Shown one piece after another: positions 1 through 64,000 of a stretch of DNA of 64,000 nucleotides. The position numbers and the translations under genes were made by a program. This DNA is from Bacillus sp. ISL-41. Its GTDB lineage: Bacteria > Bacillota > Bacilli > Bacillales > Cytobacillaceae. The stretch spans positions 1 to 64,000 of the forward strand of contig NZ_JAGGQP010000003.1 in assembly GCF_018613235.1 (NCBI RefSeq). Direction: 5' to 3'. The notes beneath the pieces are model-generated. The model worked only from the letters and a program-made list of their open reading frames with translations. It did not search any database and was not told the DNA's origin. Each line of letters begins with the position of its first letter. Position 1 is the first letter of the stretch.

Positions 1-151
1 AAATGTATAGCCGACTGTCCAGAAACGCAGAAACTGGAGACTCCGACAAAGAAGCGCTTTTTGCTTCTGCCGGCGGAGTCGAAGTTTCGGAGTTTCTAGG
101 AGGCGAACTAGACAAGCGACTCGAGGGGCTAGGCGCTGGAGCTAGACATTA
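1..151. repeat. Interspersed intergenic palindromic repeat, cut by the window edge
   Basis: Non-coding. Bases about 19-104 form a long imperfect palindrome: GACTCCG (from about 40) pairs with CGGAGTC (about 74-80), an inner AGAAGC/GCTTCT pair sits inside it and GAAAC/GTTTC outside. The right part read on the minus strand begins TGTCTAGCTCCAGCGCC, a string I recall from intergenic repeats of many Bacillus-type genomes. Function is unknown; it lies just downstream of a minus-strand transporter gene. Confidence 0.6.
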
Positions 152-175
152 CTCAAATTGATTTAATACTTTTTC

Positions 176-216
176 TTTTCAAAAGAAAAGGGAGAATGCA
201 TATGTTCTCCCTTTTC
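176..216 (-). terminator. Likely terminator after the peptide-binding lipoprotein gene
   Basis: Bases 185-196 and 205-216 are perfect inverted repeats (GAAAAGGGAGAA / TTCTCCCTTTTC) eight bases past the stop codon of the minus-strand gene. The T-rich tail on the minus strand is short and interrupted, so termination may be partial; permease genes could still be co-transcribed beyond the left edge. Confidence 0.6.
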
Positions 217-223
217 AGATGCA

Positions 224-1825
224 TTATTTTTTGAATTCAACGGTTGCAAGCAGGTCAGATCCTGTTGGATGTGCCTTGAAGCCAGTAACGTCTGCTCTTC
301 CTGCAAGTGCAGGCTCAGAGTGAACAAGCGGAATCCAAGGAGCATCTTCCTTGATTAACAATTGAGCTTCTTTATACAGTTTTTCACGTTCAGCCTGGTC
401 ATTTGTAGACTGAGCCTTAATGAATAGATCATGAACTTCCTGGTTAGCGTAGCGTGCGTAGTTATTGCTGTCGATGTTATCCTGGTCTAAAAGGACATAC
501 AGGAAGTTATCAGCATCACCATTGTCACCAGTCCAGCCAAGCAAGAATGTATCTGCTTCACCCATACGTGCTTTTTCTAGATATGTTGCCCACTCATAAG
601 AAACGATTTTTGCTTTTACGCCAACCTCAGCAAAATCTTTCTGAAGTGCTTCAGCAACTTTCTTTCCGTCTGGCATATAAGGTCTTGCAACTGGCATTGC
701 CCATAGTTCCATTTCAAAACCATCTTCATATCCAGCTTCCTTAAGAAGTTCCTTTGCCTTTTCTGGGTCGTATTCATAAGCTTCTACATCATCGTTGTAG
801 CCAGCCACCGATTTCGGCATTGGGTTTTTCGCAGGCTCAGCAGCACCAGCATAGAAAGCATCGATGAGCGCTTGCTTATTGACCGCATAGTTCAATGCCT
901 GGCGAACCTTTTTATCTTTCATAGGCCCGCGTTCGTTATTCAATCCCAGGTAAGCAACGTTCAGAGAAGGACGGTAGAAGGTTTGCAAGTCTGCATTTCC
1001 TTCAATCGCTTCAACATCACTGAAGTTCACTCCATCGATAATGTCTACTTCACCAGTATTCAATGCATTCAAACGTGCAGAGTTTTCTGGAATGACACGG
1101 AAGATAACTTCATCAAGCTTTGGAAGGCCCTCTTCCCAGTAATCTTCGTTTTTCACAAGCGTTACTCTGTCATTTCGTTTCCACTCTTTGAACTTGAATG
1201 GTCCAGTACCTACTGGATTTTCAATGAATTTATCACCGTGCTTTTCGATTGCAGCAGGGCTTGCAATTCCGAATGGAGACATTGCAAGGTTTTTGTAGAA
1301 TGGAGCAAGAATACGGTTTAATGTAAATTCAACTGTATGCTCATCTACCGCCTTAACTTCCTTGATTACGTCACCAAATTGTGAGTTATAGTAGTAGAAT
1401 TGTTCTTTATTACCGGCCTTCCAGCGCTCGAAGTTGAAGACTACAGCTTCAGCGTTGAAGTCAGTGCCGTCATGGAATTTGACACCTTTACGAAGTTTCA
1501 GAGTATGCTTCAAACCATCTTCAGATTCTTCCCAGTCTTCTGCAAGTCCAGGGTGGATTTCTGTATCTTGCTCACCGAACTCGATGAGAGTTTCATAGAT
1601 GTTCTTTGTTACTTTGAAAGCTTCACCTTCAGTTGTCACGGCTGGATCAAGTGATGTTGAATCGCCGCCGCGGCCAAATACAAGAGTTCCTCCAGATGAT
1701 GATTCACCATCAGAACCAGACTCCCCGCCTGTTTTTGTGCCTCCGGATTCATTACTGCAGCCGGCAAGCCCCAGGCTAAGGATAAGGATAAAAGCAAAAA
1801 ACATTAATCCAAAACGCCTTTTCAT
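224..1825 (-). CDS. Oligopeptide ABC transporter substrate-binding lipoprotein (SBP_bac_5 family)
   Basis: Extracellular peptide- or nickel-type solute receptor that delivers ligand to an ABC importer. The 533 residues begin with a lipoprotein signal peptide (basic start, hydrophobic core, lipobox LGLAGC with lipidated Cys23), then a Ser/Gly-rich linker and the family-5 fold typical of OppA/DppA/AppA. Length is normal. It is the third gene of a minus-strand set in the order ATPase D, ATPase F, binding protein, the order of the B. subtilis app operon; the permeases expected next would lie beyond base 1. The ligand cannot be read from sequence; di/oligopeptides are most likely. Confidence 0.9.
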   Translation of the reverse strand: MKRRFGLMFFAFILILSLGLAGCSNESGGTKTGGESGSDGESSSGGTLVFGRGGDSTSLDPAVTTEGEAFKVTKNIYETLIEFGEQDTEIHPGLAEDWEESEDGLKHTLKLRKGVKFHDGTDFNAEAVVFNFERWKAGNKEQFYYYNSQFGDVIKEVKAVDEHTVEFTLNRILAPFYKNLAMSPFGIASPAAIEKHGDKFIENPVGTGPFKFKEWKRNDRVTLVKNEDYWEEGLPKLDEVIFRVIPENSARLNALNTGEVDIIDGVNFSDVEAIEGNADLQTFYRPSLNVAYLGLNNERGPMKDKKVRQALNYAVNKQALIDAFYAGAAEPAKNPMPKSVAGYNDDVEAYEYDPEKAKELLKEAGYEDGFEMELWAMPVARPYMPDGKKVAEALQKDFAEVGVKAKIVSYEWATYLEKARMGEADTFLLGWTGDNGDADNFLYVLLDQDNIDSNNYARYANQEVHDLFIKAQSTNDQAEREKLYKEAQLLIKEDAPWIPLVHSEPALAGRADVTGFKAHPTGSDLLATVEFKK

Positions 1826-1919
1826 ATTCTTCCCCCTTGTTTTTTCGGACCAGTTTTATGTATTCAGGTCCATAATATTTATCATCTATGCTGTTTTCCC
1901 TGCAGGCATACCTAAATTA

Positions 1920-2888
1920 TCAGGAATACAGATGGCAGGCAGCAAAATGACCAGGTTCAATTTCTTTCAATACAGGTCTATCAGTCTTGCAGATTTCCAT
2001 GCATTCCTTGCATCTTGTATGGAATGCACAACCCTGAGGCGGATTCGCCGGGCTAGGAATATCTCCTGTCAGCAGCTCCTGATCCCTTTTTATATCAGGA
2101 TCCGGGATCGGCACCGCTGAAAGCAGAGCTCTCGTGTACGGATGGAGTGGTTTACCATACAGCTTATCAGCTTCAGTGATTTCTACGAGTCTTCCTAAAT
2201 ACATGACTCCTACCCTGTCACTGATATGTCTTACCACTCCAAGGTCGTGGGCTATGAAAATATAAGTCAGCTGGAATTCCTTTTGCAGGTCCTCCAGCAG
2301 ATTCAGTACTTGTGATTGAATCGAAACATCGAGTGCGGACACAGGTTCATCTGCAATGATTAGCTTCGGCCTTGTCATCAGCGCCCGGGCAATCCCGATT
2401 CGCTGGCGCTGTCCGCCGCTGAACTGGTGAGGGTACCTTTTGGCATGATAACTGCTGAGGCCTACTACCTCAAGCATTTCCTTGACCATCTGTTTGCGTT
2501 CCTTCTTAGTGCCGATTCCATGGACGATCAAAGGTTCCTCAAGTATCTTCTCAACTGTATGCCTTGGATTCAGTGATGCAAATGGATCCTGGAAGACCAT
2601 CTGCATATCCTTCCGCGCCTTGCGCATCTCGTTGTCCGACAGGGTGACAAGATCTTTCCCTTCGAAAACGACCTGCCCTTCTGTCGGGTCAATCAGGCGC
2701 ATCAGCATTCTTCCTGTAGTTGATTTCCCGCAGCCTGACTCGCCAACAAGACCAAGCGTTTCACCTTTGTTCACCCAAAAACTGATATCATCAACCGCTT
2801 TGACGCTTCCAGTCTGTTTGCCAAGGATACCCCCGGTAATCGGAAAATATTTCTTTAATCCATCAACTTTTAACAGTACTTCGGACAT
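1920..2888 (-). CDS. Oligopeptide ABC transporter ATP-binding protein (OppF/AppF-like)
   Basis: Cytoplasmic ATPase that powers peptide uptake with its partner encoded upstream. Walker A GESGCGKST is at residues 49-57, the signature is FSGGQRQR, Walker B ends in IIADEP, and the C-terminal oligopeptide-transporter extension is Cys-rich. An in-frame start 21 codons upstream has no ribosome site; ATG at 2888 is preceded by AAGGAGGG, giving 322 residues. The start overlaps the end of the upstream ATPase gene by 26 bases, so translation is probably coupled. Confidence 0.92.
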   Translation of the reverse strand: MSEVLLKVDGLKKYFPITGGILGKQTGSVKAVDDISFWVNKGETLGLVGESGCGKSTTGRMLMRLIDPTEGQVVFEGKDLVTLSDNEMRKARKDMQMVFQDPFASLNPRHTVEKILEEPLIVHGIGTKKERKQMVKEMLEVVGLSSYHAKRYPHQFSGGQRQRIGIARALMTRPKLIIADEPVSALDVSIQSQVLNLLEDLQKEFQLTYIFIAHDLGVVRHISDRVGVMYLGRLVEITEADKLYGKPLHPYTRALLSAVPIPDPDIKRDQELLTGDIPSPANPPQGCAFHTRCKECMEICKTDRPVLKEIEPGHFAACHLYS

Positions 2889-3876
2889 CGGCTGCTCCCT
2901 CCTTCTCGTGCAGCAGGCATCGAACAGTATGGCCTGGACTGCCAGTTTCATAGAGTTCAGGATCTTCGCTCAGGCATCTGTCCATGACAAATTCACATCT
3001 TGCCGCGAATCTGCATCCGACCTTAATTGACCCTGGCTTCGGAACGTTACCAGGAATGGAGTATAATCTTTCCTGCTTATCCCTTATATCCGGGATCGAT
3101 TTTAGGAGGCCGAGCGTATAGGGGTGCTTCGGATTTTTAAAAATATCCTGGACCAATCCTTCCTCGACGATTTTCCCGGCATACATGACGACGACACGCT
3201 GGCAAACCTCGGCGACAACGCCAAGGTCATGAGTAATCATGATAATCGCTGTATCAAGCTTTTCATTCAGGTCCTTCATTAGAGCCAGGATTTGCGCCTG
3301 GATGGTCACATCAAGCGCCGTTGTCGGTTCATCAGCAATCAGCACCCGCGGATGGCAGCTCAGTGCCATTGCAATCATGACCCTTTGTCTCATTCCTCCT
3401 GAAAGCTGATGAGGATATTCTCTGATGATTTGTTCTGCCCTTGGCAGCCCGACAAGCTTAAGCATTTCTACAGCCTGCTGATAGGCGGCCTTTTTGCCGA
3501 GCTTCTTATGTATTTTCAGAGCCTCAACGAGCTGTTCACCAATTGTAAATAATGGATTCAACGAAGTCATCGGTTCCTGGAAAATCATCGCGACCTCATT
3601 TCCACGGATTTCCCGCATTCTCCTTTCGGAAGCGTGAACCAGGTCTTCCCCATTCAGGAGAATTTCCCCTCCAGCAATTTTCCCCGGAGGCTGGGGAATC
3701 AGCTTCATGATTGATAAGGAAGTAACGCTTTTCCCGCTGCCCGATTCTCCGACTATCCCAAGGATTTCTCCTTTGTTAACTGAAAAACTGACATCATCGA
3801 CTGCAGGAATCTCTCCATCTTTAGTGATAAATGATGTCTTTAAGTTCTTTACATCCAAAACCGGAGCATGTACCAC
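2863..3876 (-). CDS. Oligopeptide ABC transporter ATP-binding protein (OppD/AppD-like)
   Basis: First gene of the peptide transporter set, 337 residues, starting at a GTG with AAGGAG nine bases upstream. It shows Walker A GESGSGKS (about 43-50), signature LSGGMRQR, Walker B VLIADEP and the C-terminal OppD/DppD extension with several cysteines (CRFAARC, then further Cys). Such cysteine sets bind an iron-sulfur cluster in some OppD/DppD proteins; whether they do here is open. It should heterodimerise with the downstream OppF-like protein. Confidence 0.92.
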
Positions 3877-4110
3877 TTTTCTACTCCTTTCTATTACCGA
3901 AATATTATTGCTGAATAAAAATCTATGTCTGTGTAAAACATTTTATATTAAAAAGACCAGGATAGTCCACTGATTTTTCTTAATTATTTAAATATAATAA
4001 TAATTTAGAATTATTTTAGGTAATTGGAACTATTTGTATGTCAAAAGCTGATAAATTATGACACTATAGAAATGCGGTGAAAGTAATATTTTTCTAGTGA
4101 ATCTCTCTTA
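3877..4110. other. AT-rich intergenic region, promoter region of the peptide transporter
   Basis: No coding capacity recognised. It separates the terminators of the ygaD-like gene from the GTG start of the OppD-like gene on the same strand, so it must hold the transporter promoter. Several AT-rich candidates exist but none is convincing enough to name. Confidence 0.4.
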
Positions 4111-4113
4111 GAA

Positions 4114-4142
4114 TAAAAAATTCCCCGAACAATGTCGGGGAA
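4114..4142 (-). terminator. Rho-independent terminator (second after ygaD)
   Basis: TTCCCCGA (4121-4128) pairs with TCGGGGAA (4135-4142); read on the minus strand the hairpin is followed by a run of T. It backs up the hairpin at 4163-4192, so the ygaD unit has tandem terminators ahead of the transporter promoter. Confidence 0.8.
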
Positions 4143-4162
4143 TAGATGTATTGTAATAGGCA

Positions 4163-4192
4163 AAATAAAAACCGAAGCGAAAAGCTTCGGTT
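4163..4192 (-). terminator. Rho-independent terminator of ygaD
   Basis: AACCGAAG and CTTCGGTT arms (about 4170-4192) followed by a T-rich tract on the minus strand, 14 bases past the ygaD stop codon. Confidence 0.85.
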
Positions 4193-4205
4193 TACGGTGG
4201 ATACT

Positions 4206-5954
4206 TTAACTTTCAAGCTGCTGGACCTGGAATAGTCTGTGGTAGCCACCCTTCTTTGCCATCAATTCATCATGGCTGCCGTCCTCTACGATTTCACCGT
4301 GTTCGATCAGGACAATCCTGTCAGCATGTGTAATCGTGGATAAACGGTGGGCTACAACGAATGTTGTCCTGTCTTTTGCCAGCTTTTCGATCGCTTCCTG
4401 AATAAGATGCTCACTCTCAAGGTCAAGCGCTGATGTTGCTTCATCCAGAATCAAGATCGGCGGGTTCTTCAGGAACACGCGCGCGATCGCGACACGCTGC
4501 TTTTGGCCTCCGGAAAGCTTGACGCCCCTTTCCCCGACTTTCGTATCATAGCCTTCTGGCAGACTCATAATAAATTCATGGGCATTTGCAGCTTTTGCCG
4601 CTTTAATCACTTCCTCGTCACTGGCTCCGGGCCTTCCTAAAAGAATATTCGATTTGACGGATTCACTGAATAAAATATTATCCTGCGCAACCATGCCGAT
4701 TTTATCGCGCAGGGAACGGACCTTGAACGAACGGATGTCCTTCCCGTCGAGCAGAATCTCACCCTCGGTGACATCAAAGAATCTTGGAATCAGGCTCACA
4801 AACGAGGATTTTCCGCCGCCGCTCATGCCGACCAGGGCAATTGTTTCTCCCTTTTGGACCTCTATATTCAATTTCTTAAGGACCGTCTCCCCGTCTTCCT
4901 CATAAGAGAAGCTTACATTTCTAAAAGATATATCCCCATGAACTTGTTTTAATTCAATGGCATCAGGAGAATCCTTTATATCATATTTTTCATCCATGAA
5001 TTCAAAAACCCGGTCCATTGATGCAATCGCCTGTGTCAATGTAGTTGATGAATTCACAAGCCTGCGCAGAGGGTTATACAGTCTGTCGATATACGCGATG
5101 AAAGCGGCCATTTCCCCTATAGTGAGATTCTCTTGAAGGACCTGGTAACCGGAAAAGCCAATTACCAGAAGCGGTGCTATATCAGTAATCGTATTGACTA
5201 CCGCAAATGCTTTTGCGTTCCATCTTGTGTGGTCAAGCGCTTTTGTTAAAAAGTTTTTATTCTGCTGGTCAAACTGTGTCTGTTCATAATCCTCAATCGC
5301 AAAGCTTTTGATGACCGAGATACCAGCCACTCTTTCATGTAAATAGCTTTGTACCCCCGCGAGTGCCTGAGACCGTTCCCTCGTAAGCTTCCGAAGATTC
5401 CCGAAAAAGAATTTTACCGAAAAAGCGTAAAAAGGGAACAGGATCAATGAAACAAATGTAAGCTGGACATCCATCGAGAACATGATAGCAGCCGCTATCA
5501 TAATCGTAGCAACATCAAGCCACAGATTCATCAGTCCAGTAACAACGAAGGTCTTGGTTTGCTCGACATCATTGATCATCCTTGAGATGACCTCTCCTGC
5601 TCTCGTATTGGAGTAATATTTGTAACTGAGCCTCTGCATATGGGTAAACAGTCTGTCCCTTATGTCATAAAGGATTTTACTCGCTGTCCACTGGGCAAAA
5701 TATTGACGATAGTACTCAATAGGCGGCCTGAGCACGACAAAAATAACGATCATGATGCCCATTACCCAAAGTAGTTTGTCTATTTTTTCATCCTTGGCCA
5801 TTGTTTCATTCCCAATGACATCATCAAGGACAAATTTTATTAAAAGTGGAATCAACAATGGTATCGCAAATTTTAGTATGCCGATTAGAATAGTTCCAAT
5901 GATTTGCAGCCGATATGGTTTGACGAATTTTAAGTATCTGCGGATGCTGCCCAA
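4206..5954 (-). CDS. YgaD-like ABC exporter (half-transporter)
   Basis: Membrane-bound ABC export protein with six N-terminal transmembrane helices fused to one ATPase domain; probably a homodimeric multidrug/lipid exporter of the MsbA/LmrA type. Walker [10 protein letters not shown], signature KLSGGQKQR, Walker [13 protein letters not shown] and the switch AHRLST are intact. A longer frame reaches base 6020, but the preferred start is TTG at 5954: it gives [10 protein letters not shown], which fits B. subtilis YgaD, and has AAGGGGG at the right distance. Length 582 residues. It follows ygaC across a terminator, as in the conserved ygaB-ygaC-ygaD order. Confidence 0.88.
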
Positions 5955-5995
5955 TTTATAGTTCCCCCTTATGGAGCCTTGCCTTCTAGACACGA

Positions 5996-6024
5996 AACAA
6001 AAACCTGTTGAATCAATCAACAGG
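5996..6024 (-). terminator. Terminator between ygaC and ygaD
   Basis: CCTGTTGA (6004-6011) and TCAACAGG (6017-6024) with a T run on the minus strand. It sits just upstream of the ygaD TTG start, so ygaD depends on read-through or its own promoter. Confidence 0.8.
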
Positions 6025-6048
6025 CTGAAGCTTGTCTACCCTGTATGG

Positions 6049-6579
6049 TTAACGACGATAGGTTAAATACCGTTCATAATAAATGTCGATGAAATCTGGC
6101 GCAAAGGGTCCCTTCCTTTGCCTGATCCAGCGTTTTAGCTTTTCAACATTGTATTTTAATATCTTGTCGATTACATCAGGGTACTGCATTTCTTTACGAT
6201 GGCGCTCATATTCATCTTCATCGAGCAGATTAAACGTCATATCAGGAAAAACTTTAATATCGAGATCATAGTCAATATATTTCAGCGCTTCTCCATCAAA
6301 AATAAATGGAGAACTGATATTGCAGTAATAATACACGCCGTCTTCCCGAATCATGCCTATAACGTTGAACCATAGCTGAGAATGGAAGTAACAGATTGCA
6401 GGCTCTCTCGTAATCCAAGTTCTTCCGTCTGACTCAGTCACGACTGTCCGATCATTTCCGCCTATCACAAGATTTTGCGTTCCTTTTAAGACGGTAGTTT
6501 CTTCCCAGACTCGATGGATGTGCCCATTATGCTTATAACTATGGATTTGGATCGGTTCACCTTCTGTGGGTACGCCCAT
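6049..6579 (-). CDS. YgaC, DUF402 nucleoside tri-/diphosphate phosphatase
   Basis: Cytoplasmic protein of the DUF402 family; homologues hydrolyse nucleoside tri- and diphosphates with divalent metal. The 176 residues carry the family core [13 protein letters not shown] with the acidic metal-binding cluster, and [15 protein letters not shown]. Start ATG at 6579 ([19 protein letters not shown]) matches B. subtilis YgaC closely and has GGGGAG upstream; an in-frame extension of 13 codons lacks a ribosome site. Confidence 0.92.
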
Positions 6580-6816
6580 GTTCTTCTCCCCTACTTTCCT
6601 TTCCCGGAAACTTTGCAACCTATTTATGTATATGTATCTATTTCCTTCAAAACGACAAAAGGCAACAAAGAACGATTCCTATTTTTTATTATTATAACGG
6701 TTAACGAGAGAATTTAAAACAAAAGAGCCACCGATTTCCTCGATCGCCCAATAAATTTGCTTGAATTTTTATAAAAATCCACTATTTTTTATTACAATCA
6801 AATAAACAGAGAAGCC

Positions 6817-7071
6817 TTAACGAAAGGTAACGGCAAGCTCCTGATAAGTATGGATGACTTCCTCCGTCTGCTTTTCAAACATCCGGTGTATCTCCTTAAG
6901 GTCCTGCTTTTTCCGGTCAATTTCCATCCGAAGATCTTCTAGTTCAGCGCTTTGCTTAAGGGCATCCAGCTGCTTTTCAATCTCCTGGCATCTTTCTAAT
7001 TCAGACTGCAGATATAGAAGCTTTTCCATCGTTTGCATTTGTGTAGAGACCAATTCGTTAAATTTATCCAT
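6817..7071 (-). CDS. YgaB-like coiled-coil protein
   Basis: An 84-residue, highly charged protein predicted to be one long alpha-helical coiled coil: heptad-like Leu/Met spacing runs from LVSTQMQTMEKLLYLQSEL through most of the chain. No enzyme motif is present. Length, sequence start and position between sspE and ygaC match the conserved B. subtilis gene ygaB, whose role is unknown. Confidence 0.85.
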   Translation of the reverse strand: MDKFNELVSTQMQTMEKLLYLQSELERCQEIEKQLDALKQSAELEDLRMEIDRKKQDLKEIHRMFEKQTEEVIHTYQELAVTFR

Positions 7072-7239
7072 GCTTTTCCACCGCCTGTAAAATTTATCTT
7101 CTAAATGTATTCTTGGGTGGCGATGAAAATCCTTTGACTAGTTATGTAGAGGAATTGGAACCTTTGTCGAATGGAGGGTATTGATTTTTATCTATCTGGG
7201 AGTTAATACCAGTTAACGAAGCTATTTCCTGTACAATAA

Positions 7240-7272
7240 TAGAAAAGGCACTCTGCGAATTAGAGTGCCTTT
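7240..7272 (-). terminator. Terminator of sspE
   Basis: AAAGGCACTCT (7244-7254) and AGAGTGCCTTT (7262-7272) form an 11-bp stem 13 bases past the sspE stop codon. Read on the minus strand, TTTTCT follows. Confidence 0.85.
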
Positions 7273-7285
7273 CAGTAAGGTGATA

Positions 7286-7477
7286 TTAGCGCTGTTGGCC
7301 AGAGTTTTGGCCTTTGCGAGCTTCAGCTTGCTGGTTTTGCTGGCGTACTTCTTGAGCGTTAGTTTCGCTCGCGAATTCAGTGCCGAATTGGCCTTGGCGT
7401 CCAGCAGATTGAGCGTTTTGCTGTCTTACTTCTTGAATGTTAGTTCCAGCTTGAGATTGGTTAGGTTGTTTTGCCAT
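7286..7477 (-). CDS. sspE: Gamma-type small acid-soluble spore protein
   Basis: Spore-core storage protein degraded to amino acids at germination. The 63-residue sequence is Gln/Ala/Gly-rich and built from two related repeats, TNIQEVRQQNAQSAGRQG and TNAQEVRQQNQQAEARKG, joined by FGTEFASE, which resembles the germination-protease cleavage region. It is shorter than B. subtilis SspE (84 residues). An ideal GGAGGTGAT ribosome site precedes the ATG. Expression in the forespore under sigma-G is expected from the family; I could not assign the promoter with confidence. Confidence 0.93.
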   Translation of the reverse strand: MAKQPNQSQAGTNIQEVRQQNAQSAGRQGQFGTEFASETNAQEVRQQNQQAEARKGQNSGQQR

Positions 7478-7566
7478 TGTTTATCACCTCCACGAATAAT
7501 AGATTAACCATCCGCGGAAGGTGCTATCCGAATTTTTTATACCAAATTCATCCAGAACAATTTTCC

Positions 7567-8316
<750 letters not shown>

Positions 8317-8500
8317 TTACAAAATCCCTTTCCATCCAGTTCTTGCTAAAAAGCAAAACCTTAATTTTGTTTCATTTTAGCCTGTTCAGGTATATATGAC
8401 AATAAGGATATGTTCCTTGTCAATGAAACCTTTGATAAAAAACCACCGTACTGAAAACACTAATCTTTAGGTTAATAATCTTATGAAAGGATGATTCCCG

Positions 8501-8725
8501 ATGTATGTAGGACGTGATATGACCGAATTATCGATGATGCCCAAAACCGATTGGAAGGATAGCGAGCTTGCCTTTTTCCATCACTCTCTCCAGCAAATGG
8601 TTCCGTACCTGAATGCCGAAGGCCAGACGATTCACAGGGAAATCGTTGAAGAAATCGAAAACCGGGGCGGTTTGAACCGCGGTGAAGCCGATTACACACA
8701 TGGAACGAAAGTGAGCTACGATTAA
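8501..8725 (+). CDS. yfhS: YfhS-family small protein
   Basis: A 74-residue soluble protein with the conserved start MYVGRDMTEL and end GEADYTHGTKVSYD. No known domain or active site. Family members lie between mutY and fabL in many Bacillaceae; in B. subtilis yfhS is regarded as a sporulation-associated gene of unknown function. GAAAGGATG precedes the start, and it is transcribed opposite to its neighbours. Confidence 0.82.
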   Translation: MYVGRDMTELSMMPKTDWKDSELAFFHHSLQQMVPYLNAEGQTIHREIVEEIENRGGLNRGEADYTHGTKVSYD

Positions 8726-8771
8726 GATACGAAAGCGCTGTGAGTACAAAAGCTGATACTTCTTTTAAAGT

Positions 8772-8810
8772 AACAAAGGCTGCTAACCCGTAGGTTAGTC
8801 AGCCTTTGTT
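8772..8810. terminator. Bidirectional terminator between yfhS and mutY
   Basis: AACAAAGGCTGCTAACCC (8772-8789) pairs almost perfectly with GGTTAGTCAGCCTTTGTT (8793-8810). The right arm contains the mutY stop codon (8795-8797), so one hairpin serves both convergent genes. Confidence 0.85.
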
Positions 8811-9901
8811 AATTCCAGATACTGTTTTAGCATTTTTTGATATGGAACCGGGAAGGCAAACTCCTTGATTTCCTTCTCGGTAACCAGTTTCAACTGCGGT
8901 GACTCAACGATTTCTCCTTTAAACTGGCCGCTGAACACCTGTATATTCCACACTAGATGGGAAAATACATGATCAATCTCCCCTATGGAATCAGTTATCT
9001 TTGGTGTTAACCCATAAGTCTCTTCGAAATGCTCCGACAGTTGGTCTCTCTGTCTCTGGAAATCAAGACTCAGCTCAACTGTCGGAAACTCCCACAGATT
9101 TGCCAGCAAGCCGGTTTCAGGTCTTTTCCGTATGAGGATTCTTCCTTCCTCATCTTTAAAAATCCCGGCAGCAAGCTGGACATTTTTCTGCTTTTTCTTT
9201 TTAGTTTTTACTGGCAGTTCACTCTGCACGCCTTCGTGAAAAGCTTCGCAATGGTCCCTGACCGGACAAAGCAGACAGGAAGGAGAAGTCGGGGTGCAAA
9301 TAAGGGCTCCCAGCTCCATCAAAGCTTGATTGAAATAGGATGGATTTTCGTGGGAGATCAGCTCCCTGACTGCCGCTTCAAAAATTTTACGGGATGCCGG
9401 TTTGGCAATATCCTCCCGAATCAACAAGATACGCGATAATACCCTCATGACATTACCATCTACTGCTGGCTCAGGTTTTCCATAGGCGATACTGAGAATT
9501 GCACCGGCAGTGTACGGACCAACGCCTTTTAATGCAGAGATTTCTGCTGGTGAATCTGGAACTCTGCCGCCGTATCTTTCATTAACTTCTTTAACAGCGG
9601 ATTGTAAATTGCGTACACGGGAATAATAACCGAGTCCTTCCCATGCTTTAAGGACTTTTTCTTCATCAGCGGCTGCAAGCGCCTCTATTGTTGGAAAATT
9701 ATCCAAAAATCGATTAAAATAAGGGATGACAGTATCTACTCTAGTTTGCTGGAGCATGATTTCTGATACCCACACTTTGTAAGGATCCTGGTCCTTTCTC
9801 CATGGCAGTTCTCGCTGCTCACTCACAAACCATCCTATCAAGTCATCCTGAAAGGATTTTATATCCATTTTATCTATACATTTCTTGATATCAATTGCCA
9901 C
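8795..9901 (-). CDS. mutY: A/G-specific adenine DNA glycosylase
   Basis: Removes adenine mispaired with 8-oxoguanine in base-excision repair. The N-terminal HhH-GPD domain shows the catalytic Glu in [12 protein letters not shown], the helix-hairpin-helix [11 protein letters not shown] and the catalytic Asp in [11 protein letters not shown]. The four iron-sulfur ligands are in [19 protein letters not shown]-terminal NUDIX-like domain for 8-oxoG recognition follows. 368 residues, normal length. The start is GTG with GGAGG upstream; an internal ATG at codon 12 is a less likely alternative. Confidence 0.96.
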
Positions 9902-9949
9902 TTTCGTTCCTCCAGGTGTTAAACTTTACGGAAATTTGGGAATATAATA

Positions 9950-10246
9950 TTAACGCTTCTGCTTAATCGCCATAAAGCCTATTCGTTCCAATCCGCCCGG
10001 AACAAAGTCCTCAAAGATACCAAAAACGGAATGGTCCCGGGATCGCCGCATTTTTTTCAACGCATGGTAATGGGCTTCAGTCGGGACATAGAATGATTCG
10101 ATGAACATATTACGATCATCCGACTGGCTGCATGAAAACATATCAGCTTCAAAATCAGGCAGCATAGTTGAGATTTTATCAATTGTTTCATGGTATTGGC
10201 TCAGCAGATTTTGTTTTACTTCATATTGCACAATCATCTGGATCAT
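9950..10246 (-). CDS. Conserved small protein, possible dimeric alpha/beta-barrel (ABM-like)
   Basis: A 98-residue protein not recognised with certainty. The pattern of an N-terminal strand (MIVQYEVKQNLL), a helix with Tyr/His, a second strand (MFIESFYVPTEAHYHALK) and a basic helix resembles antibiotic-monooxygenase-like dimeric barrels. No catalytic residue can be assigned. It has its own AAAGGAG site and lies between mutY and yfhP, a position without a B. subtilis counterpart. Confidence 0.6.
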   Translation of the reverse strand: MIQMIVQYEVKQNLLSQYHETIDKISTMLPDFEADMFSCSQSDDRNMFIESFYVPTEAHYHALKKMRRSRDHSVFGIFEDFVPGGLERIGFMAIKQKR

Positions 10247-10375
10247 TTTATTCAGCTCCTTTATGTGTTTCGTGAAGGGACTGATTGATACAGCCCTTTA
10301 AAAGTAAACTATTATTCGTTTTGTGACAAGAACTTTTGCCTGCCAGGTAATTATTATGAAAAGGAGGCTGTTTCC

Positions 10376-11362
10376 ATGGATACTGGTACCCATGTTGTAA
10401 TGGGATTCGCTCTAGGCGGGTTAGCGACACTTGATCCAGCAGTTAGCGAAAGCACCGTCACTGCATCAAGTGTTTTGATCGCGACTCTTGTTGGCTCGCA
10501 AATCCCTGATATCGATACTGTATTGAAATTGAGGAATAATGCTGTCTATATCCGGAACCACCGCGGCATCACCCATTCAATTCCAGCAGTCCTCCTGTGG
10601 CCGCTGCTTATTTCTGGGACAATCTACTTTTTCTATCCAGAAGCAAACTTGCTGCATTTATGGATTTGGACATTTATTGCTGTTTTCCTTCATGTTTTCG
10701 TCGACATTTTCAATGCCTATGGGACACAGGCTTTGCGTCCTTTTTCGTCGAAATGGGTCGCTCTGGGGGTAATCAATACATTCGACCCGATTATTTTCGC
10801 GCTTCATGTCGTTGGTTTGTTCCTCTGGGCATTTGGATATCACCCTGGATATACCTTTTTAACAATCTATGCCATTTTGGTGTTCTACTATATTTACCGC
10901 TTTATCATGAAGTTTCGAATCCGACGGGCAGTTGAACATATTGTACCGGATGCTACAGATATCATCATCGCCCCGACCATGAGGTTCAATCATTGGCGGG
11001 TCGCGGTCATGAACAAGCACCAGTTCTTTGTCGGCCGGGGGCACAAGCATCATGTGAGGATTCTCGATCAATTCAATCGTGTACCTGTCCCGGAAACTCC
11101 GGTGCTGGAAGCAGCAAAAAAAGACAAGAACCTGTCAGCGTTCCTGTCCTTCTCACCAGTATACCGCTGGGAATGCGATGAATATGATGACTATTACGAG
11201 GTTAGATTCATTGACCTTCGCTATCGCAGCAACGGGCATTATCCATTCGTCGCTGTCGTGAATCTGAGCAAGGACCTGGAAATTCTCAGCTCCTACACCG
11301 GCTGGATCTACAGTGAGGAAAAACTAAGAAAGAAATTGGAATTCCTTCCTGGAGAAGGCTAA
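10376..11362 (+). CDS. yfhP: YfhP, membrane-bound metal-dependent hydrolase (DUF457)
   Basis: Integral membrane protein of the YdjM/DUF457 putative hydrolase family. It opens with the family motif MDTGTHVVMGFALGG, where the His is a likely metal ligand, continues with SQIPDIDTV and NHRGITHSIP (Asp and His ligands), then HVFVDIFNAYGTQ and several hydrophobic segments to about residue 180. A soluble C-terminal part of about 140 residues follows. The substrate is unknown; the B. subtilis homologue represses yfhO-family genes in some reports. AAGGAGG precedes the start. Confidence 0.88.
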   Translation: MDTGTHVVMGFALGGLATLDPAVSESTVTASSVLIATLVGSQIPDIDTVLKLRNNAVYIRNHRGITHSIPAVLLWPLLISGTIYFFYPEANLLHLWIWTFIAVFLHVFVDIFNAYGTQALRPFSSKWVALGVINTFDPIIFALHVVGLFLWAFGYHPGYTFLTIYAILVFYYIYRFIMKFRIRRAVEHIVPDATDIIIAPTMRFNHWRVAVMNKHQFFVGRGHKHHVRILDQFNRVPVPETPVLEAAKKDKNLSAFLSFSPVYRWECDEYDDYYEVRFIDLRYRSNGHYPFVAVVNLSKDLEILSSYTGWIYSEEKLRKKLEFLPGEG

Positions 11363-11363
11363 G

Positions 11364-11389
11364 ACCGGGCGTATTGCCCGGTTTTTTTG
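11364..11389 (+). terminator. Terminator of yfhP
   Basis: ACCGGGC (11364-11370) and GCCCGGT (11376-11382) followed by seven T, directly after the stop codon. The left arm word ACCGGGC recurs in the 52-bp array that follows. Confidence 0.9.
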
Positions 11390-11463
11390 TGTTGTTTTGG
11401 GCAGGGGAGTAAGGAGGATTGGTTTCGGGTATTCACTTTTAGCAAAAAAAAACATTTTATGTG

Positions 11464-11570
11464 ACCGATTTTACATACTCTCCCTTTAACCGGGCACATA
11501 TCCACTTTTTTTGTTACCCGTTTTCTGAATCCTCCTCCTGACCGGGCACATATCTGCTCTTTTAATGACC
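11464..11570. repeat. Intergenic tandem array, 52-bp period
   Basis: The word ACC[G/C]G recurs at 11464, 11489, 11516 and 11541, with a final ACC at 11568 (steps 25, 27, 25, 27). ACCGGGCACATATC is present twice, exactly 52 bp apart (11489 and 11541), each followed by a C/T-rich tract. Non-coding, between the yfhP terminator and the yfhJ terminator. Confidence 0.7.
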
Positions 11571-11597
11571 TTAAAACATACTTTATTCACAAAACAC

Positions 11598-11621
11598 AAA
11601 AATCCCCATAATGGGGATTTT
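11598..11621 (-). terminator. Terminator of yfhJ
   Basis: AATCCCCA (11601-11608) and TGGGGATT (11612-11619), with a TTTTTGTGTTTT tail on the minus strand, five bases beyond the yfhJ stop codon. Confidence 0.85.
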
Positions 11622-11625
11622 CAAT

Positions 11626-11898
11626 TTAATGTGTATTATCAGGATCCTGCTGATCCAATAGATGCTTATACTTCGGGTTCCTGGCGACAAATTCATGCAG
11701 CTGTCCGCCGTAATTTTCGATCCATTGACGGACCACTTTTTCAGTCATTTCGCTGCCCATATATTTATGTCCAGCTTTTGCGTAGGTTGACTCAAAGTCT
11801 CCCCATAAAAGCTCCACCCATGTCAATGCCTGCTCATAAGTGATGCCATTATTTTTTTCCTGCAGCAGGCTTGCCAGATTCTCAAGAGTTTCCTGCAA
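11626..11898 (-). CDS. yfhJ: YfhJ family protein (WVELL)
   Basis: A 90-residue acidic protein with the WVELL motif in ALTWVELLWGDFEST followed by KAGHKYMGSEMTEKVVRQWI, typical of YfhJ. Function unknown. I place the start at TTG (11898), which has AGAGGTG seven bases upstream and gives the usual family length; a TTG seven codons earlier is possible but overlaps that ribosome site. It stands divergent to sspK as in B. subtilis. Confidence 0.85.
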   Translation of the reverse strand: MQETLENLASLLQEKNNGITYEQALTWVELLWGDFESTYAKAGHKYMGSEMTEKVVRQWIENYGGQLHEFVARNPKYKHLLDQQDPDNTH

Positions 11899-12015
11899 TT
11901 GTGAACACCTCTTTGCCAATATTTAATGTAGTTATGAATGATTGATTTTATCCAATACTATAAATGCGTGCAGCTATTTTGGCATACACGTAATTTACCC
12001 GTCACGGAGGGCAAT

Positions 12016-12198
12016 ATGCGAAATAAAGTAACCAACTTCCCAAACCAGAACAACAATAAGCTTGAGGGCGAACCCCGGGCAAAAGCAGAATATGCTTCAA
12101 GAAGAGCTGATGGTACGATCAATACTCATCCGCAGGAGCGCATGTACGCCTCATCTCACCGTGAAGATGACACTTCAGCGGTCATAAAAGACCATTAA
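12016..12198 (+). CDS. sspK: Small acid-soluble spore protein K
   Basis: Minor forespore-specific spore protein of 60 residues. Sequence [20 protein letters not shown] is followed by [20 protein letters not shown], the diagnostic SspK core. The C-terminus is about ten residues longer than in B. subtilis. The ATG at 12016 has CGGAGGG upstream; the frame extends farther upstream without another ribosome site. Confidence 0.92.
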
Positions 12199-12248
12199 AA
12201 AGCTCTTGCCGAACAGCTGGAAGCTTTAAAGTCAGCAAAAACCCAGGT

Positions 12249-12278
12249 GCAAAACCAGATACTTAATTCTGGTTTTGC
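12249..12278. terminator. Bidirectional terminator between sspK and yfhH
   Basis: GCAAAACCAG (12249-12258) and CTGGTTTTGC (12269-12278). The yfhH stop codon lies in the loop, so this hairpin ends both convergent genes. Confidence 0.75.
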
Positions 12279-12598
12279 TCCAATTTCAATAATAAGGAAA
12301 TCGGCAGTGCTTCTTCTTTTCCATCTCCATTAAGACGAGCACCCCAGGCAAAAACGCCATTCATATAATCAATTTTAAAATAGGTGCCCGGGTCCCCATC
12401 GATCCCATAGATTTCACCTGGCTTAAAATCATCAGGATTCAACATGTAAGATTTAGCCATAGCAATTTTACGTTCGTAAACGGCAAGCTCACTTACCATC
12501 CCCATCTGCTCTGCCTTTCTAGCTTTATCACGCAGACTGGCAATTTCCTGGTTCAATTCGTATGCAGATAACTCACTGTAACGCTTTTCCCTGCTCAT
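12263..12598 (-). CDS. yfhH: YfhH, DUF1811 family protein
   Basis: A 111-residue protein with an N-terminal helical hairpin (ELSAYELNQEIASLRDKARKA, then KIAMAKSYM) and a small C-terminal beta domain (KPGEIYGIDGDPGTYFKIDY). This is the DUF1811 family, known structurally but without assigned function. CAGGAGTG precedes the ATG. Gene order with recX, sspK and yfhJ is conserved. Confidence 0.9.
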   Translation of the reverse strand: MSREKRYSELSAYELNQEIASLRDKARKAEQMGMVSELAVYERKIAMAKSYMLNPDDFKPGEIYGIDGDPGTYFKIDYMNGVFAWGARLNGDGKEEALPISLLLKLEQNQN

Positions 12599-12687
12599 TT
12601 ATAATCACTCCTGGATTGTTCTCGCTTTTAACATTCAAGCATTTAAGATATAACTAAATTATAGCATGTTATATTAAGGAGGCTATC

Positions 12688-13365
12688 ATGAAAGCAATCA
12701 TTGTGACTGGTGCCGGTACAGGCCTAGGAAAAGAGCTGTCCTTGCTTTTGGCCAAACAAGGTTACCATTTGATCTTAACAGGAAGAACTGAAGAAAAGCT
12801 AAATGTAGTCAAAGAGCAAATCGAGAAGTCAGGAGGAAGTGCCACGGCAATCCAACTTGACCTTCGAAACCTTGAGGATATCAAGGAAAAAGCTCTGTTG
12901 ATCAGTAAAAGGCATGAAATTTTCGGTCTCGTGAATAATGCAGGTCTTGGTTACTTCGGCCCGTTCTCCGAAGTCTCAGATACTGAAATCGAGGAGATGT
13001 TCCAGACGAATGTATTTGGCACCATTAATCTGACGAAGGCCATCCTCCCTTATCTGGAACAGAATCATGAAGGGCTGGTCTTAAACATTGTTTCTACTGC
13101 CGGGCTGCGCGGGAAAAAGAATGAAGCTGTTTATTGCTCCAGTAAATTCGCTGTCAGGGGTTTCACTGAAAGCCTGCAGAAGGAGTATGAAGGAACCGGA
13201 ATCCGATTCGTTGCTGCTTATATGGGGGGAATGAATACTCCATTCTGGGATGATAGTGAACATGTGGCTGACCCAGCAAGACTTCGGTCAGCTGCCGAGG
13301 TAGCCGAAATCATAATCGAAAATCTGAACAAAGACGAAATTGTTATAGAATCTAAAAAATCATGA
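12688..13365 (+). CDS. Short-chain dehydrogenase/reductase
   Basis: NAD(P)-dependent oxidoreductase of 225 residues: cofactor motif TGAGTGLG near residue 7, NNAG, and catalytic Ser/Tyr/Lys in NIVSTAGLRGKKNEAVYCSSKFA. It is truncated at the C-terminal substrate region compared with most family members and resembles sepiapterin-reductase-like or YqjQ-type proteins. The substrate is unknown. It is inserted between yfhH and recX, an addition relative to B. subtilis. TTAAGGAGG precedes the ATG. Confidence 0.85.
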   Translation: MKAIIVTGAGTGLGKELSLLLAKQGYHLILTGRTEEKLNVVKEQIEKSGGSATAIQLDLRNLEDIKEKALLISKRHEIFGLVNNAGLGYFGPFSEVSDTEIEEMFQTNVFGTINLTKAILPYLEQNHEGLVLNIVSTAGLRGKKNEAVYCSSKFAVRGFTESLQKEYEGTGIRFVAAYMGGMNTPFWDDSEHVADPARLRSAAEVAEIIIENLNKDEIVIESKKS

Positions 13366-13383
13366 CACATGTCATGATTTTTT
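13354..13383. terminator. Bidirectional terminator between the SDR gene and recX
   Basis: AAAAAATCATGACA (13354-13367) and TGTCATGATTTTTT (13370-13383) form a perfect 14-bp stem with a two-base centre. It contains the SDR stop codon and touches the recX stop. Confidence 0.88.
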
Positions 13384-14195
13384 TATTCCTCATTCTCTTT
13401 TTCAGAAATGAAATCATCAATCATTTCCATTGGGAACCCTTTGCGGTACAACGCCATCTTCAGCTTCTGTCTATATTCCCGTTCCGGCAGTTTACTGTAT
13501 TTGTTGTGCAGCTTCTCCCCCTGGACCCTTAATGCATCCATTTCATCGTCTTCTTCCTTCACCACATTTGTTTCTTGCAGTGCAGCCCTGATAATCGTGA
13601 AGGAATACCCTTTACGCTGAAGCATCTGCTCTATTTTCTGTTTCAGGATTTTGGATGAATCCTTCTTATTTTTCTGTGCATATTTATCACTAAGCTTAAT
13701 CGCTTTTTCTAATTGTTCATCAAATGAAACTTCTTCAATGATCTTTGAAATGAGATCACGTGATATTCCTTTATTCTTCAATTCCTGCTTAATCACCTCT
13801 GCTCCCTTGTCAGTCGTATTCAGCTGAGTACGGACAAAGGCATTGGCAAATTCCTCGTCATTCAGGAATTTGAATTCATATAATTTATGGATTGCTTCTT
13901 TTATAACTGGTTCAGCCATTTCTTTTTTTAACAGGTAATCACGTACTTCAGTTTCAGACCTCATGCGATGGGCTAAATAATTGATGGCTGCATTATAAGC
14001 TTTCCGGATGTCATCCTGGAAAAGCATCTCTGTTACTGAAAAATCATCGAGCTCCATCCCTTTTTTCAGGTTATGCTTAATCAACACATCTTCATCAACG
14101 CTGAAGGAATACTCTTCCCCTCTGCCGCTGTCGGTAAAAATGCTGTATCTTTCCTTATTATGTTTTTGAACAGAAATCTTTGTGATCACTGGCAT
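13383..14195 (-). CDS. recX: Recombination regulator RecX
   Basis: Cytoplasmic modulator of RecA filaments. The 270 residues are all-helical, with the typical three-helix RecX repeats: YLAHRMRSETEVRDYLLKKE in the first, then LYEFKFLNDEEFANAFVRTQ in the second. This is the long Bacillus-type RecX. AGAGGTG lies upstream of the ATG. Divergent to yfhF as in B. subtilis. Confidence 0.92.
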   Translation of the reverse strand: MPVITKISVQKHNKERYSIFTDSGRGEEYSFSVDEDVLIKHNLKKGMELDDFSVTEMLFQDDIRKAYNAAINYLAHRMRSETEVRDYLLKKEMAEPVIKEAIHKLYEFKFLNDEEFANAFVRTQLNTTDKGAEVIKQELKNKGISRDLISKIIEEVSFDEQLEKAIKLSDKYAQKNKKDSSKILKQKIEQMLQRKGYSFTIIRAALQETNVVKEEDDEMDALRVQGEKLHNKYSKLPEREYRQKLKMALYRKGFPMEMIDDFISEKENEE

Positions 14196-14295
14196 GTGAT
14201 TTTCACCTCTAATGAAACTTTAACACATTCAAAGGAGGATTATCATTTTAAAAGAAGTACTATATTAACAAGAGGCTTTATTGAGGAGGGGTTTG

Positions 14296-15192
14296 ATGAA
14301 AGTAGCGATAACCGGAGGAACTGGACTTGTTGGCAAAGCTCTGAGCAGTTATTTGATACAAGAAGGCCATCAAGTCTATATATTAACTCGGAATCCAGAA
14401 TCACAAAGCAGCAACCCTAAGTTTGTCCAATGGCTCAATCCTGGAGACGAACCTGAAAAGGAACTGGAAGGCATTGATACTATTGTCAATCTTGCTGGGG
14501 CCACAATCAATAGTAAATGGACGGATGAGTATAAACATAAAATTATTGCCAGCCGGCTGAAGGCAACTGATGAAGTCAAAAGGATTATTGAAATGATGCC
14601 GAAAAAACCTTCTGTTTTAATCAACGCAAGTGCTGTAGGCTATTATGGCACATCTGTAAACAAAGAATTTACGGAACAATCACATAAAGGCAGTGACTTC
14701 CTTGCCGAAACGGTCGATCAATGGGAAGCTTCAGCAGCCAAGGTTAATGTTATGGGTGTCCGGTCCGTTTTTTGCCGTTTTGGAGTCATCCTTGATAAAA
14801 CTGCCGGAGCCCTGCCGCGAATGGTCCTCCCATATAAATTTTTTGCTGGAGGAAAAATCGGATCCGGAAAGCAATGGCTTTCATGGATTCATATAGAGGA
14901 TGTGGTACGAGGTGTTATTTTCGCAATCGAAAATAATAAAGTAAGCGGCCCTGTTAATTTCACAGCCCCCTGCCCGGTAAAGATGGAGCAATTCGGTGAA
15001 ACCTTATCCAGAGTCATAAAACGCCCCCACTGGATGCCTGTGCCTTCATTTGCTTTAAAAGTACTGCTGGGAGAAATGAGCATCCTTGTATTGGAAGGAC
15101 AGCGTGCAATTCCTGAAAAACTCCTAAAAGAAGGATTTACATTCAGGTATCCCGAACTCCAAGATGCACTTATAGAAATTTTCGGCAAATAA
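14296..15192 (+). CDS. yfhF: YfhF, TIGR01777 family NAD-dependent epimerase
   Basis: Predicted nucleotide-sugar or cell-division-associated epimerase of the extended SDR class, 298 residues. Rossmann motif ITGGTGLVG is at residues 4-12. ASAVGYYG replaces a typical Ser-Tyr-Lys triad, as is usual in TIGR01777, and FRYPELQDAL is near the C-terminus. The start chosen is the ATG at 14296 (MKVAITGG), a few bases after GGAGGGG. Confidence 0.9.
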   Translation: MKVAITGGTGLVGKALSSYLIQEGHQVYILTRNPESQSSNPKFVQWLNPGDEPEKELEGIDTIVNLAGATINSKWTDEYKHKIIASRLKATDEVKRIIEMMPKKPSVLINASAVGYYGTSVNKEFTEQSHKGSDFLAETVDQWEASAAKVNVMGVRSVFCRFGVILDKTAGALPRMVLPYKFFAGGKIGSGKQWLSWIHIEDVVRGVIFAIENNKVSGPVNFTAPCPVKMEQFGETLSRVIKRPHWMPVPSFALKVLLGEMSILVLEGQRAIPEKLLKEGFTFRYPELQDALIEIFGK

Positions 15193-15259
15193 TGCTGTTT
15201 AATCCCTTTCAACAAGGAAATACTGGTAAAGTAAAACAATTTGAAAGGGTGGGTAACCA

Positions 15260-15379
15260 ATGGATAAGAAAAAACGAGACAAGACTAAAAGCACTTTATC
15301 AAGCATGCAGGAAGTTACATACAGCCATGAATTCAAGAAAGCCGACAGAGCTGGCGGCTATACAAATGGAAAGAGATAA
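15260..15379 (+). CDS. yfhE: YfhE-like 39-residue protein
   Basis: A very short gene that is easily missed. It reads MDKKKRDKTKSTLSSMQEVT, then YSHEFKKADRAGGYTNGKR, and stops at TAA (15377-15379). Length, lysine-rich start and the ADRAGGY ending match the YfhE family, found next to yfhF and yfhD in Bacillaceae. GAAAGGGTGGG lies upstream. Function unknown; it may be a spore protein, judging by the neighbourhood. Confidence 0.85.
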   Translation: MDKKKRDKTKSTLSSMQEVTYSHEFKKADRAGGYTNGKR

Positions 15380-15410
15380 TAAGCATTAAGCACCCCTTTA
15401 TTGCGGAATA

Positions 15411-15446
15411 TAAAAGTACGGAAATGATCCTATTTCCGTACTTTTA
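15411..15446 (+). terminator. Terminator of yfhE
   Basis: AAAAGTACGGAAAT and ATTTCCGTACTTTT form a 14-bp stem with a six-base loop, ending in T. It separates yfhE from yfhD. Confidence 0.85.
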
Positions 15447-15467
15447 TCGTGAAAGGGGTTTTTTCGA

Positions 15468-15653
15468 ATGGGTCGTGCTCATGGACATAAAACACGTGAC
15501 CGAAACAAAGCTTCTCTTCCTCAGGTGCCTAAAAATATGAAATCTGATGGACTTGACGTAGAATTTGACAGGGACCTTGCCGATCATGAGGACCTTGAGG
15601 CAATGGCTCGATCTAAGGCTGCTGACGAACGCGCAAAAAAACACCGGAAATAA
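15468..15653 (+). CDS. yfhD: YfhD-like small protein
   Basis: A 61-residue basic/acidic hydrophilic protein starting MGRAHGHKTRDRNKASLPQ and ending in a charged helix (LEAMARSKAADERAKKHRK), typical of the YfhD family of Bacillaceae. Function unknown. GAAAGGGG precedes the ATG. Confidence 0.85.
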   Translation: MGRAHGHKTRDRNKASLPQVPKNMKSDGLDVEFDRDLADHEDLEAMARSKAADERAKKHRK

Positions 15654-15660
15654 CCCATAA

Positions 15661-15702
15661 AAAAAGAAAGCAGAATCCATCAAGGGTTCTGCTTTCTCTT
15701 TT
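15661..15702 (+). terminator. Terminator of yfhD
   Basis: AAAGAAAGCAGAA and TTCTGCTTTCTCTTT arms with an 11-base loop and a T-rich end, a few bases past the stop. Confidence 0.8.
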
Positions 15703-15841
15703 AAGGGGAAGGGGAATATCAACAGTTAGCATGGGGATATATATTGTGAATGTTTTCACTAACTTTTGATATCTTCACTATACGCTCTCTCTCCAACTAA
15801 TACAATGACTTTCACCAATTGTTCAAAAATAATATGATCCA

Positions 15842-16005
15842 GTTATTAACACAACTGTGGACAATGTTAATAACTCTTCCGACCGCTTACTATTATTAGA
15901 TTTTTAATACGCTAACTTTTTTACATCATTTTTGTGGATAATGTGCATAAGTCTGTGGAGTACTCGAAAAATAGTGATTTTACCTGTTGATAAGTATGGT
16001 GATAA
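15842..16005 (+). promoter_or_regulatory. Cluster of DnaA-box-like sites
   Basis: Six 9-mers near the DnaA box (TTATCCACA, here read as TGTGGATAA) lie in one orientation: 15856 (TGTGGACAA), 15933 (perfect), 15942 (TGTGCATAA), 15954 (TGTGGAGTA), 15985 (TGTTGATAA) and 15997 (TGGTGATAA). The first is framed by a perfect 10-bp inverted repeat GTTATTAACA (15842-15851) / TGTTAATAAC (15865-15874). The rest of the 15703-16140 gap shows no gene. Confidence 0.6.
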
Positions 16006-16140
16006 ATAATCGCTATTAATATTACCCTTACTTCTAAAGCCGCAAACCATATTCATTAACGAAGGCGTAAATAATTTACATGAACAAATCAAATACTATT
16101 CCTAATTGGAGTGATATTTAACAACACGGAGGGATTCCTA

Positions 16141-16392
16141 ATGGCAAGGAGGAATAAAATACTTGTACCTGAAGCTAGAAAGGCATTGGATGACTTGAAG
16201 GCTCAAGTAGCCGGAACAATGAAACCGGAGGATGCCAAATATGAGACGGCCAGGGAGATTGGAGTTCCCTTGAACAAGGGATATAACGGAAATCTTCCGA
16301 CCCGGGAAGCAGGCAGGGTTGGCGGCAGACTGGGAGGAAATATGGTTCGCGAGCTCGTTAAAATGGCACAGGAAAACCTGCGTAAGAAGTAA
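16141..16392 (+). CDS. Alpha/beta-type small acid-soluble spore protein
   Basis: DNA-binding spore protein that saturates and protects the chromosome in the forespore. The 83 residues contain the N-terminal helix KILVPEARKALDDLKAQVA, a region matching the germination-protease site (YETAREIGV) and the C-terminal DNA-binding helix GRLGGNMVRELVKMAQENL. Compared with SspA/SspB it has extra residues (TMKPEDAK and NKGYNGNLPT), so it is a divergent paralogue. The ATG at 16141 has GGAGGG upstream; the frame runs ten codons farther without support. Confidence 0.92.
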   Translation: MARRNKILVPEARKALDDLKAQVAGTMKPEDAKYETAREIGVPLNKGYNGNLPTREAGRVGGRLGGNMVRELVKMAQENLRKK

Positions 16393-16419
16393 GGATTTCA
16401 AAACTGTTCGCAAAAATGA

Positions 16420-16448
16420 TTGACATCTGCTGGAAAATGAAATATACT
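16420..16448 (+). promoter_or_regulatory. Strong sigma-A promoter with no protein gene behind it
   Basis: Perfect -35 TTGACA (16420-16425), 17-base spacer and -10 TATACT (16443-16448). It points into a stretch with no credible reading frame before the terminator at 16698-16728. Confidence 0.8.
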
Positions 16449-16454
16449 AGTAAA

Positions 16455-16728
16455 GCTTCGCCAAAAAGAAGTAACTTGAATCACAATAAATTATTATGTA
16501 AACAATTAATGGCGTTCTGCTTTTATTTTTTCGGTAACAACTTATTCACACTGGATCGGCTTCGGAGCCGTAAGGATGCAAGAGAGGTAGGGCTTGTGTC
16601 GTTTAGGTTAAAAAATGGATCAAGTGGAATTATGTACCGCGGCAAAAGTTTATAATGGATGATTTTTTATACATCTTGTGGAGTAGCAAGTTACTTGAAA
16701 GCGAACCGGGTTCCGGTTCGCTTTTTCT
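16455..16728 (+). ncRNA. Candidate small RNA, about 270 nt
   Basis: Bounded by a near-consensus sigma-A promoter and a strong intrinsic terminator, with no ribosome site plus reading frame of note inside. An internal stable hairpin CGGCT-TCGG-AGCCG sits at 16557-16570. It does not look like 6S, tmRNA, SRP or a known riboswitch to me. It could alternatively be a long leader/trailer or encode a peptide of about 15 residues (ATG near 16616) without a good ribosome site. Confidence 0.5.
16698..16728 (+). terminator. Terminator of the candidate small RNA
   Basis: AAAGCGAACCGG (16698-16709) and CCGGTTCGCTTT (16713-16724), a 12-bp stem with a three-base loop followed by TTCT. The U-rich side lies on the plus strand, showing that a rightward transcript ends here. 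Confidence 0.88.
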
Positions 16729-16745
16729 ATTGTGAAAAGCTAGAT

Positions 16746-18041
16746 TTAGATTGCGTTATTCACCTTGTCATGTTCAGTGTTATCAGATGGTTCCTGCTTG
16801 TAGGTCGGCAGGATAATGGTAACCTCTGTCCCAACTCCTTTTTCACTCTTGAATGAAATCGCACCGCCCATAGCCTCAATGATTTTTATTGAAACGGAGG
16901 TTCCGAGCCCCGTACCTTTATCTTTAGTTGTATAAAATAATGTACCTAGTCTGGCAAGTTGGGCACTATCCATTCCTTTTCCCGTATCCGAAACTACTAT
17001 ATATGTTTCATTAACGCCCGACACCTGGCTGATGTTGACTTCCCCTCCATCATCCGTAGCTTCAATTGCGTTCTTTATAATATTCACTAGAGCTTGTTTC
17101 AGCTGGTTCCTGTCCGTCTTTACATATATCGCCCATTCAAACTGGACATTCACCTGCACACCTTCCTTTGCAGCAAATGCCTCTAAAAGCAATGTGACTT
17201 CAGCAATGATTTCTGCCAGTTCGGCATCTTCAAGTTTTTCAAATTGTGGCTTGGCGAAATTCAGATAGTCATTAATGATGGACTCCGCCCTGCCTAATTC
17301 TGTTAGGACGAGACTCAAATAATAATGATTATTTCCTTTTTCTTGTTTGTGCATCATTTGCAGGAATCCTTTTACAACTGTTAAGGGATTCCTGATTTCA
17401 TGCGCAATTGATGCAGCTAATTCACCCAGTGTATTCAGTTTTTCAGCGCGAAGGATTTCTTTTCTCATTAAATCCTTCTCGATCAAGGACTCATGCAGAA
17501 TCGCCGCAATCCATACCGCAAAAACCTGTATGGCACCGAAAATGGCTACATTCATCATAATTTGGTTCGTGTCTTCCGCTATGGCACCATTAATGATAAT
17601 GCTGACCACAAGAATCATCAGCATGGAAAACGAAGGCCATAAACCAACAAGGACCACTGTCCTTATTCTTTTCTTTGCTTCGAACGTCCAAAACTTTTTC
17701 ATGAATATGAATGGAATCAGCGCTGCCAGAAAACCGCTCGCGTATCCGAGCAGAAGATCACCGCCCATTATTGTCCTTGTTCCAAGGTAGGTAACCCAAA
17801 CCATAGCACCTGCAATAGGACCGCCATATAAAAAGGCCAGTACCATTGGGACGTAACGAAGATCCCAGAACAATCCGCCTTCCTCATACGAAAAAGCAAG
17901 GGAGAGAAACACAGCAGCACTTTGAAGCACTCCGCACAAATAAGGAGATTTCCCGATGCTTTTATTATCAAAAAGAACACTATGAATGAAGATTGGCAGC
18001 AGAATAATAAGGACGTTTAAAAGAAGTTTCTCAGCAAGCAT
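16746..18041 (-). CDS. KinB-like sporulation sensor histidine kinase
   Basis: Membrane kinase that probably feeds phosphate into the Spo0F-Spo0B-Spo0A relay. The first about 185 residues form five to six transmembrane helices of the 5TMR-LYT type. The kinase core has the phospho-acceptor His214 in SIAHEIRNP, N-box NAIEA, G1 box DTGKGM and G2 box GTGLG. The length of 431 residues is close to B. subtilis KinB (428). No response regulator is adjacent, as usual for sporulation kinases. GGAGAAG precedes the ATG. The match to KinB rather than another orphan kinase is by architecture. Confidence 0.82.
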   Translation of the reverse strand: MLAEKLLLNVLIILLPIFIHSVLFDNKSIGKSPYLCGVLQSAAVFLSLAFSYEEGGLFWDLRYVPMVLAFLYGGPIAGAMVWVTYLGTRTIMGGDLLLGYASGFLAALIPFIFMKKFWTFEAKKRIRTVVLVGLWPSFSMLMILVVSIIINGAIAEDTNQIMMNVAIFGAIQVFAVWIAAILHESLIEKDLMRKEILRAEKLNTLGELAASIAHEIRNPLTVVKGFLQMMHKQEKGNNHYYLSLVLTELGRAESIINDYLNFAKPQFEKLEDAELAEIIAEVTLLLEAFAAKEGVQVNVQFEWAIYVKTDRNQLKQALVNIIKNAIEATDDGGEVNISQVSGVNETYIVVSDTGKGMDSAQLARLGTLFYTTKDKGTGLGTSVSIKIIEAMGGAISFKSEKGVGTEVTIILPTYKQEPSDNTEHDKVNNAI

Positions 18042-18430
18042 TTCATCTTCTCCATTCGAAGAGGTTTTGTATAAAGGCGGACTGATGCTTTCCTACTGGT
18101 TAGCGTTCTCGTATTAGGAATACGACAAACTTTTCATGAATCCTCTATTGCCCGGGAAATTTGTCATATTTAACGAGAAAATGCTAGAAACAAAACCCAA
18201 ATCTTCGAGTATATACTATTAAATAATTTCGCGAGCATCCCACACACTATATCAAAATAAAAAAAAGAAGCCCTGAGGCTCCAAATAATTGATAGCTGTC
18301 TTGCATTGATTGATTTTTTCTAAGAAGTACTTGGTCCTGCATTTCCAAAGCTGATGGGGCTCTTCTTGAGGAGACCTCTGAACAGGGATTGCGACAATTA
18401 GTTGATAGCAGCAAAGTTTGCAAAAAGAGC
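18042..18430. other. Intergenic region of about 390 bp without a recognised gene
   Basis: Holds the kinase promoter region, an inverted repeat TCGTATT/AATACGA near 18110-18126 and a minus-strand terminator at 18259-18282. The 145 bases between that terminator and the exporter stop codon (18283-18430) have no recognised frame; they are either a long 3' untranslated tail or a separate small RNA. Confidence 0.5.
18259..18282 (-). terminator. Minus-strand intrinsic terminator
   Basis: On the minus strand GGAGCC, loop TCAG, GGCTTC, then a run of eight T. The six-base stem includes one G-T pair. It lies about 150 bases past the exporter stop codon. Confidence 0.65.
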
Positions 18431-20221
18431 CTAGTTCATTAACATTTTCTTTTCCAGCTGGCTTGTGTACAGACTATGGTAAAAACCTTTTTGTACCAGT
18501 AATTCGTCATGGCTGCCTTTCTCAATGATCTGCCCATCTTCAATGACGATAATCTGGTCAGCACTTTTAATTGTATTCAGACGATGGGCGATGATGAAGC
18601 TTGTTCTGCCTTTCAGCAGATGCTGGAGTGCTTCCTGGATTTTAAGCTCCGTGATTGTATCAATACTGCTCGTCGCTTCATCAAGAATCAAAATCGATGG
18701 ATCAGCAAGGATTGCCCTTGCGATGGATAACAGCTGTTTTTGCCCCTGACTGATGCCCGCATCATCCTGGCTTAACACGGTATCGTATCCTTCTGGAAGC
18801 CGGCGGATAAAGGAATGGGCATTTGCTGCCTTTGCAGCCTCCTCTACTTCCTTATCTGTTGCATCTAGTCTGCCGTAGCGGATATTTTCCCTTATGCTTC
18901 CCTGAAAAAGGAATGAATCCTGGAGGACAAACCCCATTTGGGTACGCAAGCTTTCACGGGTGATTTTTTTGCTGTCATAACCATCAATTAAAATGAGTCC
19001 CACATTTGGCTCATAAAAACGTGAAATCAAGTTGATGATTGTGGACTTACCAGCGCCTGTAGGTCCAACGAGGGCAATACTTTCACCGGGTTCAGCTTTA
19101 AAGTTCAAATCAGATACTGTATCCCCCCCTTTTTCATATGAAAAAGATACATCCTTGAACTCAACCTTACCCTTGATGTTCTGAAGTGAGGCAGCTTCTT
19201 TCTCATCGACTGCCTCTTCTTCGGTATCAATGATATCAAAAACCCTGTCAGCCCCTGCAACTGCAGAAAGTAAAGTATTGAACTGGTTCGACAGGTCATT
19301 CAGCGGTCTTGTGAACTGCCTGGAGTACTCCGTAAAAATAACGATTGTCCCAATCGATACGTAGCCTCTAAGCGCGAAGTAGCCGCCAACAGCAGCCACA
19401 ATGGTGAAGCTTAGGTTATTGAGCATATTCATTAATTTAGGGATGAAACCGGTGAAAGTCTGGGCCCAATACCCGGACTCCTTCAACTGCTTATTCTTAA
19501 TACGGAATTCTTCAATAACTTTTGGTTCTTGCGAGAAAGATTTAATGATTTTCTGACCAGAGATGGTTTCTTCAATATAGCCATTCATTTCGCCAAGCCG
19601 ACGCTGCTGCTCTTTATACAGCCTTCCTGTCCGGCTCGTAATCCACTTCATCCCCATGAACATCAGCGGCACAATGATCATCGTAACAAGAGTTAGCAGC
19701 GGGCTAAGCCAAATCATGACGACGAGAGTTCCCACAAGGGTAAGCACACTTGAAAAAATCTGGATCACAGAAGAGTTCAGCGTTGCACTGACATTCTCGA
19801 TATCATTGGTTACCCTGCTCATCAATTCACCATGCTGGCGCTTGTTGAAGAAATCAATCGACAGCTTATGGAAATGAGTAAATAGCTGTTTCCTCATTGT
19901 ATAGACTGTCTTCTGGGCAATCCCTATCATCCAGTAGCTTTGGAGCCATAAGGATAAGGAGTGCAGCCCATACACAACGGCCAGACCGGCTAACAGCCAG
20001 ATGAATCCGTCAGTGGACTCTGTCGCAAAATACTCATCAATTCCCCATCCAATTAGGAATGGTCCCATCAAACCAAGTGCAGAACTTGCCACAACCATTA
20101 ATAGAACCAGGATCAGCAGGCTCCTCTGTTCTGCAAGGTATGACCAGATTCTTTTAACCGTCGGCCCAATTCCCCTAACAGAATTACTTTTTTGTTCAGT
20201 CTTGCTCTGCTTTTTTAACAT
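18431..20221 (-). CDS. yfiC: YfiC-like ABC exporter subunit
   Basis: Second half of a heterodimeric multidrug-type exporter: six transmembrane helices then an ATPase domain, 596 residues. Walker A GPTGAGKST and Walker [13 protein letters not shown] with the catalytic Glu are intact, but the signature reads ISQGQ rather than LSGGQ. Together with the partner's altered Walker B this gives the usual one-active/one-degenerate site pair. Its start overlaps the end of yfiB by seven bases, so the two are translationally coupled. Confidence 0.88.
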   Translation of the reverse strand: MLKKQSKTEQKSNSVRGIGPTVKRIWSYLAEQRSLLILVLLMVVASSALGLMGPFLIGWGIDEYFATESTDGFIWLLAGLAVVYGLHSLSLWLQSYWMIGIAQKTVYTMRKQLFTHFHKLSIDFFNKRQHGELMSRVTNDIENVSATLNSSVIQIFSSVLTLVGTLVVMIWLSPLLTLVTMIIVPLMFMGMKWITSRTGRLYKEQQRRLGEMNGYIEETISGQKIIKSFSQEPKVIEEFRIKNKQLKESGYWAQTFTGFIPKLMNMLNNLSFTIVAAVGGYFALRGYVSIGTIVIFTEYSRQFTRPLNDLSNQFNTLLSAVAGADRVFDIIDTEEEAVDEKEAASLQNIKGKVEFKDVSFSYEKGGDTVSDLNFKAEPGESIALVGPTGAGKSTIINLISRFYEPNVGLILIDGYDSKKITRESLRTQMGFVLQDSFLFQGSIRENIRYGRLDATDKEVEEAAKAANAHSFIRRLPEGYDTVLSQDDAGISQGQKQLLSIARAILADPSILILDEATSSIDTITELKIQEALQHLLKGRTSFIIAHRLNTIKSADQIIVIEDGQIIEKGSHDELLVQKGFYHSLYTSQLEKKMLMN

Positions 20222-21939
20222 CCTGCCTTCACCTCCCCAAATTGGGATTCGTAAATAGCCTGATAAAGGGCAGAATGTTCAAGAAGGTACTCATGGTCTC
20301 CATATCCAATTAAGGAGCCATCTTCTAGCAGCAGGATCTTATCCGCTTCCTTAGCCGTACTTATCTTTTGGGTAATGATGACTGTTGTGCAATGGTATTT
20401 GGTAATCGAATCCAAAAGCTTTGCTTCTGTTTTTAAATCAAGCGCACTCGTGCTGTCATCAAGCAACAGGATTCTTGGATTTTTAATCAGTGCCCGCGCA
20501 ATTGATAGTCGCTGTTTTTGTCCGCCCGAAAGATTGACGCCTTTTTGTCCCAGAAGTGTGTTATATCGATTAGGAAGTTTTTCAATCGTTTCATGGATCT
20601 GGGCATCAGACGCAGCCTTAACCATTTCCTCATCGGTGGCATTCTTTTTGCCCCATGCAAGATTTTCCTTGATAGAACCAGTGAACAGCATAGCCTCCTG
20701 GGGGACATAGCCAATCCCCTCTCTAAGACTTTTAAATTTAAAGTCCTTGATTCTCCGGCCGTCTATTCGAATTTCCCCGCTCGTTACATCATATAACCGG
20801 GGAATAAGCTGGAACAACGATGTCTTCCCGGCCCCGGTAGCCCCAAGTACAGCCACAGTTTCACCGGGATCAATCGAAAAGGATAGATTTTGAAGGATCG
20901 GAATATTGGTGTTCGGAAACTGGAATGAAACCTTGTCAAATTCAATTTTCCCTTTAGTAATCCCATAATCCTTGCTGCTTTCTATTGTATCTTCCAGGTC
21001 GATTTCCTCATTCAGCACCTCTGTCACACGCTCAGCAGATGCTCTGGCACGAGAATAAACCATGATAATCCAAGAAAACATCGAAAAAGCAGTTGTGATC
21101 CTTGCTGCATAATTCACAATCGCAACCACTTCACCGACAGAAACGCTACCAGTCTGGACTTCTATTTTCCCGAACCAAAGAACGGCAATGACACTCATAT
21201 TCATGAAAAGCATCAGGACAGGAATCGTTACCTCGGTCACCCTTAGAGCAAAAACGGTTTTATCCTTAAGGTTATTGTTCGCATTTTCAAATCTTGTACC
21301 TTCGTAACCACCTCTTGCAAATGCCTTGATCAGCCTCATTCCCACAAGGTTTTCCCTCATGACACCGTTCACTTTGTCCAGGCGCTTTTGAACACTTTTG
21401 AATAAACCTGCAGCCTTGGTCATGATCCATATCAGGAATATCAACAGAGGCGGGATAATGATGACAAATGCAAGCGACAGTTCCACATTGACGAGCATGG
21501 CCATAATGATTCCGCCGATGACCAACAGAGGAGCGCGCATTGCAATTCTCAAGCTCATAAAGAATGTATTTTGCAACTGTGTCACATCATTGGTGATCCT
21601 TGTGATCAAAGATGATGATGGAAAGTTACTGAAGTTAGTGAAAGAAAAAGACTGGACCTTGGCAAACAGCTTTTCCCGCAAATCATAGCCAAAGCTTTGG
21701 CCTGCATGGGCAGCTATAAACGAATTTGTGATACCGGATGCAAAAGCAAGTAAAGAAATCCCGAGCATGACTGCACCTAATTTGATAACAGTATCCAGGT
21801 CCCTGGCGACAATTCCATCGTCGATAATCTTGGCCATCAGCAGCGGCTGCACAAGTTCAACCGCCAGTTCGACGAGCATCAAGCTTAGCGCAGCCGCAAT
21901 CGGGATGCGATATGGTTTTACAAATGAAAATATACTCAT
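20215..21939 (-). CDS. yfiB: YfiB-like ABC exporter subunit
   Basis: First half of the heterodimeric exporter, 574 residues, six transmembrane helices plus ATPase. Walker A GATGAGKTS and signature LSGGQKQR are canonical, but Walker B ends LLLDDSTSALD, with Asp in place of the catalytic Glu, and the switch region reads ITQKIS instead of AHRL. The ATP site it contributes is therefore degenerate, as in BmrC/TM287-type partners. GGGGG precedes the ATG. Confidence 0.88.
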   Translation of the reverse strand: MSIFSFVKPYRIPIAAALSLMLVELAVELVQPLLMAKIIDDGIVARDLDTVIKLGAVMLGISLLAFASGITNSFIAAHAGQSFGYDLREKLFAKVQSFSFTNFSNFPSSSLITRITNDVTQLQNTFFMSLRIAMRAPLLVIGGIIMAMLVNVELSLAFVIIIPPLLIFLIWIMTKAAGLFKSVQKRLDKVNGVMRENLVGMRLIKAFARGGYEGTRFENANNNLKDKTVFALRVTEVTIPVLMLFMNMSVIAVLWFGKIEVQTGSVSVGEVVAIVNYAARITTAFSMFSWIIMVYSRARASAERVTEVLNEEIDLEDTIESSKDYGITKGKIEFDKVSFQFPNTNIPILQNLSFSIDPGETVAVLGATGAGKTSLFQLIPRLYDVTSGEIRIDGRRIKDFKFKSLREGIGYVPQEAMLFTGSIKENLAWGKKNATDEEMVKAASDAQIHETIEKLPNRYNTLLGQKGVNLSGGQKQRLSIARALIKNPRILLLDDSTSALDLKTEAKLLDSITKYHCTTVIITQKISTAKEADKILLLEDGSLIGYGDHEYLLEHSALYQAIYESQFGEVKAGC

Positions 21940-22103
21940 GAAGATAAGACCCCCGTTGAAACGATCTTGATTATTTCGGCTTACGAATTTTTATATCTTC
22001 TATAATACCTCTTTTGGTGAATTTTTTGAATTGAAAGAGAATAATTTATTTTGCTTTTGAGTGCTGAAATTTATTTATAGGCTTAATTTTTTATTTTACA
22101 ACA

Positions 22104-22141
22104 TAAAAACAGCACCGTTTATTAAGACGATGCTGCTTTTA
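22104..22141 (-). terminator. Terminator of the acyl-CoA operon
   Basis: On the minus strand AGCAGCATCGT pairs with ACGGTGCTGTT (one G-T and one mismatch) and is followed by TTTTATG. It lies 18 bases beyond the last ligase gene. Confidence 0.75.
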
Positions 22142-22158
22142 ATGTATTTCATATAATT

Positions 22159-23778
22159 TTAAGAATTTTGCACCAGATGATCCTTTAACTGGTCCCTTAG
22201 TGCGCGTTTCAGGAATTTGCCGACCGAGGTCTTTGGGATCTCCTCCATGAATACAACATCATCCGGAAGCCACCATTTAGCGAACTGCGGAGCGATGAAT
22301 TCGAGAATTTCCTGCTTATCGACCTTTCCTCTATATTGTTCCTTCAGTACGACGCATGCAACCGGCCGTTCCTGCCACTGCTGGTGAGGAACCGCAACGA
22401 CACTCGCCTCAAATACAGCCTCGTGAGCCATCAGGGCATTCTCAAGATCGACAGATGAAATCCATTCGCCGCCGCTCTTGATCAGATCCTTCGTGCGGTC
22501 GACCAGCTTGATGACCCCCTCTTCATCAACAGTGGCCACATCGCCGGTGTACAGCCAGCCATCGCGGAATGCATCTGCCGAACGCTCATCCTTATAATAT
22601 TCATCGGCAATCCATGGTCCACGCAGCAATAGTTCTCCCATTTCTTCTCCATCCCACTTCACTTCGCCATTTCCGCCGATAACTTTCATTTCAAGCCCAG
22701 GTACAAGGAGTCCTTGCTTTGAGCGGATATCTAAAATTTCATCTTCGTCCAAGCCGACCTGGTAGCTCTTCAGGCGTGATACTGTTGCCAGCGGAGTGGT
22801 CTCTGTCATGCCGTATGCGTGCAGGAATGGAATCTTATATTTTGTTTCAAACGCCTTGATCATGCCTCGCGGCGCTGCAGAACCGCCACAGACAATCGAT
22901 CTTAGTGAAGAGGTATTATAGCTTCCATTTTCAAGCTCATTCAGCAGACCAAGCCAGATCGTCGGCACTCCTGCGGTAAAGGTGACTTTTTCCTGTTCAA
23001 TAAGATCAGCAAGCAGCTTAGGTGTGAACAATGGACCAGGCAGGACTTGAGTCGATCCGAACCAAGTCGCAGCGAATGGCATGCCCCAGGCATTGGCATG
23101 GAACATCGGCACTACAGGCAGGACGACATCTGTTTCGGATAACGCAGCAGTATCTGCCAATCCAAATGCGTAGCTATGGAGGACGATGCCTCTGTGAGAA
23201 TAAACAACGCCTTTAGGATTGCCAGTGGTTGCCGATGTATAACACATCCCTGCTGGTGCATTTTCATCAATATTTTTCAGAAATTTAAACTCCGGACTGC
23301 CCTCGCGAAGAAGCGCTTCATAGGAATAAACTGGCTCCAAAGTTGTGTCTGGCAGCTCGTCTTTGTCGGTCATGATGATGTATGCCTCTACTGTTTTAAA
23401 TTGGTCCTTGCTCCGTTCAATCAGCGGCACCAGGTCTTCATCGACAAGCAACACCTTGTCTTCTGCATGATTGATAATGTAAGAGACATGTTCTGGTGAC
23501 AGGCGGATATTGATTGTATGAAGGACTGCCCCCATACCCGGTGCGGCGAAGTAGACCTCAAGATGGCGATGGTGATTCCAGGCAAATGTGCCGACCCTGT
23601 CTCCCTTTTCCACACCCAGCTTTTCAAGCGCACTGGCAAGCCTGCGGGTCCTCTCGCCAATTTCCTTGTAAGTGAACCTGTGAATACCTGACAGTGTACG
23701 AGATACCACCTGCTTTTTCGGGAAAAATTTTTCTGCTCTTTCCAATAGCGACCCTACTGTCAATGGAACATTCATCAT
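22159..23778 (-). CDS. Fatty-acid (medium/long-chain) acyl-CoA ligase, AlkK/FadD-like
   Basis: Activates a carboxylic acid to acyl-AMP and then acyl-CoA. The 539 residues of the AMP-binding superfamily show P-loop [27 protein letters not shown], the hinge [22 protein letters not shown] and C-terminal Lys in [10 protein letters not shown]. The N-terminal sequence and FHANAWGMP match the medium-chain AlkK group. It is the last gene of a six-gene minus-strand unit and follows the CaiB gene by 36 bases. Confidence 0.9.
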
Positions 23779-23814
23779 ACCGACATTTCCCCTTCCGCTT
23801 TTTAAAATAGGACT

Positions 23815-24900
23815 CTAGTATTTACTGCTTTTTATACTGAGCCATTCTTGTAAAATCTCATCAGTCTGTTCTCCTTTTTTGGGCGGCCCTGCTTCTGTTT
23901 GCGATGGCATATCTCCATGCATTTTAATTTGGCCTTCTGGCAATACAAAATTCTTTTCTCGCCAATATGGATAGTGAGCCAGTTCGCCCACCTCAAGTAC
24001 AGGTGTAAGGCAGCAGTCGACCTTCATGCCGAAATCCGCCCACTGTGAGAGCGACTTGCTTTTAAACAGATCTACAAGCTCGATGTAAACAGGGTTTGAG
24101 TTTTCCAGCCTGGAATAATGCGCCGAGAGCCAATCCTCCCTGCCGACAGCCTGGCAAAAATTTCTCCAGAACTTGGGCTCGAGTGCCCCAAGACTGACAT
24201 AGCGGCCGTCCTTGGTTTCGTATAGCCCGTATCCAATGACGGTGCCGTTCAGAACGGAAACGCCATTAGGATAGCCTGTTTCTTTTTCAATCAATACATG
24301 GTTTGCCATCAAGGCTGCCATGCTGTCAGCAATGGAAATGCAATGATAGCTGCCCTCACCGGTTTTCCCCCTGCCTACAAGTCCAGCAAGGATCCTTTCA
24401 CTGGCAGCCATTCCCCCGATATAATCAGAAAAAGTATGGGTTGGATGAACCGGTCTTCCTTTATCGTCCTTCATCTGGGCCAAAGCGCCGCTCAAGCTCA
24501 TATAATTCAGGTCATGGCTGCCCAGGCTGCTCATCTCTCCGTCCCTGCCGTAACCTGTCACCGAACAATAGACGATTCCTGAGTTGACCTTTTTTACCGC
24601 TTCATAACCGAGTCCAAGCTTATCCATCACTCCCGGCCGGAAGCTCTCCACAACTACATCCGCCCTGGCAAGTAAGTCAAGGGCCAGCAGCTTTCCTTCT
24701 TCCTGCTTCAGGTTGATGACAATGCTCTTCTTGCCGCGGTTATGGGCGTTAAATACATACCCTTCGCCTGTATTCCTCGCCGGGTCTCCCTCCGGAGCTT
24801 CGATTTTAACAACCTCAGCCCCCAGTTCTGACAGTCTCAGCGTCGCAAAAGGTCCGGGGATATAATTGGTGAAGTCTATTATTTTAATTCCTTCCAGCAT
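23815..24900 (-). CDS. CaiB/BaiF family protein, probably alpha-methylacyl-CoA racemase
   Basis: Class III CoA-transferase fold, 361 residues, the length of alpha-methylacyl-CoA racemases. Likely catalytic residues are His129 in GSHDLNYMSLSG and Asp159 in FSDYIGG, the positions equivalent to the racemase His/Asp pair. A true CoA-transferase would use an Asp nucleophile, so that alternative is not excluded. It lies between two acyl-CoA ligases (18 and 36 bases), which suits epimerising 2-methyl-branched acyl-CoA before dehydrogenation. Confidence 0.82.
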   Translation of the reverse strand: MLEGIKIIDFTNYIPGPFATLRLSELGAEVVKIEAPEGDPARNTGEGYVFNAHNRGKKSIVINLKQEEGKLLALDLLARADVVVESFRPGVMDKLGLGYEAVKKVNSGIVYCSVTGYGRDGEMSSLGSHDLNYMSLSGALAQMKDDKGRPVHPTHTFSDYIGGMAASERILAGLVGRGKTGEGSYHCISIADSMAALMANHVLIEKETGYPNGVSVLNGTVIGYGLYETKDGRYVSLGALEPKFWRNFCQAVGREDWLSAHYSRLENSNPVYIELVDLFKSKSLSQWADFGMKVDCCLTPVLEVGELAHYPYWREKNFVLPEGQIKMHGDMPSQTEAGPPKKGEQTDEILQEWLSIKSSKY

Positions 24901-24918
24901 ATTAAAAAACCCTTTCCA

Positions 24919-26490
24919 TTACGTCGGCTGCCCTTTTGAAAACAATTCTTCCATTTGCTTTCTGAGCATGAATTTCTGGATTTTCCCGCTCGCATTCCTA
25001 GGGAGTGCATCCACAAAGAGGTATTTGCGCGGGCGTTTGTAATTTGCCAGGCTGTCGCTGTTTTTGCACCATTCATCCAATTCCTCTTCTGTTACCTTTG
25101 AATCTTTTTTAACGACAAAAGCCGTCACCGTTTCGCCCCAGCGGTCATCCGGCTGGCCGACGATCGCAACGTCAAGCACACCTTTATGGGCATGGAGCAC
25201 ATCTTCTACCTCACGCGGATAAATATTTTCACCACCGCTGATGATCATGTCATCCACCCTGTCCTTGACCCAGAGATATCCCTCTTCATCCAGGTAGCCG
25301 ATATCCCCTGAATGATACCAACCCTTATGCATCGCCTTTTCAGAAGCCTCTGCGCGGTTGAAGTAGCCTGACATCATGCATGGACCCTGGACAATAATTT
25401 CACCACTTTCGCCTGGAGGCAGGATATCGTCCGGATTGGATGGCCCATCCTCGTTCGGCCGGACAATCCTGATTTCATGGTTAAGGCAAGCCTGGCCTGC
25501 CGCACCAGCTTTTGTCAGCTGGTCATCCTCAGAAAGAAAAGTGATTGCAGGACCCATTTCCGTCATTCCATAAGCCTGGACTAGCTTGATGCCTAGCTTG
25601 TCATGGCAGGCATGGACAAGCGACGGCGCCATTGGGGCAGCTCCGTACAGTCCCAGTTTTAGACTTTCGATATTATAGTCATCCAGGTTCTCCTGAAGAA
25701 GCATATTCCACATCGTAGGAGCCGCGAAGAACTTCGTGATTTTTTCAGAATCAATCAGCTCAAGAACCTTCTTTGGCGCGAATTGATGGAGAATGACATT
25801 GCTGCCGCCCACATGGATTCTAGGCAGGAACGCACAGTGGAGCTCGGCACAGTGGAACATTGGCGCAGTTACGAGGCCAACATCATTTGCCCCCAGTTTG
25901 GTTGCTCCTACAACGATCAGGCTCTGCTCGACCATATTGCGATGCTTGTGCATAACGCCTTTTGGCCTGCCAGTTGTCCCGCTTGTGTACATAATCGCGT
26001 ACAGGTCATTTTCGTCTACTTCAATCTCAACTGGCTTCGTTTCCGCAGCTTTCACTTTTTCATGGTAGCTCTGGGCATACTCTGGCGTATCTTCGTCGAT
26101 GTACCAGAAAGCGATATGCGGGAATCGCTTCTCAATAGCCGCGATGACTGGCTCGACCGCCTTTTCAAAGATGACGACCTTTGGCCTGGCGTCACTAAGG
26201 ATAAACGCGACCTCTTCTCCCATCAGACGGAAATTGATTGGATTGAAGACTGCCCCAATTTTCGCACAGGCGAAAAACGTAGTACCCAACTCCTCGGTAT
26301 TAAATGTGAATGTGGAAACTCTGTCGCCTTTCTTTACTCCTTCAGCAAGGAGCGCATTGGCAAGTCGGTTCACTTCATCATTCCATTCACTATAAGTAAA
26401 GCGGACATTTCTGCGGACATCATAGAGGGCTTCCTTGTTCGGGAATTTCATTACGGTCAGGTCAAAAATTTTTCCGATCGTCGTGCTCAT
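24919..26490 (-). CDS. Acyl-CoA synthetase, LcfB/FadD-like
   Basis: AMP-forming ligase of 523 residues with P-loop MYTSGTTGRPKG, AYGMTEMGP, HSGDIGYLDEEGYLWVKDRVDD and the catalytic C-terminal Lys in NASGKIQK. The frame has two ATGs six bases apart; the second (26490) is about seven bases from GGAGG and is preferred. Upstream lies a 229-bp gap with a 52-bp repeat array, so this gene could be read from the main operon promoter or its own. Confidence 0.9.
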   Translation of the reverse strand: MSTTIGKIFDLTVMKFPNKEALYDVRRNVRFTYSEWNDEVNRLANALLAEGVKKGDRVSTFTFNTEELGTTFFACAKIGAVFNPINFRLMGEEVAFILSDARPKVVIFEKAVEPVIAAIEKRFPHIAFWYIDEDTPEYAQSYHEKVKAAETKPVEIEVDENDLYAIMYTSGTTGRPKGVMHKHRNMVEQSLIVVGATKLGANDVGLVTAPMFHCAELHCAFLPRIHVGGSNVILHQFAPKKVLELIDSEKITKFFAAPTMWNMLLQENLDDYNIESLKLGLYGAAPMAPSLVHACHDKLGIKLVQAYGMTEMGPAITFLSEDDQLTKAGAAGQACLNHEIRIVRPNEDGPSNPDDILPPGESGEIIVQGPCMMSGYFNRAEASEKAMHKGWYHSGDIGYLDEEGYLWVKDRVDDMIISGGENIYPREVEDVLHAHKGVLDVAIVGQPDDRWGETVTAFVVKKDSKVTEEELDEWCKNSDSLANYKRPRKYLFVDALPRNASGKIQKFMLRKQMEELFSKGQPT

Positions 26491-26552
26491 TTGCATTCCT
26501 CCTATTAAAATGTCATTTTATGCTTTACAGAGCAGCTGTATATAGTAGACCT

Positions 26553-26712
26553 ATTGGTGACCTGAGTCTTTCGACTTTGGAATTTACGGGCATTAATAGC
26601 CCTCATTGGTTTATCTGTTTTTCCAATTTCTGCTGTTTTCAGACGCCAATAACCCTTATTGGTGATCTCTTTTTCCAGTTTTTGCTGTTTTTAAAGCACC
26701 AATAAATGCTGG
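26553..26712. repeat. Intergenic tandem array, 52-53 bp period
   Basis: ATTGGT recurs at 26553, 26605 and 26658 (steps 52 and 53). The last two units are alike over about 50 bases: each reads ATTGGT, then TCT, TTTTTCCA, a T-rich stretch and TGCTGTTTT. CCAATAA and TTATTGG within the third unit (26646-26662) form a perfect hairpin. Lies inside the acyl-CoA gene set. Confidence 0.7.
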
Positions 26713-26719
26713 CATCCTT

Positions 26720-27874
26720 TTAATCGAGACGTTCAATAATGGTGGCGTTTGCCATGCCGTGCCCTTCGCACATGGTCTGCAGGCCGTAGCGTCCGCCGGT
26801 CCTTTCAAGTTCGGACATCATCGAAATCATCAGGCGGGCGCCGCTCGCTCCAAGAGGGTGGCCAAGCGCGATTGCTCCGCCATTTGGGTTGAGTTTTGAT
26901 GGGTCCGCTCCCGTTTCCTTCAGCCATGCCATCGGTACAGGAGCGAATGCTTCGTTCACCTCGAAGACATCGATATCCTCCAGCTTCAGGCCGGCTTTTT
27001 TGAGGACTTTTTCCGTTGCCGGAATCGGTCCTGTCAGCATCAATGTCGGATCTGAACCTACCACAACCCTGGTATGAACCTTGAACCGCGGCTTCAAGCC
27101 TAACTCTTCAGCTTTTTCACGGCTCATCAGAAGCAGGACACCTGCTCCGTCGCTGATCTGGCTCGAGTTCCCGGCATGGATGACACCGTCCTTTTTAAAG
27201 ACCGTTTTCAACCCGGCCAAAACCTCAGGCGTCGTTCCTTCGCGAGGACCTGAATCTTCGGTCATCAAAGTTGTTTCACCATCTTCAAGTGTGACCTCGA
27301 GCGGCATGATTTCTTTTTTAAAATAACCCTCTGCCTGCGCCTTCAAAGCCCGACGATGGCTTTCAGCAGAAAATTCATCCAGTTCCTGACGGGTAAAACC
27401 ATATTTATCCGCGATCCGTTCTGCAGATAATCCCTGATGGATCATCTCGTATTGTTCTCTTAATTTAGGGCTGAACGGGTTTGCCTCCTGGTAATTGGAG
27501 CCCATTGGAACACGTGTCATATTCTCAACGCCGCCGGCAATGACGACATCCATGTCCCCAGCAAGGATTGCCTGGGCAGCAAAATGGACTGCCTGTTGGC
27601 TTGATCCGCATTGACGGTCAATCGTTGTTCCTGGTACTTCAATCGGGAAACCGGCTGTCAAAGCCGCTACCCTGGCAATATCCCCGGCCTGTTCGCCTGA
27701 CTGTGTCACACAGCCGAGGATGACATCTTCAACAAGTCCTGCATCGATTCCGGCCCGCTGCACAACCTCTTTTAAAACCCCTGCAGCCAGCTCATCCGGC
27801 CTGATATCCTTCAATAACCCTTTTCTTCTGCCGACAGGCGTCCTGACAGCTTCGACGATTACAACTTCACGCAT
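26720..27874 (-). CDS. Acetyl-CoA acyltransferase (thiolase)
   Basis: Catalyses thiolytic cleavage of 3-ketoacyl-CoA, the last beta-oxidation step. The 384 residues show the nucleophilic Cys in DRQCGSSQQAV (about residue 90), NEAFAP, GGAIALGHPLGASG with the catalytic His, and the second Cys in MCEGHGM. The start is ATG at 27874, six bases after AGGAAG; an ATG two codons earlier touches the ribosome site. It follows the acyl-CoA dehydrogenase gene by 30 bases. Confidence 0.94.
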   Translation of the reverse strand: MREVVIVEAVRTPVGRRKGLLKDIRPDELAAGVLKEVVQRAGIDAGLVEDVILGCVTQSGEQAGDIARVAALTAGFPIEVPGTTIDRQCGSSQQAVHFAAQAILAGDMDVVIAGGVENMTRVPMGSNYQEANPFSPKLREQYEMIHQGLSAERIADKYGFTRQELDEFSAESHRRALKAQAEGYFKKEIMPLEVTLEDGETTLMTEDSGPREGTTPEVLAGLKTVFKKDGVIHAGNSSQISDGAGVLLLMSREKAEELGLKPRFKVHTRVVVGSDPTLMLTGPIPATEKVLKKAGLKLEDIDVFEVNEAFAPVPMAWLKETGADPSKLNPNGGAIALGHPLGASGARLMISMMSELERTGGRYGLQTMCEGHGMANATIIERLD

Positions 27875-27904
27875 GTTCATCTTCCTTTCTGAAAATCTAA
27901 TTTT

Positions 27905-29050
27905 CTACAAACCCAGGTTTTTAGCAATGATGGTTTTCATGATTTCGTTCGTTCCGGCATAGATGCTGGCAACCGGGATATCACGGAACCTTCTCGCAAT
28001 CTCGTATTCTTCCATGTATCCATAACCACCGTGGAGCTGCATGCATTCGGCGGCGATTTTCCTCGCGCTGTCTGTCAGCTTCCACTTTGCCATCGATACC
28101 TTTGTGACAACATCCTTGCCTTCGATATGCTCGGCAATCAGCTGGTCAAGGAAAGCTCTGCCCATTTCGATTTCTGTCGCCATCTCGACAATCTTGAATT
28201 GCGTATTCTGGAACTTGCTGACCGGTTTGCCAAATGCTTCACGGCTTTTTACATACTCTATTGTCTGCTTCAGCATGACCTCGGATGCGGTCTGGGCGGC
28301 AATCGCAACAAGCAGTCGTTCCTGCTGGAGCTTTTCCATTAAATAAAGGAAGCCTTTCCCTTCCTCACCTAGCAGGTTTTCCTTTGGAACACGGCAATCT
28401 TCGAATATAAGCTCTGCCGTATCCTGACAGTGAAGCCCCACTTTATTCAGCTTCCTCCCACGGGAAAAACCAGGTGTATCCCGCTCAACGACTAGCAAGC
28501 TGACACCTTTATGCTTTGGGTTCGCTTTTGGATCGGTTTTGCAGGCTACGACAATCAAATCAGACTGGATTCCGTTGGTGATGAATGTCTTTTGCCCATT
28601 TAAAATATAGTGGTCTCCATTAAGGATTGCTGTTGTCTTTATGTTTGCCAGATCCGACCCTGTCCCTGGCTCCGTCATCGCAATCGCCGTAATGGCTTTA
28701 CCTGTCGTGCAATTTGGCAGCCAGCGTTTTTTCTGTTCTTCTGTCCCGTAGGCAGTAATATATGGGACCACAATGTCGTTATGCAGCCCTACTCCAACCA
28801 GACCTGAGCCCACCCTCTCAAGTTCTTCATTGATGACAACTGCGAATCCCCAGTCGACTTCACTGCCGCCGTAATCTTCATCGATATCAGGGCAAAGATA
28901 GCCCTGCTCGCCCATTTTCTCCCAGAAGGATCGCGGTATCATTCGCTCTTCCTCCCACTGTTCGTAAAATGGATATGCCTCCTTCTCTAAAAACTTCCTC
29001 AGTGACCTGCGAAAAATTTCATGGTCATCCGTTAAATAAGGATGTTTCAT
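27905..29050 (-). CDS. Acyl-CoA dehydrogenase (FAD)
   Basis: First oxidation of beta-oxidation, forming trans-2-enoyl-CoA and passing electrons to ETF. The 381 residues have the family signatures AMTEPGTGSDLANIKT and QLHGGYGYMEEYEIARRFRD, and the catalytic Glu in IYAGTNEIMK. Closest in style to the short/branched or long-chain group; chain length cannot be fixed. GAAAGGGGAG precedes the ATG. Second gene of the sigma-54 controlled unit. Confidence 0.94.
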   Translation of the reverse strand: MKHPYLTDDHEIFRRSLRKFLEKEAYPFYEQWEEERMIPRSFWEKMGEQGYLCPDIDEDYGGSEVDWGFAVVINEELERVGSGLVGVGLHNDIVVPYITAYGTEEQKKRWLPNCTTGKAITAIAMTEPGTGSDLANIKTTAILNGDHYILNGQKTFITNGIQSDLIVVACKTDPKANPKHKGVSLLVVERDTPGFSRGRKLNKVGLHCQDTAELIFEDCRVPKENLLGEEGKGFLYLMEKLQQERLLVAIAAQTASEVMLKQTIEYVKSREAFGKPVSKFQNTQFKIVEMATEIEMGRAFLDQLIAEHIEGKDVVTKVSMAKWKLTDSARKIAAECMQLHGGYGYMEEYEIARRFRDIPVASIYAGTNEIMKTIIAKNLGL

Positions 29051-29077
29051 AAATGCTCTCCCCTTTCACTCAAATAA

Positions 29078-30601
29078 TTAAAACTTCACTTCATTCAGTT
29101 TCCGGCGAAGCTGGTATTTCAGGATTTTACCAGAAGCATTCCTTGGCAATGCCTCTTCGATAAATATTTTTCTCGGAACTTTGTATCCTGCAAGTTTTTG
29201 GCGGCAAAAAGCTTTAAGTTCCTGCTCATCAACGACTGCATCCTGCTTTGGCACGATGACTGCGCAGACCGCTTCTCCCCACACCTCATCTGGCAGACCG
29301 ATGATTGCTGCCTCCAGTACGGCAGGGTGTTCATAAAGAACCTCTTCTACTTCAATTGAATAAACATTTTCCCCGCCGGAAATGATCATGTCTTTTTTCC
29401 GGTCGACCAGGGTGATATATCCGTTTTCATCGACGGTTGCTAGGTCACCGGTATAAAGCCAGCCGTCCTTGATTGTTTTAGCCGTTTCTTCAGGCTTTTT
29501 ATAGTATTCTTTCATGATGGACTCGCCTTTGATGACGAACTCGCCGACTGCCCCAGGCTTAATATCCTTACCTTCTTCATCCACCACTCTAGCTTCTGTC
29601 AGGAACGCGGCTTTTCCTCCCTTTCCAAGGTGGTGCCTGTGCCCTTCCGGACCGAGCAGAATGCCGCCAGGACCAGCCTCGGTCAGGCCGCATAGATTGT
29701 AAAATTGGTCAGTCTTGAAAAGCTCCATGCTTTTGCGGACAAGTTCTGGAGCCATTGGTGCAGCACCATAACCGCATCTTTTGATCGAAGATAGGTCATA
29801 ATCAGAAGCATTCGGCACCTGCAGCATAAAGTTGTACATCGCCGGGACTCCAAAAAAGTGGGTGATTTTATGTTGCTGGATTGCTTCAAGCGTTGTAACC
29901 GGATGAAAGTCCCGATGGATGATATGGGTTGCCCCAAGAACGACGCCTGATAACAGGAATAGATTAAGCTGTGCCGAGTGGAACAGCGGAGCGATATGGA
30001 GGATTCTTTCCTCCTGGTTGATTCCCATGCTGATCATCATCGTCAGGCCGACATTGAAGACTCGTTTATGGTCAAACAGGGCACCCTTGGGCCTGCCGGT
30101 TGTCCCGGACGTATACAAGATTTCAAGATCATCATCATTGCTGACTTCAATTTGTGGATCATCGGCATTTTTGGAAAAGACTTTATCGAATGAATGATGT
30201 CCAACTGCTTTAGGGGTTCCAGTAGTGATAACATGCGCTGTATTTGTTCCTTCACGTGCTGAAGTAATGATATCCTCGAACTCATCATCGCAAATCACCA
30301 ACACAGTGCCGGACTGTTCGAGTATGTAATGGACCTCGGATGCTGTCAGGCGGAAATTCACCGGCACAATCACCGCACCGATTTTAGCTCCTGCAAAAAA
30401 AGCAAACACAAACTGATCAGAGTTTTTCATCATTAAAGCAACCCTGTCGCCTTTGTTAACCCCCAGACTGAGCAGACCGTGGGCAAACTTGTTCACTTCC
30501 TCATTAAACTGCTTGTATGTAAAGCTCCTGTCTTCACATTGAATCGCGAGCTTCTCCGGTGTTTTCCTTGCATTTTGCGCTAAATATGAACCGATATCCA
30601 T
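29078..30601 (-). CDS. Long-chain acyl-CoA synthetase, first gene of the sigma-54 operon
   Basis: AMP-forming ligase of 507 residues: P-loop LYTSGTTGRPKG, CGLTEAGPGG, YTGDLATVDENGYITLVDRKKD, and the catalytic Lys in NASGKILK. It begins the unit ligase, dehydrogenase, thiolase, ligase, CaiB, ligase. The ATG at 30601 has AGGGGGG upstream and lies about 40 bases from the predicted sigma-54 start site. The substrate is unknown. Confidence 0.92.
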   Translation of the reverse strand: MDIGSYLAQNARKTPEKLAIQCEDRSFTYKQFNEEVNKFAHGLLSLGVNKGDRVALMMKNSDQFVFAFFAGAKIGAVIVPVNFRLTASEVHYILEQSGTVLVICDDEFEDIITSAREGTNTAHVITTGTPKAVGHHSFDKVFSKNADDPQIEVSNDDDLEILYTSGTTGRPKGALFDHKRVFNVGLTMMISMGINQEERILHIAPLFHSAQLNLFLLSGVVLGATHIIHRDFHPVTTLEAIQQHKITHFFGVPAMYNFMLQVPNASDYDLSSIKRCGYGAAPMAPELVRKSMELFKTDQFYNLCGLTEAGPGGILLGPEGHRHHLGKGGKAAFLTEARVVDEEGKDIKPGAVGEFVIKGESIMKEYYKKPEETAKTIKDGWLYTGDLATVDENGYITLVDRKKDMIISGGENVYSIEVEEVLYEHPAVLEAAIIGLPDEVWGEAVCAVIVPKQDAVVDEQELKAFCRQKLAGYKVPRKIFIEEALPRNASGKILKYQLRRKLNEVKF

Positions 30602-30650
30602 ACAGAACTTCCCCCCTGGTCAAATTCGAAAACGCCTTCATCATTTTATA

Positions 30651-30666
30651 TGCAATAATTATGCCA
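30651..30666 (-). promoter_or_regulatory. Sigma-54 (-24/-12) promoter of the acyl-CoA operon
   Basis: On the minus strand TGGCAT, AATTA, TTGCA: one mismatch to the consensus TGGCAC-N5-TTGCA, with the obligatory GG and GC exactly ten bases apart. The predicted transcript start is near 30640. The activator is encoded at 31063-33111. Confidence 0.85.
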
Positions 30667-30727
30667 ATTTTCCAAAAATAGAGAAGACAGTGACAACCAA
30701 GGAGGAATAAGCATATGTGCCCTGCAA

Positions 30728-30761
30728 AGTGTCCGAAAATTGGACACTGTATTTGGACATT
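30728..30761. promoter_or_regulatory. Upstream activator site for the sigma-54 promoter
   Basis: AGTGTCC (30728-30734), seven bases, GGACACT (30742-30748) is a perfect inverted repeat, and a third half-site GGACA follows at 30755. Its centre is about 98 bases upstream of the predicted start. The same design occurs before the dehydrogenase gene at 33276-34043. Confidence 0.78.
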
Positions 30762-30817
30762 TAAATAGAAGGTGGTTATTGAACCAATAAAACAAAAAAT
30801 TCCGGGAGAAATCTTTT

Positions 30818-30915
30818 TTTATTGCTCGTTTCAGCAGTTTACAGGGTAGTTCATGTCCTTAATTTTTTTAGTGGCGAAGTTCACAACTTTATTGGCCATA
30901 TCCAAAATTTATTGG
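30818..30915. repeat. TTTA-type tandem array (20-21 bp steps)
   Basis: TTTA-led units start at 30818 (TTTATTGC), 30838 (TTTACAGG), 30867 (TTTAGTGG), 30888 and 30908 (both TTTATTGG); steps 20, 29, 21, 20. The unit GTGGCGAAGTTCACAAC is shared with the array at 39136-39215. The last unit runs into the hairpin at 30915-30951. Confidence 0.65.
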
Positions 30916-30951
30916 CGAACTGGAAAAAATCATTAATTTTTTCCAGTTCGC
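30915..30951 (-). terminator. Long hairpin, probable terminator of the sigma-54 activator gene
   Basis: GCGAACTGGAAAAAAT (30915-30930) and ATTTTTTCCAGTTCGC (30936-30951) form a perfect 16-bp stem with a five-base loop. It lies 112 bases past the activator stop codon; the exterior U-run is weak. Confidence 0.6.
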
Positions 30952-31062
30952 AGAAGATATGTGCAAATTTACTTTTTTCCACAGGTAATAAGACGAATAG
31001 CAGCAGTCCAAACAAAAAGAAAGGCGGCATCATGCCAGTATTTTTTAAAATACATATAGTTC

Positions 31063-33111
31063 TTACACGCTCAGCTGGTATTTCTTTATTTTTTCATAAA
31101 GTCCTGAGCGGCTGATGCCTAAAAGCCTTGCTGCCTTTGCTTTGTTTCCGTTCGCCTGGGAGAGCGCTTTTCTGATGGCTCCAAGCTCGGCATCTTCTGC
31201 AAGGCTAATCTGTTCGCCAAGCGGGCTGGATAACTGAGAGATTAGATAGTCCGGCAGGTCCTCAGCCTGAATTTTCCCATGCTCGGCAAAGGTCATCGCG
31301 CGTTCAAGAACATTTCGCAGTTCCCTCACATTGCCCGGCCATTCATATCGTAGTAGTGCGGTCTTTGCCTTTGAAGAGATACCGGTGATGCTCGTGCCCA
31401 GCATCGAATTCAATTCTTTCATTAAACCGATGATCAAATACTCGACATCATGAACACGTTCCCTTAACGGCGGAATATTCAACGATATGACGTTCAGGCG
31501 ATAATAAAGGTCCTCCCTGAACTCTCCCCGCTTCACCATTTCTTCCAGGTTGCGGTTTGTCGCTGCGATAATACGGACATCGACCTTCACCCGGATATTT
31601 CCGCCGACCCTGTAAAACTCCCGCTCCTGCAGGACCCTCAATAGTTTCGCCTGAAGGGAGAGTGACATATCGCCGATTTCATCGAGGAAAAGCGTCCCGC
31701 CATTCGCAAGGTCAAACTTCCCGATTTTACCGCGCTGCTTTGCCCCTGTAAAGGCACCTTCTTCATATCCGAAGAACTCTGATTCGAGCAGGTCCTCCGG
31801 GATCGCGGCACAATTGACAACAACAAACTTGCCTTCGCTCCGGGCGCTGCTGTTATGGATGGCATGCGCGAACAATTCTTTCCCTGTACCGCTTTCACCC
31901 CTGACCAGGACAGTTGACCTTCCTTTCGCTGCTTTGGCAGCACTCTTCTTTAATTTTTCCATATAAGGATCTTCGCTGAAAATATGATCCCAGGTGAACC
32001 TCGCCGACTCTGATTTCTGCAGCTGCTGGTGGTAAAAGCTTGCCTTGTTCTCCGCTTTCTGGAGTCTCTTGAACAGATCGTTGACCTCATTCAGCTGGCG
32101 GAACATCACTTTTCCAATCGCTCCGATCACCTTGCCATCCTTTTTGATTGGAATCCGATGTACAATATATCTTATTCCGTTTATCTGGTGAAAATCGCTT
32201 ACCTCCGCCATTTCTGAGCTAAATACATTGCCAAGCTTCAGCTGAGGAAGTACTTGATCAATCGGTTTATACAAAACTTCTTTTTTTTCCAAATTGAACA
32301 ATTCAAGCAACGGCGGGCTGACCATCGTGATCATGTTCTTTTCGTCTGTCATCAGGATTCCATCATATGCATTCTCGAGCGTCGTCTCGATTGTCAGCTT
32401 CAGCTTTTTGACCGTCTCCAGTTCTTCTGCCATTTTTTCAAATTCAGAAATATCCTGGAATAACAGAATCTTCCCTTCCTCATGATTCACTGTTTCATAG
32501 GAAGAGATATGTAGAATTGATTTGAACTTTTCATAATGATGGGGTGAATTTTCTTCATTCAACAAGCCGGGAAAAACCTCGCCGATCTCCTTAGAAATGA
32601 TTGATTCAACGGACCGGCCGCTGATTTTGGCAAATGCTTCATTTGCATACACCACCATCATCCTGCCGTCAGTCATGAGCACACCGATATTGGAATGCTT
32701 CAGGATCGTTTCCAGCTGGTCCTTGAGTGTATTCGCAGATTTTAACAGAGCGACCACCATATCGGTTTTGGTCAGTAAACCGATGACCTTATCCTGCTCA
32801 TCAAGCACGACCCCTGTCCCAACCTTGCTCGTTTTAACAATTTGCTCGATTTCACGGTAAGGGGTGTCAATACGGATGGACCTTGCTTGCTTCTTTATGT
32901 ATGGCTGGATTGGTGCCTCCAGCGGACTGCCATCCAGAATCATTTGATAAAGCCCGCTCCGGGTAAAAACGCCCTGCAAATTCCGCTCGGCGTCTGTCAC
33001 GGGCAGAAGATTCCATTTCATTTCTTTGAAAATTCCAATTGCCTCTCTTAATGTTGTTTTTTCCGTGACCTTGCAGTCGACAGGCGTCACAATATTCTTG
33101 AATTCAATCAT
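31063..33111 (-). CDS. Sigma-54-dependent transcriptional activator with CBS and PAS sensors
   Basis: Bacterial enhancer-binding protein of 682 residues. In order: two CBS domains (about 1-125), two PAS domains (about 130-345), an AAA+ core with Walker A GESGTGKE (near 405), the sigma-54 contact loop GAFTGA and Walker B GGTLFLDEIGD, and a Fis-type helix-turn-helix (GNKAKAARLLGISRSGLYEKI). The architecture is that of RocR/BkdR-like regulators with adenylate- or acyl-CoA-sensing CBS modules. AAGGAGGG precedes the ATG. It is flanked on both sides by units carrying sigma-54 promoters, so these are its likely targets. Confidence 0.93.
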   Translation of the reverse strand: MIEFKNIVTPVDCKVTEKTTLREAIGIFKEMKWNLLPVTDAERNLQGVFTRSGLYQMILDGSPLEAPIQPYIKKQARSIRIDTPYREIEQIVKTSKVGTGVVLDEQDKVIGLLTKTDMVVALLKSANTLKDQLETILKHSNIGVLMTDGRMMVVYANEAFAKISGRSVESIISKEIGEVFPGLLNEENSPHHYEKFKSILHISSYETVNHEEGKILLFQDISEFEKMAEELETVKKLKLTIETTLENAYDGILMTDEKNMITMVSPPLLELFNLEKKEVLYKPIDQVLPQLKLGNVFSSEMAEVSDFHQINGIRYIVHRIPIKKDGKVIGAIGKVMFRQLNEVNDLFKRLQKAENKASFYHQQLQKSESARFTWDHIFSEDPYMEKLKKSAAKAAKGRSTVLVRGESGTGKELFAHAIHNSSARSEGKFVVVNCAAIPEDLLESEFFGYEEGAFTGAKQRGKIGKFDLANGGTLFLDEIGDMSLSLQAKLLRVLQEREFYRVGGNIRVKVDVRIIAATNRNLEEMVKRGEFREDLYYRLNVISLNIPPLRERVHDVEYLIIGLMKELNSMLGTSITGISSKAKTALLRYEWPGNVRELRNVLERAMTFAEHGKIQAEDLPDYLISQLSSPLGEQISLAEDAELGAIRKALSQANGNKAKAARLLGISRSGLYEKIKKYQLSV

Positions 33112-33198
33112 TCATTTCCCTCCTTCAGTTGAGAGATTTCTGAATATTATAACTTCAATTATATAGCACTGCTGCGGAAAGGTACACTTATTGAATGT

Positions 33199-33232
33199 AA
33201 AAAAACCTGCTCCCAGATGAGGAGCAGGTTTT
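33199..33232 (-). terminator. Terminator of the 3-hydroxyacyl-CoA dehydrogenase gene
   Basis: AAAACCTGCTCC (33202-33213) and GGAGCAGGTTTT (33221-33232), a 12-bp stem followed on the minus strand by seven T. It isolates the dehydrogenase from the activator gene. Confidence 0.9.
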
Positions 33233-33275
33233 AAAGGTGCATGACTTTAATCAATATAAATGCGTTACAATGAAA

Positions 33276-34043
33276 TTATTTCGGCTGCATCCGGATGGCT
33301 CCGTCTAGGCGGATTGTTTCGCCATTCAGCATTGGATTGGTCAGGATGCTTTCAGCAAGCAGCGCATATTCCTCGGGATAACCCAGACGCTGCGGGAATG
33401 GTACCATTTTTCCTAGAGAATCCCTTGCTTCTGCTGGGAGAGAATCGAACATTGGCGTATGAAAAAGCCCTGGTGCAATTGTCATGACCCTGATCCCATA
33501 TGCAGCAAGCTCTCTGGCAATTGGCAGCGTCATGCCGACAACACCGCCTTTTGAAGCACTGTAGGCAGCCTGCCCGATCTGGCCATCAAACGCGGCAACA
33601 GATGCTGTATTAATGATGACGCCCCGCTCGCCAAGTTCATTCGCCTCATTTTTTGACATCTGTTCTGAAGCAAGCCTGATGACATTAAAGGTTCCTATCA
33701 AGTTGATGGAAATTACTTTTGAGAACATGTCCAGGGAATGGACACCTTTTCGTGATAACAGCTTGCCTGCAACTCCAATTCCTGCACAGTTAACAACCGT
33801 GTTGATCGACCCCAATGATTCAATTGCTTTGTTGATCGCATTCAATACTTCTTTCTCACTTATTACATCCGTTTTAATAAATATTGCCTGTTCTCCAAGT
33901 TCTTTAACGAGAGCATCCCCGCGTTCTACAGATAAATCAAGGATCGCTGCCTTCCCCCCTTGCTCTACGATTCTCCTGACAGTTGCTTCTCCCAACCCAG
34001 ACGCTCCGCCTGTAACAATCGCTCTTACTTCACTCATTTTCAT
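33276..34043 (-). CDS. 3-hydroxyacyl-CoA dehydrogenase type 2 (HSD10-like SDR)
   Basis: NAD-dependent oxidation of 3-hydroxyacyl-CoA to 3-ketoacyl-CoA, the step before the thiolase encoded in the neighbouring unit. The 255 residues show [14 protein letters not shown], catalytic Ser/Tyr/Lys in [20 protein letters not shown] followed by KGG, and the type-2 ending [16 protein letters not shown]. The start is ATG at 34043, eight bases after GGGGG; the frame extends to 34091, but that part lies upstream of the predicted sigma-54 transcript start near 34076. Confidence 0.92.
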
Positions 34044-34086
34044 AATTTTTGACCCCCACTTCTCTAAAATTGTTAGTTTTATATAA

Positions 34087-34102
34087 AGCAAGAATCGTGC
34101 CA
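34087..34102 (-). promoter_or_regulatory. Sigma-54 (-24/-12) promoter of the 3-hydroxyacyl-CoA dehydrogenase gene
   Basis: Minus strand TGGCAC, GATTC, TTGCT: a full consensus match with GG and GC ten bases apart. The predicted start is near 34076, 33 bases before the ATG. Confidence 0.92.
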
Positions 34103-34141
34103 GGTCTGTTTTGCATGAACATTAAGGGGTTATTAGAGATA

Positions 34142-34182
34142 AGTGTCCAGTTATAGGACAGTTTCATGGAAAAATGGACACT
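34142..34182. promoter_or_regulatory. Upstream activator site for the second sigma-54 promoter
   Basis: AGTGTCC (34142-34148), seven bases, GGACAGT (34156-34162), plus a third half-site GGACACT (34176-34182). Spacer length and half-sites match the site at 30728-30761. Centre about 76 bases upstream of the predicted start. Confidence 0.78.
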
Positions 34183-34243
34183 TGGAGACTTTGAGCTGCA
34201 GACTTCAATCCAGGCTTGTGTCATTTTTTACTAGATAGAATGC

Positions 34244-34340
34244 TTTATCCCCGTTGGATTGGTTTTTATCCTCGTTGAATCGAATTTAATCCCCGTTGAT
34301 CCCGAGTTATTCACCGTTGAAGCTAATTTATTCCCCGTTG
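34244..34340. repeat. TTTAT-type tandem array, exact 21-bp period
   Basis: Five units. The core [C]CCCGTTG or a one- or two-base variant starts at 34249, 34270, 34291, 34312 and 34333, exactly 21 bp apart; four units begin TTTAT or TTAAT and are followed by variable 5-7 base fillers. Non-coding, between the activator site and the terminator of the EamA gene. Confidence 0.8.
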
Positions 34341-34380
34341 GCCTAAAGTCGATTTTAATACCTAGGGTTTCTTTTTAGCG

Positions 34381-34410
34381 AAAAAAATGCAGAGCATAAG
34401 CCCTGCATTT
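34381..34410 (-). terminator. Terminator of the EamA transporter gene
   Basis: AAATGCAG (34385-34392) and CTGCATTT (34403-34410), followed by a run of T on the minus strand, ten bases past the stop codon. Confidence 0.85.
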
Positions 34411-34420
34411 AATTTCGATA

Positions 34421-35338
34421 TTAAGCTGCGTTCCGTTTTATCCGGTTTCTCAGCAACAATTCCTCAAGTGCTCCTGATCCGAATATGACACCGGAAACGA
34501 TAAAAATTAATCCCAGCAGGTGCGAAGAGGTAATATGCTCCCCGAGGAAGATGGCTGCGAACATGATTGACAGGAATGTATTCAGGTTCAGGAAAATGGA
34601 TGCTTCCGCTGGTCCGGCTTTGCCAATTGCGTAATTGTAGAGCATGTGCCCTACTGCGGTCGCGAAGATTGCTGAAGCGAAAAACACGCTCCACACTCCT
34701 AGGGAACCATTACTTAAGCTTGCTAATCCACCTGGTTCCTTCCATAGTCCGATAAAAAACATCAGGATTGAGCCGAAAATCAGCATATATCCTGTTAGCA
34801 GACGGGGATCCAGTGTTTTTGCTGCTTTTGAAATAATGATGAAGCTGATCGCCTGAGATAGTATGGACAGAAATACATAAAAATCACCAATCGACATGCC
34901 TGACAGTCCTGTGCTCCCTGCCATCACAGTCAACGAGACGCCAATCCCTCCAAAGATAAAACCGAGTGTCCGTACAAATGTCAGACGTTTCCCAAGGAAT
35001 AAAATTGCCATCAAAGCCGTCAGCAATGGGCCCATGCCGAGGATCAGACCACCGTTAACAGCAGATGTCACTTTTAAACCAATGCCAAGGAATAAATGGT
35101 GGCCAGTGACATTCAGGATTGCCCCGCCTAATATATATTTCCACTCCTGCCTGTACGGCATCCGTACTTTTTTCAAGAAAAATAGAATGATAAACACCGA
35201 GACTCCAGCCGTGAAGACGCGGAGAGAAGTGATTGTGATTGGCGGAAAATTCCCTACTATAACTTTTAGGGCCGTTACATTCATTCCCCACAAAAACATG
35301 ACCCCAGTAAGTATTAAATAGATTTGAAGATTTTTCAC
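34421..35338 (-). CDS. EamA/DMT family transporter
   Basis: Inner-membrane metabolite exporter with ten predicted transmembrane helices in two EamA repeats (the first ends in GIGLKVTSAVNGGLILGMGP, the second in GKAGPAEASIFLNL). About 305 residues from a GTG at 35338, which has GAAGGAA at proper distance; an ATG six codons upstream has no ribosome site. The substrate cannot be predicted. Confidence 0.88.
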   Translation of the reverse strand: MKNLQIYLILTGVMFLWGMNVTALKVIVGNFPPITITSLRVFTAGVSVFIILFFLKKVRMPYRQEWKYILGGAILNVTGHHLFLGIGLKVTSAVNGGLILGMGPLLTALMAILFLGKRLTFVRTLGFIFGGIGVSLTVMAGSTGLSGMSIGDFYVFLSILSQAISFIIISKAAKTLDPRLLTGYMLIFGSILMFFIGLWKEPGGLASLSNGSLGVWSVFFASAIFATAVGHMLYNYAIGKAGPAEASIFLNLNTFLSIMFAAIFLGEHITSSHLLGLIFIVSGVIFGSGALEELLLRNRIKRNAA

Positions 35339-35595
35339 GTTGTTTCCTTCTTTCATTTAAACGGTTAAAGCATAACTAACATTCTACTCCTTTTTTTTAA
35401 AAGGGCAAGAGAGAGGAATACCAACTTTTTACCACCAAGAATAATAAGTACCAAAAATAAAGGATAAATGTCTCATAGGGTGCTAGGTTAAAAGAACGGT
35501 TTGTTATAAAATCCTTCAAAAACCGACAAAAAGAGGTTTAAAAATCTGAATGCTATTTCGGAAAGATAGATACCGCTATGAAGGGAGGTGAAAGA

Positions 35596-36468
35596 ATGCA
35601 CTTCCGACAACTGATCATTACTGGCTTTATTGCGGGTGCAGCTATGTTGGTACCTGACATCGCTTTTGCTGAAAAAGGGTCAAATGCCGGAAAGCCTGTG
35701 GCTGCTGAACAAGTTACTCTGCCAGATAAGGCTGAGAATTCCCAGACTTCTGAAAAGACTCCAGCAAAACCTGCTGCCAAAAACCAGCCGGTGCAGAAGC
35801 CAGTCGTTCAAAAACCAGCCCAGGCAAAACCGAAACAGAAGCCTGCTAAAGCAGTGGAATCAAATAGGAAAGCTCAATCATTCAAGAAAAATGAGAAAGC
35901 GCCCCTGCCTCAAAAGGCAAAAGCTTTGATCAACGAGAAGTCAAAACAGGAAAAACATAGAACAAAGCATAGCAATAAACTAAGCAATAAAGATGCTTTA
36001 AAGTCCAAACATAATAAGGGGAATTACGCAAAAGAAACACAGCGCAGATCACCTAGGTTAAAGGAAAAGGTTGAGCCATCCAAGGAGTCAGCAGCGATAC
36101 CGTCAGTAGTTAAATCTACAGCAAAGACGGCAAGCAAAGAAACGCCTTTAGTTAAAGATGATGAAAAGGATTCATCCAAGAACGAGAGGTATCCTAAGGG
36201 TGACAACATTCCTAACCCTCCTTCACGCACGAAGGCTTCAGGGGGGCCGTCAAGTGACAGGACAAGTTATGGAAACGCGAGCACTTTCATTAACGATAAG
36301 TGGTTTGTTTGGGATGAATCATTTAATTTAAATCTCCTGCAGCCGTATACATCGCGAGTTGCTGTTTTTCAAAGCCAGTGGGTCAATGCCCCGCCATCAC
36401 CGCCACCGCTCAAAGCTCCTGCTTTTTTACCGTATACCGACGCAATAGCCACGGAAAACGTTAAATAA
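35596..36468 (+). CDS. Secreted lysine-rich low-complexity protein, unknown
   Basis: Not recognised. 290 residues: a signal peptide (MHFRQLIITGFIAGAAMLVP then DIAFA, cleavage near residue 25), then a long Lys/Pro/Ala/Gln-rich disordered region (KPAAKNQPVQKPVVQKPAQ), Ser/Lys-rich segments, and a short aromatic-rich C-terminal patch (NDKWFVWDESFNLNLLQPY) that may be the only folded part. Strongly basic overall. No sorting signal, SLH or LysM. The ATG at 35596 follows GGGAGGTG. It is 19 bases upstream of the acidic protein gene, so the two are probably co-expressed. Confidence 0.72.
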   Translation: MHFRQLIITGFIAGAAMLVPDIAFAEKGSNAGKPVAAEQVTLPDKAENSQTSEKTPAKPAAKNQPVQKPVVQKPAQAKPKQKPAKAVESNRKAQSFKKNEKAPLPQKAKALINEKSKQEKHRTKHSNKLSNKDALKSKHNKGNYAKETQRRSPRLKEKVEPSKESAAIPSVVKSTAKTASKETPLVKDDEKDSSKNERYPKGDNIPNPPSRTKASGGPSSDRTSYGNASTFINDKWFVWDESFNLNLLQPYTSRVAVFQSQWVNAPPSPPPLKAPAFLPYTDAIATENVK

Positions 36469-36487
36469 AAGGGAGCGAATTATTAAA

Positions 36488-37978
36488 ATGAATAACTATA
36501 TGAATGGAACAAAAGTTGTGAAGTCTTTTATGTTAGCTGGAGTAATGTCAATCGGGGTACTGACTGGAGGGCAATTCACCCAAGCAGCAGGACCTGAAAA
36601 AGTTAAGGTTGAACAATCTCACGCAGTGAAACCAGCAAAGGGTCAGTCTGCTGAAAAAGCTGAAAAAGCAAAGCCTGCTGTTTCAGCAAAGCCTGCTGCC
36701 AAGCCACAAGTAAAAGCACCAAAAGCAGAATCTAAGGAAAAAGCAGCAAAATCACAAGCTAGCACTCATGCAAGTGAAACGGCTAAAAAGAACGCAGCAC
36801 CAAACGCAGCAGTTCACTCAACTATTCAGCAAGCACCTGCTGAGGAAGTTCCAACTGAAGAAGTTGTTACTCAGGAGCCAGTTGTAGAAGATGTAGTTGA
36901 AGAGGTTGTTGAAGCAGAGCCAGTTGTAACTGATGACACTGAAAAAGATGCTGAATCAGAAGAAACTCCTGAGCTTGAAGAAAATGCAGCAACAGAACAA
37001 GAAGAAGAAAATGCTGAGCTTGACGCTGACACTGAAATGAAAAAGGAAGATGAAGAAGAATCCGATGAGGATTCTGAAGACATTGACCTTGATGCAGACG
37101 CAACTGTAAAAACTGAAGAAGACGAAGAAAATGACTCTGATTCTGAAGACATCGATCTTGATACAGATGCAACAGTGAAAACTGAAGAAGAAGACGAAGA
37201 GGAAGAGGATACTGAAGATAAGGAATCTCCTTCTATCGCTAACAAAATGAAGTCTAGTGCTTTCAATGCAAGCGATGTTGCTAAAGAGAAAGCTAACGAA
37301 AATTCTGCTGTAGCTTTGTCTGTGGAATTCAGTGAAGAAGAAGTTGCTGAAGAAGATGTAAACGAAGAAGACGTTACTGAAGGAGACGTTACTGAAGAAG
37401 ATGTCACTGAAGAAGATGTCACTGAAGAAGATGTCACTGAAGAAGATGTCACTGAAGAAGAAGCTACCGAAGAAGACGCAAAAGTATCTCCTTCTATTGC
37501 TAACAAAATGAAGTCTAAAGCTTTTAATGCAAGTGATGTCGCTAAAGAAAAAGCTAACAAAAACTCAGCTGTTGCTTTGTCTGTTGAAGTGACTGAGGAA
37601 GTCGTTGCTGATGAAACTGCCTCTGAAGAAGCAACTGAAGATGTCGTTGCTGATGAAACTGCCTCTGAAGAAGCAACTGAAGAAGTTGTTGCTGACGAAA
37701 CTGTTACTGAAGAAGTGACTGAAGAAGTTGTTGCTGACGAAACTGTTACTGAAGAAGTGACTGAAGAGGTTGTTGTTGATGAAACTGCTTCTGAAGAAGT
37801 GACTGAAGAAGCTAAAGTTAACCCTTCTGCTGCTAATAAAGCTGCGTCTAAAGCGAGTGAATATGCAAGTGAAATCGCGAAGAAATTTGCTGCATTGATC
37901 TCTGCTGTCTTTGCAGTATTTGAAAAAGCACCTGAAGAAACTACTGAAGAAGTTATCGTTGAAGCAGAAACAAAATAA
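36488..37978 (+). CDS. Secreted acidic repeat protein, unknown
   Basis: Not recognised. 496 residues: a signal peptide ending near QAA, a Lys/Ala-rich segment like its neighbour, then a very acidic repetitive body. Repeats seen: two 34-residue modules (247-280 and 334-367, starting SPSIANKMKS) with a degenerate third near 445; SEDIDLDADATVKTEE twice; EEDVT runs; and about five copies of a VVADETASEEATEE-type unit. Four perfect 15-bp DNA copies lie at 37391-37450. There is no anchor motif. Its extreme negative charge beside a basic partner suggests a charge-paired matrix or coat component; this is inference. Confidence 0.75.
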   Translation: MNNYMNGTKVVKSFMLAGVMSIGVLTGGQFTQAAGPEKVKVEQSHAVKPAKGQSAEKAEKAKPAVSAKPAAKPQVKAPKAESKEKAAKSQASTHASETAKKNAAPNAAVHSTIQQAPAEEVPTEEVVTQEPVVEDVVEEVVEAEPVVTDDTEKDAESEETPELEENAATEQEEENAELDADTEMKKEDEEESDEDSEDIDLDADATVKTEEDEENDSDSEDIDLDTDATVKTEEEDEEEEDTEDKESPSIANKMKSSAFNASDVAKEKANENSAVALSVEFSEEEVAEEDVNEEDVTEGDVTEEDVTEEDVTEEDVTEEDVTEEEATEEDAKVSPSIANKMKSKAFNASDVAKEKANKNSAVALSVEVTEEVVADETASEEATEDVVADETASEEATEEVVADETVTEEVTEEVVADETVTEEVTEEVVVDETASEEVTEEAKVNPSAANKAASKASEYASEIAKKFAALISAVFAVFEKAPEETTEEVIVEAETK

Positions 37979-37996
37979 TAGGATATAGTATCCTGG

Positions 37997-38030
37997 AAAG
38001 GACTTCCACACTTGCTGGAAGTCCTTTTTT
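37997..38030 (+). terminator. Terminator of the secreted protein pair
   Basis: AAAGGACTTCCA (37997-38008) and TGGAAGTCCTTT (38016-38027) followed by more T. It lies between the pair and the convergent YciI gene. Confidence 0.92.
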
Positions 38031-38034
38031 ATTC

Positions 38035-38355
38035 CTAATGAACCAGATTCCCTGTCGTCTGCGGGCTGTCTATCAGCCAGTTATTTTCTTCGTTGGCCAC
38101 GATAAGTTCGTTGATATCATATGTATTGTAATATTTCTCTTTTATGAACGGGTCACTTTCGACAAGTTTGAGTGCTTCATCAATATCATCGCAATTAAGG
38201 ATGATCATTGCTTGCTCGTTATTTTTTAACGGGCCGCCAACCATCAGTTTCCCTTCCCGGTTTAAATTCCTGAGGTGTTCAATATGCCTTGTCAACAGGC
38301 TTGGTTCCAGTTTGCCTTTCCTTTTATCTTTTAGGAACACGACAAATTTTTTCAT
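38035..38355 (-). CDS. YciI-like protein
   Basis: A 106-residue ferredoxin-like-fold protein of the YCII family: KKFVVFLKDKRKGKLEPSLL, then the core HIEHLRNLNREGKLMVGGPL and DEALKLVESDPF. The conserved His and Asp fit the family's putative active site; the reaction is unknown. The start at 38355 follows GGAG; an in-frame extension of 11 codons lacks a site. Confidence 0.85.
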   Translation of the reverse strand: MKKFVVFLKDKRKGKLEPSLLTRHIEHLRNLNREGKLMVGGPLKNNEQAMIILNCDDIDEALKLVESDPFIKEKYYNTYDINELIVANEENNWLIDSPQTTGNLVH

Positions 38356-38460
38356 AAAACGGTACTCCAATCTTATAATATTTTCCATTTCATCATATCA
38401 TTTCCGGCATTTCCCTGCATGTATGGACCGATTCCTTGTTAAAACTGAACATTTGAACAA

Positions 38461-38506
38461 AAAAAAGAGGGCAGTAATTGTGCGCATTCGCGCTTTACCT
38501 TCCCTC
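38461..38506 (-). terminator. Terminator of the nitrite/siroheme operon
   Basis: On the minus strand GAGGG...GGTAA...GCGC pairs with GCGC...TTAC...CCCTC, then six T. It overlaps the sirC stop codon at 38495. Confidence 0.75.
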
Positions 38507-39121
38507 CTCACTTATCGCTTCTTCAAGCAGCCTGGCAAACCTTTCTTCTCGATAGGGCTCCTTTAAGAAACTTTCGTCTGCTATTGTACTCAGAAGCTTC
38601 CTTCTTACTGTTTCATCTTTGACAGTCGCCTTGATTTCTTTACGACTGGATGCCAGGAACTCCACGTAGCTCTCATATTGTTCATCAAACATCTGCTCTA
38701 GCTGGCGGCAAATCTTTTTTGCCAGTACCGGACTTGCTCCCGATGTAGAGACGGCAATGGTCAATGTGCCTCTTTTCATGACGGATGGGACCTGGAAGTC
38801 CGATTCCTCCGGATGATCTGCAAGGTTAACCAATTGATATGGTGCTGCATCCCTTTTAACTGCCAGGTTCGTCTCTCCGTCATTAGTGGCGGCAACGATG
38901 AGCAAAGCTCCTTCAAGATCTTCCTTTGCATAAGGTTCAGGCCGCCAGGAAATTTCGCCGATTTCGGATAGCCGCAGCAATTCGCTTGTTAATTCCGGGC
39001 TCACTACCTTCACTTTCGCTCCAGCATCCAGCAAGCCATAGACTTTACGTTGAGCAACTCTGCCCCCGCCAATCACTACGACATTCCGATCCCGTATCTG
39101 TACATTTATAGGGTATATCAT
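38495..39121 (-). CDS. sirC: Precorrin-2 dehydrogenase (SirC/YlnF-type)
   Basis: NAD-dependent oxidation of precorrin-2 to sirohydrochlorin, the second step of siroheme synthesis. The 208 residues begin YPINVQIRDRNVVVIGGGRVA, a Rossmann fold with the GGGxxA motif, followed by NLADHPEESDFQVPSVMKRG and STSGASPVLAKKI, the CysG N-terminal domain signatures. The start at 39121 has GGAGAG at seven bases; an ATG five codons upstream has none. Last gene of the nir operon, separated from sirB by a repeat array. Confidence 0.92.
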   Translation of the reverse strand: MIYPINVQIRDRNVVVIGGGRVAQRKVYGLLDAGAKVKVVSPELTSELLRLSEIGEISWRPEPYAKEDLEGALLIVAATNDGETNLAVKRDAAPYQLVNLADHPEESDFQVPSVMKRGTLTIAVSTSGASPVLAKKICRQLEQMFDEQYESYVEFLASSRKEIKATVKDETVRRKLLSTIADESFLKEPYREERFARLLEEAISEEGR

Positions 39122-39135
39122 GCTTTCACTCTCCA

Positions 39136-39215
39136 TTTATTGGCTATGTTGACTACGGAATATATTTTATTGGCGGAGTTCACAATTTTATTGGCGATGT
39201 TCACAAATTTAGCAG
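39136..39215. repeat. TTTATTGG tandem array inside the nir operon
   Basis: TTTATTGG starts at 39136, 39166 and 39187, then TTTAGCAG at 39208 (steps 30, 21, 21). Two units continue as GCG-A-GTTCACAA, the same unit as in the array at 30818-30915. It fills the 114-base gap between sirB and sirC and is transcribed with them. Confidence 0.72.
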
Positions 39216-39235
39216 TTAAGACCGAGATTTTAAGT

Positions 39236-39964
39236 TCACCTTGCTCTTGCTTCATCAACTCTTTGCAGAAGCAGTTCGCCCAATCGTTCATCAAAGCCTA
39301 CTGGTTCACACAGGACAATCTCTTTTTCAGGATATTGATCCAACACATTGTGTACTGTTTCCTCTATTTTAGCGGTAAAACCGCCTGTATACAGCAAGAA
39401 TGGCAAAATATAAATCTTTGATGACGAGTAGCTTCCCAAGAGCTTTTCTCCATAAAATGGCTGTGTTGTTATATATCCAGTATCAACTTTTGCCGAGACT
39501 TTCTCCTGAACCCTGCCTGCCAGCTTCTCGAATTCCACCGCTGCCAGGGGATCTCTGCTGCCATGTCCGACGAGCAGGACGGTCTCTGAGTTCATGCCTG
39601 AAAATCCTTGTTTATTTAAACGGTCCAGAACGATTTCCAGGATCGTTTCATTTACACCGAGTGGCTCGCCATAGAAAATCTTTGTTTCTGGGTGCTTTTG
39701 TCTGACTCTTTCCAATTCAGCCGGAATGTCCACATTCGCATGGATTCCCGGAAGCAGCAATACCGGAACGACGGTTACTGATGATGCACCCTTTAAAATA
39801 CATGATTCGACCGCTTCGAATATGGCTGGCCGGGCATTTTCAAGGAATCCATAGGCTGCATTCGTTCTTTCCCCTGTGGATATTATCTTCTCGATGAATG
39901 ACACAAACACCTTGTTTCCTTGCTCACTTCTGCTGCCATGGCTGATGAATACTGTTGCTTCCAT
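39236..39964 (-). CDS. sirB: Sirohydrochlorin ferrochelatase (SirB/CbiX)
   Basis: Inserts iron into sirohydrochlorin to give siroheme. The 242 residues have two CbiX half-domains; catalytic His in VFISHGSRSEQG near the N-terminus, the second repeat marked by LLVGHGSRDP, and the VPVLLLPGIHANVDIP metal-site loop. AAAGGAGAG precedes the ATG; 27 bases from cobA-hemD. Confidence 0.92.
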   Translation of the reverse strand: MEATVFISHGSRSEQGNKVFVSFIEKIISTGERTNAAYGFLENARPAIFEAVESCILKGASSVTVVPVLLLPGIHANVDIPAELERVRQKHPETKIFYGEPLGVNETILEIVLDRLNKQGFSGMNSETVLLVGHGSRDPLAAVEFEKLAGRVQEKVSAKVDTGYITTQPFYGEKLLGSYSSSKIYILPFLLYTGGFTAKIEETVHNVLDQYPEKEIVLCEPVGFDERLGELLLQRVDEARAR

Positions 39965-39991
39965 ATCTTTCTCTCCTTTAAAACAAATCGA

Positions 39992-41452
39992 TTACACGGA
40001 TGCCAGTTCAGATTCTTTATTAGCCAAACAATCGACCACAGCAGTTTTATCCGGCGCTTCCAGCACTTTATCAGCTGCAATACCATATTCGCCTGCAGTC
40101 TCTGCCGTCTTAACTCCCATGCAAACAATCTTTGCTGTTTTCAAAAGCTGCTGCGGAATGATTTCTTTGAGGATCCCTTCTTCTATCATTGTTTTGATAG
40201 ACCTGGTGCTTGGCAAAATAACTGTGTTTACAGAAGCTTCCTCAAGTACTCTTTTAATAATAGGCGTGAATTGCTCGTCGATGACCTTTTTGGATGTGAC
40301 GAACCTTTCAGCATGAGGATGCTTATAGGCGGTATCACTGTCACCTACGATTAACAGCTTTCCTTCTTGAGACATCTTCCCATCCACTTCTGCAAAAAAG
40401 CCCTTTTCATTCAATGCCTTGACAGACTTTGTTGAACAGCCGTAAAAGTCTGCTTTCACCCTTCTGATATCGATTCCTTCTGAAAATAAGATTTCGAAGA
40501 ATTCCCCAACACTTTCAGGAGAGGTAAAAAGAATTTGCTCGTAATCAGCAATTCGCTTGATCACTGTTTGATCAACAGGTACGGAAACTTTCTTCCATTT
40601 CGGGAATTCAATCACATCTGCTCCCTGGTCCATCAATTCCTTCGCCAGTTCACTCTCATCCGTTCCTGTTCGTGCAAGCATTATTTGTTTACCAAACAAA
40701 GGTTTCTTTTCAAACCAGTTCAACTTCTTTCGAAGCGATACAATGTCACCAACAAGAGTGATTGCAGGGTTCGTAAAATTCACTTCCTTCGCTTTGGCAG
40801 CAATATTAGCCAGAGTTCCCTCCAAAGTCTGCTGCCGGGAGAAGGTTCCCCACTGAATGAGGATCACCGGGGTGTCCTCCGGTTTTCCATGCTTAATCAA
40901 ATTTCCGCTGATATATGGAAGATTTGAAATCCCCATATAAAAGGCAATTGTGTCAATGCCGGTGGCAAGCCCTTTCCAATCCAGTTTTGGATGGCCATTT
41001 TCAGATTTGTCATGGGCAGTCACAACCGCGAAGGATTCACCAAATTCACGGTGTGTGACGGGAATTCCTGCATAAAGCGGTGCAGATATTCCTGATGTGA
41101 TTCCCGGAACAATGTCAAAAGAAAGGCCATTTTCGGCCAAAGCAGCTGCTTCCTCGCCTACGCGCCCAAACACGCCAGGATCGCCGCCCTTGAGGCGGAC
41201 TACGATTTTACCTTCAAGCACTTTTTCAACCAGAAGGTCATTGATCATTTCCTGGCGAAGGACGTGCCGGTCCGGGAGCTTGCCGCAGTAGATCAGCTCG
41301 CAATCTGCAGGAGCATAATCCAGCAGTTTCGGGTTGGCAAGGCGGTCATATAGAATGACCTGCGCCTTTTTAATTGCTTCCATCCCCTTAACTGTTATCA
41401 GCTGTACGTCTCCTGGTCCTGCTCCAACTAAAAATGCTCTTCCTTCTTCCAT
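39992..41452 (-). CDS. cobA: Uroporphyrinogen-III C-methyltransferase fused to uroporphyrinogen-III synthase
   Basis: Bifunctional protein of 486 residues, as in B. subtilis NasF. Residues 1-245 are the SAM-dependent methyltransferase making precorrin-2 (LVGAGPGDVQLITVKG, RLKGGDPGVFGRVGEE, VVTAHDKSENG). Residues about 250-486 are a HemD-type uroporphyrinogen-III synthase (IMLARTGTDESELAKELMDQ at its start). It supplies precorrin-2 for the siroheme of NirB. Third gene of the nir operon. Confidence 0.92.
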   Translation of the reverse strand: MEEGRAFLVGAGPGDVQLITVKGMEAIKKAQVILYDRLANPKLLDYAPADCELIYCGKLPDRHVLRQEMINDLLVEKVLEGKIVVRLKGGDPGVFGRVGEEAAALAENGLSFDIVPGITSGISAPLYAGIPVTHREFGESFAVVTAHDKSENGHPKLDWKGLATGIDTIAFYMGISNLPYISGNLIKHGKPEDTPVILIQWGTFSRQQTLEGTLANIAAKAKEVNFTNPAITLVGDIVSLRKKLNWFEKKPLFGKQIMLARTGTDESELAKELMDQGADVIEFPKWKKVSVPVDQTVIKRIADYEQILFTSPESVGEFFEILFSEGIDIRRVKADFYGCSTKSVKALNEKGFFAEVDGKMSQEGKLLIVGDSDTAYKHPHAERFVTSKKVIDEQFTPIIKRVLEEASVNTVILPSTRSIKTMIEEGILKEIIPQQLLKTAKIVCMGVKTAETAGEYGIAADKVLEAPDKTAVVDCLANKESELASV

Positions 41453-41501
41453 TGTGTTCCCGCCCTTTCAATTATGAAGAAGGAAAGTCCCCCCTCTTAG
41501 G

Positions 41502-41828
41502 TCATATAGTTAAATACACTTCATTTTCGATTACTTCAACATGATACGTTTTTACTTCTCCTGTATCTGGAGCCTGAACTTTCCCGTCTTCCAGGGAGAT
41601 CTTCAGGTCGTAGACTGGACAATAGATAAACTTCCCGCTTACGAGTGCATCGGCAAGGGTCCCGCCTTTTCTGTGGGGACTGCGGTTCTCAACCGCTTTG
41701 ACATCTCCATTGGATATCCGGAACAAGACGATGTTCTCGCCATTTACTGTAACTGCCTGCCCAGCCCCCACAGGAAGGGAATCATAATCCGCCAGCTTGA
41801 TTCTCACCATTGTTTCCTGCATCATCAT
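41502..41828 (-). CDS. nirD: Nitrite reductase small subunit NirD, Rieske ligands incomplete
   Basis: Small subunit of cytoplasmic NAD(P)H-dependent nitrite reductase, 108 residues, Rieske-type fold. The usual ligand pattern Cys-x-His ... Cys-x2-His reads Ser50-Pro-His52 ... Cys70-Pro-Val-Tyr73, so two of four [2Fe-2S] ligands are lost. The protein is otherwise collinear with NirD. Enterobacterial NirD also lacks a cluster, so it may act structurally. Three ATGs in a row follow AGGAGG; the first or second is used. Eight bases after nirB. Confidence 0.92.
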   Translation of the reverse strand: MMMQETMVRIKLADYDSLPVGAGQAVTVNGENIVLFRISNGDVKAVENRSPHRKGGTLADALVSGKFIYCPVYDLKISLEDGKVQAPDTGEVKTYHVEVIENEVYLTI

Positions 41829-41836
41829 CCATCCTC

Positions 41837-44260
41837 CTATTCAACTGTTACGTTTCGTACTTGGTAGTATTTTTCTTTTATTCCATTATCAGAAATCGCT
41901 TCCTGCCACGGCTCGTTATAGCGCTCCAATGTCTTATCCAGTCTTTCGTTTAACTGTTTTCTCATCCTCTCATCGGCGAGGACTTCTTTGACATGTTCAA
42001 GTCCCATTCTCTCAAGCCAAGGAGCAGTCCTTTCAAGATAGGCAGCTGTTTCTCGGTAGTATTGGAGGTATGCTCCGGTAATTTCCATTACCTCTTCTTT
42101 TGTCTTAACGGTATCAAGCAGATCGGCAGCACGCAGGTCTGTTCCGCCATTTCCCCCGATATAGATTTCCCAGCCGCCATCGACCCCTACAAAACCAATG
42201 TCTTTAATTCCGGATTCCGCACAGTTCCTTGGACAAGCAGAAACTCCCATCTTGACCTTATGCGGTGTATCAAGGCGCTCAAACTTTTTCTCGAGCTCAA
42301 TTCCAAGCCCCATTGAATCCTGAGTTCCAAACCGGCAGAACTTTTCGCCAACACAGGTTTTTACGGTACGCAATGTTTTTCCGTACGCATAGCCTGATGC
42401 CATTCCCAGTTCTTCCCACATTGAAGGAAGATCCTCTTTGTTGACACCGAAGAGGCCGATTCTCTGTCCACCCGTCAGTTTTACCAAAGGCACATCGTAC
42501 TTCTCGGCAACTTCGGCAATTTTCTTCAAGTCTGCAGCAGTCGTCACACCGCCATACATTCTTGGAACAACTGAATATGTCCCATCCTTCTGGATGTTGG
42601 CATGCATTTTCTCATTAGCCAGCCTAGAATCTCGTTCATCCTTATAGCCGTCAAAATTGATCATACCAAGGTAATAGTTGATCGCTGGACGGCATTTCGA
42701 ACAACCTTCCTCCTGGGACCAGCCCAGAACATTCATGACTTCCCTGACATTCGTCAGGCCTTTAGCCCTGATTTCGGCAACAATTTCGTCTTTGCTTAAA
42801 GTTGTACATCCGCAGATCCCTGCTTTTTTCGCCGAAGTATCATATTGGTCGCCAAGTGTATATGCTAGGATGTCGGATATGAGTGATTTACATCTTCCGC
42901 ATGAACGGCCCGCGTTAGTGCAGCCACCTACTTCTTCAACAGTAGTCAACTCATTAGTAAGGATCGCGTCAACAATCGTTCCTTTTGTGACACCATTACA
43001 GCCGCAGACAAGCTCGTCATCAGCCATCGCTGCTACATCGCCTGCTTCTCCACCGCCACAGCAGCCGTTTGCTTCAAGAATCGAGACACTTGTTATACCG
43101 CTGATGTCTTCTCTTTTCGTCAGCATCCTGAACAGCCGGTTGCTGTCCTTTGTATCACCATAAAGTACAATCCCGGCAATCCGGTTGTCACGAATGACAA
43201 TTTTCTTGTAGATTCCATCAAACTCATTGTGGACCTTGATTGATTTCGTTCCTTCGTCATCACCGATTTCACCTGCTGAGAACAAATCACACCCAGATAC
43301 CTTCAGCTGGGTGCCGCAAATCGTCCCTTCATAAGGAGTCGTGAAGATACCGGCGAGCTTCGCTGCAAGTACTTTTCCCTGTTCATACAGCGGAGCGACA
43401 AGTCCATAGACGATTTCTCTATGTTCCGCACATTCCCCGACCGCATATATATTCGGCACATCTGTCTCCATATAATCATTGACAACAATCCCTCTGTTGA
43501 CATAAATGCCGCTATCTTTGGCCAGCTGGACATTAGGGCGGATGCCGACAGCCATGACGATAAGATCTGCCTGGATTTCGGAACCGTCAGAGAATCTTAG
43601 TCCGGTTACTCTATCGTCTCCTAGAATTTCCGTAGTCTGCTTTTCAAGCAAGAAATTCATGCCCTGGTTTTCCAGCTCTTTTTTCAGCATTTCAGAAGCT
43701 GTTTCATCAAGCTGTCTTTCCATCAGATGCGGCATCAAATGGACAACATCGACCTCCATGCCCAAATTCAGCAGGCCTCTTGCTGCCTCCAGGCCTAACA
43801 GCCCGCCGCCGATTACAGTTGCCTTTTTATACTGTCTGGAATCTTTGATCATCACTTCACAATCATGGATGTCACGAAACCCGACTACTCCCTGTTTATC
43901 AGATCCGGGCATAGGAAGAATAAACGAGCTGGAGCCTGTAGCGATGACCAACTCATCATAATCTACCCTGCGTCCCTGATCAGATAGGACCTGCTTCTTC
44001 TGCTTGTCTATCCCGACTACAGCTTCCCCTGTATAAAGCTGGATACCGTTATTCTTATACCAATCCCAGTCATTCATGATAATGTCTTCGATGGACTTAT
44101 CTCCCTGAAGGACTGTGGATAACATAATTCTATTGTAGTTAGGATGTGGCTCATTCCCAAAAATAGTGATCTCATATCTATCTGGCCGAAGTTTAAGCAA
44201 TTCTTCAATCGTCCTTACTCCTGCCATTCCATTTCCTATCATGACTAGTTTCTTTTTCAT
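41837..44260 (-). CDS. nirB: Nitrite reductase [NAD(P)H] large subunit
   Basis: Reduces nitrite to ammonium in the cytoplasm with six electrons from NADH. The 807 residues hold an N-terminal FAD/NAD oxidoreductase (IGNGMAGVRT, ATGSSSFILP, VIGGGLLGLEAARGL), two BFD-like [2Fe-2S] domains (CGCNGVTKGTI...CGRC; CGCTTLSKDEI...CSKC) and the siroheme/[4Fe-4S] domain with TCVGEKFCRFG and SACPRNCAES. GGGAGGAC precedes the ATG. First gene of nirB-nirD-cobA/hemD-sirB-sirC; upstream Fnr-type sites suggest anaerobic induction. Confidence 0.95.
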   Translation of the reverse strand: MKKKLVMIGNGMAGVRTIEELLKLRPDRYEITIFGNEPHPNYNRIMLSTVLQGDKSIEDIIMNDWDWYKNNGIQLYTGEAVVGIDKQKKQVLSDQGRRVDYDELVIATGSSSFILPMPGSDKQGVVGFRDIHDCEVMIKDSRQYKKATVIGGGLLGLEAARGLLNLGMEVDVVHLMPHLMERQLDETASEMLKKELENQGMNFLLEKQTTEILGDDRVTGLRFSDGSEIQADLIVMAVGIRPNVQLAKDSGIYVNRGIVVNDYMETDVPNIYAVGECAEHREIVYGLVAPLYEQGKVLAAKLAGIFTTPYEGTICGTQLKVSGCDLFSAGEIGDDEGTKSIKVHNEFDGIYKKIVIRDNRIAGIVLYGDTKDSNRLFRMLTKREDISGITSVSILEANGCCGGGEAGDVAAMADDELVCGCNGVTKGTIVDAILTNELTTVEEVGGCTNAGRSCGRCKSLISDILAYTLGDQYDTSAKKAGICGCTTLSKDEIVAEIRAKGLTNVREVMNVLGWSQEEGCSKCRPAINYYLGMINFDGYKDERDSRLANEKMHANIQKDGTYSVVPRMYGGVTTAADLKKIAEVAEKYDVPLVKLTGGQRIGLFGVNKEDLPSMWEELGMASGYAYGKTLRTVKTCVGEKFCRFGTQDSMGLGIELEKKFERLDTPHKVKMGVSACPRNCAESGIKDIGFVGVDGGWEIYIGGNGGTDLRAADLLDTVKTKEEVMEITGAYLQYYRETAAYLERTAPWLERMGLEHVKEVLADERMRKQLNERLDKTLERYNEPWQEAISDNGIKEKYYQVRNVTVE

Positions 44261-44323
44261 TTCGTTTGTCCTCCCATAGTTAAAGCTTCTGTCCCGGAGT
44301 TTTCATTAATGATATTTCCTCTA

Positions 44324-44336
44324 TGTATAAATTGTA
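44324..44336 (-). promoter_or_regulatory. Predicted nirB promoter -10 element and start
   Basis: On the minus strand TACAAT (44336 to 44331), giving a transcript start near 44324. This places the proximal Fnr site at -41.5. Confidence 0.6.
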
Positions 44337-44357
44337 TTGTGATTTAAGTCTCCTGTT

Positions 44358-44373
44358 TGTGAAGTTCGTCACA
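44358..44373. promoter_or_regulatory. Fnr/CRP-type operator, proximal
   Basis: TGTGA-AGTTCG-TCACA, a perfect inverted repeat matching the Bacillus Fnr consensus TGTGA-N6-TCACA. Centre 44365.5, the class II activator position relative to the nirB start. Confidence 0.85.
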
Positions 44374-44387
44374 TTTCAACTAGAGTT

Positions 44388-44403
44388 TGTGTACTATTTC
44401 ACA
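44388..44403. promoter_or_regulatory. Fnr/CRP-type operator, distal
   Basis: TGTGT-ACTATT-TCACA, one mismatch to the consensus, centred exactly 30 bp (about three helical turns) upstream of the proximal site, at about -71.5. Confidence 0.72.
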
Positions 44404-44528
44404 AATACTTCAAAATTAGCAATTTCCACCTTTCTTTTGAATAGCAGTTATGTCTCAGCTTAAATTGGGTATTGTACTTGTAATGGAATGATTAGATTTA
44501 GATCCAAATGTAAAAGGAGGCAGGCTTC

Positions 44529-44897
44529 ATGATCATTGTCTATATAAGTATTGCTGTCATCGTGGCAGCCCTGGGTTATCTTGGTTATGTTGTTTATAAA
44601 ACATATAAAGATGCCAAGCCAACGATCGATAGTCTTCAAGAGACTGCAACCCGGGTACAGAACAAAACGAATGCTATCAAAGAAGAAACCGATTCACTGA
44701 AGTTTAAGCAGCAGAAGCTGATGACTGATTTTGAAAAGAAAAAGAAAGCCGTCAATACCGTTGTTTTTTCAGTAAAACAGACACCGGTAGAATTCAAAAA
44801 CGCACTTGTTGCAAAACCTGTGGCTGAACTTGAACAGAAGTATAAAGCAAGACAGTGGAACCGTAAGCGTCGCAACCGAACAATGCAGCCGCAATAA
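44529..44897 (+). CDS. DUF948-like small membrane protein
   Basis: 122 residues: one N-terminal transmembrane helix (IVYISIAVIVAALGYLGYVV) then a charged coiled-coil (KPTIDSLQETATRVQNKTNA) and a basic C-terminus. It resembles YtxG/DUF948 general-stress proteins. AAAGGAGG precedes the ATG. Function unknown; it is transcribed away from nirB. Confidence 0.75.
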   Translation: MIIVYISIAVIVAALGYLGYVVYKTYKDAKPTIDSLQETATRVQNKTNAIKEETDSLKFKQQKLMTDFEKKKKAVNTVVFSVKQTPVEFKNALVAKPVAELEQKYKARQWNRKRRNRTMQPQ

Positions 44898-44899
44898 GA

Positions 44900-44925
44900 C
44901 AGGGCAACTCGCCCTGTTTTTTTAT
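44900..44925 (+). terminator. Terminator of the DUF948-like gene
   Basis: ACAGGGC (44900-44906) and GCCCTGT (44912-44918) followed by seven T. Confidence 0.9.
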
Positions 44926-45112
44926 TTGCCTCTGCCTGGTGACTATCTTCCTATATCCTCATTCTGATTTATTTCCCAACCAGTCAAAAATCCAACAGAA
45001 TCAAGGGTTATGATACCGGTACTAAAATTTAGGAATATTGTACGATTGCCGAAATAATTTTTAATACTTATTATGAATAAATATACAAAACATATTTTGG
45101 AGGAATACATAA

Positions 45113-47491
45113 ATGAAGCATAAAAAGATTATCTCTGGTGTTGTCGCCGCAAGCTTACTGGCATCCTCGCCATGGACTCCCGCGCTCGCTGAGTCACTCA
45201 AATGGAATTATGTAAATGCATATGAGGAAAAGGACGGAAGTTTATTCAACAGTGAAAACTATGATTTTATGAAATTCTCGGAAATCGGCGACAAGCTTGA
45301 ACAAATCGAGAAGCAATCCAATCGTGTGAAGGTAGATGTAAAGGGCCAATCATCAACAGGACAGCCCCTTTATGTCGTTACGATAGCTGCACCTGACTCT
45401 CAGGGCAAGTTTGGCAAGATTCAGGCATTAAGAAAACAAATGTTCAAGAACCCTGGCAAAGCACAGGAATGGATTGAAAATAACCCTGACTTCAAGGTGC
45501 CAATCATGATCAATGGCTCCATCCATGGTACCGAGTTTATCGGCAGTGATGCGGTCATGCAGCTGATCGAGCGCTTTGCACTTGAGAATGATGACACCAC
45601 GAAAGAAATCCTGGAAAATAACATCTTGATTTTCAATGTTGTCCAGAATCCTGATGGACGGATTGATGCTACACGTTTTAACGGAGAAGGAATCGATTTA
45701 AACCGTGACTTCATCACCCAGTCACAGCCAGAAACCCAGGAAACTGTAGCCCTGATTAAGGAATGGAATCCCATGGTCTTCCTTGATACTCATGGCTATG
45801 TAAAAAATTATGCACCGAACAAGCAGGGTCTTATTGAACCATGTACAGTTCCCCATAATCCAAATTACGAATATGACCTTTATGAAAAATGGGCAATGGA
45901 CCAGGCAGAAGCGATGGAAACAGAAATTATGTCCAACAAGAACAGCTTTACCGGCAGCCTCTATCAGTCAATGGAAGGAACCTACATTCCTCAGCGTGAT
46001 GACGCGGAAGGCTGGGATGATTATCCGCCGATTTTCACTCCGATGTATGCAATGTACCACGGCGCATATGGCCACACCCTAGAAGCGCCAACAAATGATG
46101 AAGACGGCGTTCGCTGGATGTATGACGCCATCATGGGCGCCCTGAAAAATGCTACGGATAACAAGCAGGATATGATCAAGGATCAGATTGAGATGTTCAA
46201 GCGTGGCATCAACTTTGATCACCCATTCCATGAAGAAGGCTTCTTCCCGACTGCCTATGTGCTGCCTGTTGATTCTGAAGATCCAACCGTAACACAAAAG
46301 GCAGTTAATCATCTGCAAAAAAACGACATCGAAGTCGTCCAGGCTTCCAAAGCTTTTACAGCGGACGGAAAGTCTTATCCTAAAGGCACATACCTCGTGA
46401 AAATGGATCAGGCAAAAGCCGGCCTAGCCAATACGATGCTCTGGGATGGCGAGGACATCACCGAAGACGTTGATGCCATGTATGATATCTCAGCATGGAG
46501 CCTGCCAGAACTCTGGGGCTTTGAGGCCATTGCGGTTAAAAGTGAATTTGATGTGACAGCGACTAAAGTGAACCAAATCCAGGGGCAAGGTTCTGTCATT
46601 GGTAAAGGTCCATTCTTGATTCCGAACAGTTCTGTGAAAGCCGTAAATCTTGTAAACACTCTTCTTCAGCAAGGCGTTTCTGTAAAGCGTGATTCTGAAG
46701 GCAACTTTTACACAGAAGCAGCTGCGAATGTAGTTTCAGCAGCAATAAAAGCATCCGGATTGCACATTGAATCAGCAAAAGTGCCAACCGATGCAGTTGA
46801 AGTGGCTGACATGAAGGTCGCTATATTGAAAGACGGCGGCATGAACAAGGCTCAATCTCACTCAGGTACAAAACTCGCTCTGAAACGTCTTGGCTTCACC
46901 GTTACTGAAGTAACTCCTTCAGACGTTGCAGAACAAGGTCTTTCCAGCTTCGACGTATTCGTATACAGCGGAACGGAAGGCTTGATTGCCAAAACTCAGT
47001 CACGCGCGGGTAATAAAGAGTTCGGATTCCAAAATCCAGCTCAGTTTGATAGTTTCAAAGCAAATGTAGATGAATTTTTAAATAATGGCGGAAAATATAT
47101 CGCAGTTGGGGCTGGTGCCTCCCTCGCGACAAAGACATTGGGACTTACTGATGACGATATTGTCGTTGCAGGCTACAGCAGCAATGGTATTGCAAAAGTT
47201 GATTACAGCGGCCAAGGTGTGACGGGAGGATATAGCGAGGACGATCTCGGTTTTGTTTATCGTCCTGTATGGTATGAAAACACCGATAACGATGAAGTAT
47301 CCGCAACATTCGATGACAACTCCGACTTCTTTGTAGCCGGCCACTGGAAAAACAACAATGAAGCACAGGGCAAGGCAGTCATCGTTAAAGAACAGGATAA
47401 GGATGTAACAATGATCGGCCTCGAAGCTGGTTTCCGTGACCATACCGATTATCTATTCCGACTTCTGTCCAACAGCATTTTTGAAAAATAA
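45113..47491 (+). CDS. Secreted M14-family zinc carboxypeptidase
   Basis: Large extracellular metallopeptidase of 792 residues. A signal peptide ends near PALAES; the catalytic M14 domain (about 40-340) has the zinc ligands in SIHGTEF (His and Glu) and LDTHGY (His), NRDF for the Arg/Asn substrate clamp, and a likely general-base Glu in HTLEAPTN. The C-terminal 430 residues contain a glutamine-amidotransferase-like region (DVFVYSGTEGL, NGGKYIAVGAGAS). TTTGGAGG precedes the ATG. Function in peptide scavenging is inferred. Confidence 0.9.
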   Translation: MKHKKIISGVVAASLLASSPWTPALAESLKWNYVNAYEEKDGSLFNSENYDFMKFSEIGDKLEQIEKQSNRVKVDVKGQSSTGQPLYVVTIAAPDSQGKFGKIQALRKQMFKNPGKAQEWIENNPDFKVPIMINGSIHGTEFIGSDAVMQLIERFALENDDTTKEILENNILIFNVVQNPDGRIDATRFNGEGIDLNRDFITQSQPETQETVALIKEWNPMVFLDTHGYVKNYAPNKQGLIEPCTVPHNPNYEYDLYEKWAMDQAEAMETEIMSNKNSFTGSLYQSMEGTYIPQRDDAEGWDDYPPIFTPMYAMYHGAYGHTLEAPTNDEDGVRWMYDAIMGALKNATDNKQDMIKDQIEMFKRGINFDHPFHEEGFFPTAYVLPVDSEDPTVTQKAVNHLQKNDIEVVQASKAFTADGKSYPKGTYLVKMDQAKAGLANTMLWDGEDITEDVDAMYDISAWSLPELWGFEAIAVKSEFDVTATKVNQIQGQGSVIGKGPFLIPNSSVKAVNLVNTLLQQGVSVKRDSEGNFYTEAAANVVSAAIKASGLHIESAKVPTDAVEVADMKVAILKDGGMNKAQSHSGTKLALKRLGFTVTEVTPSDVAEQGLSSFDVFVYSGTEGLIAKTQSRAGNKEFGFQNPAQFDSFKANVDEFLNNGGKYIAVGAGASLATKTLGLTDDDIVVAGYSSNGIAKVDYSGQGVTGGYSEDDLGFVYRPVWYENTDNDEVSATFDDNSDFFVAGHWKNNNEAQGKAVIVKEQDKDVTMIGLEAGFRDHTDYLFRLLSNSIFEK

Positions 47492-47498
47492 ACATTGC

Positions 47499-47530
47499 AA
47501 AAGCATCGGGCTATTTGCCCGATGCTTTTA
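47499..47530. terminator. Bidirectional terminator after the M14 peptidase gene
   Basis: AAAAGCATCGGGC and GCCCGATGCTTTT, a 13-bp perfect stem with loop TATTT, touching the stop codon of the convergent gene. Confidence 0.9.
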
Positions 47531-47956
47531 GTTATGAGAATAGTATTTTTCCAGCAGCAGATAATCTCGCGTCTTTTGAATTTCGATATTATTGGCAAGA
47601 GCGAACTCTTCAAGCTCATTTATCAGCTGTTCGCTGTGAAAGTATCCAACGCTGAAATTGCAGCCCCTTCTAACCTTCACCACTGCATTCTTAGTCGACC
47701 AGCCAATCCGGCCGAATTTTATTTTTTTGATATTATCCGGAGTCAGCAGTTTCCGGTAAATTGTAAATTTAAAGAATTTAATTTTATATTCAAGGTAATC
47801 TGGGGTAATCGTTAATTGGATTTGATGTAAAGTAATTACCAGCACAGCAAGAGTAATAGAAGCCCGGACCATCCAGCTTAAATTAGGCAGGATAAATACA
47901 CTCATGATAATGATACTCCACAAAATATCTTTGGATATATTTCCTGTATAAGTCAA
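47528..47956 (-). CDS. Small membrane protein with PH-like domain, unknown
   Basis: 142 residues. Two close transmembrane helices (residues about 10-28 and 30-50) precede a beta-rich soluble part (LTITPDYLEYKIKFFKFTIY) resembling the membrane-associated PH-like domains common in Firmicutes. No recognised family. It stands alone between the two M14 peptidase genes. Confidence 0.65.
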   Translation of the reverse strand: MTYTGNISKDILWSIIIMSVFILPNLSWMVRASITLAVLVITLHQIQLTITPDYLEYKIKFFKFTIYRKLLTPDNIKKIKFGRIGWSTKNAVVKVRRGCNFSVGYFHSEQLINELEEFALANNIEIQKTRDYLLLEKYYSHN

Positions 47957-48003
47957 TTAACTCCCCCCTCTCGTACTCTTTCAATTTTACCATATAAATA
48001 CAA

Positions 48004-48031
48004 TTTAAAAAGACCACCTTTTCAGGTGATC
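48004..48031 (-). terminator. Terminator of the LysM peptidase gene
   Basis: GACCACCT (48012-48019) and AGGTGATC (48024-48031) with one internal mismatch, followed by TTTTT on the minus strand. Confidence 0.8.
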
Positions 48032-48038
48032 TGCTTTT

Positions 48039-49229
48039 TCATAGATAAAGTCCTGCAAGGAAGATTCCCAGGGCTTCTTCATATATCTCATCGAATTGGG
48101 ACAGCGGCAGCGGGTTTATCCCGAAACCAAGTTCGACTGTAAAGCCTGGCCGGCGCCAATCCTGGATGAACCAGTCTTTATAGCCGGCATAGCTCTCAAT
48201 CGTTTTTACCGGCTGGTAACCGCTCACCCGGGCAAATTCATTGACCATTGCCTCCGATTCAGGCGGCTCAAGGTTTTCAAAGCCCCAGTAAATGACCTCT
48301 CCCTGGGTATGGAAAGCTAGAACCCTGGCAAAATCGCGCCTTCTCGTCATCTCTGCCATCGCAATTGCTTCTGGCTCGGATAATGGATTTGGCCCAACAT
48401 AGTCCCTTGGGCCCGGCTGGCTTGGGTTGCGTTCTTTTTCAAGCTCCCATTTTGCCGGGAACTGGTCGTTCAGGTCCACACCTCTGATATTAGCCTTCCA
48501 TCCGCTGAAATCCTGGCTTCCTCTATTCAATTCTACTACTCTTTCATTCCATGGCTCTGCTTCAGGCGGCCCATTGAGCACAAGATTGACTCCATCTGGA
48601 TTGACCATCGGCACAACCGATAATGTCGTCTGCCCATAGAAGCTCTGCATGGACAAGCCTCTTATGGTGGACTTATTTGTCAGCGCCTGCAGATAATCGT
48701 TCAGGAACGTCATGATGATGGGAGTGGTGATCCATTCATTGGCATGGAAAGACCCATTATAATGAACCCGCTTATTGCCGTTCCCAATCAATGTTTCCGG
48801 TATGCTTTTCCCTAAAACAGAGTTGCCAATCGAAGGCACCCTCATGAACGGATAGACATTTTCCAATCTTCTCAAATCACTCATCAGTGAGGCATAATCA
48901 TAATTCTTCTTCCCCTGGACAATCCGCCAGGTGATTCTTAGCGGAACCTTGACCATCTGTCCGATGTACAGACCATTCGGATTAATATTGCGGTTCGCCA
49001 GCAGCAGCGCATCCACCTGCAGATTTCTGCTTTGGGCAATTTTCCAAAGAGTATCCCCTGCACGGATCCGATAATCCACCGCTGCAAAACCAGGAATCCT
49101 CACCGTCTGTCCCACATCCAGAGCATTTGGGTCGATATCACGGTTGGAATCTATAATCAACTGGAGAGGGATGTTGAAAATATTGCTGAAATACCAAAAA
49201 GAATCTCCTCTTCTCACATATATATCCAT
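48039..49229 (-). CDS. Gamma-D-glutamyl-L-diamino acid endopeptidase with LysM domains (YqgT-like)
   Basis: Peptidoglycan peptide hydrolase of 396 residues, probably spore-associated like endopeptidase I of Bacillus. Two LysM domains (about 1-46 and 51-97; YRIRAGDTLWKIAQSRN) bind cell wall, followed by an M14 catalytic domain with zinc ligands in FHANEW (His, Glu) and AFHTQG (His), and the catalytic Glu in FTVELGFG. No signal peptide. AGGAGG precedes the ATG. Confidence 0.9.
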   Translation of the reverse strand: MDIYVRRGDSFWYFSNIFNIPLQLIIDSNRDIDPNALDVGQTVRIPGFAAVDYRIRAGDTLWKIAQSRNLQVDALLLANRNINPNGLYIGQMVKVPLRITWRIVQGKKNYDYASLMSDLRRLENVYPFMRVPSIGNSVLGKSIPETLIGNGNKRVHYNGSFHANEWITTPIIMTFLNDYLQALTNKSTIRGLSMQSFYGQTTLSVVPMVNPDGVNLVLNGPPEAEPWNERVVELNRGSQDFSGWKANIRGVDLNDQFPAKWELEKERNPSQPGPRDYVGPNPLSEPEAIAMAEMTRRRDFARVLAFHTQGEVIYWGFENLEPPESEAMVNEFARVSGYQPVKTIESYAGYKDWFIQDWRRPGFTVELGFGINPLPLSQFDEIYEEALGIFLAGLYL

Positions 49230-49315
49230 AGTGCGCCTCCTGTTCTTTCAAAGTTGCATCTATACATATGTATATGAGTAGCTTTGGAATCTATTTCAGA
49301 AGATGGAAATTCGCT

Positions 49316-49885
49316 TTATTTTTTCAAGCCTTTAATAAAAGCAGTGACTGCCAGCTGGTAACTTTCATCCAAGTCAAGCGGCATACCGAAGCCACCCCTT
49401 TGCTCTAGCGATGAAAACCCATGCATCAGGCTTCTTAACCCGCGTACAGCATGAATCGCTTCCTCTTCTGACAGTTTAAAAGGCCGAATCGCAGATACGA
49501 CGAGTTCAACGATGTTTTTGCCGGCGTCATGAACATATTCATCCGCAGGATCAGGGGCTGATAATGCGAACTCGTACAGACCGGGATTACTTCTTGCGAA
49601 GGTTAAATACGCCCGACTTAAGGCCATCACTGCTTCTTCCCCTCGAGCCTGGCCTTCCGCTTCCTCTGCCAGGCTATTGAAGAGTTTTTCAAGAGAAAAA
49701 ATGGTCAGTTCTCTTTTAATCCCCGGCAGACCGTCAAAGTGATTGTATATTGATGGCGGTTTAATATTGAGCTTCTTGGCAAGCATTGCAAGAGTTATAT
49801 ACTCACTTCCATGCTCATTGGCAAGCTCAGCTGCTGCAATCATAATTGTATTTTTATCAAGTGCAATTTTCGGTCTCGGTGACAT
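49316..49885 (-). CDS. TetR/AcrR family repressor with WHG domain
   Basis: 189 residues: N-terminal helix-turn-helix (YITLAMLAKKLNIKPPSIYN, HFDG) and a C-terminal WHG-type ligand domain (AIHAVRGLRSLMHGFSSLEQ, RGGFG). It is the second gene of a two-gene unit with an MBL hydrolase 14 bases upstream; it probably represses the unit by binding the two palindromes at 50625-50667. Confidence 0.9.
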   Translation of the reverse strand: MSPRPKIALDKNTIMIAAAELANEHGSEYITLAMLAKKLNIKPPSIYNHFDGLPGIKRELTIFSLEKLFNSLAEEAEGQARGEEAVMALSRAYLTFARSNPGLYEFALSAPDPADEYVHDAGKNIVELVVSAIRPFKLSEEEAIHAVRGLRSLMHGFSSLEQRGGFGMPLDLDESYQLAVTAFIKGLKK

Positions 49886-49899
49886 GTTTTCGAACTCCT

Positions 49900-50607
49900 T
49901 TATTTTGAAAAAGCTGCTTCTGCTTTTTCGATTCCTTTTTCAATTAGTGCTGCAGGATTCCTGAGCAGCTCCCCGTGACCAACCGCGAGAAGGGTTGGTT
50001 TTAGCTCACGGATTTTCCGGGCACTCTGCAGTGCCGTTTCTTTATTCCAGGTTGCCATTGCCGGAAAAGGAAACCATGGGATAGTCACTCCTGAGACAGC
50101 AGTCCCTCCCCTGGTCTGGAAGGCATCGCCCGCAATCAACAAGCTGGTTCTCTGATCAAGGAATGCCATCGATCCGGGTGTGTGACCCGGAGTTGAGATT
50201 GCCAGTAAAGAACCAATCACATCCCCTTCCTTTAGGAGCATATCCGATTGTGTTTTAATTTTCTTTGGCACACCTCCGCGAATCGGTGTCTGAGGCTCGG
50301 TTGAGTCAAGAGAGGTATCACCAGCTAAAAGGCGGGAATCACGGGCAGAAATATAAACCGGAACATCAAGTTTCGCTTTCAGTTCATCAAGTGCACCTAC
50401 ATGGTCGCCATGAGCATGGGTCAAAACAATCTGCTTGATTGGTTTTCCGATTTTTTCAGCAGCCTGCAAAATCGGCTTTGCGCTATATGGAAGCGCAGCA
50501 TCAATTAAAGTCAACCCATCCTCCTCCTCGATAAAATAACAATTCACCGGAAAAAACCTTGGCATGAACGTCAGCTGATATAAATACCCCTCTTTGATCA
50601 CTCTCAT
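49900..50607 (-). CDS. MBL-fold metallo-hydrolase
   Basis: 235-residue metallo-beta-lactamase-fold hydrolase: metal motif THAHGDHVG (HxHxDH), ISTPGHTPGSMAF, IAGDAF and VGHGEL supply the two-metal ligands. The reaction is unknown (lactonase, thioesterase or glyoxalase II are options). Co-transcribed with the TetR gene, so its substrate may be the inducer. AGGAGG precedes the ATG. Confidence 0.9.
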   Translation of the reverse strand: MRVIKEGYLYQLTFMPRFFPVNCYFIEEEDGLTLIDAALPYSAKPILQAAEKIGKPIKQIVLTHAHGDHVGALDELKAKLDVPVYISARDSRLLAGDTSLDSTEPQTPIRGGVPKKIKTQSDMLLKEGDVIGSLLAISTPGHTPGSMAFLDQRTSLLIAGDAFQTRGGTAVSGVTIPWFPFPAMATWNKETALQSARKIRELKPTLLAVGHGELLRNPAALIEKGIEKAEAAFSK

Positions 50608-50624
50608 ATTAATGAACCTCCTAT

Positions 50625-50667
50625 AAAACTAATATCGTTAGTTTTATTTTAACTAACGTCATTAGTT
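50625..50667. promoter_or_regulatory. Two TetR-type operators before the MBL-TetR genes
   Basis: AAAACTAA-TATCG-TTAGTTTT (50625-50645) and AACTAA-CGTCA-TTAGTT (50651-50667): two palindromes with the same five-base spacer, centres 24 bp apart, just upstream of the MBL ribosome site. Confidence 0.82.
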
Positions 50668-50799
50668 TTAGCAAGCACTGATTGGATAAATTATGAAAAA
50701 TGGGCCAGTTTCTCCGGCTATCTTAGGTTAATGCTGGTATTAGACTGCTTTAATGGCTACCTTTTGTGTGATGGGAAGTGACCTTACCAGTTTTCCGAT

Positions 50800-50983
50800 G
50801 CTTATTTCTGGATTTGCGAAGTGTATTTGCGGTTGCTCAATTTATATTTAAGGTTACACAACTTTATCTCCAGTTGCGGCAGGTTTATCTCCAGTTGCAG
50901 CAGATTTATCTCCAGTTGCGGCAGATTTATCTCCAGTTGCATAACTTTTATCTCCGGTTACATCCGTTTTATTTACGATTGAC
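50800..50983. repeat. TTTAT-type tandem array, exact 21-bp period
   Basis: TTTAT starts at 50863, 50884, 50905, 50926, 50947 and 50968, exactly 21 bp apart; degenerate units precede at about 50802, 50823 and 50841. The four best units read TTTATCTCCAGTTGC plus a six-base filler such as GGCAGA. A fortuitous frame through it translates to a seven-residue repeat (YLQLRQx), but there is no ribosome site. Confidence 0.85.
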
Positions 50984-50984
50984 C

Positions 50985-51017
50985 AAAAAAGAAGCACCGA
51001 CTCCAAAATCGGGCTTC
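50985..51017 (-). terminator. Terminator of the amino-acid transporter operon
   Basis: On the minus strand GAAGC-CCGA pairs with TCGGTGCTTC, with a one-base bulge, followed by TTTTTT. Eleven bases past the ATPase stop codon. Confidence 0.8.
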
Positions 51018-51027
51018 CTTCCTTTAA

Positions 51028-51750
51028 CTATAAAACCTTGCTCAAAAACGCTCTAGTCCGCTCATGCTGCGGGTTTTCAAATATTTCATTAGGCTGGTTT
51101 TCTTCCACTATCAATCCCCCGTCCATGAAAATGACGCGGTCACCGACTTCACGGGCAAAGCCCATTTCATGGGTGACGACAACCATCGTCATTCCTTCGC
51201 GTGCAAGCTGTTTGATAACCTCCAAAACTTCCCCGACCATTTCTGGGTCAAGCGCTGAGGTTGGTTCGTCGAAAAGCATGATTTTTGGCTCCATCGCAAG
51301 GGCACGGGCGATGGCCACCCGCTGCTTTTGCCCGCCGGATAGTGAGTCTGGGTAGGTCTCTGCTTTGTCCTCGAGACCTACCTTTTTCAGCAGCTCCATT
51401 CCTTTCTCCCTTGCTTGCTGTTCGGAAACACCTCGTACCTTCAACGGAGCCAGCATGATGTTTTCAATCACTGTCTTATGCGGAAACAAATTGAAGTGCT
51501 GGAATACCATTCCGACCTCCTCACGCACTTTGTTGATATCCGTCCCTTTATCAGTAATGTCTATATCTTCAATCAGCACATGCCCGTCCGTAATCGTTTC
51601 GAGCAGGTTTATGCAGCGGAGAAAGGTGGATTTGCCGGAACCAGATGGACCGATCACAACAACGACTTCCTGTGGCTGGACCTCAACATTTATTCCGTTC
51701 AACACCTTGTGGCTGCCAAATGCTTTTTGCAGATTAGCGACTTTAATCAT
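51028..51750 (-). CDS. Amino-acid ABC transporter ATP-binding protein (GlnQ/ArtM-like)
   Basis: 240-residue polar amino-acid importer ATPase: Walker [10 protein letters not shown] (about 34-42), Q-loop [10 protein letters not shown], signature LSGGQKQR, Walker [15 protein letters not shown], switch VTHEMGFA. Starts within the permease stop (four-base ATGA overlap), so it is coupled. Third gene of binding protein-permease-ATPase. Confidence 0.93.
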
Positions 51751-52403
51751 TCTGTTTTCAGCCTTCTTTCGAGGAGATTTAGTAAAAAGCTAAGTGACAG
51801 CGTTAGGATGAGGTAAATGACTGCTGCGGTAAGGTATGGCTCCCAAACACGGGAGTACTGTCCTGACATCGCCCGGCCCCAGTACATGATTTCCGGAGTC
51901 GCGACAACCGCCGCAAGTGATGATTCCTTGATTAGTACAATGAACTCATTTCCAAGAGGCGGTATCATCCGTTTGAAGGCCTGTGGTAAAATCACATACC
52001 TCATCGCCTGTACATGGGTCATTCCCAGTGACCGGGCGGCTTCCATCTGGCCGCGGTCGATCGACTGGATTCCTGCCCTGAAAATCTCTGCGATATATGC
52101 TGCTGCATTTAGTGACAGGGCGACGATTGTCGCGACAATCCCGTTCGTTTCCCCTATGAGCATAGGGACGACACCAAAATGAATCAGCAAAATTTGCACA
52201 AACAACGGGGTTCCCCGAAAGAAAGTAATATACCAGACAAAAGGCCATGCCAGCAGTTTTCGCCGCTGGATCTTGCCGAGCCCGATGAACAGGCCGAGGA
52301 TGGTCCCGATTAAAATCCCCGCCAATGATAGCCCAATTGTCAGCAGCGTGCCTTTTACTAGATAAGGAGAATATTCAATGATAATATCAAAACGAAAATC
52401 CAT
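51747..52403 (-). CDS. Amino-acid ABC transporter permease
   Basis: 218-residue HEAA-type permease with about five transmembrane helices and the cytoplasmic EAA loop [20 protein letters not shown] that docks to the ATPase. Follows the binding protein across a terminator-like hairpin. Probably a homodimer, as in GlnP/ArtQ systems. Confidence 0.93.
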
Positions 52404-52470
52404 AGCTTGCCCTCCAAAGCCCCCAGGCCTGGGACTAGATTTTGATAGCTTTTACGAAAAGAGTTTTACA

Positions 52471-52505
52471 AAAAAATGCGTAACACTATTTTCAAGAGTT
52501 ACGCA
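52471..52505 (-). terminator. Intercistronic attenuating terminator
   Basis: On the minus strand TGCGTAAC (then near-paired bases) and GTTACGCA followed by seven T, between the binding protein and permease genes. Partial termination here would make binding protein more abundant than the membrane parts. Confidence 0.82.
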
Positions 52506-52532
52506 TCATCGAAGATCATAGTTTATGAGAAA

Positions 52533-53354
52533 TTATTCTGATGCTTCCTGTTCCGCCTTCAGCATTTCCAGGTTAGGGTCCTGGCCGAACCAATCTTGAT
52601 AGATTTTTTCATACGTTCCATTCTCGACGATTGTCTTGATTGCTTTATCAAAGTCCGCCTTCAAATCTGTGCCTTTCGGGAACAGGATTCCATAGTATTC
52701 AGCCTCAAAGCTGCCGCTGTCTTCAATTACCTTTAATTTTTCCTTCGGATTGTTTTTTGCGTATACCTCGACAACTCCGTTATCCGCAACGACTGCATCT
52801 GCTCCCCCAGAGAGCATTTCCATGATTGCCAGGTTGTTGTTATCGAATTTCTTGATATCCTTGTTATTCTTACCGAGAAGTTTATCCATCGCTGCCTGCC
52901 CGGTGGTGCCGTTTTGGACAGCCACTATCTTGCCCTTCAAATCTGCTGCACTTTTAATATCGCTGTCTTCACGGACAAGGATTTTATTGGTGGATAGGAA
53001 ATATGGCAATGAAAAGTCGTAAGTCTGTTTTCGTTCATCATTGATTGAGATCGAGGATACTGCCAGATCGGCTCGCTTGCTCTTGATCTCAACAAAAATC
53101 GGATCCCAGCCGACATTCTCGATCTTCAGCTCATACCCTGCTTCTTTTGCGGTAGCCTTCAGGAAATCAATGTTGAAACCAACTATCTTGTCCCCTTCCA
53201 AGTACTCAAATGGTGCATATGCTGCGTCCGTGACCACCCTTAATTCCTTCTTTTCAGCCTCGGATCCTGTTCCTCCTGAGCTGCTTGAACCACAGGCCGA
53301 CACTACAAGCGCTGTGATCGCCATCATCACAATCGCAAAGAATCTTTTTTTCAT
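52533..53354 (-). CDS. Amino-acid ABC transporter substrate-binding lipoprotein
   Basis: 273 residues, family 3 solute-binding protein: lipobox VVSAC near residue 21, then FEYLEGDKIVGFNIDFLKAT and AVSSISINDERKQTYDFSLP, typical of polar/basic amino-acid receptors. First gene of the operon. Ligand uncertain; arginine, cystine or glutamine receptors share this pattern. Confidence 0.92.
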   Translation of the reverse strand: MKKRFFAIVMMAITALVVSACGSSSSGGTGSEAEKKELRVVTDAAYAPFEYLEGDKIVGFNIDFLKATAKEAGYELKIENVGWDPIFVEIKSKRADLAVSSISINDERKQTYDFSLPYFLSTNKILVREDSDIKSAADLKGKIVAVQNGTTGQAAMDKLLGKNNKDIKKFDNNNLAIMEMLSGGADAVVADNGVVEVYAKNNPKEKLKVIEDSGSFEAEYYGILFPKGTDLKADFDKAIKTIVENGTYEKIYQDWFGQDPNLEMLKAEQEASE

Positions 53355-53528
53355 TTTTACTTCCCCCTCTTTTTAAAAAACGTACCTAACTTTTAATAAT
53401 TTATATGTAGAGGAACAGGCTTGTATTACTTTTTACCGTGATAAGAAAAACTTATCTTTATAGATTCATACCTTGTTATTTCCTTATACTTCCTTTTAGA
53501 TTAAGATTTTACCAGGGAGGGATTCAAT

Positions 53529-53903
53529 ATGGCATTCAAATTTAAAGCGATCGATCATGTACAGCTTGCAGCACCTAAGGGTTCAGAAGAGCAGGCAAGG
53601 AAATTTTTCGGGGAAATATTAGGTTTTGAAGAAGTCGAAAAACCTGCAGAGTTGAAAAAGCGAGGCGGGGCCTGGTTTAAATACGGACATTGCCAAATTC
53701 ATGTCGGCATTGAGGAACCATTTGCAGCCGCACGCAAAGCCCATCCGGCGTTTGAAATTGAGAATATTGATGAATTGAAACAGCATTTGTCCTCTTCAGG
53801 AATTGAATATATTGAAGATGACAAGCTTCCAGGTGCGAACAGGATCTATGTATACGATCCATTTGGCAATAGAATTGAATTGCTGGAATGGATATCGAAC
53901 TAA
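53529..53903 (+). CDS. VOC-family (glyoxalase-like) protein
   Basis: 124 residues with two beta-alpha-beta-beta-beta modules: IDHVQLAAPKGSEEQARKFF (His metal ligand), HCQIHVGIEEPF, and IYVYDPFGNRIELLEW (Glu ligand). Probably a metal-dependent lyase, isomerase or dioxygenase; the reaction is unknown. CAGGGAGGG precedes the ATG. Confidence 0.88.
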   Translation: MAFKFKAIDHVQLAAPKGSEEQARKFFGEILGFEEVEKPAELKKRGGAWFKYGHCQIHVGIEEPFAAARKAHPAFEIENIDELKQHLSSSGIEYIEDDKLPGANRIYVYDPFGNRIELLEWISN

Positions 53904-54077
53904 GTAACAATGTGTAAAAGGTTTAATCAGTTCTGACCGGTGCCAGAGCTTGACTATTCTCGGAATCTGAATATCCTAAAAAGTCGCTGCTTGCTCGATT
54001 GGTTTTCAATACAGCAAAAATTTGGTATCATATTTAGAAAAGCGAAATATTCGTTATGAGAAAGAAGTGTTGATGGA

Positions 54078-55292
54078 ATGACCCAGCAGCAAAAGGCGAA
54101 ACGCAACTTGATGATCATGTGGTTCGCAAATTTCTTCATCGCCGGCAGCATGACAATGGTCATGCCTTTTCTCTCATTGTATATCGAAACCTTTGGTGAT
54201 TTTTCAGAAAGGTATGTCCAGAACTGGTCAGGCCTGACATTCAGCATTACGTTCGTAACAGCTTTTCTATTTTCACCTGTGATCGGAAGATTGGGTGATC
54301 GATTCGGGCGCAAAAGAATCCTGATCTTCATGGGAATCGGGATGGGATTATCCGTCTTTCTGCTAGGATTTGCAACTTCCGTATGGGAGTTATTTTTACT
54401 GAGAATGTTCATGGGCTTATTCTCTGGCTTCATTCCCGTGTCACAGGCACTTATTTCAACGCAGACATCAAAAGAAGAAGCAGGAAAAGTGCTGGGAACA
54501 CTGCAGACAGGCAGCATCACAGGCTCACTGCTTGGCCCAATGCTTGGCGGGGTTCTTGCTGACTCCTACGGCTATGGAGCAACCTTCCAATCAACGTCTG
54601 CCTTCATCGTTCTTTCTGGTCTGCTCGTATTCTTGGTCATGGAGTACAGAGTCGATATCAATAAAGGAACCAAAACAAATTACAGCCGCAAAGAAGTTCT
54701 TCAGCATATCTTCAAAAACCCAATCATGGTGAATGTGCTGCTCATGTCGATGCTTGTGCAGATTGCCCATTTCAGTATCCAGCCAATCCTTTCACTATAT
54801 GTGGGAGAGCTGCATGGACCGGAAAATTTGGCATTCTTTTCTGGAATCGCCTTTTCGGCAGCAGGGCTTGGCAATTTGTTAATGGCAAGAAAGTGGGGCC
54901 AAATTGCCGACCGGATTGGCTATATTAAAATACTTGTCGTGCTCCTGTTTTTATCAGCAATCATCTATCTGCCGGGCGGTTTTGTCGATAACATCTGGCA
55001 GCTCGTCCTGATCCGGTTCCTGCTCGGAATCACCATCGGCGGCATTATCCCTGTCAGGGTGGCCTATATCAGACAGGAAGCACCTGTTGCCATGCAGGGA
55101 GAAGTACTCGGCTACAACACAAGCCTGCGTTTCTTTGGAAACATTGTCGGTCCAGTGCTCGGCGGTTTTCTTGCAGGGTACTTTGGCTTTACCTCGGTAT
55201 TCGTCCTGACAAGCGGACTTCTATTGGTGAGCGGTATTGTCCTGTTTGCCTCGATGCAGCGCAATCCCCAATTCGTCAGAGATACATTTTAA
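54078..55292 (+). CDS. MFS transporter (multidrug efflux type)
   Basis: 404-residue 12-helix permease. Motif A GRLGDRFGRKR between helices 2 and 3, motif C-like GSLLGPMLGGVLADSYG in helix 5, both typical of DHA1 drug/H+ antiporters. Substrate unknown. Ribosome site is weak (AGAAGTG or GATGGA). Confidence 0.9.
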   Translation: MTQQQKAKRNLMIMWFANFFIAGSMTMVMPFLSLYIETFGDFSERYVQNWSGLTFSITFVTAFLFSPVIGRLGDRFGRKRILIFMGIGMGLSVFLLGFATSVWELFLLRMFMGLFSGFIPVSQALISTQTSKEEAGKVLGTLQTGSITGSLLGPMLGGVLADSYGYGATFQSTSAFIVLSGLLVFLVMEYRVDINKGTKTNYSRKEVLQHIFKNPIMVNVLLMSMLVQIAHFSIQPILSLYVGELHGPENLAFFSGIAFSAAGLGNLLMARKWGQIADRIGYIKILVVLLFLSAIIYLPGGFVDNIWQLVLIRFLLGITIGGIIPVRVAYIRQEAPVAMQGEVLGYNTSLRFFGNIVGPVLGGFLAGYFGFTSVFVLTSGLLLVSGIVLFASMQRNPQFVRDTF

Positions 55293-55296
55293 CAGG

Positions 55297-55331
55297 CAAA
55301 AAAGACTGGATCGCGGATCCAGTCTTTTTTC
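55297..55331 (+). terminator. Terminator of the MFS gene
   Basis: AAAAAAGACTGGATC and GATCCAGTCTTTTTT, a 15-bp stem with loop GCG. Confidence 0.93.
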
Positions 55332-55433
55332 GTCTATCCCGTTTCACATGTTCAGTCTGCAGAACCATTACATATGGATGGAAGGTTTGGGAAAGAATAT
55401 TGTTCATCTTAATGACAGTTGTGGTGATTTTAT

Positions 55434-56213
55434 TTGGAAGTCCAAGCCTTACAGGAGGTCGAGAATCTCGCCTTAAAAAAGCACGAAATTTTTAAACAGA
55501 GCAAAACACGCTATCTGGCCAGGGCGGCCCTCGCTTCGATGTTCATTGGCTTTGGGGTGATCGTCGCATTCAAAACAGGGAACTTCTTTTATGTAGAGCA
55601 TTCCCCGTTCGCTTATCCAATCGCAGCCATCACTTTTGGTGCAGCCATTATCCTGATTGCCTACGGCGGCGGTGATTTATTCACTGGCAATACTTTTTAC
55701 TATACTTTTGCCGCGCTTAGGAAAAAAATGTCCTGGCTTCTGGTGACAAGGATGTGGATATACAGCTATATCGGGAATATCATTGGCGCTGCTGCTTTTG
55801 CTTTTTTAATATATACAACAGGATTGTTTGATGACCATTCTGTCAACGGATTTCTTTTAAGCGTCGCAGAACAGAAAACCATCGCTCCTGCGTCGGAACT
55901 CTTTTTCAGGGCCATTCTCTGTAACTGGCTTGTCTGCCTGGCTTTTTTCCTACCGATGTCGATGAAAGGCGACGGCGCAAAGATGTTCGCCATGGTCTTC
56001 TTTGTCTTCTGCTTCTTCATCTCGGGATATGAACACAGCATCGCCAATATGTGCACCTTTGCGATCAGCATGGTCCTCGATGACCCGCAGTCTGTTACCT
56101 TTGCCGGCGTGATCCATAATCTGATTCCTGTGACGATTGGCAATCTCATTGGCGGTAGTATCATGATGGGCTGGATGTATTACTATGCGAACAGGCCGTT
56201 TTTTGAAGAATGA
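55434..56213 (+). CDS. Formate/nitrite transporter family channel
   Basis: 259-residue FNT protein, a pentameric channel for formate, nitrite or hydrosulfide. Six helices with the broken-helix motif near YGGGDLFTGNTFYYTFA and the central gating His in ISGYEHSIANM. The start is TTG at 55434 with GGTGAT upstream. The nirBD operon in the same window makes nitrite a plausible substrate, but they are 11 kb apart. It is longer at the N-terminus than NirC. Confidence 0.9.
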   Translation: MEVQALQEVENLALKKHEIFKQSKTRYLARAALASMFIGFGVIVAFKTGNFFYVEHSPFAYPIAAITFGAAIILIAYGGGDLFTGNTFYYTFAALRKKMSWLLVTRMWIYSYIGNIIGAAAFAFLIYTTGLFDDHSVNGFLLSVAEQKTIAPASELFFRAILCNWLVCLAFFLPMSMKGDGAKMFAMVFFVFCFFISGYEHSIANMCTFAISMVLDDPQSVTFAGVIHNLIPVTIGNLIGGSIMMGWMYYYANRPFFEE

Positions 56214-56216
56214 TTA

Positions 56217-56245
56217 AAGGCTCAGATTTTTTCTGAGCCTTCCCT
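56217..56245. terminator. Bidirectional terminator after the FNT gene
   Basis: AAGGCTCAGA (56217-56226) and TCTGAGCCTT (56232-56241) followed by CCCTTTT; it also covers the stop codon of the convergent membrane gene. Confidence 0.82.
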
Positions 56246-56644
56246 TTTGAATTTGATCGCTATTTGAGCTGCCAGCAAGATGGATCCTAGAAAGATGGCG
56301 GCAAGTAGTATTTGATTACTCAAAAACTCTTGTGAATACACTGCTCCATTCACAGAAAACCAAAACAGACTGCTCACTGCAACTGATGCAAAAAACAGCC
56401 CCCAGATGATCTCCTTGACCTTCCGATACCTACGGCTCCCCTGGAGATGCTTTATGTAAAAATAGAACAATATACATACGGCCAAAACTACGAACGAATA
56501 ACTGTATGGAAAATTTACACTATCTTCAACATTATCGACCAAAGCGAAGTCCACTAGAAATATCAGTTGAAAGACTAGAAAATAAAAAACGGCAATGAAT
56601 AATAAAATCCATTCTGCTATGTATATAAAGACCTTTTTGTAAAT
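56222..56644 (-). CDS. Small four-helix membrane protein, possible ATT start
   Basis: Not recognised with certainty (DUF4181-like at best). The frame is open from 56644: a first hydrophobic helix (WILLFIAVFYFLVFQLIFLV), then three more. The first ATG/GTG/TTG in frame is a GTG 32 codons in, which would split that helix and has no ribosome site, whereas GGGAGGAGGG lies about ten bases before an ATT codon at 56642-56644, the first sense position but one after a stop. I favour the ATT start (140 residues). Confidence 0.6.
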   Translation of the reverse strand: MYKKVFIYIAEWILLFIAVFYFLVFQLIFLVDFALVDNVEDSVNFPYSYSFVVLAVCILFYFYIKHLQGSRRYRKVKEIIWGLFFASVAVSSLFWFSVNGAVYSQEFLSNQILLAAIFLGSILLAAQIAIKFKREGSEKI

Positions 56645-56711
56645 TTTCTATCCCTCCTCCCAAAAAAGCATGTATCTTTATACTTCTTTTTCGAAAACCA
56701 TATTCCTCTAC

Positions 56712-56747
56712 AATAAAACAGGATATAGAAATATTCTATATCCTGTT
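56712..56747 (-). terminator. Terminator of the ribose-type transporter operon
   Basis: AACAGGATATAGAA (56717-56730) and TTCTATATCCTGTT (56734-56747), a perfect 14-bp stem followed by TTTATTG on the minus strand. Confidence 0.78.
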
Positions 56748-56786
56748 GGACGTATTTTTCAATTTTATTATCGTAAGCAACTGCGA

Positions 56787-57791
56787 CTAATGTTTTTGCT
56801 TGTAATAGGTAATCCCAAGGGCAAATGCCAGCACAGTCCCTTTCACGATATCCATCGCATAGTATGGGACCGACATCATAACGAGGCCATTTTGCAGAAT
56901 GCCGATCAGCACGGCGCCGACAAAGGTTCCGAATGCATTCGGCTTGCCTGCTCCCAGAACGGAAAAGCCAATGAAAGCAGCAGCAACTGAATCCATTAGA
57001 TAAGGTGAACCAGCATTGATTTCCGCAGTCATGACACGTGAAGCAAGGACGATGCCGCCAATTGCTGCGAATAAAGCAGACAGCAGATACGCCGCTGTTT
57101 TATAGCGATTTACCGGGATACCTGAAAGTCTGGCTGCTTCTTTATTTCCGCCAATTACATACATATAGCGGCCGTGTTTTGTATACGTCAGGAATATATG
57201 GACAATGATGACAGCGATCGCCATGATCAAGATGATCCACGGAACCTGCCCTATTTTAGCAAAAAATGGGCTGATACTTCCTGTTGAAAAGCTTCCATCT
57301 GGCAGAATCATATTCTCCGAAACCGTCGCACCCTTCGTATAAGTCAGCGCCGTTCCCTGGATGATGAACATCATCGCCAGAGTCATCAGCATATCCGGAA
57401 TCTTCAGCTTTGCGATCATCAATGAATTGATTGCCCCTACAATCAAGGCAGCTGCAATCGCGGATAATACCGCAATTAAAGTGTTCTGTGAAAACCAGAC
57501 AAACATCGAGATGACGATGGCGTTCGATAAGGATGCAACCGAGCCGACAGATAAATCAAAGCCATCAACCGTCAATGAGATGGTGATGCCGATCGCAATG
57601 ATGGTCACGATGGAAATTGAACGCAAGATATTAATGATATTATCACCGTTGATAAAAGAAGGATTGACTGCCGCAAAGACTGCGACGAGGACAAATATTG
57701 TCAAAATCGTCCCATATTTATATAGGAACTGAAACAGTTCGAATGTCTTTTTCCGCGTTGGTTCTTGCTGGAATGGGAGTTTCGCTTCCAT
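56787..57791 (-). CDS. Ribose-type ABC transporter permease (BPD_transp_2)
   Basis: 334-residue permease with about ten hydrophobic helices, RbsC-type: DLSVGSVASLSNAIV and GGNKEAARLSGIPVNRYK are family marks. Last gene of the SAM-riboswitch-controlled set; it begins one base from the end of the ATPase gene. Probably transports methylthioribose or a related sulfur sugar (see riboswitch). Confidence 0.93.
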   Translation of the reverse strand: MEAKLPFQQEPTRKKTFELFQFLYKYGTILTIFVLVAVFAAVNPSFINGDNIINILRSISIVTIIAIGITISLTVDGFDLSVGSVASLSNAIVISMFVWFSQNTLIAVLSAIAAALIVGAINSLMIAKLKIPDMLMTLAMMFIIQGTALTYTKGATVSENMILPDGSFSTGSISPFFAKIGQVPWIILIMAIAVIIVHIFLTYTKHGRYMYVIGGNKEAARLSGIPVNRYKTAAYLLSALFAAIGGIVLASRVMTAEINAGSPYLMDSVAAAFIGFSVLGAGKPNAFGTFVGAVLIGILQNGLVMMSVPYYAMDIVKGTVLAFALGITYYKQKH

Positions 57792-57792
57792 C

Positions 57793-59289
57793 CTATCTTC
57801 CTCCTGTTGAATAAAATAAAAGTTCCTCTTCTGTTGTTGCGGCCGTTTCTAGCTCCTTGACTGGTTCACCGTCATAGAGCACGTAAACCCGATTCGTGAT
57901 GCCGACGATTTCTGAGAGCTCGGAGGATGCATAAATGACACCCTTCCCTTGAGCTGCGAGCTGGGCAATCAATTCAAAAATATCCCGCTTCGCACCTACA
58001 TCAACACCCTTGGTTGGCTCATCAAAAATATACACATCCGCATCGGCAATCAGCCACCTGCCAATCGCTACCTTCTGCTGGTTCCCGCCTGAGAGATTTT
58101 CAACTTTGGCATTTTCAGATGCCGTTTTGATGCCTAGAGCCTTTATGTACTCCTGAGCCGTTTTCTTTTCAGCCCGCCTGTCGATAAAATCAAAGATTCG
58201 GGAAAACTTTTTCAAATTGACCGCTGTCAGGTTGGAGACAACGGATTCTGCGACAAGGACGCCTTCCTTGCGCCGCTCTTCGGGCACCAGAGCCAACCCG
58301 CTTTTTACAGCAGCATGAGGACTCGTAAGCTTAAGGGTTTTTCCTTTTAGCTTTACAGTTCCGCTCTTTATCGGTGCCGCGCCAAACAGCGTCTTGCACA
58401 GCTCTGTCTTTCCCGCTCCCACAAGGCCGGCAAGTCCAACAATCTCACCTGCTTTTACATAGAGGGAAGTATTTTTCACCTTGTCCCCATCAGTTAAACC
58501 TTCGACTTCCAGCAGAGTATCTCCATACGTGCTGACCTTTGCCGGAAATTGGTCTTCCAGCTTCCGGCCCAACATATATTCAATCACCTGATGAGTGTCA
58601 ACTTCAGGAATACCCTTTTTCACTACAAGCTCGCCATTTCTCATGATGGTCAGCACATCACACAACTCAAAGATCTCGGGCATTCGATGGGAGATGAAGA
58701 TGATGCCCACATTCCTTTTAGCCAGATCCCTCGTGATTCGGAACAGTTCAGATGTTTCGGTATGGCTGAGCGGAGCGGTTGGTTCATCGAGGATCAAAAA
58801 GGAGCAATCACTTGAAATCGCCCGGGCAATCAGGACAAGCTGCTTCTCCGCAAGCGTCAGCTCCCCTGCAAGTTTTTTTACAGGAATCTGAAGGTTCATT
58901 CCTGATAGAATATCCTCTGCCTGTTTGAAAAGCTGCTTCCAATTCACCCAATGCTTGTTTTCCATTGCCTGCACCGTGTGATTGAGCATGATATTTTCTC
59001 CAACAGTCAGCGACGGAATGATCGCTGTATCAACCTCCTGGTAAACCGTCTGGATCCCGAGTTTCTGCGCGTCGGCCGGCGTCCTGATTTCCACACTCTT
59101 GCCACCTAGCTGGATTTCCCCTGTGTAATGATCGTGGGCACCGGAAAGCACCTTCATTAATGTCGATTTACCCGCGCCATTTGCGCCGATCAACGCATGG
59201 ATGCTGCCCGTTTCTGTGCTGAAATTAACTTCGTTCAGCGCACGCACCCCCGGAAAATCAATACTGATGTTGTTCATTTGAAGTTTCAC
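57793..59289 (-). CDS. Ribose-type ABC transporter ATP-binding protein (two ATPase domains)
   Basis: 498 residues with tandem ATPase modules as in RbsA/MglA. First module: Walker A GANGAGKST, FLILDEPTAPL with signature ELTLAEKQL. Second module: degenerate P-loop GLVGAGKTE, signature LSGGNQQK and YIFDEPTKGVDVGA. GTG start with GGAGGA upstream. Between the binding-protein and permease genes. Confidence 0.93.
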   Translation of the reverse strand: MKLQMNNISIDFPGVRALNEVNFSTETGSIHALIGANGAGKSTLMKVLSGAHDHYTGEIQLGGKSVEIRTPADAQKLGIQTVYQEVDTAIIPSLTVGENIMLNHTVQAMENKHWVNWKQLFKQAEDILSGMNLQIPVKKLAGELTLAEKQLVLIARAISSDCSFLILDEPTAPLSHTETSELFRITRDLAKRNVGIIFISHRMPEIFELCDVLTIMRNGELVVKKGIPEVDTHQVIEYMLGRKLEDQFPAKVSTYGDTLLEVEGLTDGDKVKNTSLYVKAGEIVGLAGLVGAGKTELCKTLFGAAPIKSGTVKLKGKTLKLTSPHAAVKSGLALVPEERRKEGVLVAESVVSNLTAVNLKKFSRIFDFIDRRAEKKTAQEYIKALGIKTASENAKVENLSGGNQQKVAIGRWLIADADVYIFDEPTKGVDVGAKRDIFELIAQLAAQGKGVIYASSELSEIVGITNRVYVLYDGEPVKELETAATTEEELLFYSTGGR

Positions 59290-59320
59290 CCGGGTTCCTC
59301 CTCCCTATCAATCTGGAAAA

Positions 59321-59347
59321 CAGACACTCTTTTTTTGAGAGTGTCTG
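59321..59347 (-). terminator. Intercistronic hairpin between binding protein and ATPase genes
   Basis: CAGACACTCT (59321-59330) and AGAGTGTCTG (59338-59347), a perfect 10-bp stem followed on the minus strand by TTTTCC. May act as a partial terminator or RNA-processing barrier. Confidence 0.6.
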
Positions 59348-59389
59348 CTTTGTTCACTGAACTGGAAAAAATTCCGTGAAATTTCCAAT

Positions 59390-59502
59390 TCGCTATAAAA
59401 ATGAAATTTTCGCTATAAAAATGAAAAAGTCGCTATAAAATCAAAAAAATCGCTATAAAATTGAAAAAGTCGCTATAAAAATATTTTTTTCGCTATAAAA
59501 AC
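59390..59502. repeat. TTTATAGCGA tandem array, exact 20-bp period
   Basis: TCGCTATAAAA starts at 59390, 59410, 59430, 59450, 59470 and 59490: six copies exactly 20 bp apart, with A/T-rich fillers that vary. Read on the minus strand the unit is TTTATAGCGA plus filler, so it shares the TTTAT lead of the other arrays. It lies inside the transporter operon. Confidence 0.88.
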
Positions 59503-59544
59503 TTCCATACCATCAATCCAGTATCACTTTCTCTGCTTCTTTTC

Positions 59545-60642
59545 TTACTTTTTATAGTGATCCCTCAATTTCTCCATCCAATCTTCCAAAAATGCGTCTG
59601 ATTCGCCCCATCCTTCGATGATTTCAGCAAGATTGACCATGTTTACCGGATTTTTTGACTGCTGCAGCTGTTCCTGTGAAATCAATGAGGCTTCGAGGTC
59701 GTAACTCGCTGGTGTTTCCTCGCCAGCCAGCTTTTTCGCCACCAATCTCATATTCACTTCCCCGATCAGCTTCGGATCGACAGCTGCAGTGTATTTCCAT
59801 GGGCTGCCTTCTCCCTGGATTTCCTGGAGGTCAGCATTGGAAACATCAATTCCGTAGATCTTGATTTCATCGCGGCCAGCTTCCTTGATGGCACGTGCTG
59901 CGCCGATCGCAAACGCATCCCACGTCGCGAAAATCGCGTCAATTTCTCCTTTTGGATGCTTGTTGAGCATCGCGGCCACAGCATTCTGCGTCTGTACACT
60001 TGTATCAGCAGCGGCCACTCCGAATCTCTCAACCTCTTTGATTCCCGGGTTTGCCTTCAAGGTTTCCTGGTAAACTTTATTTCTTCTGACCATTGGCGGG
60101 AAGCCATCAACCCAGAGGTACACGATATTCGCTTCTCCATTTTGGTCCTTCACAAGCTGGTCGAGTGCCTGCGTTGCGAGAGCCTCATCATCCTGTGAAG
60201 TAAGTGTTACGCCTTCGACCTGGGACAAATCCGGATTCGAGTCAAATGTAACAACACTTTTGCCCTCATCCCTTAATTTTTTCACGTCATCTACTGTTGC
60301 CGCGTCATCACCATGGGAAATGATGAATCCATCATAATCCTGCTGCAGTCCCTGGTTGATCGCGTCATGGAATTTGGCTGTATCTCCATTCGCCGTGAAG
60401 ACGTCTACCTTGAAGCCGAGCGCTTCCCCTTCAGCTTTCGCTCCGGCTAAAAATTGCGCTGTATGGTCATCTCCGCCAATCTTGCGGATGACTTTGATTT
60501 TGACTTCCTCACCTTTTGCAAATCGCTCCGGAACTCCTTCCACAGGACCGCTGGCCGTTTTCGTCTCTCCGCCGCCGCAGCCTGTAAGAAGCAATGCAGA
60601 AGCAACTGCACCTAAAAATATTTTTTTAATTCCATTTTTCAT
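59545..60642 (-). CDS. Ribose-type sugar-binding lipoprotein, candidate methylthioribose receptor
   Basis: 365 residues: lipobox LLTGC at about residue 22, then a periplasmic-binding-protein type 1 fold (Peripla_BP_4) with IRKIGGDDHTAQFLAGAKAE, FIISHGDDAA and ATWDAFAIGAARAIKEAGRD. First gene behind a SAM-I riboswitch, which ties its use to sulfur/methionine status. GGGGGAG precedes the ATG. Confidence 0.9.
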   Translation of the reverse strand: MKNGIKKIFLGAVASALLLTGCGGGETKTASGPVEGVPERFAKGEEVKIKVIRKIGGDDHTAQFLAGAKAEGEALGFKVDVFTANGDTAKFHDAINQGLQQDYDGFIISHGDDAATVDDVKKLRDEGKSVVTFDSNPDLSQVEGVTLTSQDDEALATQALDQLVKDQNGEANIVYLWVDGFPPMVRRNKVYQETLKANPGIKEVERFGVAAADTSVQTQNAVAAMLNKHPKGEIDAIFATWDAFAIGAARAIKEAGRDEIKIYGIDVSNADLQEIQGEGSPWKYTAAVDPKLIGEVNMRLVAKKLAGEETPASYDLEASLISQEQLQQSKNPVNMVNLAEIIEGWGESDAFLEDWMEKLRDHYKK

Positions 60643-60683
60643 CTAATTCTCCCCCTTTGATTGATTTACTTAACTAAAACAAA

Positions 60684-60853
60684 TAAAAAAACCTCTCCAG
60701 AAAAGAGAGGTTTCAAACGCAAGAAAATGCAAAGTCGGATTCCTCTCTTATCTTTCAAAACAAATAATTGTTTTGCAGGATTTAGCACCAATTCCAATGG
60801 AACGGTTGCTGGGCGTCACAGGGCCAGTCCCTCTGCCACTCTTGATAAGAGAA
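60684..60853 (-). ncRNA. SAM-I riboswitch (S-box) with terminator
   Basis: Minus strand. P1 arms CTCTTATC and GATAAGAG (plus-strand 60844-60851 and 60745-60752). Between them are the S-box core strings AGGGACTGGCCC, GACGCCCAGCAACC, GGTGCTAAATCCTGC. Downstream an intrinsic terminator, AACCTCTC / GAGAGGTT (60690-60712) with a run of seven T. The 3' P1 strand can pair with the terminator arm (AAGAGAGG with CCTCTCTT), the usual antiterminator. SAM binding should switch off the transporter genes downstream. Confidence 0.96.
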
Positions 60854-60974
60854 TTTCTTTATTGAGTTAATGTTGCAAATCGATAAATTTTACTTTAAAC
60901 TCCTATACTCATATTGTCAACATTATTATGAAAATTAAATTTTATTCTTTTTACTTTGGCTCTGTTATACAAGA

Positions 60975-61173
60975 CTGTTGATTTTCGTTCCAGGCGCTTC
61001 GCTTTCCGCGGATAGTCTGGGAGCCTCCTCGGCGCTTCAAGCGCCTGCGGGGGCCTCCCCATGACTTGCTCTTCCCGCAGGACATTGAATGGGCTTCCCC
61101 GAAACTGCCCACGCACGATGAAAATGCGTTAGCATTTTCGGAGAACTCTTCGCGCCTCCACTTCAATCAACAG
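60975..61173. repeat. Bacillaceae interspersed palindromic repeat, about 199 bp
   Basis: Terminal inverted repeats CTGTTGATT (60975-60983) and AATCAACAG (61165-61173) with flanking AGGCGC / GCGCCT, and an internal GCGCTT-AAGCGC segment. GC-rich against AT-rich surroundings. Strings such as CGCTTTCCGCGGA, GAGCCTCCTCGGCGC and CAATCAACAGG are familiar to me from intergenic repeats in many Bacillus-type genomes. Non-coding; role unknown. Confidence 0.72.
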
Positions 61174-61228
61174 GATGTAAAAACAACATACAGCTTTATC
61201 GGAGCCATTTATTTTTATCAACAAAAAA

Positions 61229-61258
61229 GAAGACCCCAAAACGGAGTCTCCTTTTTCG
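61229..61258 (-). terminator. Terminator of the dynamin-like gene
   Basis: On the minus strand GACTCC and GGGGTC arms (one mismatch/bulge), followed by TTCTTTTTT, directly past the stop codon. Confidence 0.75.
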
Positions 61259-61259
61259 C

Positions 61260-64000
61260 TTAACCTCTTCCTGCAGCGGTCATCCATTCAAACTGTCGGA
61301 GTTTTACTTCGTATAGTGTCAATGGATCGCGGTACAGCTCCGGGTTGATTCTCATTTTTTCAAGTTCGTTCTTGCCATAATCGATTTCCGATTTGGCTTC
61401 TTCTACTGCTGCTTCAAGTACGTTGAATGGGTTTTTGAAGAACAGATTCACATCGCGTTCAATCGATTTTTCGAAAATCTCGAATTGCTGCAGGAACCTT
61501 TTCGCGATGGTTACGCCAATATCATAATAGTCTTCTGTCTCCAGATAGGTTTTGTATCGGTTATAAAGCATCGCATTGTTTTGCGGCAGCACGCCAAGCA
61601 GCTTGCCGGCGCTCTTCAGGAAGAACTGCTGCGGTGTCGAGCGGTTCATGATGTTGACATTTTCATAGTGAACACCGTTCGTCATCCGGCTTGCATCACG
61701 GCGCCAGTCATCAAGCACCCTGAAATCACAGTCAAGACTGATCCGTTCATCTCCATACATTGAGTTAAAGCCCTCGGCCATTTCATTCAAGTAGTTTTGG
61801 CTATGCTCGAATTCGTCCTTCGAATGCTGAATCCAGCCCTGCAAATCTTCATGGAATTTCGGCAATACAGTTTCATCGAGATAGTCCTTTATCTTCTTGT
61901 TCATTGCTTCATCCATTTCAGTATGGATTTTTCCAAAATCGCTGTCCTCTGTCACCAATTCAGAACAACTCCGCAGGATTTCCGGGATTCTTTCAATGAT
62001 TTCAGCGCGGGTTTCATCCTTGATTTTACGATATGATTTCTGAATGGATTTCGATTTCTCTTCTTCAATGTCTCCCAGCTGATTGATGGCACCGTTCAGC
62101 TTGCTCACCATTTCTTCGTTCCAGTTGATTGTTTCCATATGGGTATTCTCAATTTCAATCCGTTTATCAAGCAAATACGTAATGGCCCTTCTGACAAAGA
62201 ATTGCAGTTTTGCTGTGCGCTCCTGCTCGATGTCGACTTTCCTGTTGTTTGTTTTAATAAATTCAGAGAAGTCTCTCAGCTGCTTTCCTTTGTCATAATT
62301 AGCTGAGAAAGCAAACATTTTTGCGTCAGGATAGTATTGACTGATTTCACCCCAAGTTTGGTCAAAAATTTCTACTGCCTCCTGCTGACTGTATATTGAA
62401 TCTATTTTATTCAGCAAGAAGTGTATTGGAAGCTGAGGGAAGTACTCTGAAATTTTCGAGAGGATCTCCCTTTCTTTTTCCGTAAAAGGATCATTTGCAT
62501 TGAGCACGAAAAGTAAGCTATCTGCAAACCTCAGGTAATTGTACAACGGGTGATTGTCATAGTTATTGCGATTGACTCCAGGAGTATCAATCAGCGCCAG
62601 TTCATGGTCGCGCAGGAAGGGGAATTCAGCTCTGAAATCAATGATCGTTTCATTTTTATGGTTCTGTCGGCGAACTCCTGCAGATTCCTTGAAGTCCTCG
62701 ATATCCGTGATTTGGCGGACGTCCGTATCGGTGATTTCCTGAATTTCCGGATTCTCTTCGTTCGTGAACCGGATGACCGCGGCAGTAGGAGATGTGATTA
62801 GTTCTTCTCCTATAATGGTATTGACGAAGGAAGACTTTCCATTGCCAGACAAACCGGCGATCAGCAGATTATGGACATTGGATTCTTGCAGCTCCTGGAC
62901 CAGCCACTTAATCCTGTTGCCTACCTCTATCTCATGATCCTCTGCCCAGTTGATGATTGTTTCGAATAGCTGCATGCTATCCTCGTAGCCATCATGGTAC
63001 TCGCGTGAATTCAGCACAAGATTCTCGGCATCGTGAATTGCCGACGCAGTAATGGTTCCTGGAAATACTTCATTCCACGCTATAATCGATGATGCCGACA
63101 CAAGGCTGTTAACTGGACTTGTTATTTTGAGCCAGTTAGTCAGCAACTCAGGAATAAGCGGAGAAATTTCCTTAATCAATCGATCCCCATTAATCAACTC
63201 GAAATAGGTATCCTGATAGACAGCCGAAAGATGAGTCCAGCCGTCTCTTCTATTGCCGTCCATCCCGCTGAACAATTGGTTGAATTCCCTCAGCCATGTC
63301 ATGTATGAACTTTGGTTCTTATAGCTTTCCCACAATGAGACAGCAAGCTGTTCAAACCGGCTTCGGTCAACCTGGAATAGGACGGATAATGCTTCGTTAA
63401 AATAATCCGGCGAGAATTTGCCGGTATGCCCCTGTTCTACATAATGATTCAAGACGTCGAACCACTTAGGCGAACCGGTTCGAACACCTTCATTGACCGC
63501 GAGTTCGACGGCATTATCCCAGTCCTGATGCTCTTCAAAGAAAGCACGGGCTATTTCCGTTACACCCGGATAATCCGGATCAAGCGCCACTGATTTCTTG
63601 ATGACAGCAACTGCTTTGTCAAGCTTTCCCTGCTCTATGTAAAGCGTCAATAGCTGCAGGCCGCTTTCAATCCGGAGAATAGTGCTCTCCGTTTCGATCG
63701 ACAGGTACAGGTCCTCTGCAGATGTGAGCAGACCAATCTCCAGGAATGCATCCCCCATGTTCTTTTTAGCCCATGGCTCCAGCTCATTCGTGATATTTTC
63801 CCATTTAAAAATCGCCGCTTCGTAGTCCTTGTTATGAAAATAGACCTCTCCCTGAGCAAAACGGATGTATGACAAATCAGGCATATCATTCTTCTGCTCT
63901 TCAAGGTAAAGCTCCCCGAGTACACGGACAGGGTGTGCCCTGTTCCCTGATTCCATAAAAGTTTCAAAATACGACTTTTTGATTAATTGCTCTTCAAATG
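61260..64000 (-). CDS. TPR-containing dynamin-like GTPase, start beyond the window
   Basis: Large GTPase, at least 912 residues here and open to the right edge. The N-terminal third is TPR-like (IRFAQGEVYFHNKDYEAAIF; LTLYIEQGKLDKAVAVIKKS). The GTPase has G1 GLSGNGKSS, G3 LALIDTPGVNRN and G4 LLNKIDS. Long helical segments follow (WNEEMVSKLNGAINQLGDIE; EEEKSKSIQKSYRKIK), as in bacterial dynamin-like proteins. An ATG at 63956 is internal, since the same frame runs on for 14 codons without a stop. Membrane remodelling or stress surveillance are possible roles; not established. Confidence 0.85.
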   Translation of the reverse strand, partial: FEEQLIKKSYFETFMESGNRAHPVRVLGELYLEEQKNDMPDLSYIRFAQGEVYFHNKDYEAAIFKWENITNELEPWAKKNMGDAFLEIGLLTSAEDLYLSIETESTILRIESGLQLLTLYIEQGKLDKAVAVIKKSVALDPDYPGVTEIARAFFEEHQDWDNAVELAVNEGVRTGSPKWFDVLNHYVEQGHTGKFSPDYFNEALSVLFQVDRSRFEQLAVSLWESYKNQSSYMTWLREFNQLFSGMDGNRRDGWTHLSAVYQDTYFELINGDRLIKEISPLIPELLTNWLKITSPVNSLVSASSIIAWNEVFPGTITASAIHDAENLVLNSREYHDGYEDSMQLFETIINWAEDHEIEVGNRIKWLVQELQESNVHNLLIAGLSGNGKSSFVNTIIGEELITSPTAAVIRFTNEENPEIQEITDTDVRQITDIEDFKESAGVRRQNHKNETIIDFRAEFPFLRDHELALIDTPGVNRNNYDNHPLYNYLRFADSLLFVLNANDPFTEKEREILSKISEYFPQLPIHFLLNKIDSIYSQQEAVEIFDQTWGEISQYYPDAKMFAFSANYDKGKQLRDFSEFIKTNNRKVDIEQERTAKLQFFVRRAITYLLDKRIEIENTHMETINWNEEMVSKLNGAINQLGDIEEEKSKSIQKSYRKIKDETRAEIIERIPEILRSCSELVTEDSDFGKIHTEMDEAMNKKIKDYLDETVLPKFHEDLQGWIQHSKDEFEHSQNYLNEMAEGFNSMYGDERISLDCDFRVLDDWRRDASRMTNGVHYENVNIMNRSTPQQFFLKSAGKLLGVLPQNNAMLYNRYKTYLETEDYYDIGVTIAKRFLQQFEIFEKSIERDVNLFFKNPFNVLEAAVEEAKSEIDYGKNELEKMRINPELYRDPLTLYEVKLRQFEWMTAAGRG

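What the first reader, a model, noticed from the sequence alone, without database searches (positions are those of the whole stretch)
34244..34340. A family of TTTA/TTTAT-led intergenic arrays with 20-21 bp periods and locus-specific words
Five intergenic arrays share a plan: units start TTTA/TTTAT, are spaced by 20 or 21 bp, and carry a word specific to the site (CCCCGTTG at 34244; CTCCAGTTGC at 50863; TGGCGA-GTTCAC at 30818 and 39136; AGCGA at 59390 on the other strand). The words keep strict phase while filler bases vary, so the spacing itself seems selected or recently amplified. A 20-21 bp step is about two helical turns, which would put one face of the DNA in register for a repeating protein. 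I know of no name for this family.
Basis: partly seen in the sequence, partly recalled or inferred. Interest (0 to 1): 0.75.

Follow-up and report, generated by a model that had tools for sequence, protein, structure and literature searches.

The report
Phase-locked repeat arrays behind bacterial genes
Short DNA words repeated every 20-21 letters sit just behind the stop signals of many genes in some relatives of Bacillus; the words are preserved while the letters between them drift, which suggests an undescribed kind of protein-docking site.

Summary
The arrays are real: at each of the five window sites, none of 500 local shuffles reaches the observed score. They belong to a larger family. 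All 21 genomes held of the genus have matches (one weakly), and some genomes of other genera and families carry the same TTTAT lead and 20-21 bp step with other words. Words are not locus-specific: AGCGA, TGGCGA and GTTG types recur at many loci, and a whole array can differ in word between species at one locus. Phase is tight: 155 of 165 neighbouring ATAGCGA words lie exactly 20 bp apart. In 12 non-overlapping ortholog pairs words differ 4%, fillers 24%. Many GCGA arrays end in an inverted 'cap' of fixed spacing. Of 38 genus arrays facing an antisense gene, 27 have that gene's terminator-like hairpin within 150 bp. Best explanation: phased binding platforms for unidentified DNA-binding protein(s) that insulate genes behind terminators; anatomy and conservation are shown, protein and effect inferred. 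Wrapping by gyrase or a nucleoid protein is the main rival. Ten library searches gave no description.

The parts
34244..34340 (+). array of the GTTG type, 21-bp step, words CCCCGTTG/CTCGTTG/CACCGTTG
   Evidence: at the orthologous locus I read an array, by eye, in about 16 of 21 genus genomes and none in G002, G008, G010, G012, G015
34381..34412 (-). A-run and hairpin: probable intrinsic terminator of the EamA-type gene 34421-35356(-), behind the 3' end of the array
   Evidence: W34
50841..50980 (+). array of the GTTG type, word CTCCAGTTG, 21-bp step; a 42-bp period is also reported
50985..51018 (-). A-run and hairpin, possible terminator of the ABC-ATPase gene 51028-51750(-)
   Evidence: by eye; not detected by the rule
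30867..30918 (+). degenerate array of the TTTATTGGCGA type
   Evidence: the orthologous locus of G018 (L209) has four TGGCG units
30918..30948 (.). terminal inverted cap AACTGGAAA...TTTCCAGTT of the 30818 array
   Evidence: composite ends of this kind: 302 matches in 21 genus genomes, 0 for the backward control
39136..39211 (+). short TTTATTGGCGA-type array (units 39136, 39166, 39187) between the SirC-like and CbiX-like genes
59390..59501 (-). array of six TTTATAGCGA units, exact 20-bp steps
   Evidence: array in 18 of 20 orthologous loci, own included
59320..59349 (.). hairpin CAGACACTC...GAGTGTCTG between the cap and the next gene; a like hairpin stands in two loci without the array
   Evidence: L102, L104

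Best explanation
The arrays are phased operator platforms: DNA in which TTTAT plus a word is the recognition site of a sequence-specific DNA-binding protein, or of a small family of paralogous proteins with different word preferences, repeated every two helical turns so that copies line up on one face and bind cooperatively. The inverted cap is the boundary of the platform. Their place directly behind intrinsic terminators, usually antisense to the terminated gene, suggests that the occupied platform stops polymerases that read through the terminator and so insulates the next gene. Shown here: anatomy, phase, conservation of word and cap arms, position and orientation bias, spread, word differences between orthologous arrays. 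Inferred: the protein, its occupancy, and the insulating effect.
For: Phase: ATAGCGA words 155 of 165 adjacent pairs at exactly 20 bp, one at 19, none at 21-39; G040 48 of 59 and G034 24 of 28 at 21. Conservation: 12 non-overlapping ortholog pairs (seven at the 59390 locus, five at other loci) give TTTAT 21/310, word 14/326, filler 140/576 mismatches (rows; word against filler Fisher 1e-16); over all 55 overlapping pairs cap arm 1 is 56/495, cap arm 2 19/584, cap loop 158/548, flank 586/3131. DNA rather than RNA: mean folding z about 0 over 18 own-genome arrays, single values -4.1 to 2.7; cap arms at near-constant spacing. Place: terminator-like hairpin on the bottom strand within 150 bp 3' of 27 of 38 genus arrays whose right-hand gene is antisense, 3 of 38 on the 5' side, about 0.5 in shuffles; 10 of 25 against 2 of 25 in named genera. 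Right-hand gene antisense in 64 of 83 arrays; tandem pairs 46 to 13; divergent gaps 6 of 83. The 20 neighbouring proteins annotated are functionally diverse.
Against: No binding protein was found or tested. A fixed protein does not by itself explain why one array keeps one word while others in the same genome use different words. Some arrays are on the sense strand (59390; 19 of 83 have a sense right-hand gene). GTTG arrays show no such cap by eye and no half-unit periodicity. 11 of 38 genus arrays, 6 of 10 in G034, 3 of 6 in G046 and 15 of 25 in named genera show no terminator by my rule. Most genomes outside the genus are not enriched, so the platform would be a lineage-specific feature.
Confidence: 0.42

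Rival explanations
1. Supercoil sinks: the arrays are strongly bendable DNA, with GC content alternating every 10-10.5 bp, that is wrapped by DNA gyrase or a nucleoid protein behind transcription units, where supercoils gather.
For: The 10-10.5-bp GC harmonic of the unit is reached by few filler-column shuffles in G040 (6 of 2000), G026 (5) and G034 (35), and is borderline in TGGCG-20 (99), AGCGA (109) and G046-21 (111). In E. coli the gyrase motif has phased 10-bp G/C variation and sites are enriched downstream of highly transcribed operons (passages of PMC6379681). The arrays lie behind terminators.
Against: Bendability alone does not require exact 9-11-base words, yet words differ 4% and fillers 24%. 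No such periodicity in TGGCG-21 (474 of 2000), GTTG (1033) or G046-20 (1102) units. The same paper places gyrase in regions of about 2-5 kb beyond transcription ends and says the attraction seems not hard-wired.
Confidence: 0.18
2. Mobile or copied elements: array plus cap is a non-autonomous element that spreads to sites next to terminators, moved by a transposase or by gene conversion between loci.
For: Same words and cap at many unlinked loci; arrays differ in word between species at one locus; arrays present in some species and absent in others; identical array strings a few hundred bp apart in G034 and G026.
Against: 28 of 48 array loci of relatives match the flanks of one of 29 own-genome array loci, so much is shared by descent (at least two of the 48 are duplicates). 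Y1 transposase (PF01797) has no match in G006, G015 and G016, which carry 21, 21 and 27 composite ends; other transposases were not tested. No AGCGA triple in viral contigs. No clean empty site or target duplication seen by eye at the one locus read for this.
Confidence: 0.13
3. The arrays act as RNA: the TTTAT strand is transcribed and the repeats or the cap hairpin work in the transcript.
For: The cap can fold as a hairpin. In one column pair standard combinations are common (C-G 56, T-A 17, T-G 23, against C-A 19 and 11 others of 126), a weak association (Fisher 0.09); own L037 has a T-A pair in the W-W columns. G040 and G034 top strands fold better than shuffles on average (mean z -2.2 over 5 and -2.1 over 7 arrays).
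Against: Own-genome arrays on average fold no better than shuffles; the W-W columns give A-T 102, A-A 13, T-T 11 and no T-A in 126; cap length is near-constant; no Rfam match at the window arrays. RNA gives no obvious reason for exact 20-21 spacing.
Confidence: 0.08
4. Neutral tandem duplication (minisatellites): slippage copies whatever unit is present and nothing is selected.
For: Unit number varies in phase between species (G013 lacks three units of G000); blocks of like units in L017 and L047; 50863 looks recently amplified.
Against: Words recur at unlinked loci and in other species; fillers differ about six times as often as words within aligned units; position and orientation are biased.
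Confidence: 0.06

Closest known systems
REP/BIME elements
   Same: Many dispersed extragenic copies in mosaic clusters with regular spacing, protein binding (start of abstract of PMC2817692 in the listing); gyrase cleavage in some BIME-2 (passages of PMC6379681); location at 3' ends is recalled
   Different: REPs are palindromes, in alternating orientation in BIMEs, with associated tyrosine transposases; these are direct repeats in one orientation, and 3 of 21 genomes have no Y1 match
Plasmid and phage iterons beside a stem-loop origin (recalled)
   Same: Direct repeats of about two helical turns beside an inverted repeat
   Different: Dozens of chromosomal loci; no replication gene among the 20 neighbours annotated; words differ between loci
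CRISPR arrays (recalled)
   Same: Short conserved repeat alternating with variable filler at constant step
   Different: Repeat and filler are about 10 bp each; no cas gene among the 20 neighbours annotated
bcr1 and other stem-loop repeat families of bacilli (passages of PMC2267715)
   Same: Dispersed repeats in bacilli
   Different: Listed there as folding elements of about 70-170 bp, not phased tandem words; I did not compare sequences
Tandem repeats (LTRR) of filamentous cyanobacteria (recalled)
   Same: Tandem repeats; the 21-bp scan also hit Nostoc, Tolypothrix and Pelatocladus
   Different: Relation, cap and terminator position not examined

Membership tests
REP/BIME | palindromic unit | tested here: not met
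   units are direct repeats; own-genome arrays have on average no excess fold
REP/BIME | linked RAYT (Y1) transposase in the genome | tested here: not met
   PF01797 has no match in 3 of 21 genomes (G006, G015, G016), which carry 21, 21 and 27 composite ends; a match in 18 of 21
CRISPR | repeat of about 23-47 bp with unique spacers of similar length (recalled) | tested here: not met
   about 10 conserved plus 10 filler bases
CRISPR | cas genes | not tested
   no search for cas genes; none among the 20 neighbours annotated
Iteron origin | adjacent replication initiator gene | tested here: not met
   20 proteins at 15 own-genome loci (both sides at 5, right side only at 10): none is a Rep protein; other loci not annotated
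Structured RNA element | compensatory base changes in the stem | tested here: inconclusive
   126 of 302 composite ends: W-W columns without T-A; the C/T-G/A columns weakly associated, Fisher 0.09; L037 has one T-A
Minisatellite (VNTR) | tandem copies vary in number | tested here: met
   unit number differs between species at the 59390 locus
Minisatellite (VNTR) | similarity explained by local duplication only | tested here: not met
   same words at unlinked loci; filler diverged, word kept
Gyrase strong site | phased 10-bp GC variation | tested here: inconclusive
   3 of 9 unit sets clear, 3 borderline, 3 not
Gyrase strong site | gyrase cleavage in vivo | not testable with these tools
   needs cleavage mapping
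Phased protein-binding array | phase-locked, conserved words with free fillers | tested here: met
Phased protein-binding array | bound protein | not testable with these tools
   needs ChIP or affinity purification

The most novel reading that the evidence does not exclude
A post-terminator chromatin of Bacillales: capped, helically phased arrays bound along one DNA face by dedicated, fast-evolving DNA-binding proteins act as polar insulators behind genes; array words and the proteins' specificities co-evolve, so that each lineage, and even each locus, rewrites its word in concert while TTTAT and the 20-21-bp step stay fixed.
Probability: 0.3. Interest if true: 0.88.

Novelty: categorically new. 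Interest (0 to 1): 0.72.

Why it matters
If true, a number of Bacillales (array-like units were read in Lysinibacillus, Planococcus, Gracilibacillus, Sporolactobacillus, Neobacillus and others) mark the ends of transcription units with a protein-bound DNA platform. B. subtilis itself was not tested here. The family offers natural replicate arrays with different words for testing how phased binding affects polymerase, a naturally varying protein-DNA recognition code, and candidate insulators. Even if the protein idea fails, an abundant, conserved class of intergenic sequence for which ten library searches gave no description needs explaining.

Tried and rejected
RNA element: disfavoured for the own-genome type by average folding, by the W-W columns of the cap and by the lack of an Rfam match at the window arrays, but not excluded. 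An early impression (note) that wobble in the cap favoured one strand did not survive the count (T-G 23, C-A 19 of 126). My note says 'no compensatory covariation'; the later test (Fisher 0.09) makes that inconclusive, and I raised the RNA rival from 0.06 to 0.08 and lowered the mobile one from 0.14 to 0.13.

Y1 transposase as the mover: not required, no match in 3 of 21 genomes; 18 of 21 have one. Phage origin: no AGCGA triple in viral contigs; other words were not scanned there.

Coding: 21-bp units leave open frames of 91-239 codons over some arrays, but 20-bp units and mixed 20/21 arrays break a frame.

Origin clustering: composite ends looked confined to about 1.2 Mb around dnaA (17 of 18 in G018 within 1.05 Mb, 20 of 20 in G019), but the fuller list for G019 has arrays out to 2.33 Mb on one arm, so I do not use it.

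Literature: ten searches listed no paper that I recognised as describing these arrays; two searches were aimed at comparison families. I saw search listings for all and passages only of PMC6379681 and PMC2267715. The library lacks most subscription papers.

Limits and dropped rows: gene context came from a simple longest-ORF rule, not a gene finder. The 83 arrays were picked from listed matches in seven genomes, not at random. In one search, 170 pairs were tried and 55 kept (under 22% mismatch, over 100 aligned bases); pairs of arrays with different words mostly fall out. The 12 non-overlapping pairs were chosen by me from those 55. Cap statistics use 126 of 302 matches. Terminators were tested only for arrays with an antisense right-hand gene: 38 of 38 in the genus set, 10 of 12 in G034, 6 of 6 in G046; G040, G026 and G023 were not tested. 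In one search, 27 of the 28 loci that I take for Bacillales were given and 2 fell at a contig edge.

Full report
What is in the window. Reading the five sites and running Tandem Repeats Finder confirms the arrays at 34244 (21 bp, 4.6 copies), 50863 (21 bp) and 59390 (20 bp, minus strand); 39136 has three units with one 21-bp step, and 30818 is degenerate. With a score that rewards TTTA starts, 20-21-bp steps and word identity, none of 500 dinucleotide shuffles reaches the observed value in any of the five regions; four control regions and a further TTTA chain at 22074 that shares no word are reached by 490, 500, 500, 500 and 102 of 500.

Spread in this genome and genus. The window lies in a 4.62-Mb genome of 57 contigs. 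The pattern TTTAT-TTTAT-TTTA with steps of 19-23 bp has 94 matches there against 30 for the backward control. Reading them shows a small vocabulary rather than site-specific words: TTTATAGCGA (20 bp), TTTATTGGCGA (20 or 21), a CGGTTG/CCAGTTG/CCCGTTG type (21), TTTATTCGCAAA and one TTTATCTGGTAAAG array. One search covered 61 genomes, own included. Of the 20 other genus members, 19 exceed the control at least fivefold and G008 twofold (16 against 8). Of 40 genomes outside the genus, four exceed it eightfold or more (G034, G040, G044, G050); G026, G033, G039, G046 and G056 about 2.5- to 3.3-fold; the rest less. A stricter pattern in six genomes chosen from these gives G034 37 against 1, G040 143 against 3, G044 139 against 1, G050 30 against 1, G026 35 against 7 and G023 39 against 29.

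Same plan, other words. Words read in those genomes are TTTATCTACGGTAAA (G034), TTTATGCG[CT]nAAATnTTG (G040, with arrays of many units), TTTATCAACCAACTTTT (G046), TTTATGTCCTCATTTT (G026), TTTATCGACCACTTTT and TTTATGAGCCGCTTTT (G023), TTTATCGACCACTTTT (G050). By name I take 28 of the 80 for Bacillales (Lysinibacillus, Planococcus, Planomicrobium, Gracilibacillus, Sporolactobacillus, Neobacillus, Metabacillus, Allobacillus, Rummeliibacillus, Cytobacillus and others), many with array-like units such as TTTATCAGCGA, TTTATCGTCGATT or TTTATTTGCGAA. I printed eight of the other 52: four are heptamer or identical-copy repeats, but four (two cyanobacteria, a Bacteroidetes and an archaeal assembly) are not and were not examined. 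So confinement to Bacillales is not shown. In 220 genomes drawn evenly from the class, 130 have at least one match; clear excess over control is rare (G000 49 against 4, G006 82 against 7, G050 30 against 1, G168 48 against 16, G244 12 against 0, smaller in G062 and G158), and in G120 and G270 the control is higher than the pattern. Viral contigs hold no stretch with three AGCGA units.

Phase. Over the genus loci fetched, duplicates removed, 155 of 165 neighbouring ATAGCGA words are exactly 20 bp apart, one is 19, six are 40, one 41 and two 60. TTTATTGGCG words: 49 at 20 and 40 at 21 of 106, the 21-bp units carrying their own TTCACA-like filler. TTTATGCG in G040: 48 of 59 at 21; TTTATCnACGGTA in G034: 24 of 28 at 21.

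Conservation. I aligned orthologous arrays: 170 pairs tried, 55 kept for similarity. In these 55 overlapping pairs, mismatches are 52/1378 in words, 102/1336 in TTTAT, 612/2264 in fillers and 586/3131 in flanks; in 12 pairs that share no sequence they are 14/326 in words, 21/310 in TTTAT and 140/576 in fillers (sums made from the rows). Seven of the 12 are from one locus, so they are not fully independent. Units were labelled by the consensus word in one sequence only, so the label does not by itself make the other sequence conserved. Cap arms are kept (56/495 and 19/584) and the cap loop is not (158/548). I read this as purifying selection on words and phase.

The cap. By eye most AGCGA arrays of the own genome, and some TGGCGA arrays, end by running from the last word into AACTGGAAA, a spacer, and TTTCCAGTT; the TTTATTCGCAAA array does too; L028, L023 and 39136 do not. 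The composite pattern has 302 matches in the 21 genus genomes and none for the backward control. In the 126 that I examined, total length is 39 in 39 of 45 AGCGA ends and 40 in 61 of 66 TGGCGA ends, and the first arm follows the word (C in 60 of 66 after TGGCGA, T in 31 of 45 after AGCGA). Evidence for pairing between the arms is inconclusive: the W-W columns hold A-T 102, A-A 13, T-T 11 and no T-A, although L037, outside the 126, has one; the other columns tested are weakly associated (Fisher 0.09). Own-genome arrays on average fold no better than shuffles on either strand. I therefore favour a two-arm DNA site over an RNA hairpin. GTTG arrays lack this cap by eye. G034 and G046 seem to have end units of their own (TTTATCTACAGTAG; ATGCCATTCGAC), also by eye.

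Word differences at one locus. At the locus of 59390, 20 loci were compared, own included: 18 have arrays; G005, G006, G007 and G018 use TTTATTGGCGA, the others TTTATAGCGA, with a like cap and the same flanking gene; G008 has none and G010 a remnant; G012 has no ortholog. Unit number varies; G013 equals G000 less three units. Of 48 array loci from relatives (two are duplicates), 28 match the flanks of one of 29 own-genome array loci; several differ in word (for example L202/L049, L205/L044, L206/L043, L210/L020, L215/L036) and mixed arrays occur. At the locus of 34244 I read arrays in about 16 of 21 species. Long GTTG arrays are mosaics of word blocks (L017, L047).

Place and orientation. For 83 arrays of seven genomes, the gene on the 3' side of the TTTAT strand is antisense in 64 (two-sided binomial 7e-7); in tandem gene pairs the array is antisense to both in 46 and sense in 13; 6 lie in divergent gaps. 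In 38 genus arrays with an antisense right-hand gene, 27 have a terminator-like hairpin with T-run on that gene's strand within 150 bp of the array, 3 on the other side, about 0.5 expected from shuffles (Fisher 2e-8). Elsewhere the rule finds 4 of 10 against 0 of 10 (G034), 3 of 6 against 1 of 6 (G046) and 10 of 25 against 2 of 25 (named genera; 6 of 25 also on the top strand). The 20 neighbouring proteins annotated are unrelated in function, such as ATP synthase epsilon, QueF, a chemotaxis receptor, ABC transporters, sigma-54 regulators and short-chain dehydrogenases.

Mechanism. Phase, conserved words and free fillers call for something that reads DNA from one face every two turns. I think an oligomerising, sequence-specific protein is most likely, and that the arrays work as insulators or roadblocks behind terminators, because of where and how they lie. 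This last step is inference. The unit also shows a 10-10.5-bp GC rhythm in G040, G026 and G034, borderline in three other unit sets and absent in three, like that of E. coli gyrase sites, so wrapping by gyrase or a nucleoid protein is a serious rival or a second layer. Word differences inside a fixed site are the least explained fact; local unit turnover plus paralogous proteins is my guess.

Novelty. Ten searches of the held library gave no description. Tested defining features of REP/BIME, CRISPR, iteron origins and simple minisatellites are not met; a structured RNA is not supported but not excluded. I therefore rate it categorically new as a class of sequence, while its function remains to be shown.

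Noticed in passing
window 34145-34185 and 30725-30765: TGTCC...GGACA-like boxes upstream of the SDR gene 33276-34091 and of the AMP-binding gene 29078-30601; similar boxes stand in the 34244-locus orthologs. They could be activator sites of the sigma-54 regulator 31063-33111.
   Followed up: no
G019: TTTAT strand is mostly antisense to replication: by hand, right arm 18 minus to 4 plus, left arm 10 plus to 1 minus (six places judged not arrays left out); no arrays from 2.33 to 3.64 Mb. Confounded with gene orientation and core-gene position.
   Followed up: partly
G046 (L228, L229), G040 (L222, L226), window 50863-50959: Two unit types alternate (41-42-bp higher-order repeats), e.g. CAACCAACT 20 bp and CAACCACTT 21 bp.
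   Followed up: no
G034 and G026: Identical or near-identical array strings recur a few hundred bp apart (about 325-560 bp in G034, 216 and 432 bp in G026), as if array plus flank were duplicated in tandem.
   Followed up: no
L272, L290 and other Nostocales loci: 21-bp TTTAT-led tandem repeats also turn up in filamentous cyanobacteria; relation not examined.
   Followed up: no
window 37038-37811: Strongly repetitive coding stretch (periods 15, 42 and 69 bp) inside ORF 36488-37978.
   Followed up: no
window 16526-16612 and 60745-60851, minus strand: Rfam matches: BsrC sRNA and a SAM riboswitch; the riboswitch lies upstream of the sugar-binding gene 59545-60642, next to the 59390 array.
   Followed up: no
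G008, same genus: Nearly array-free (16 hits against 8 control, one composite end): a natural contrast for finding the binding protein.
   Followed up: no
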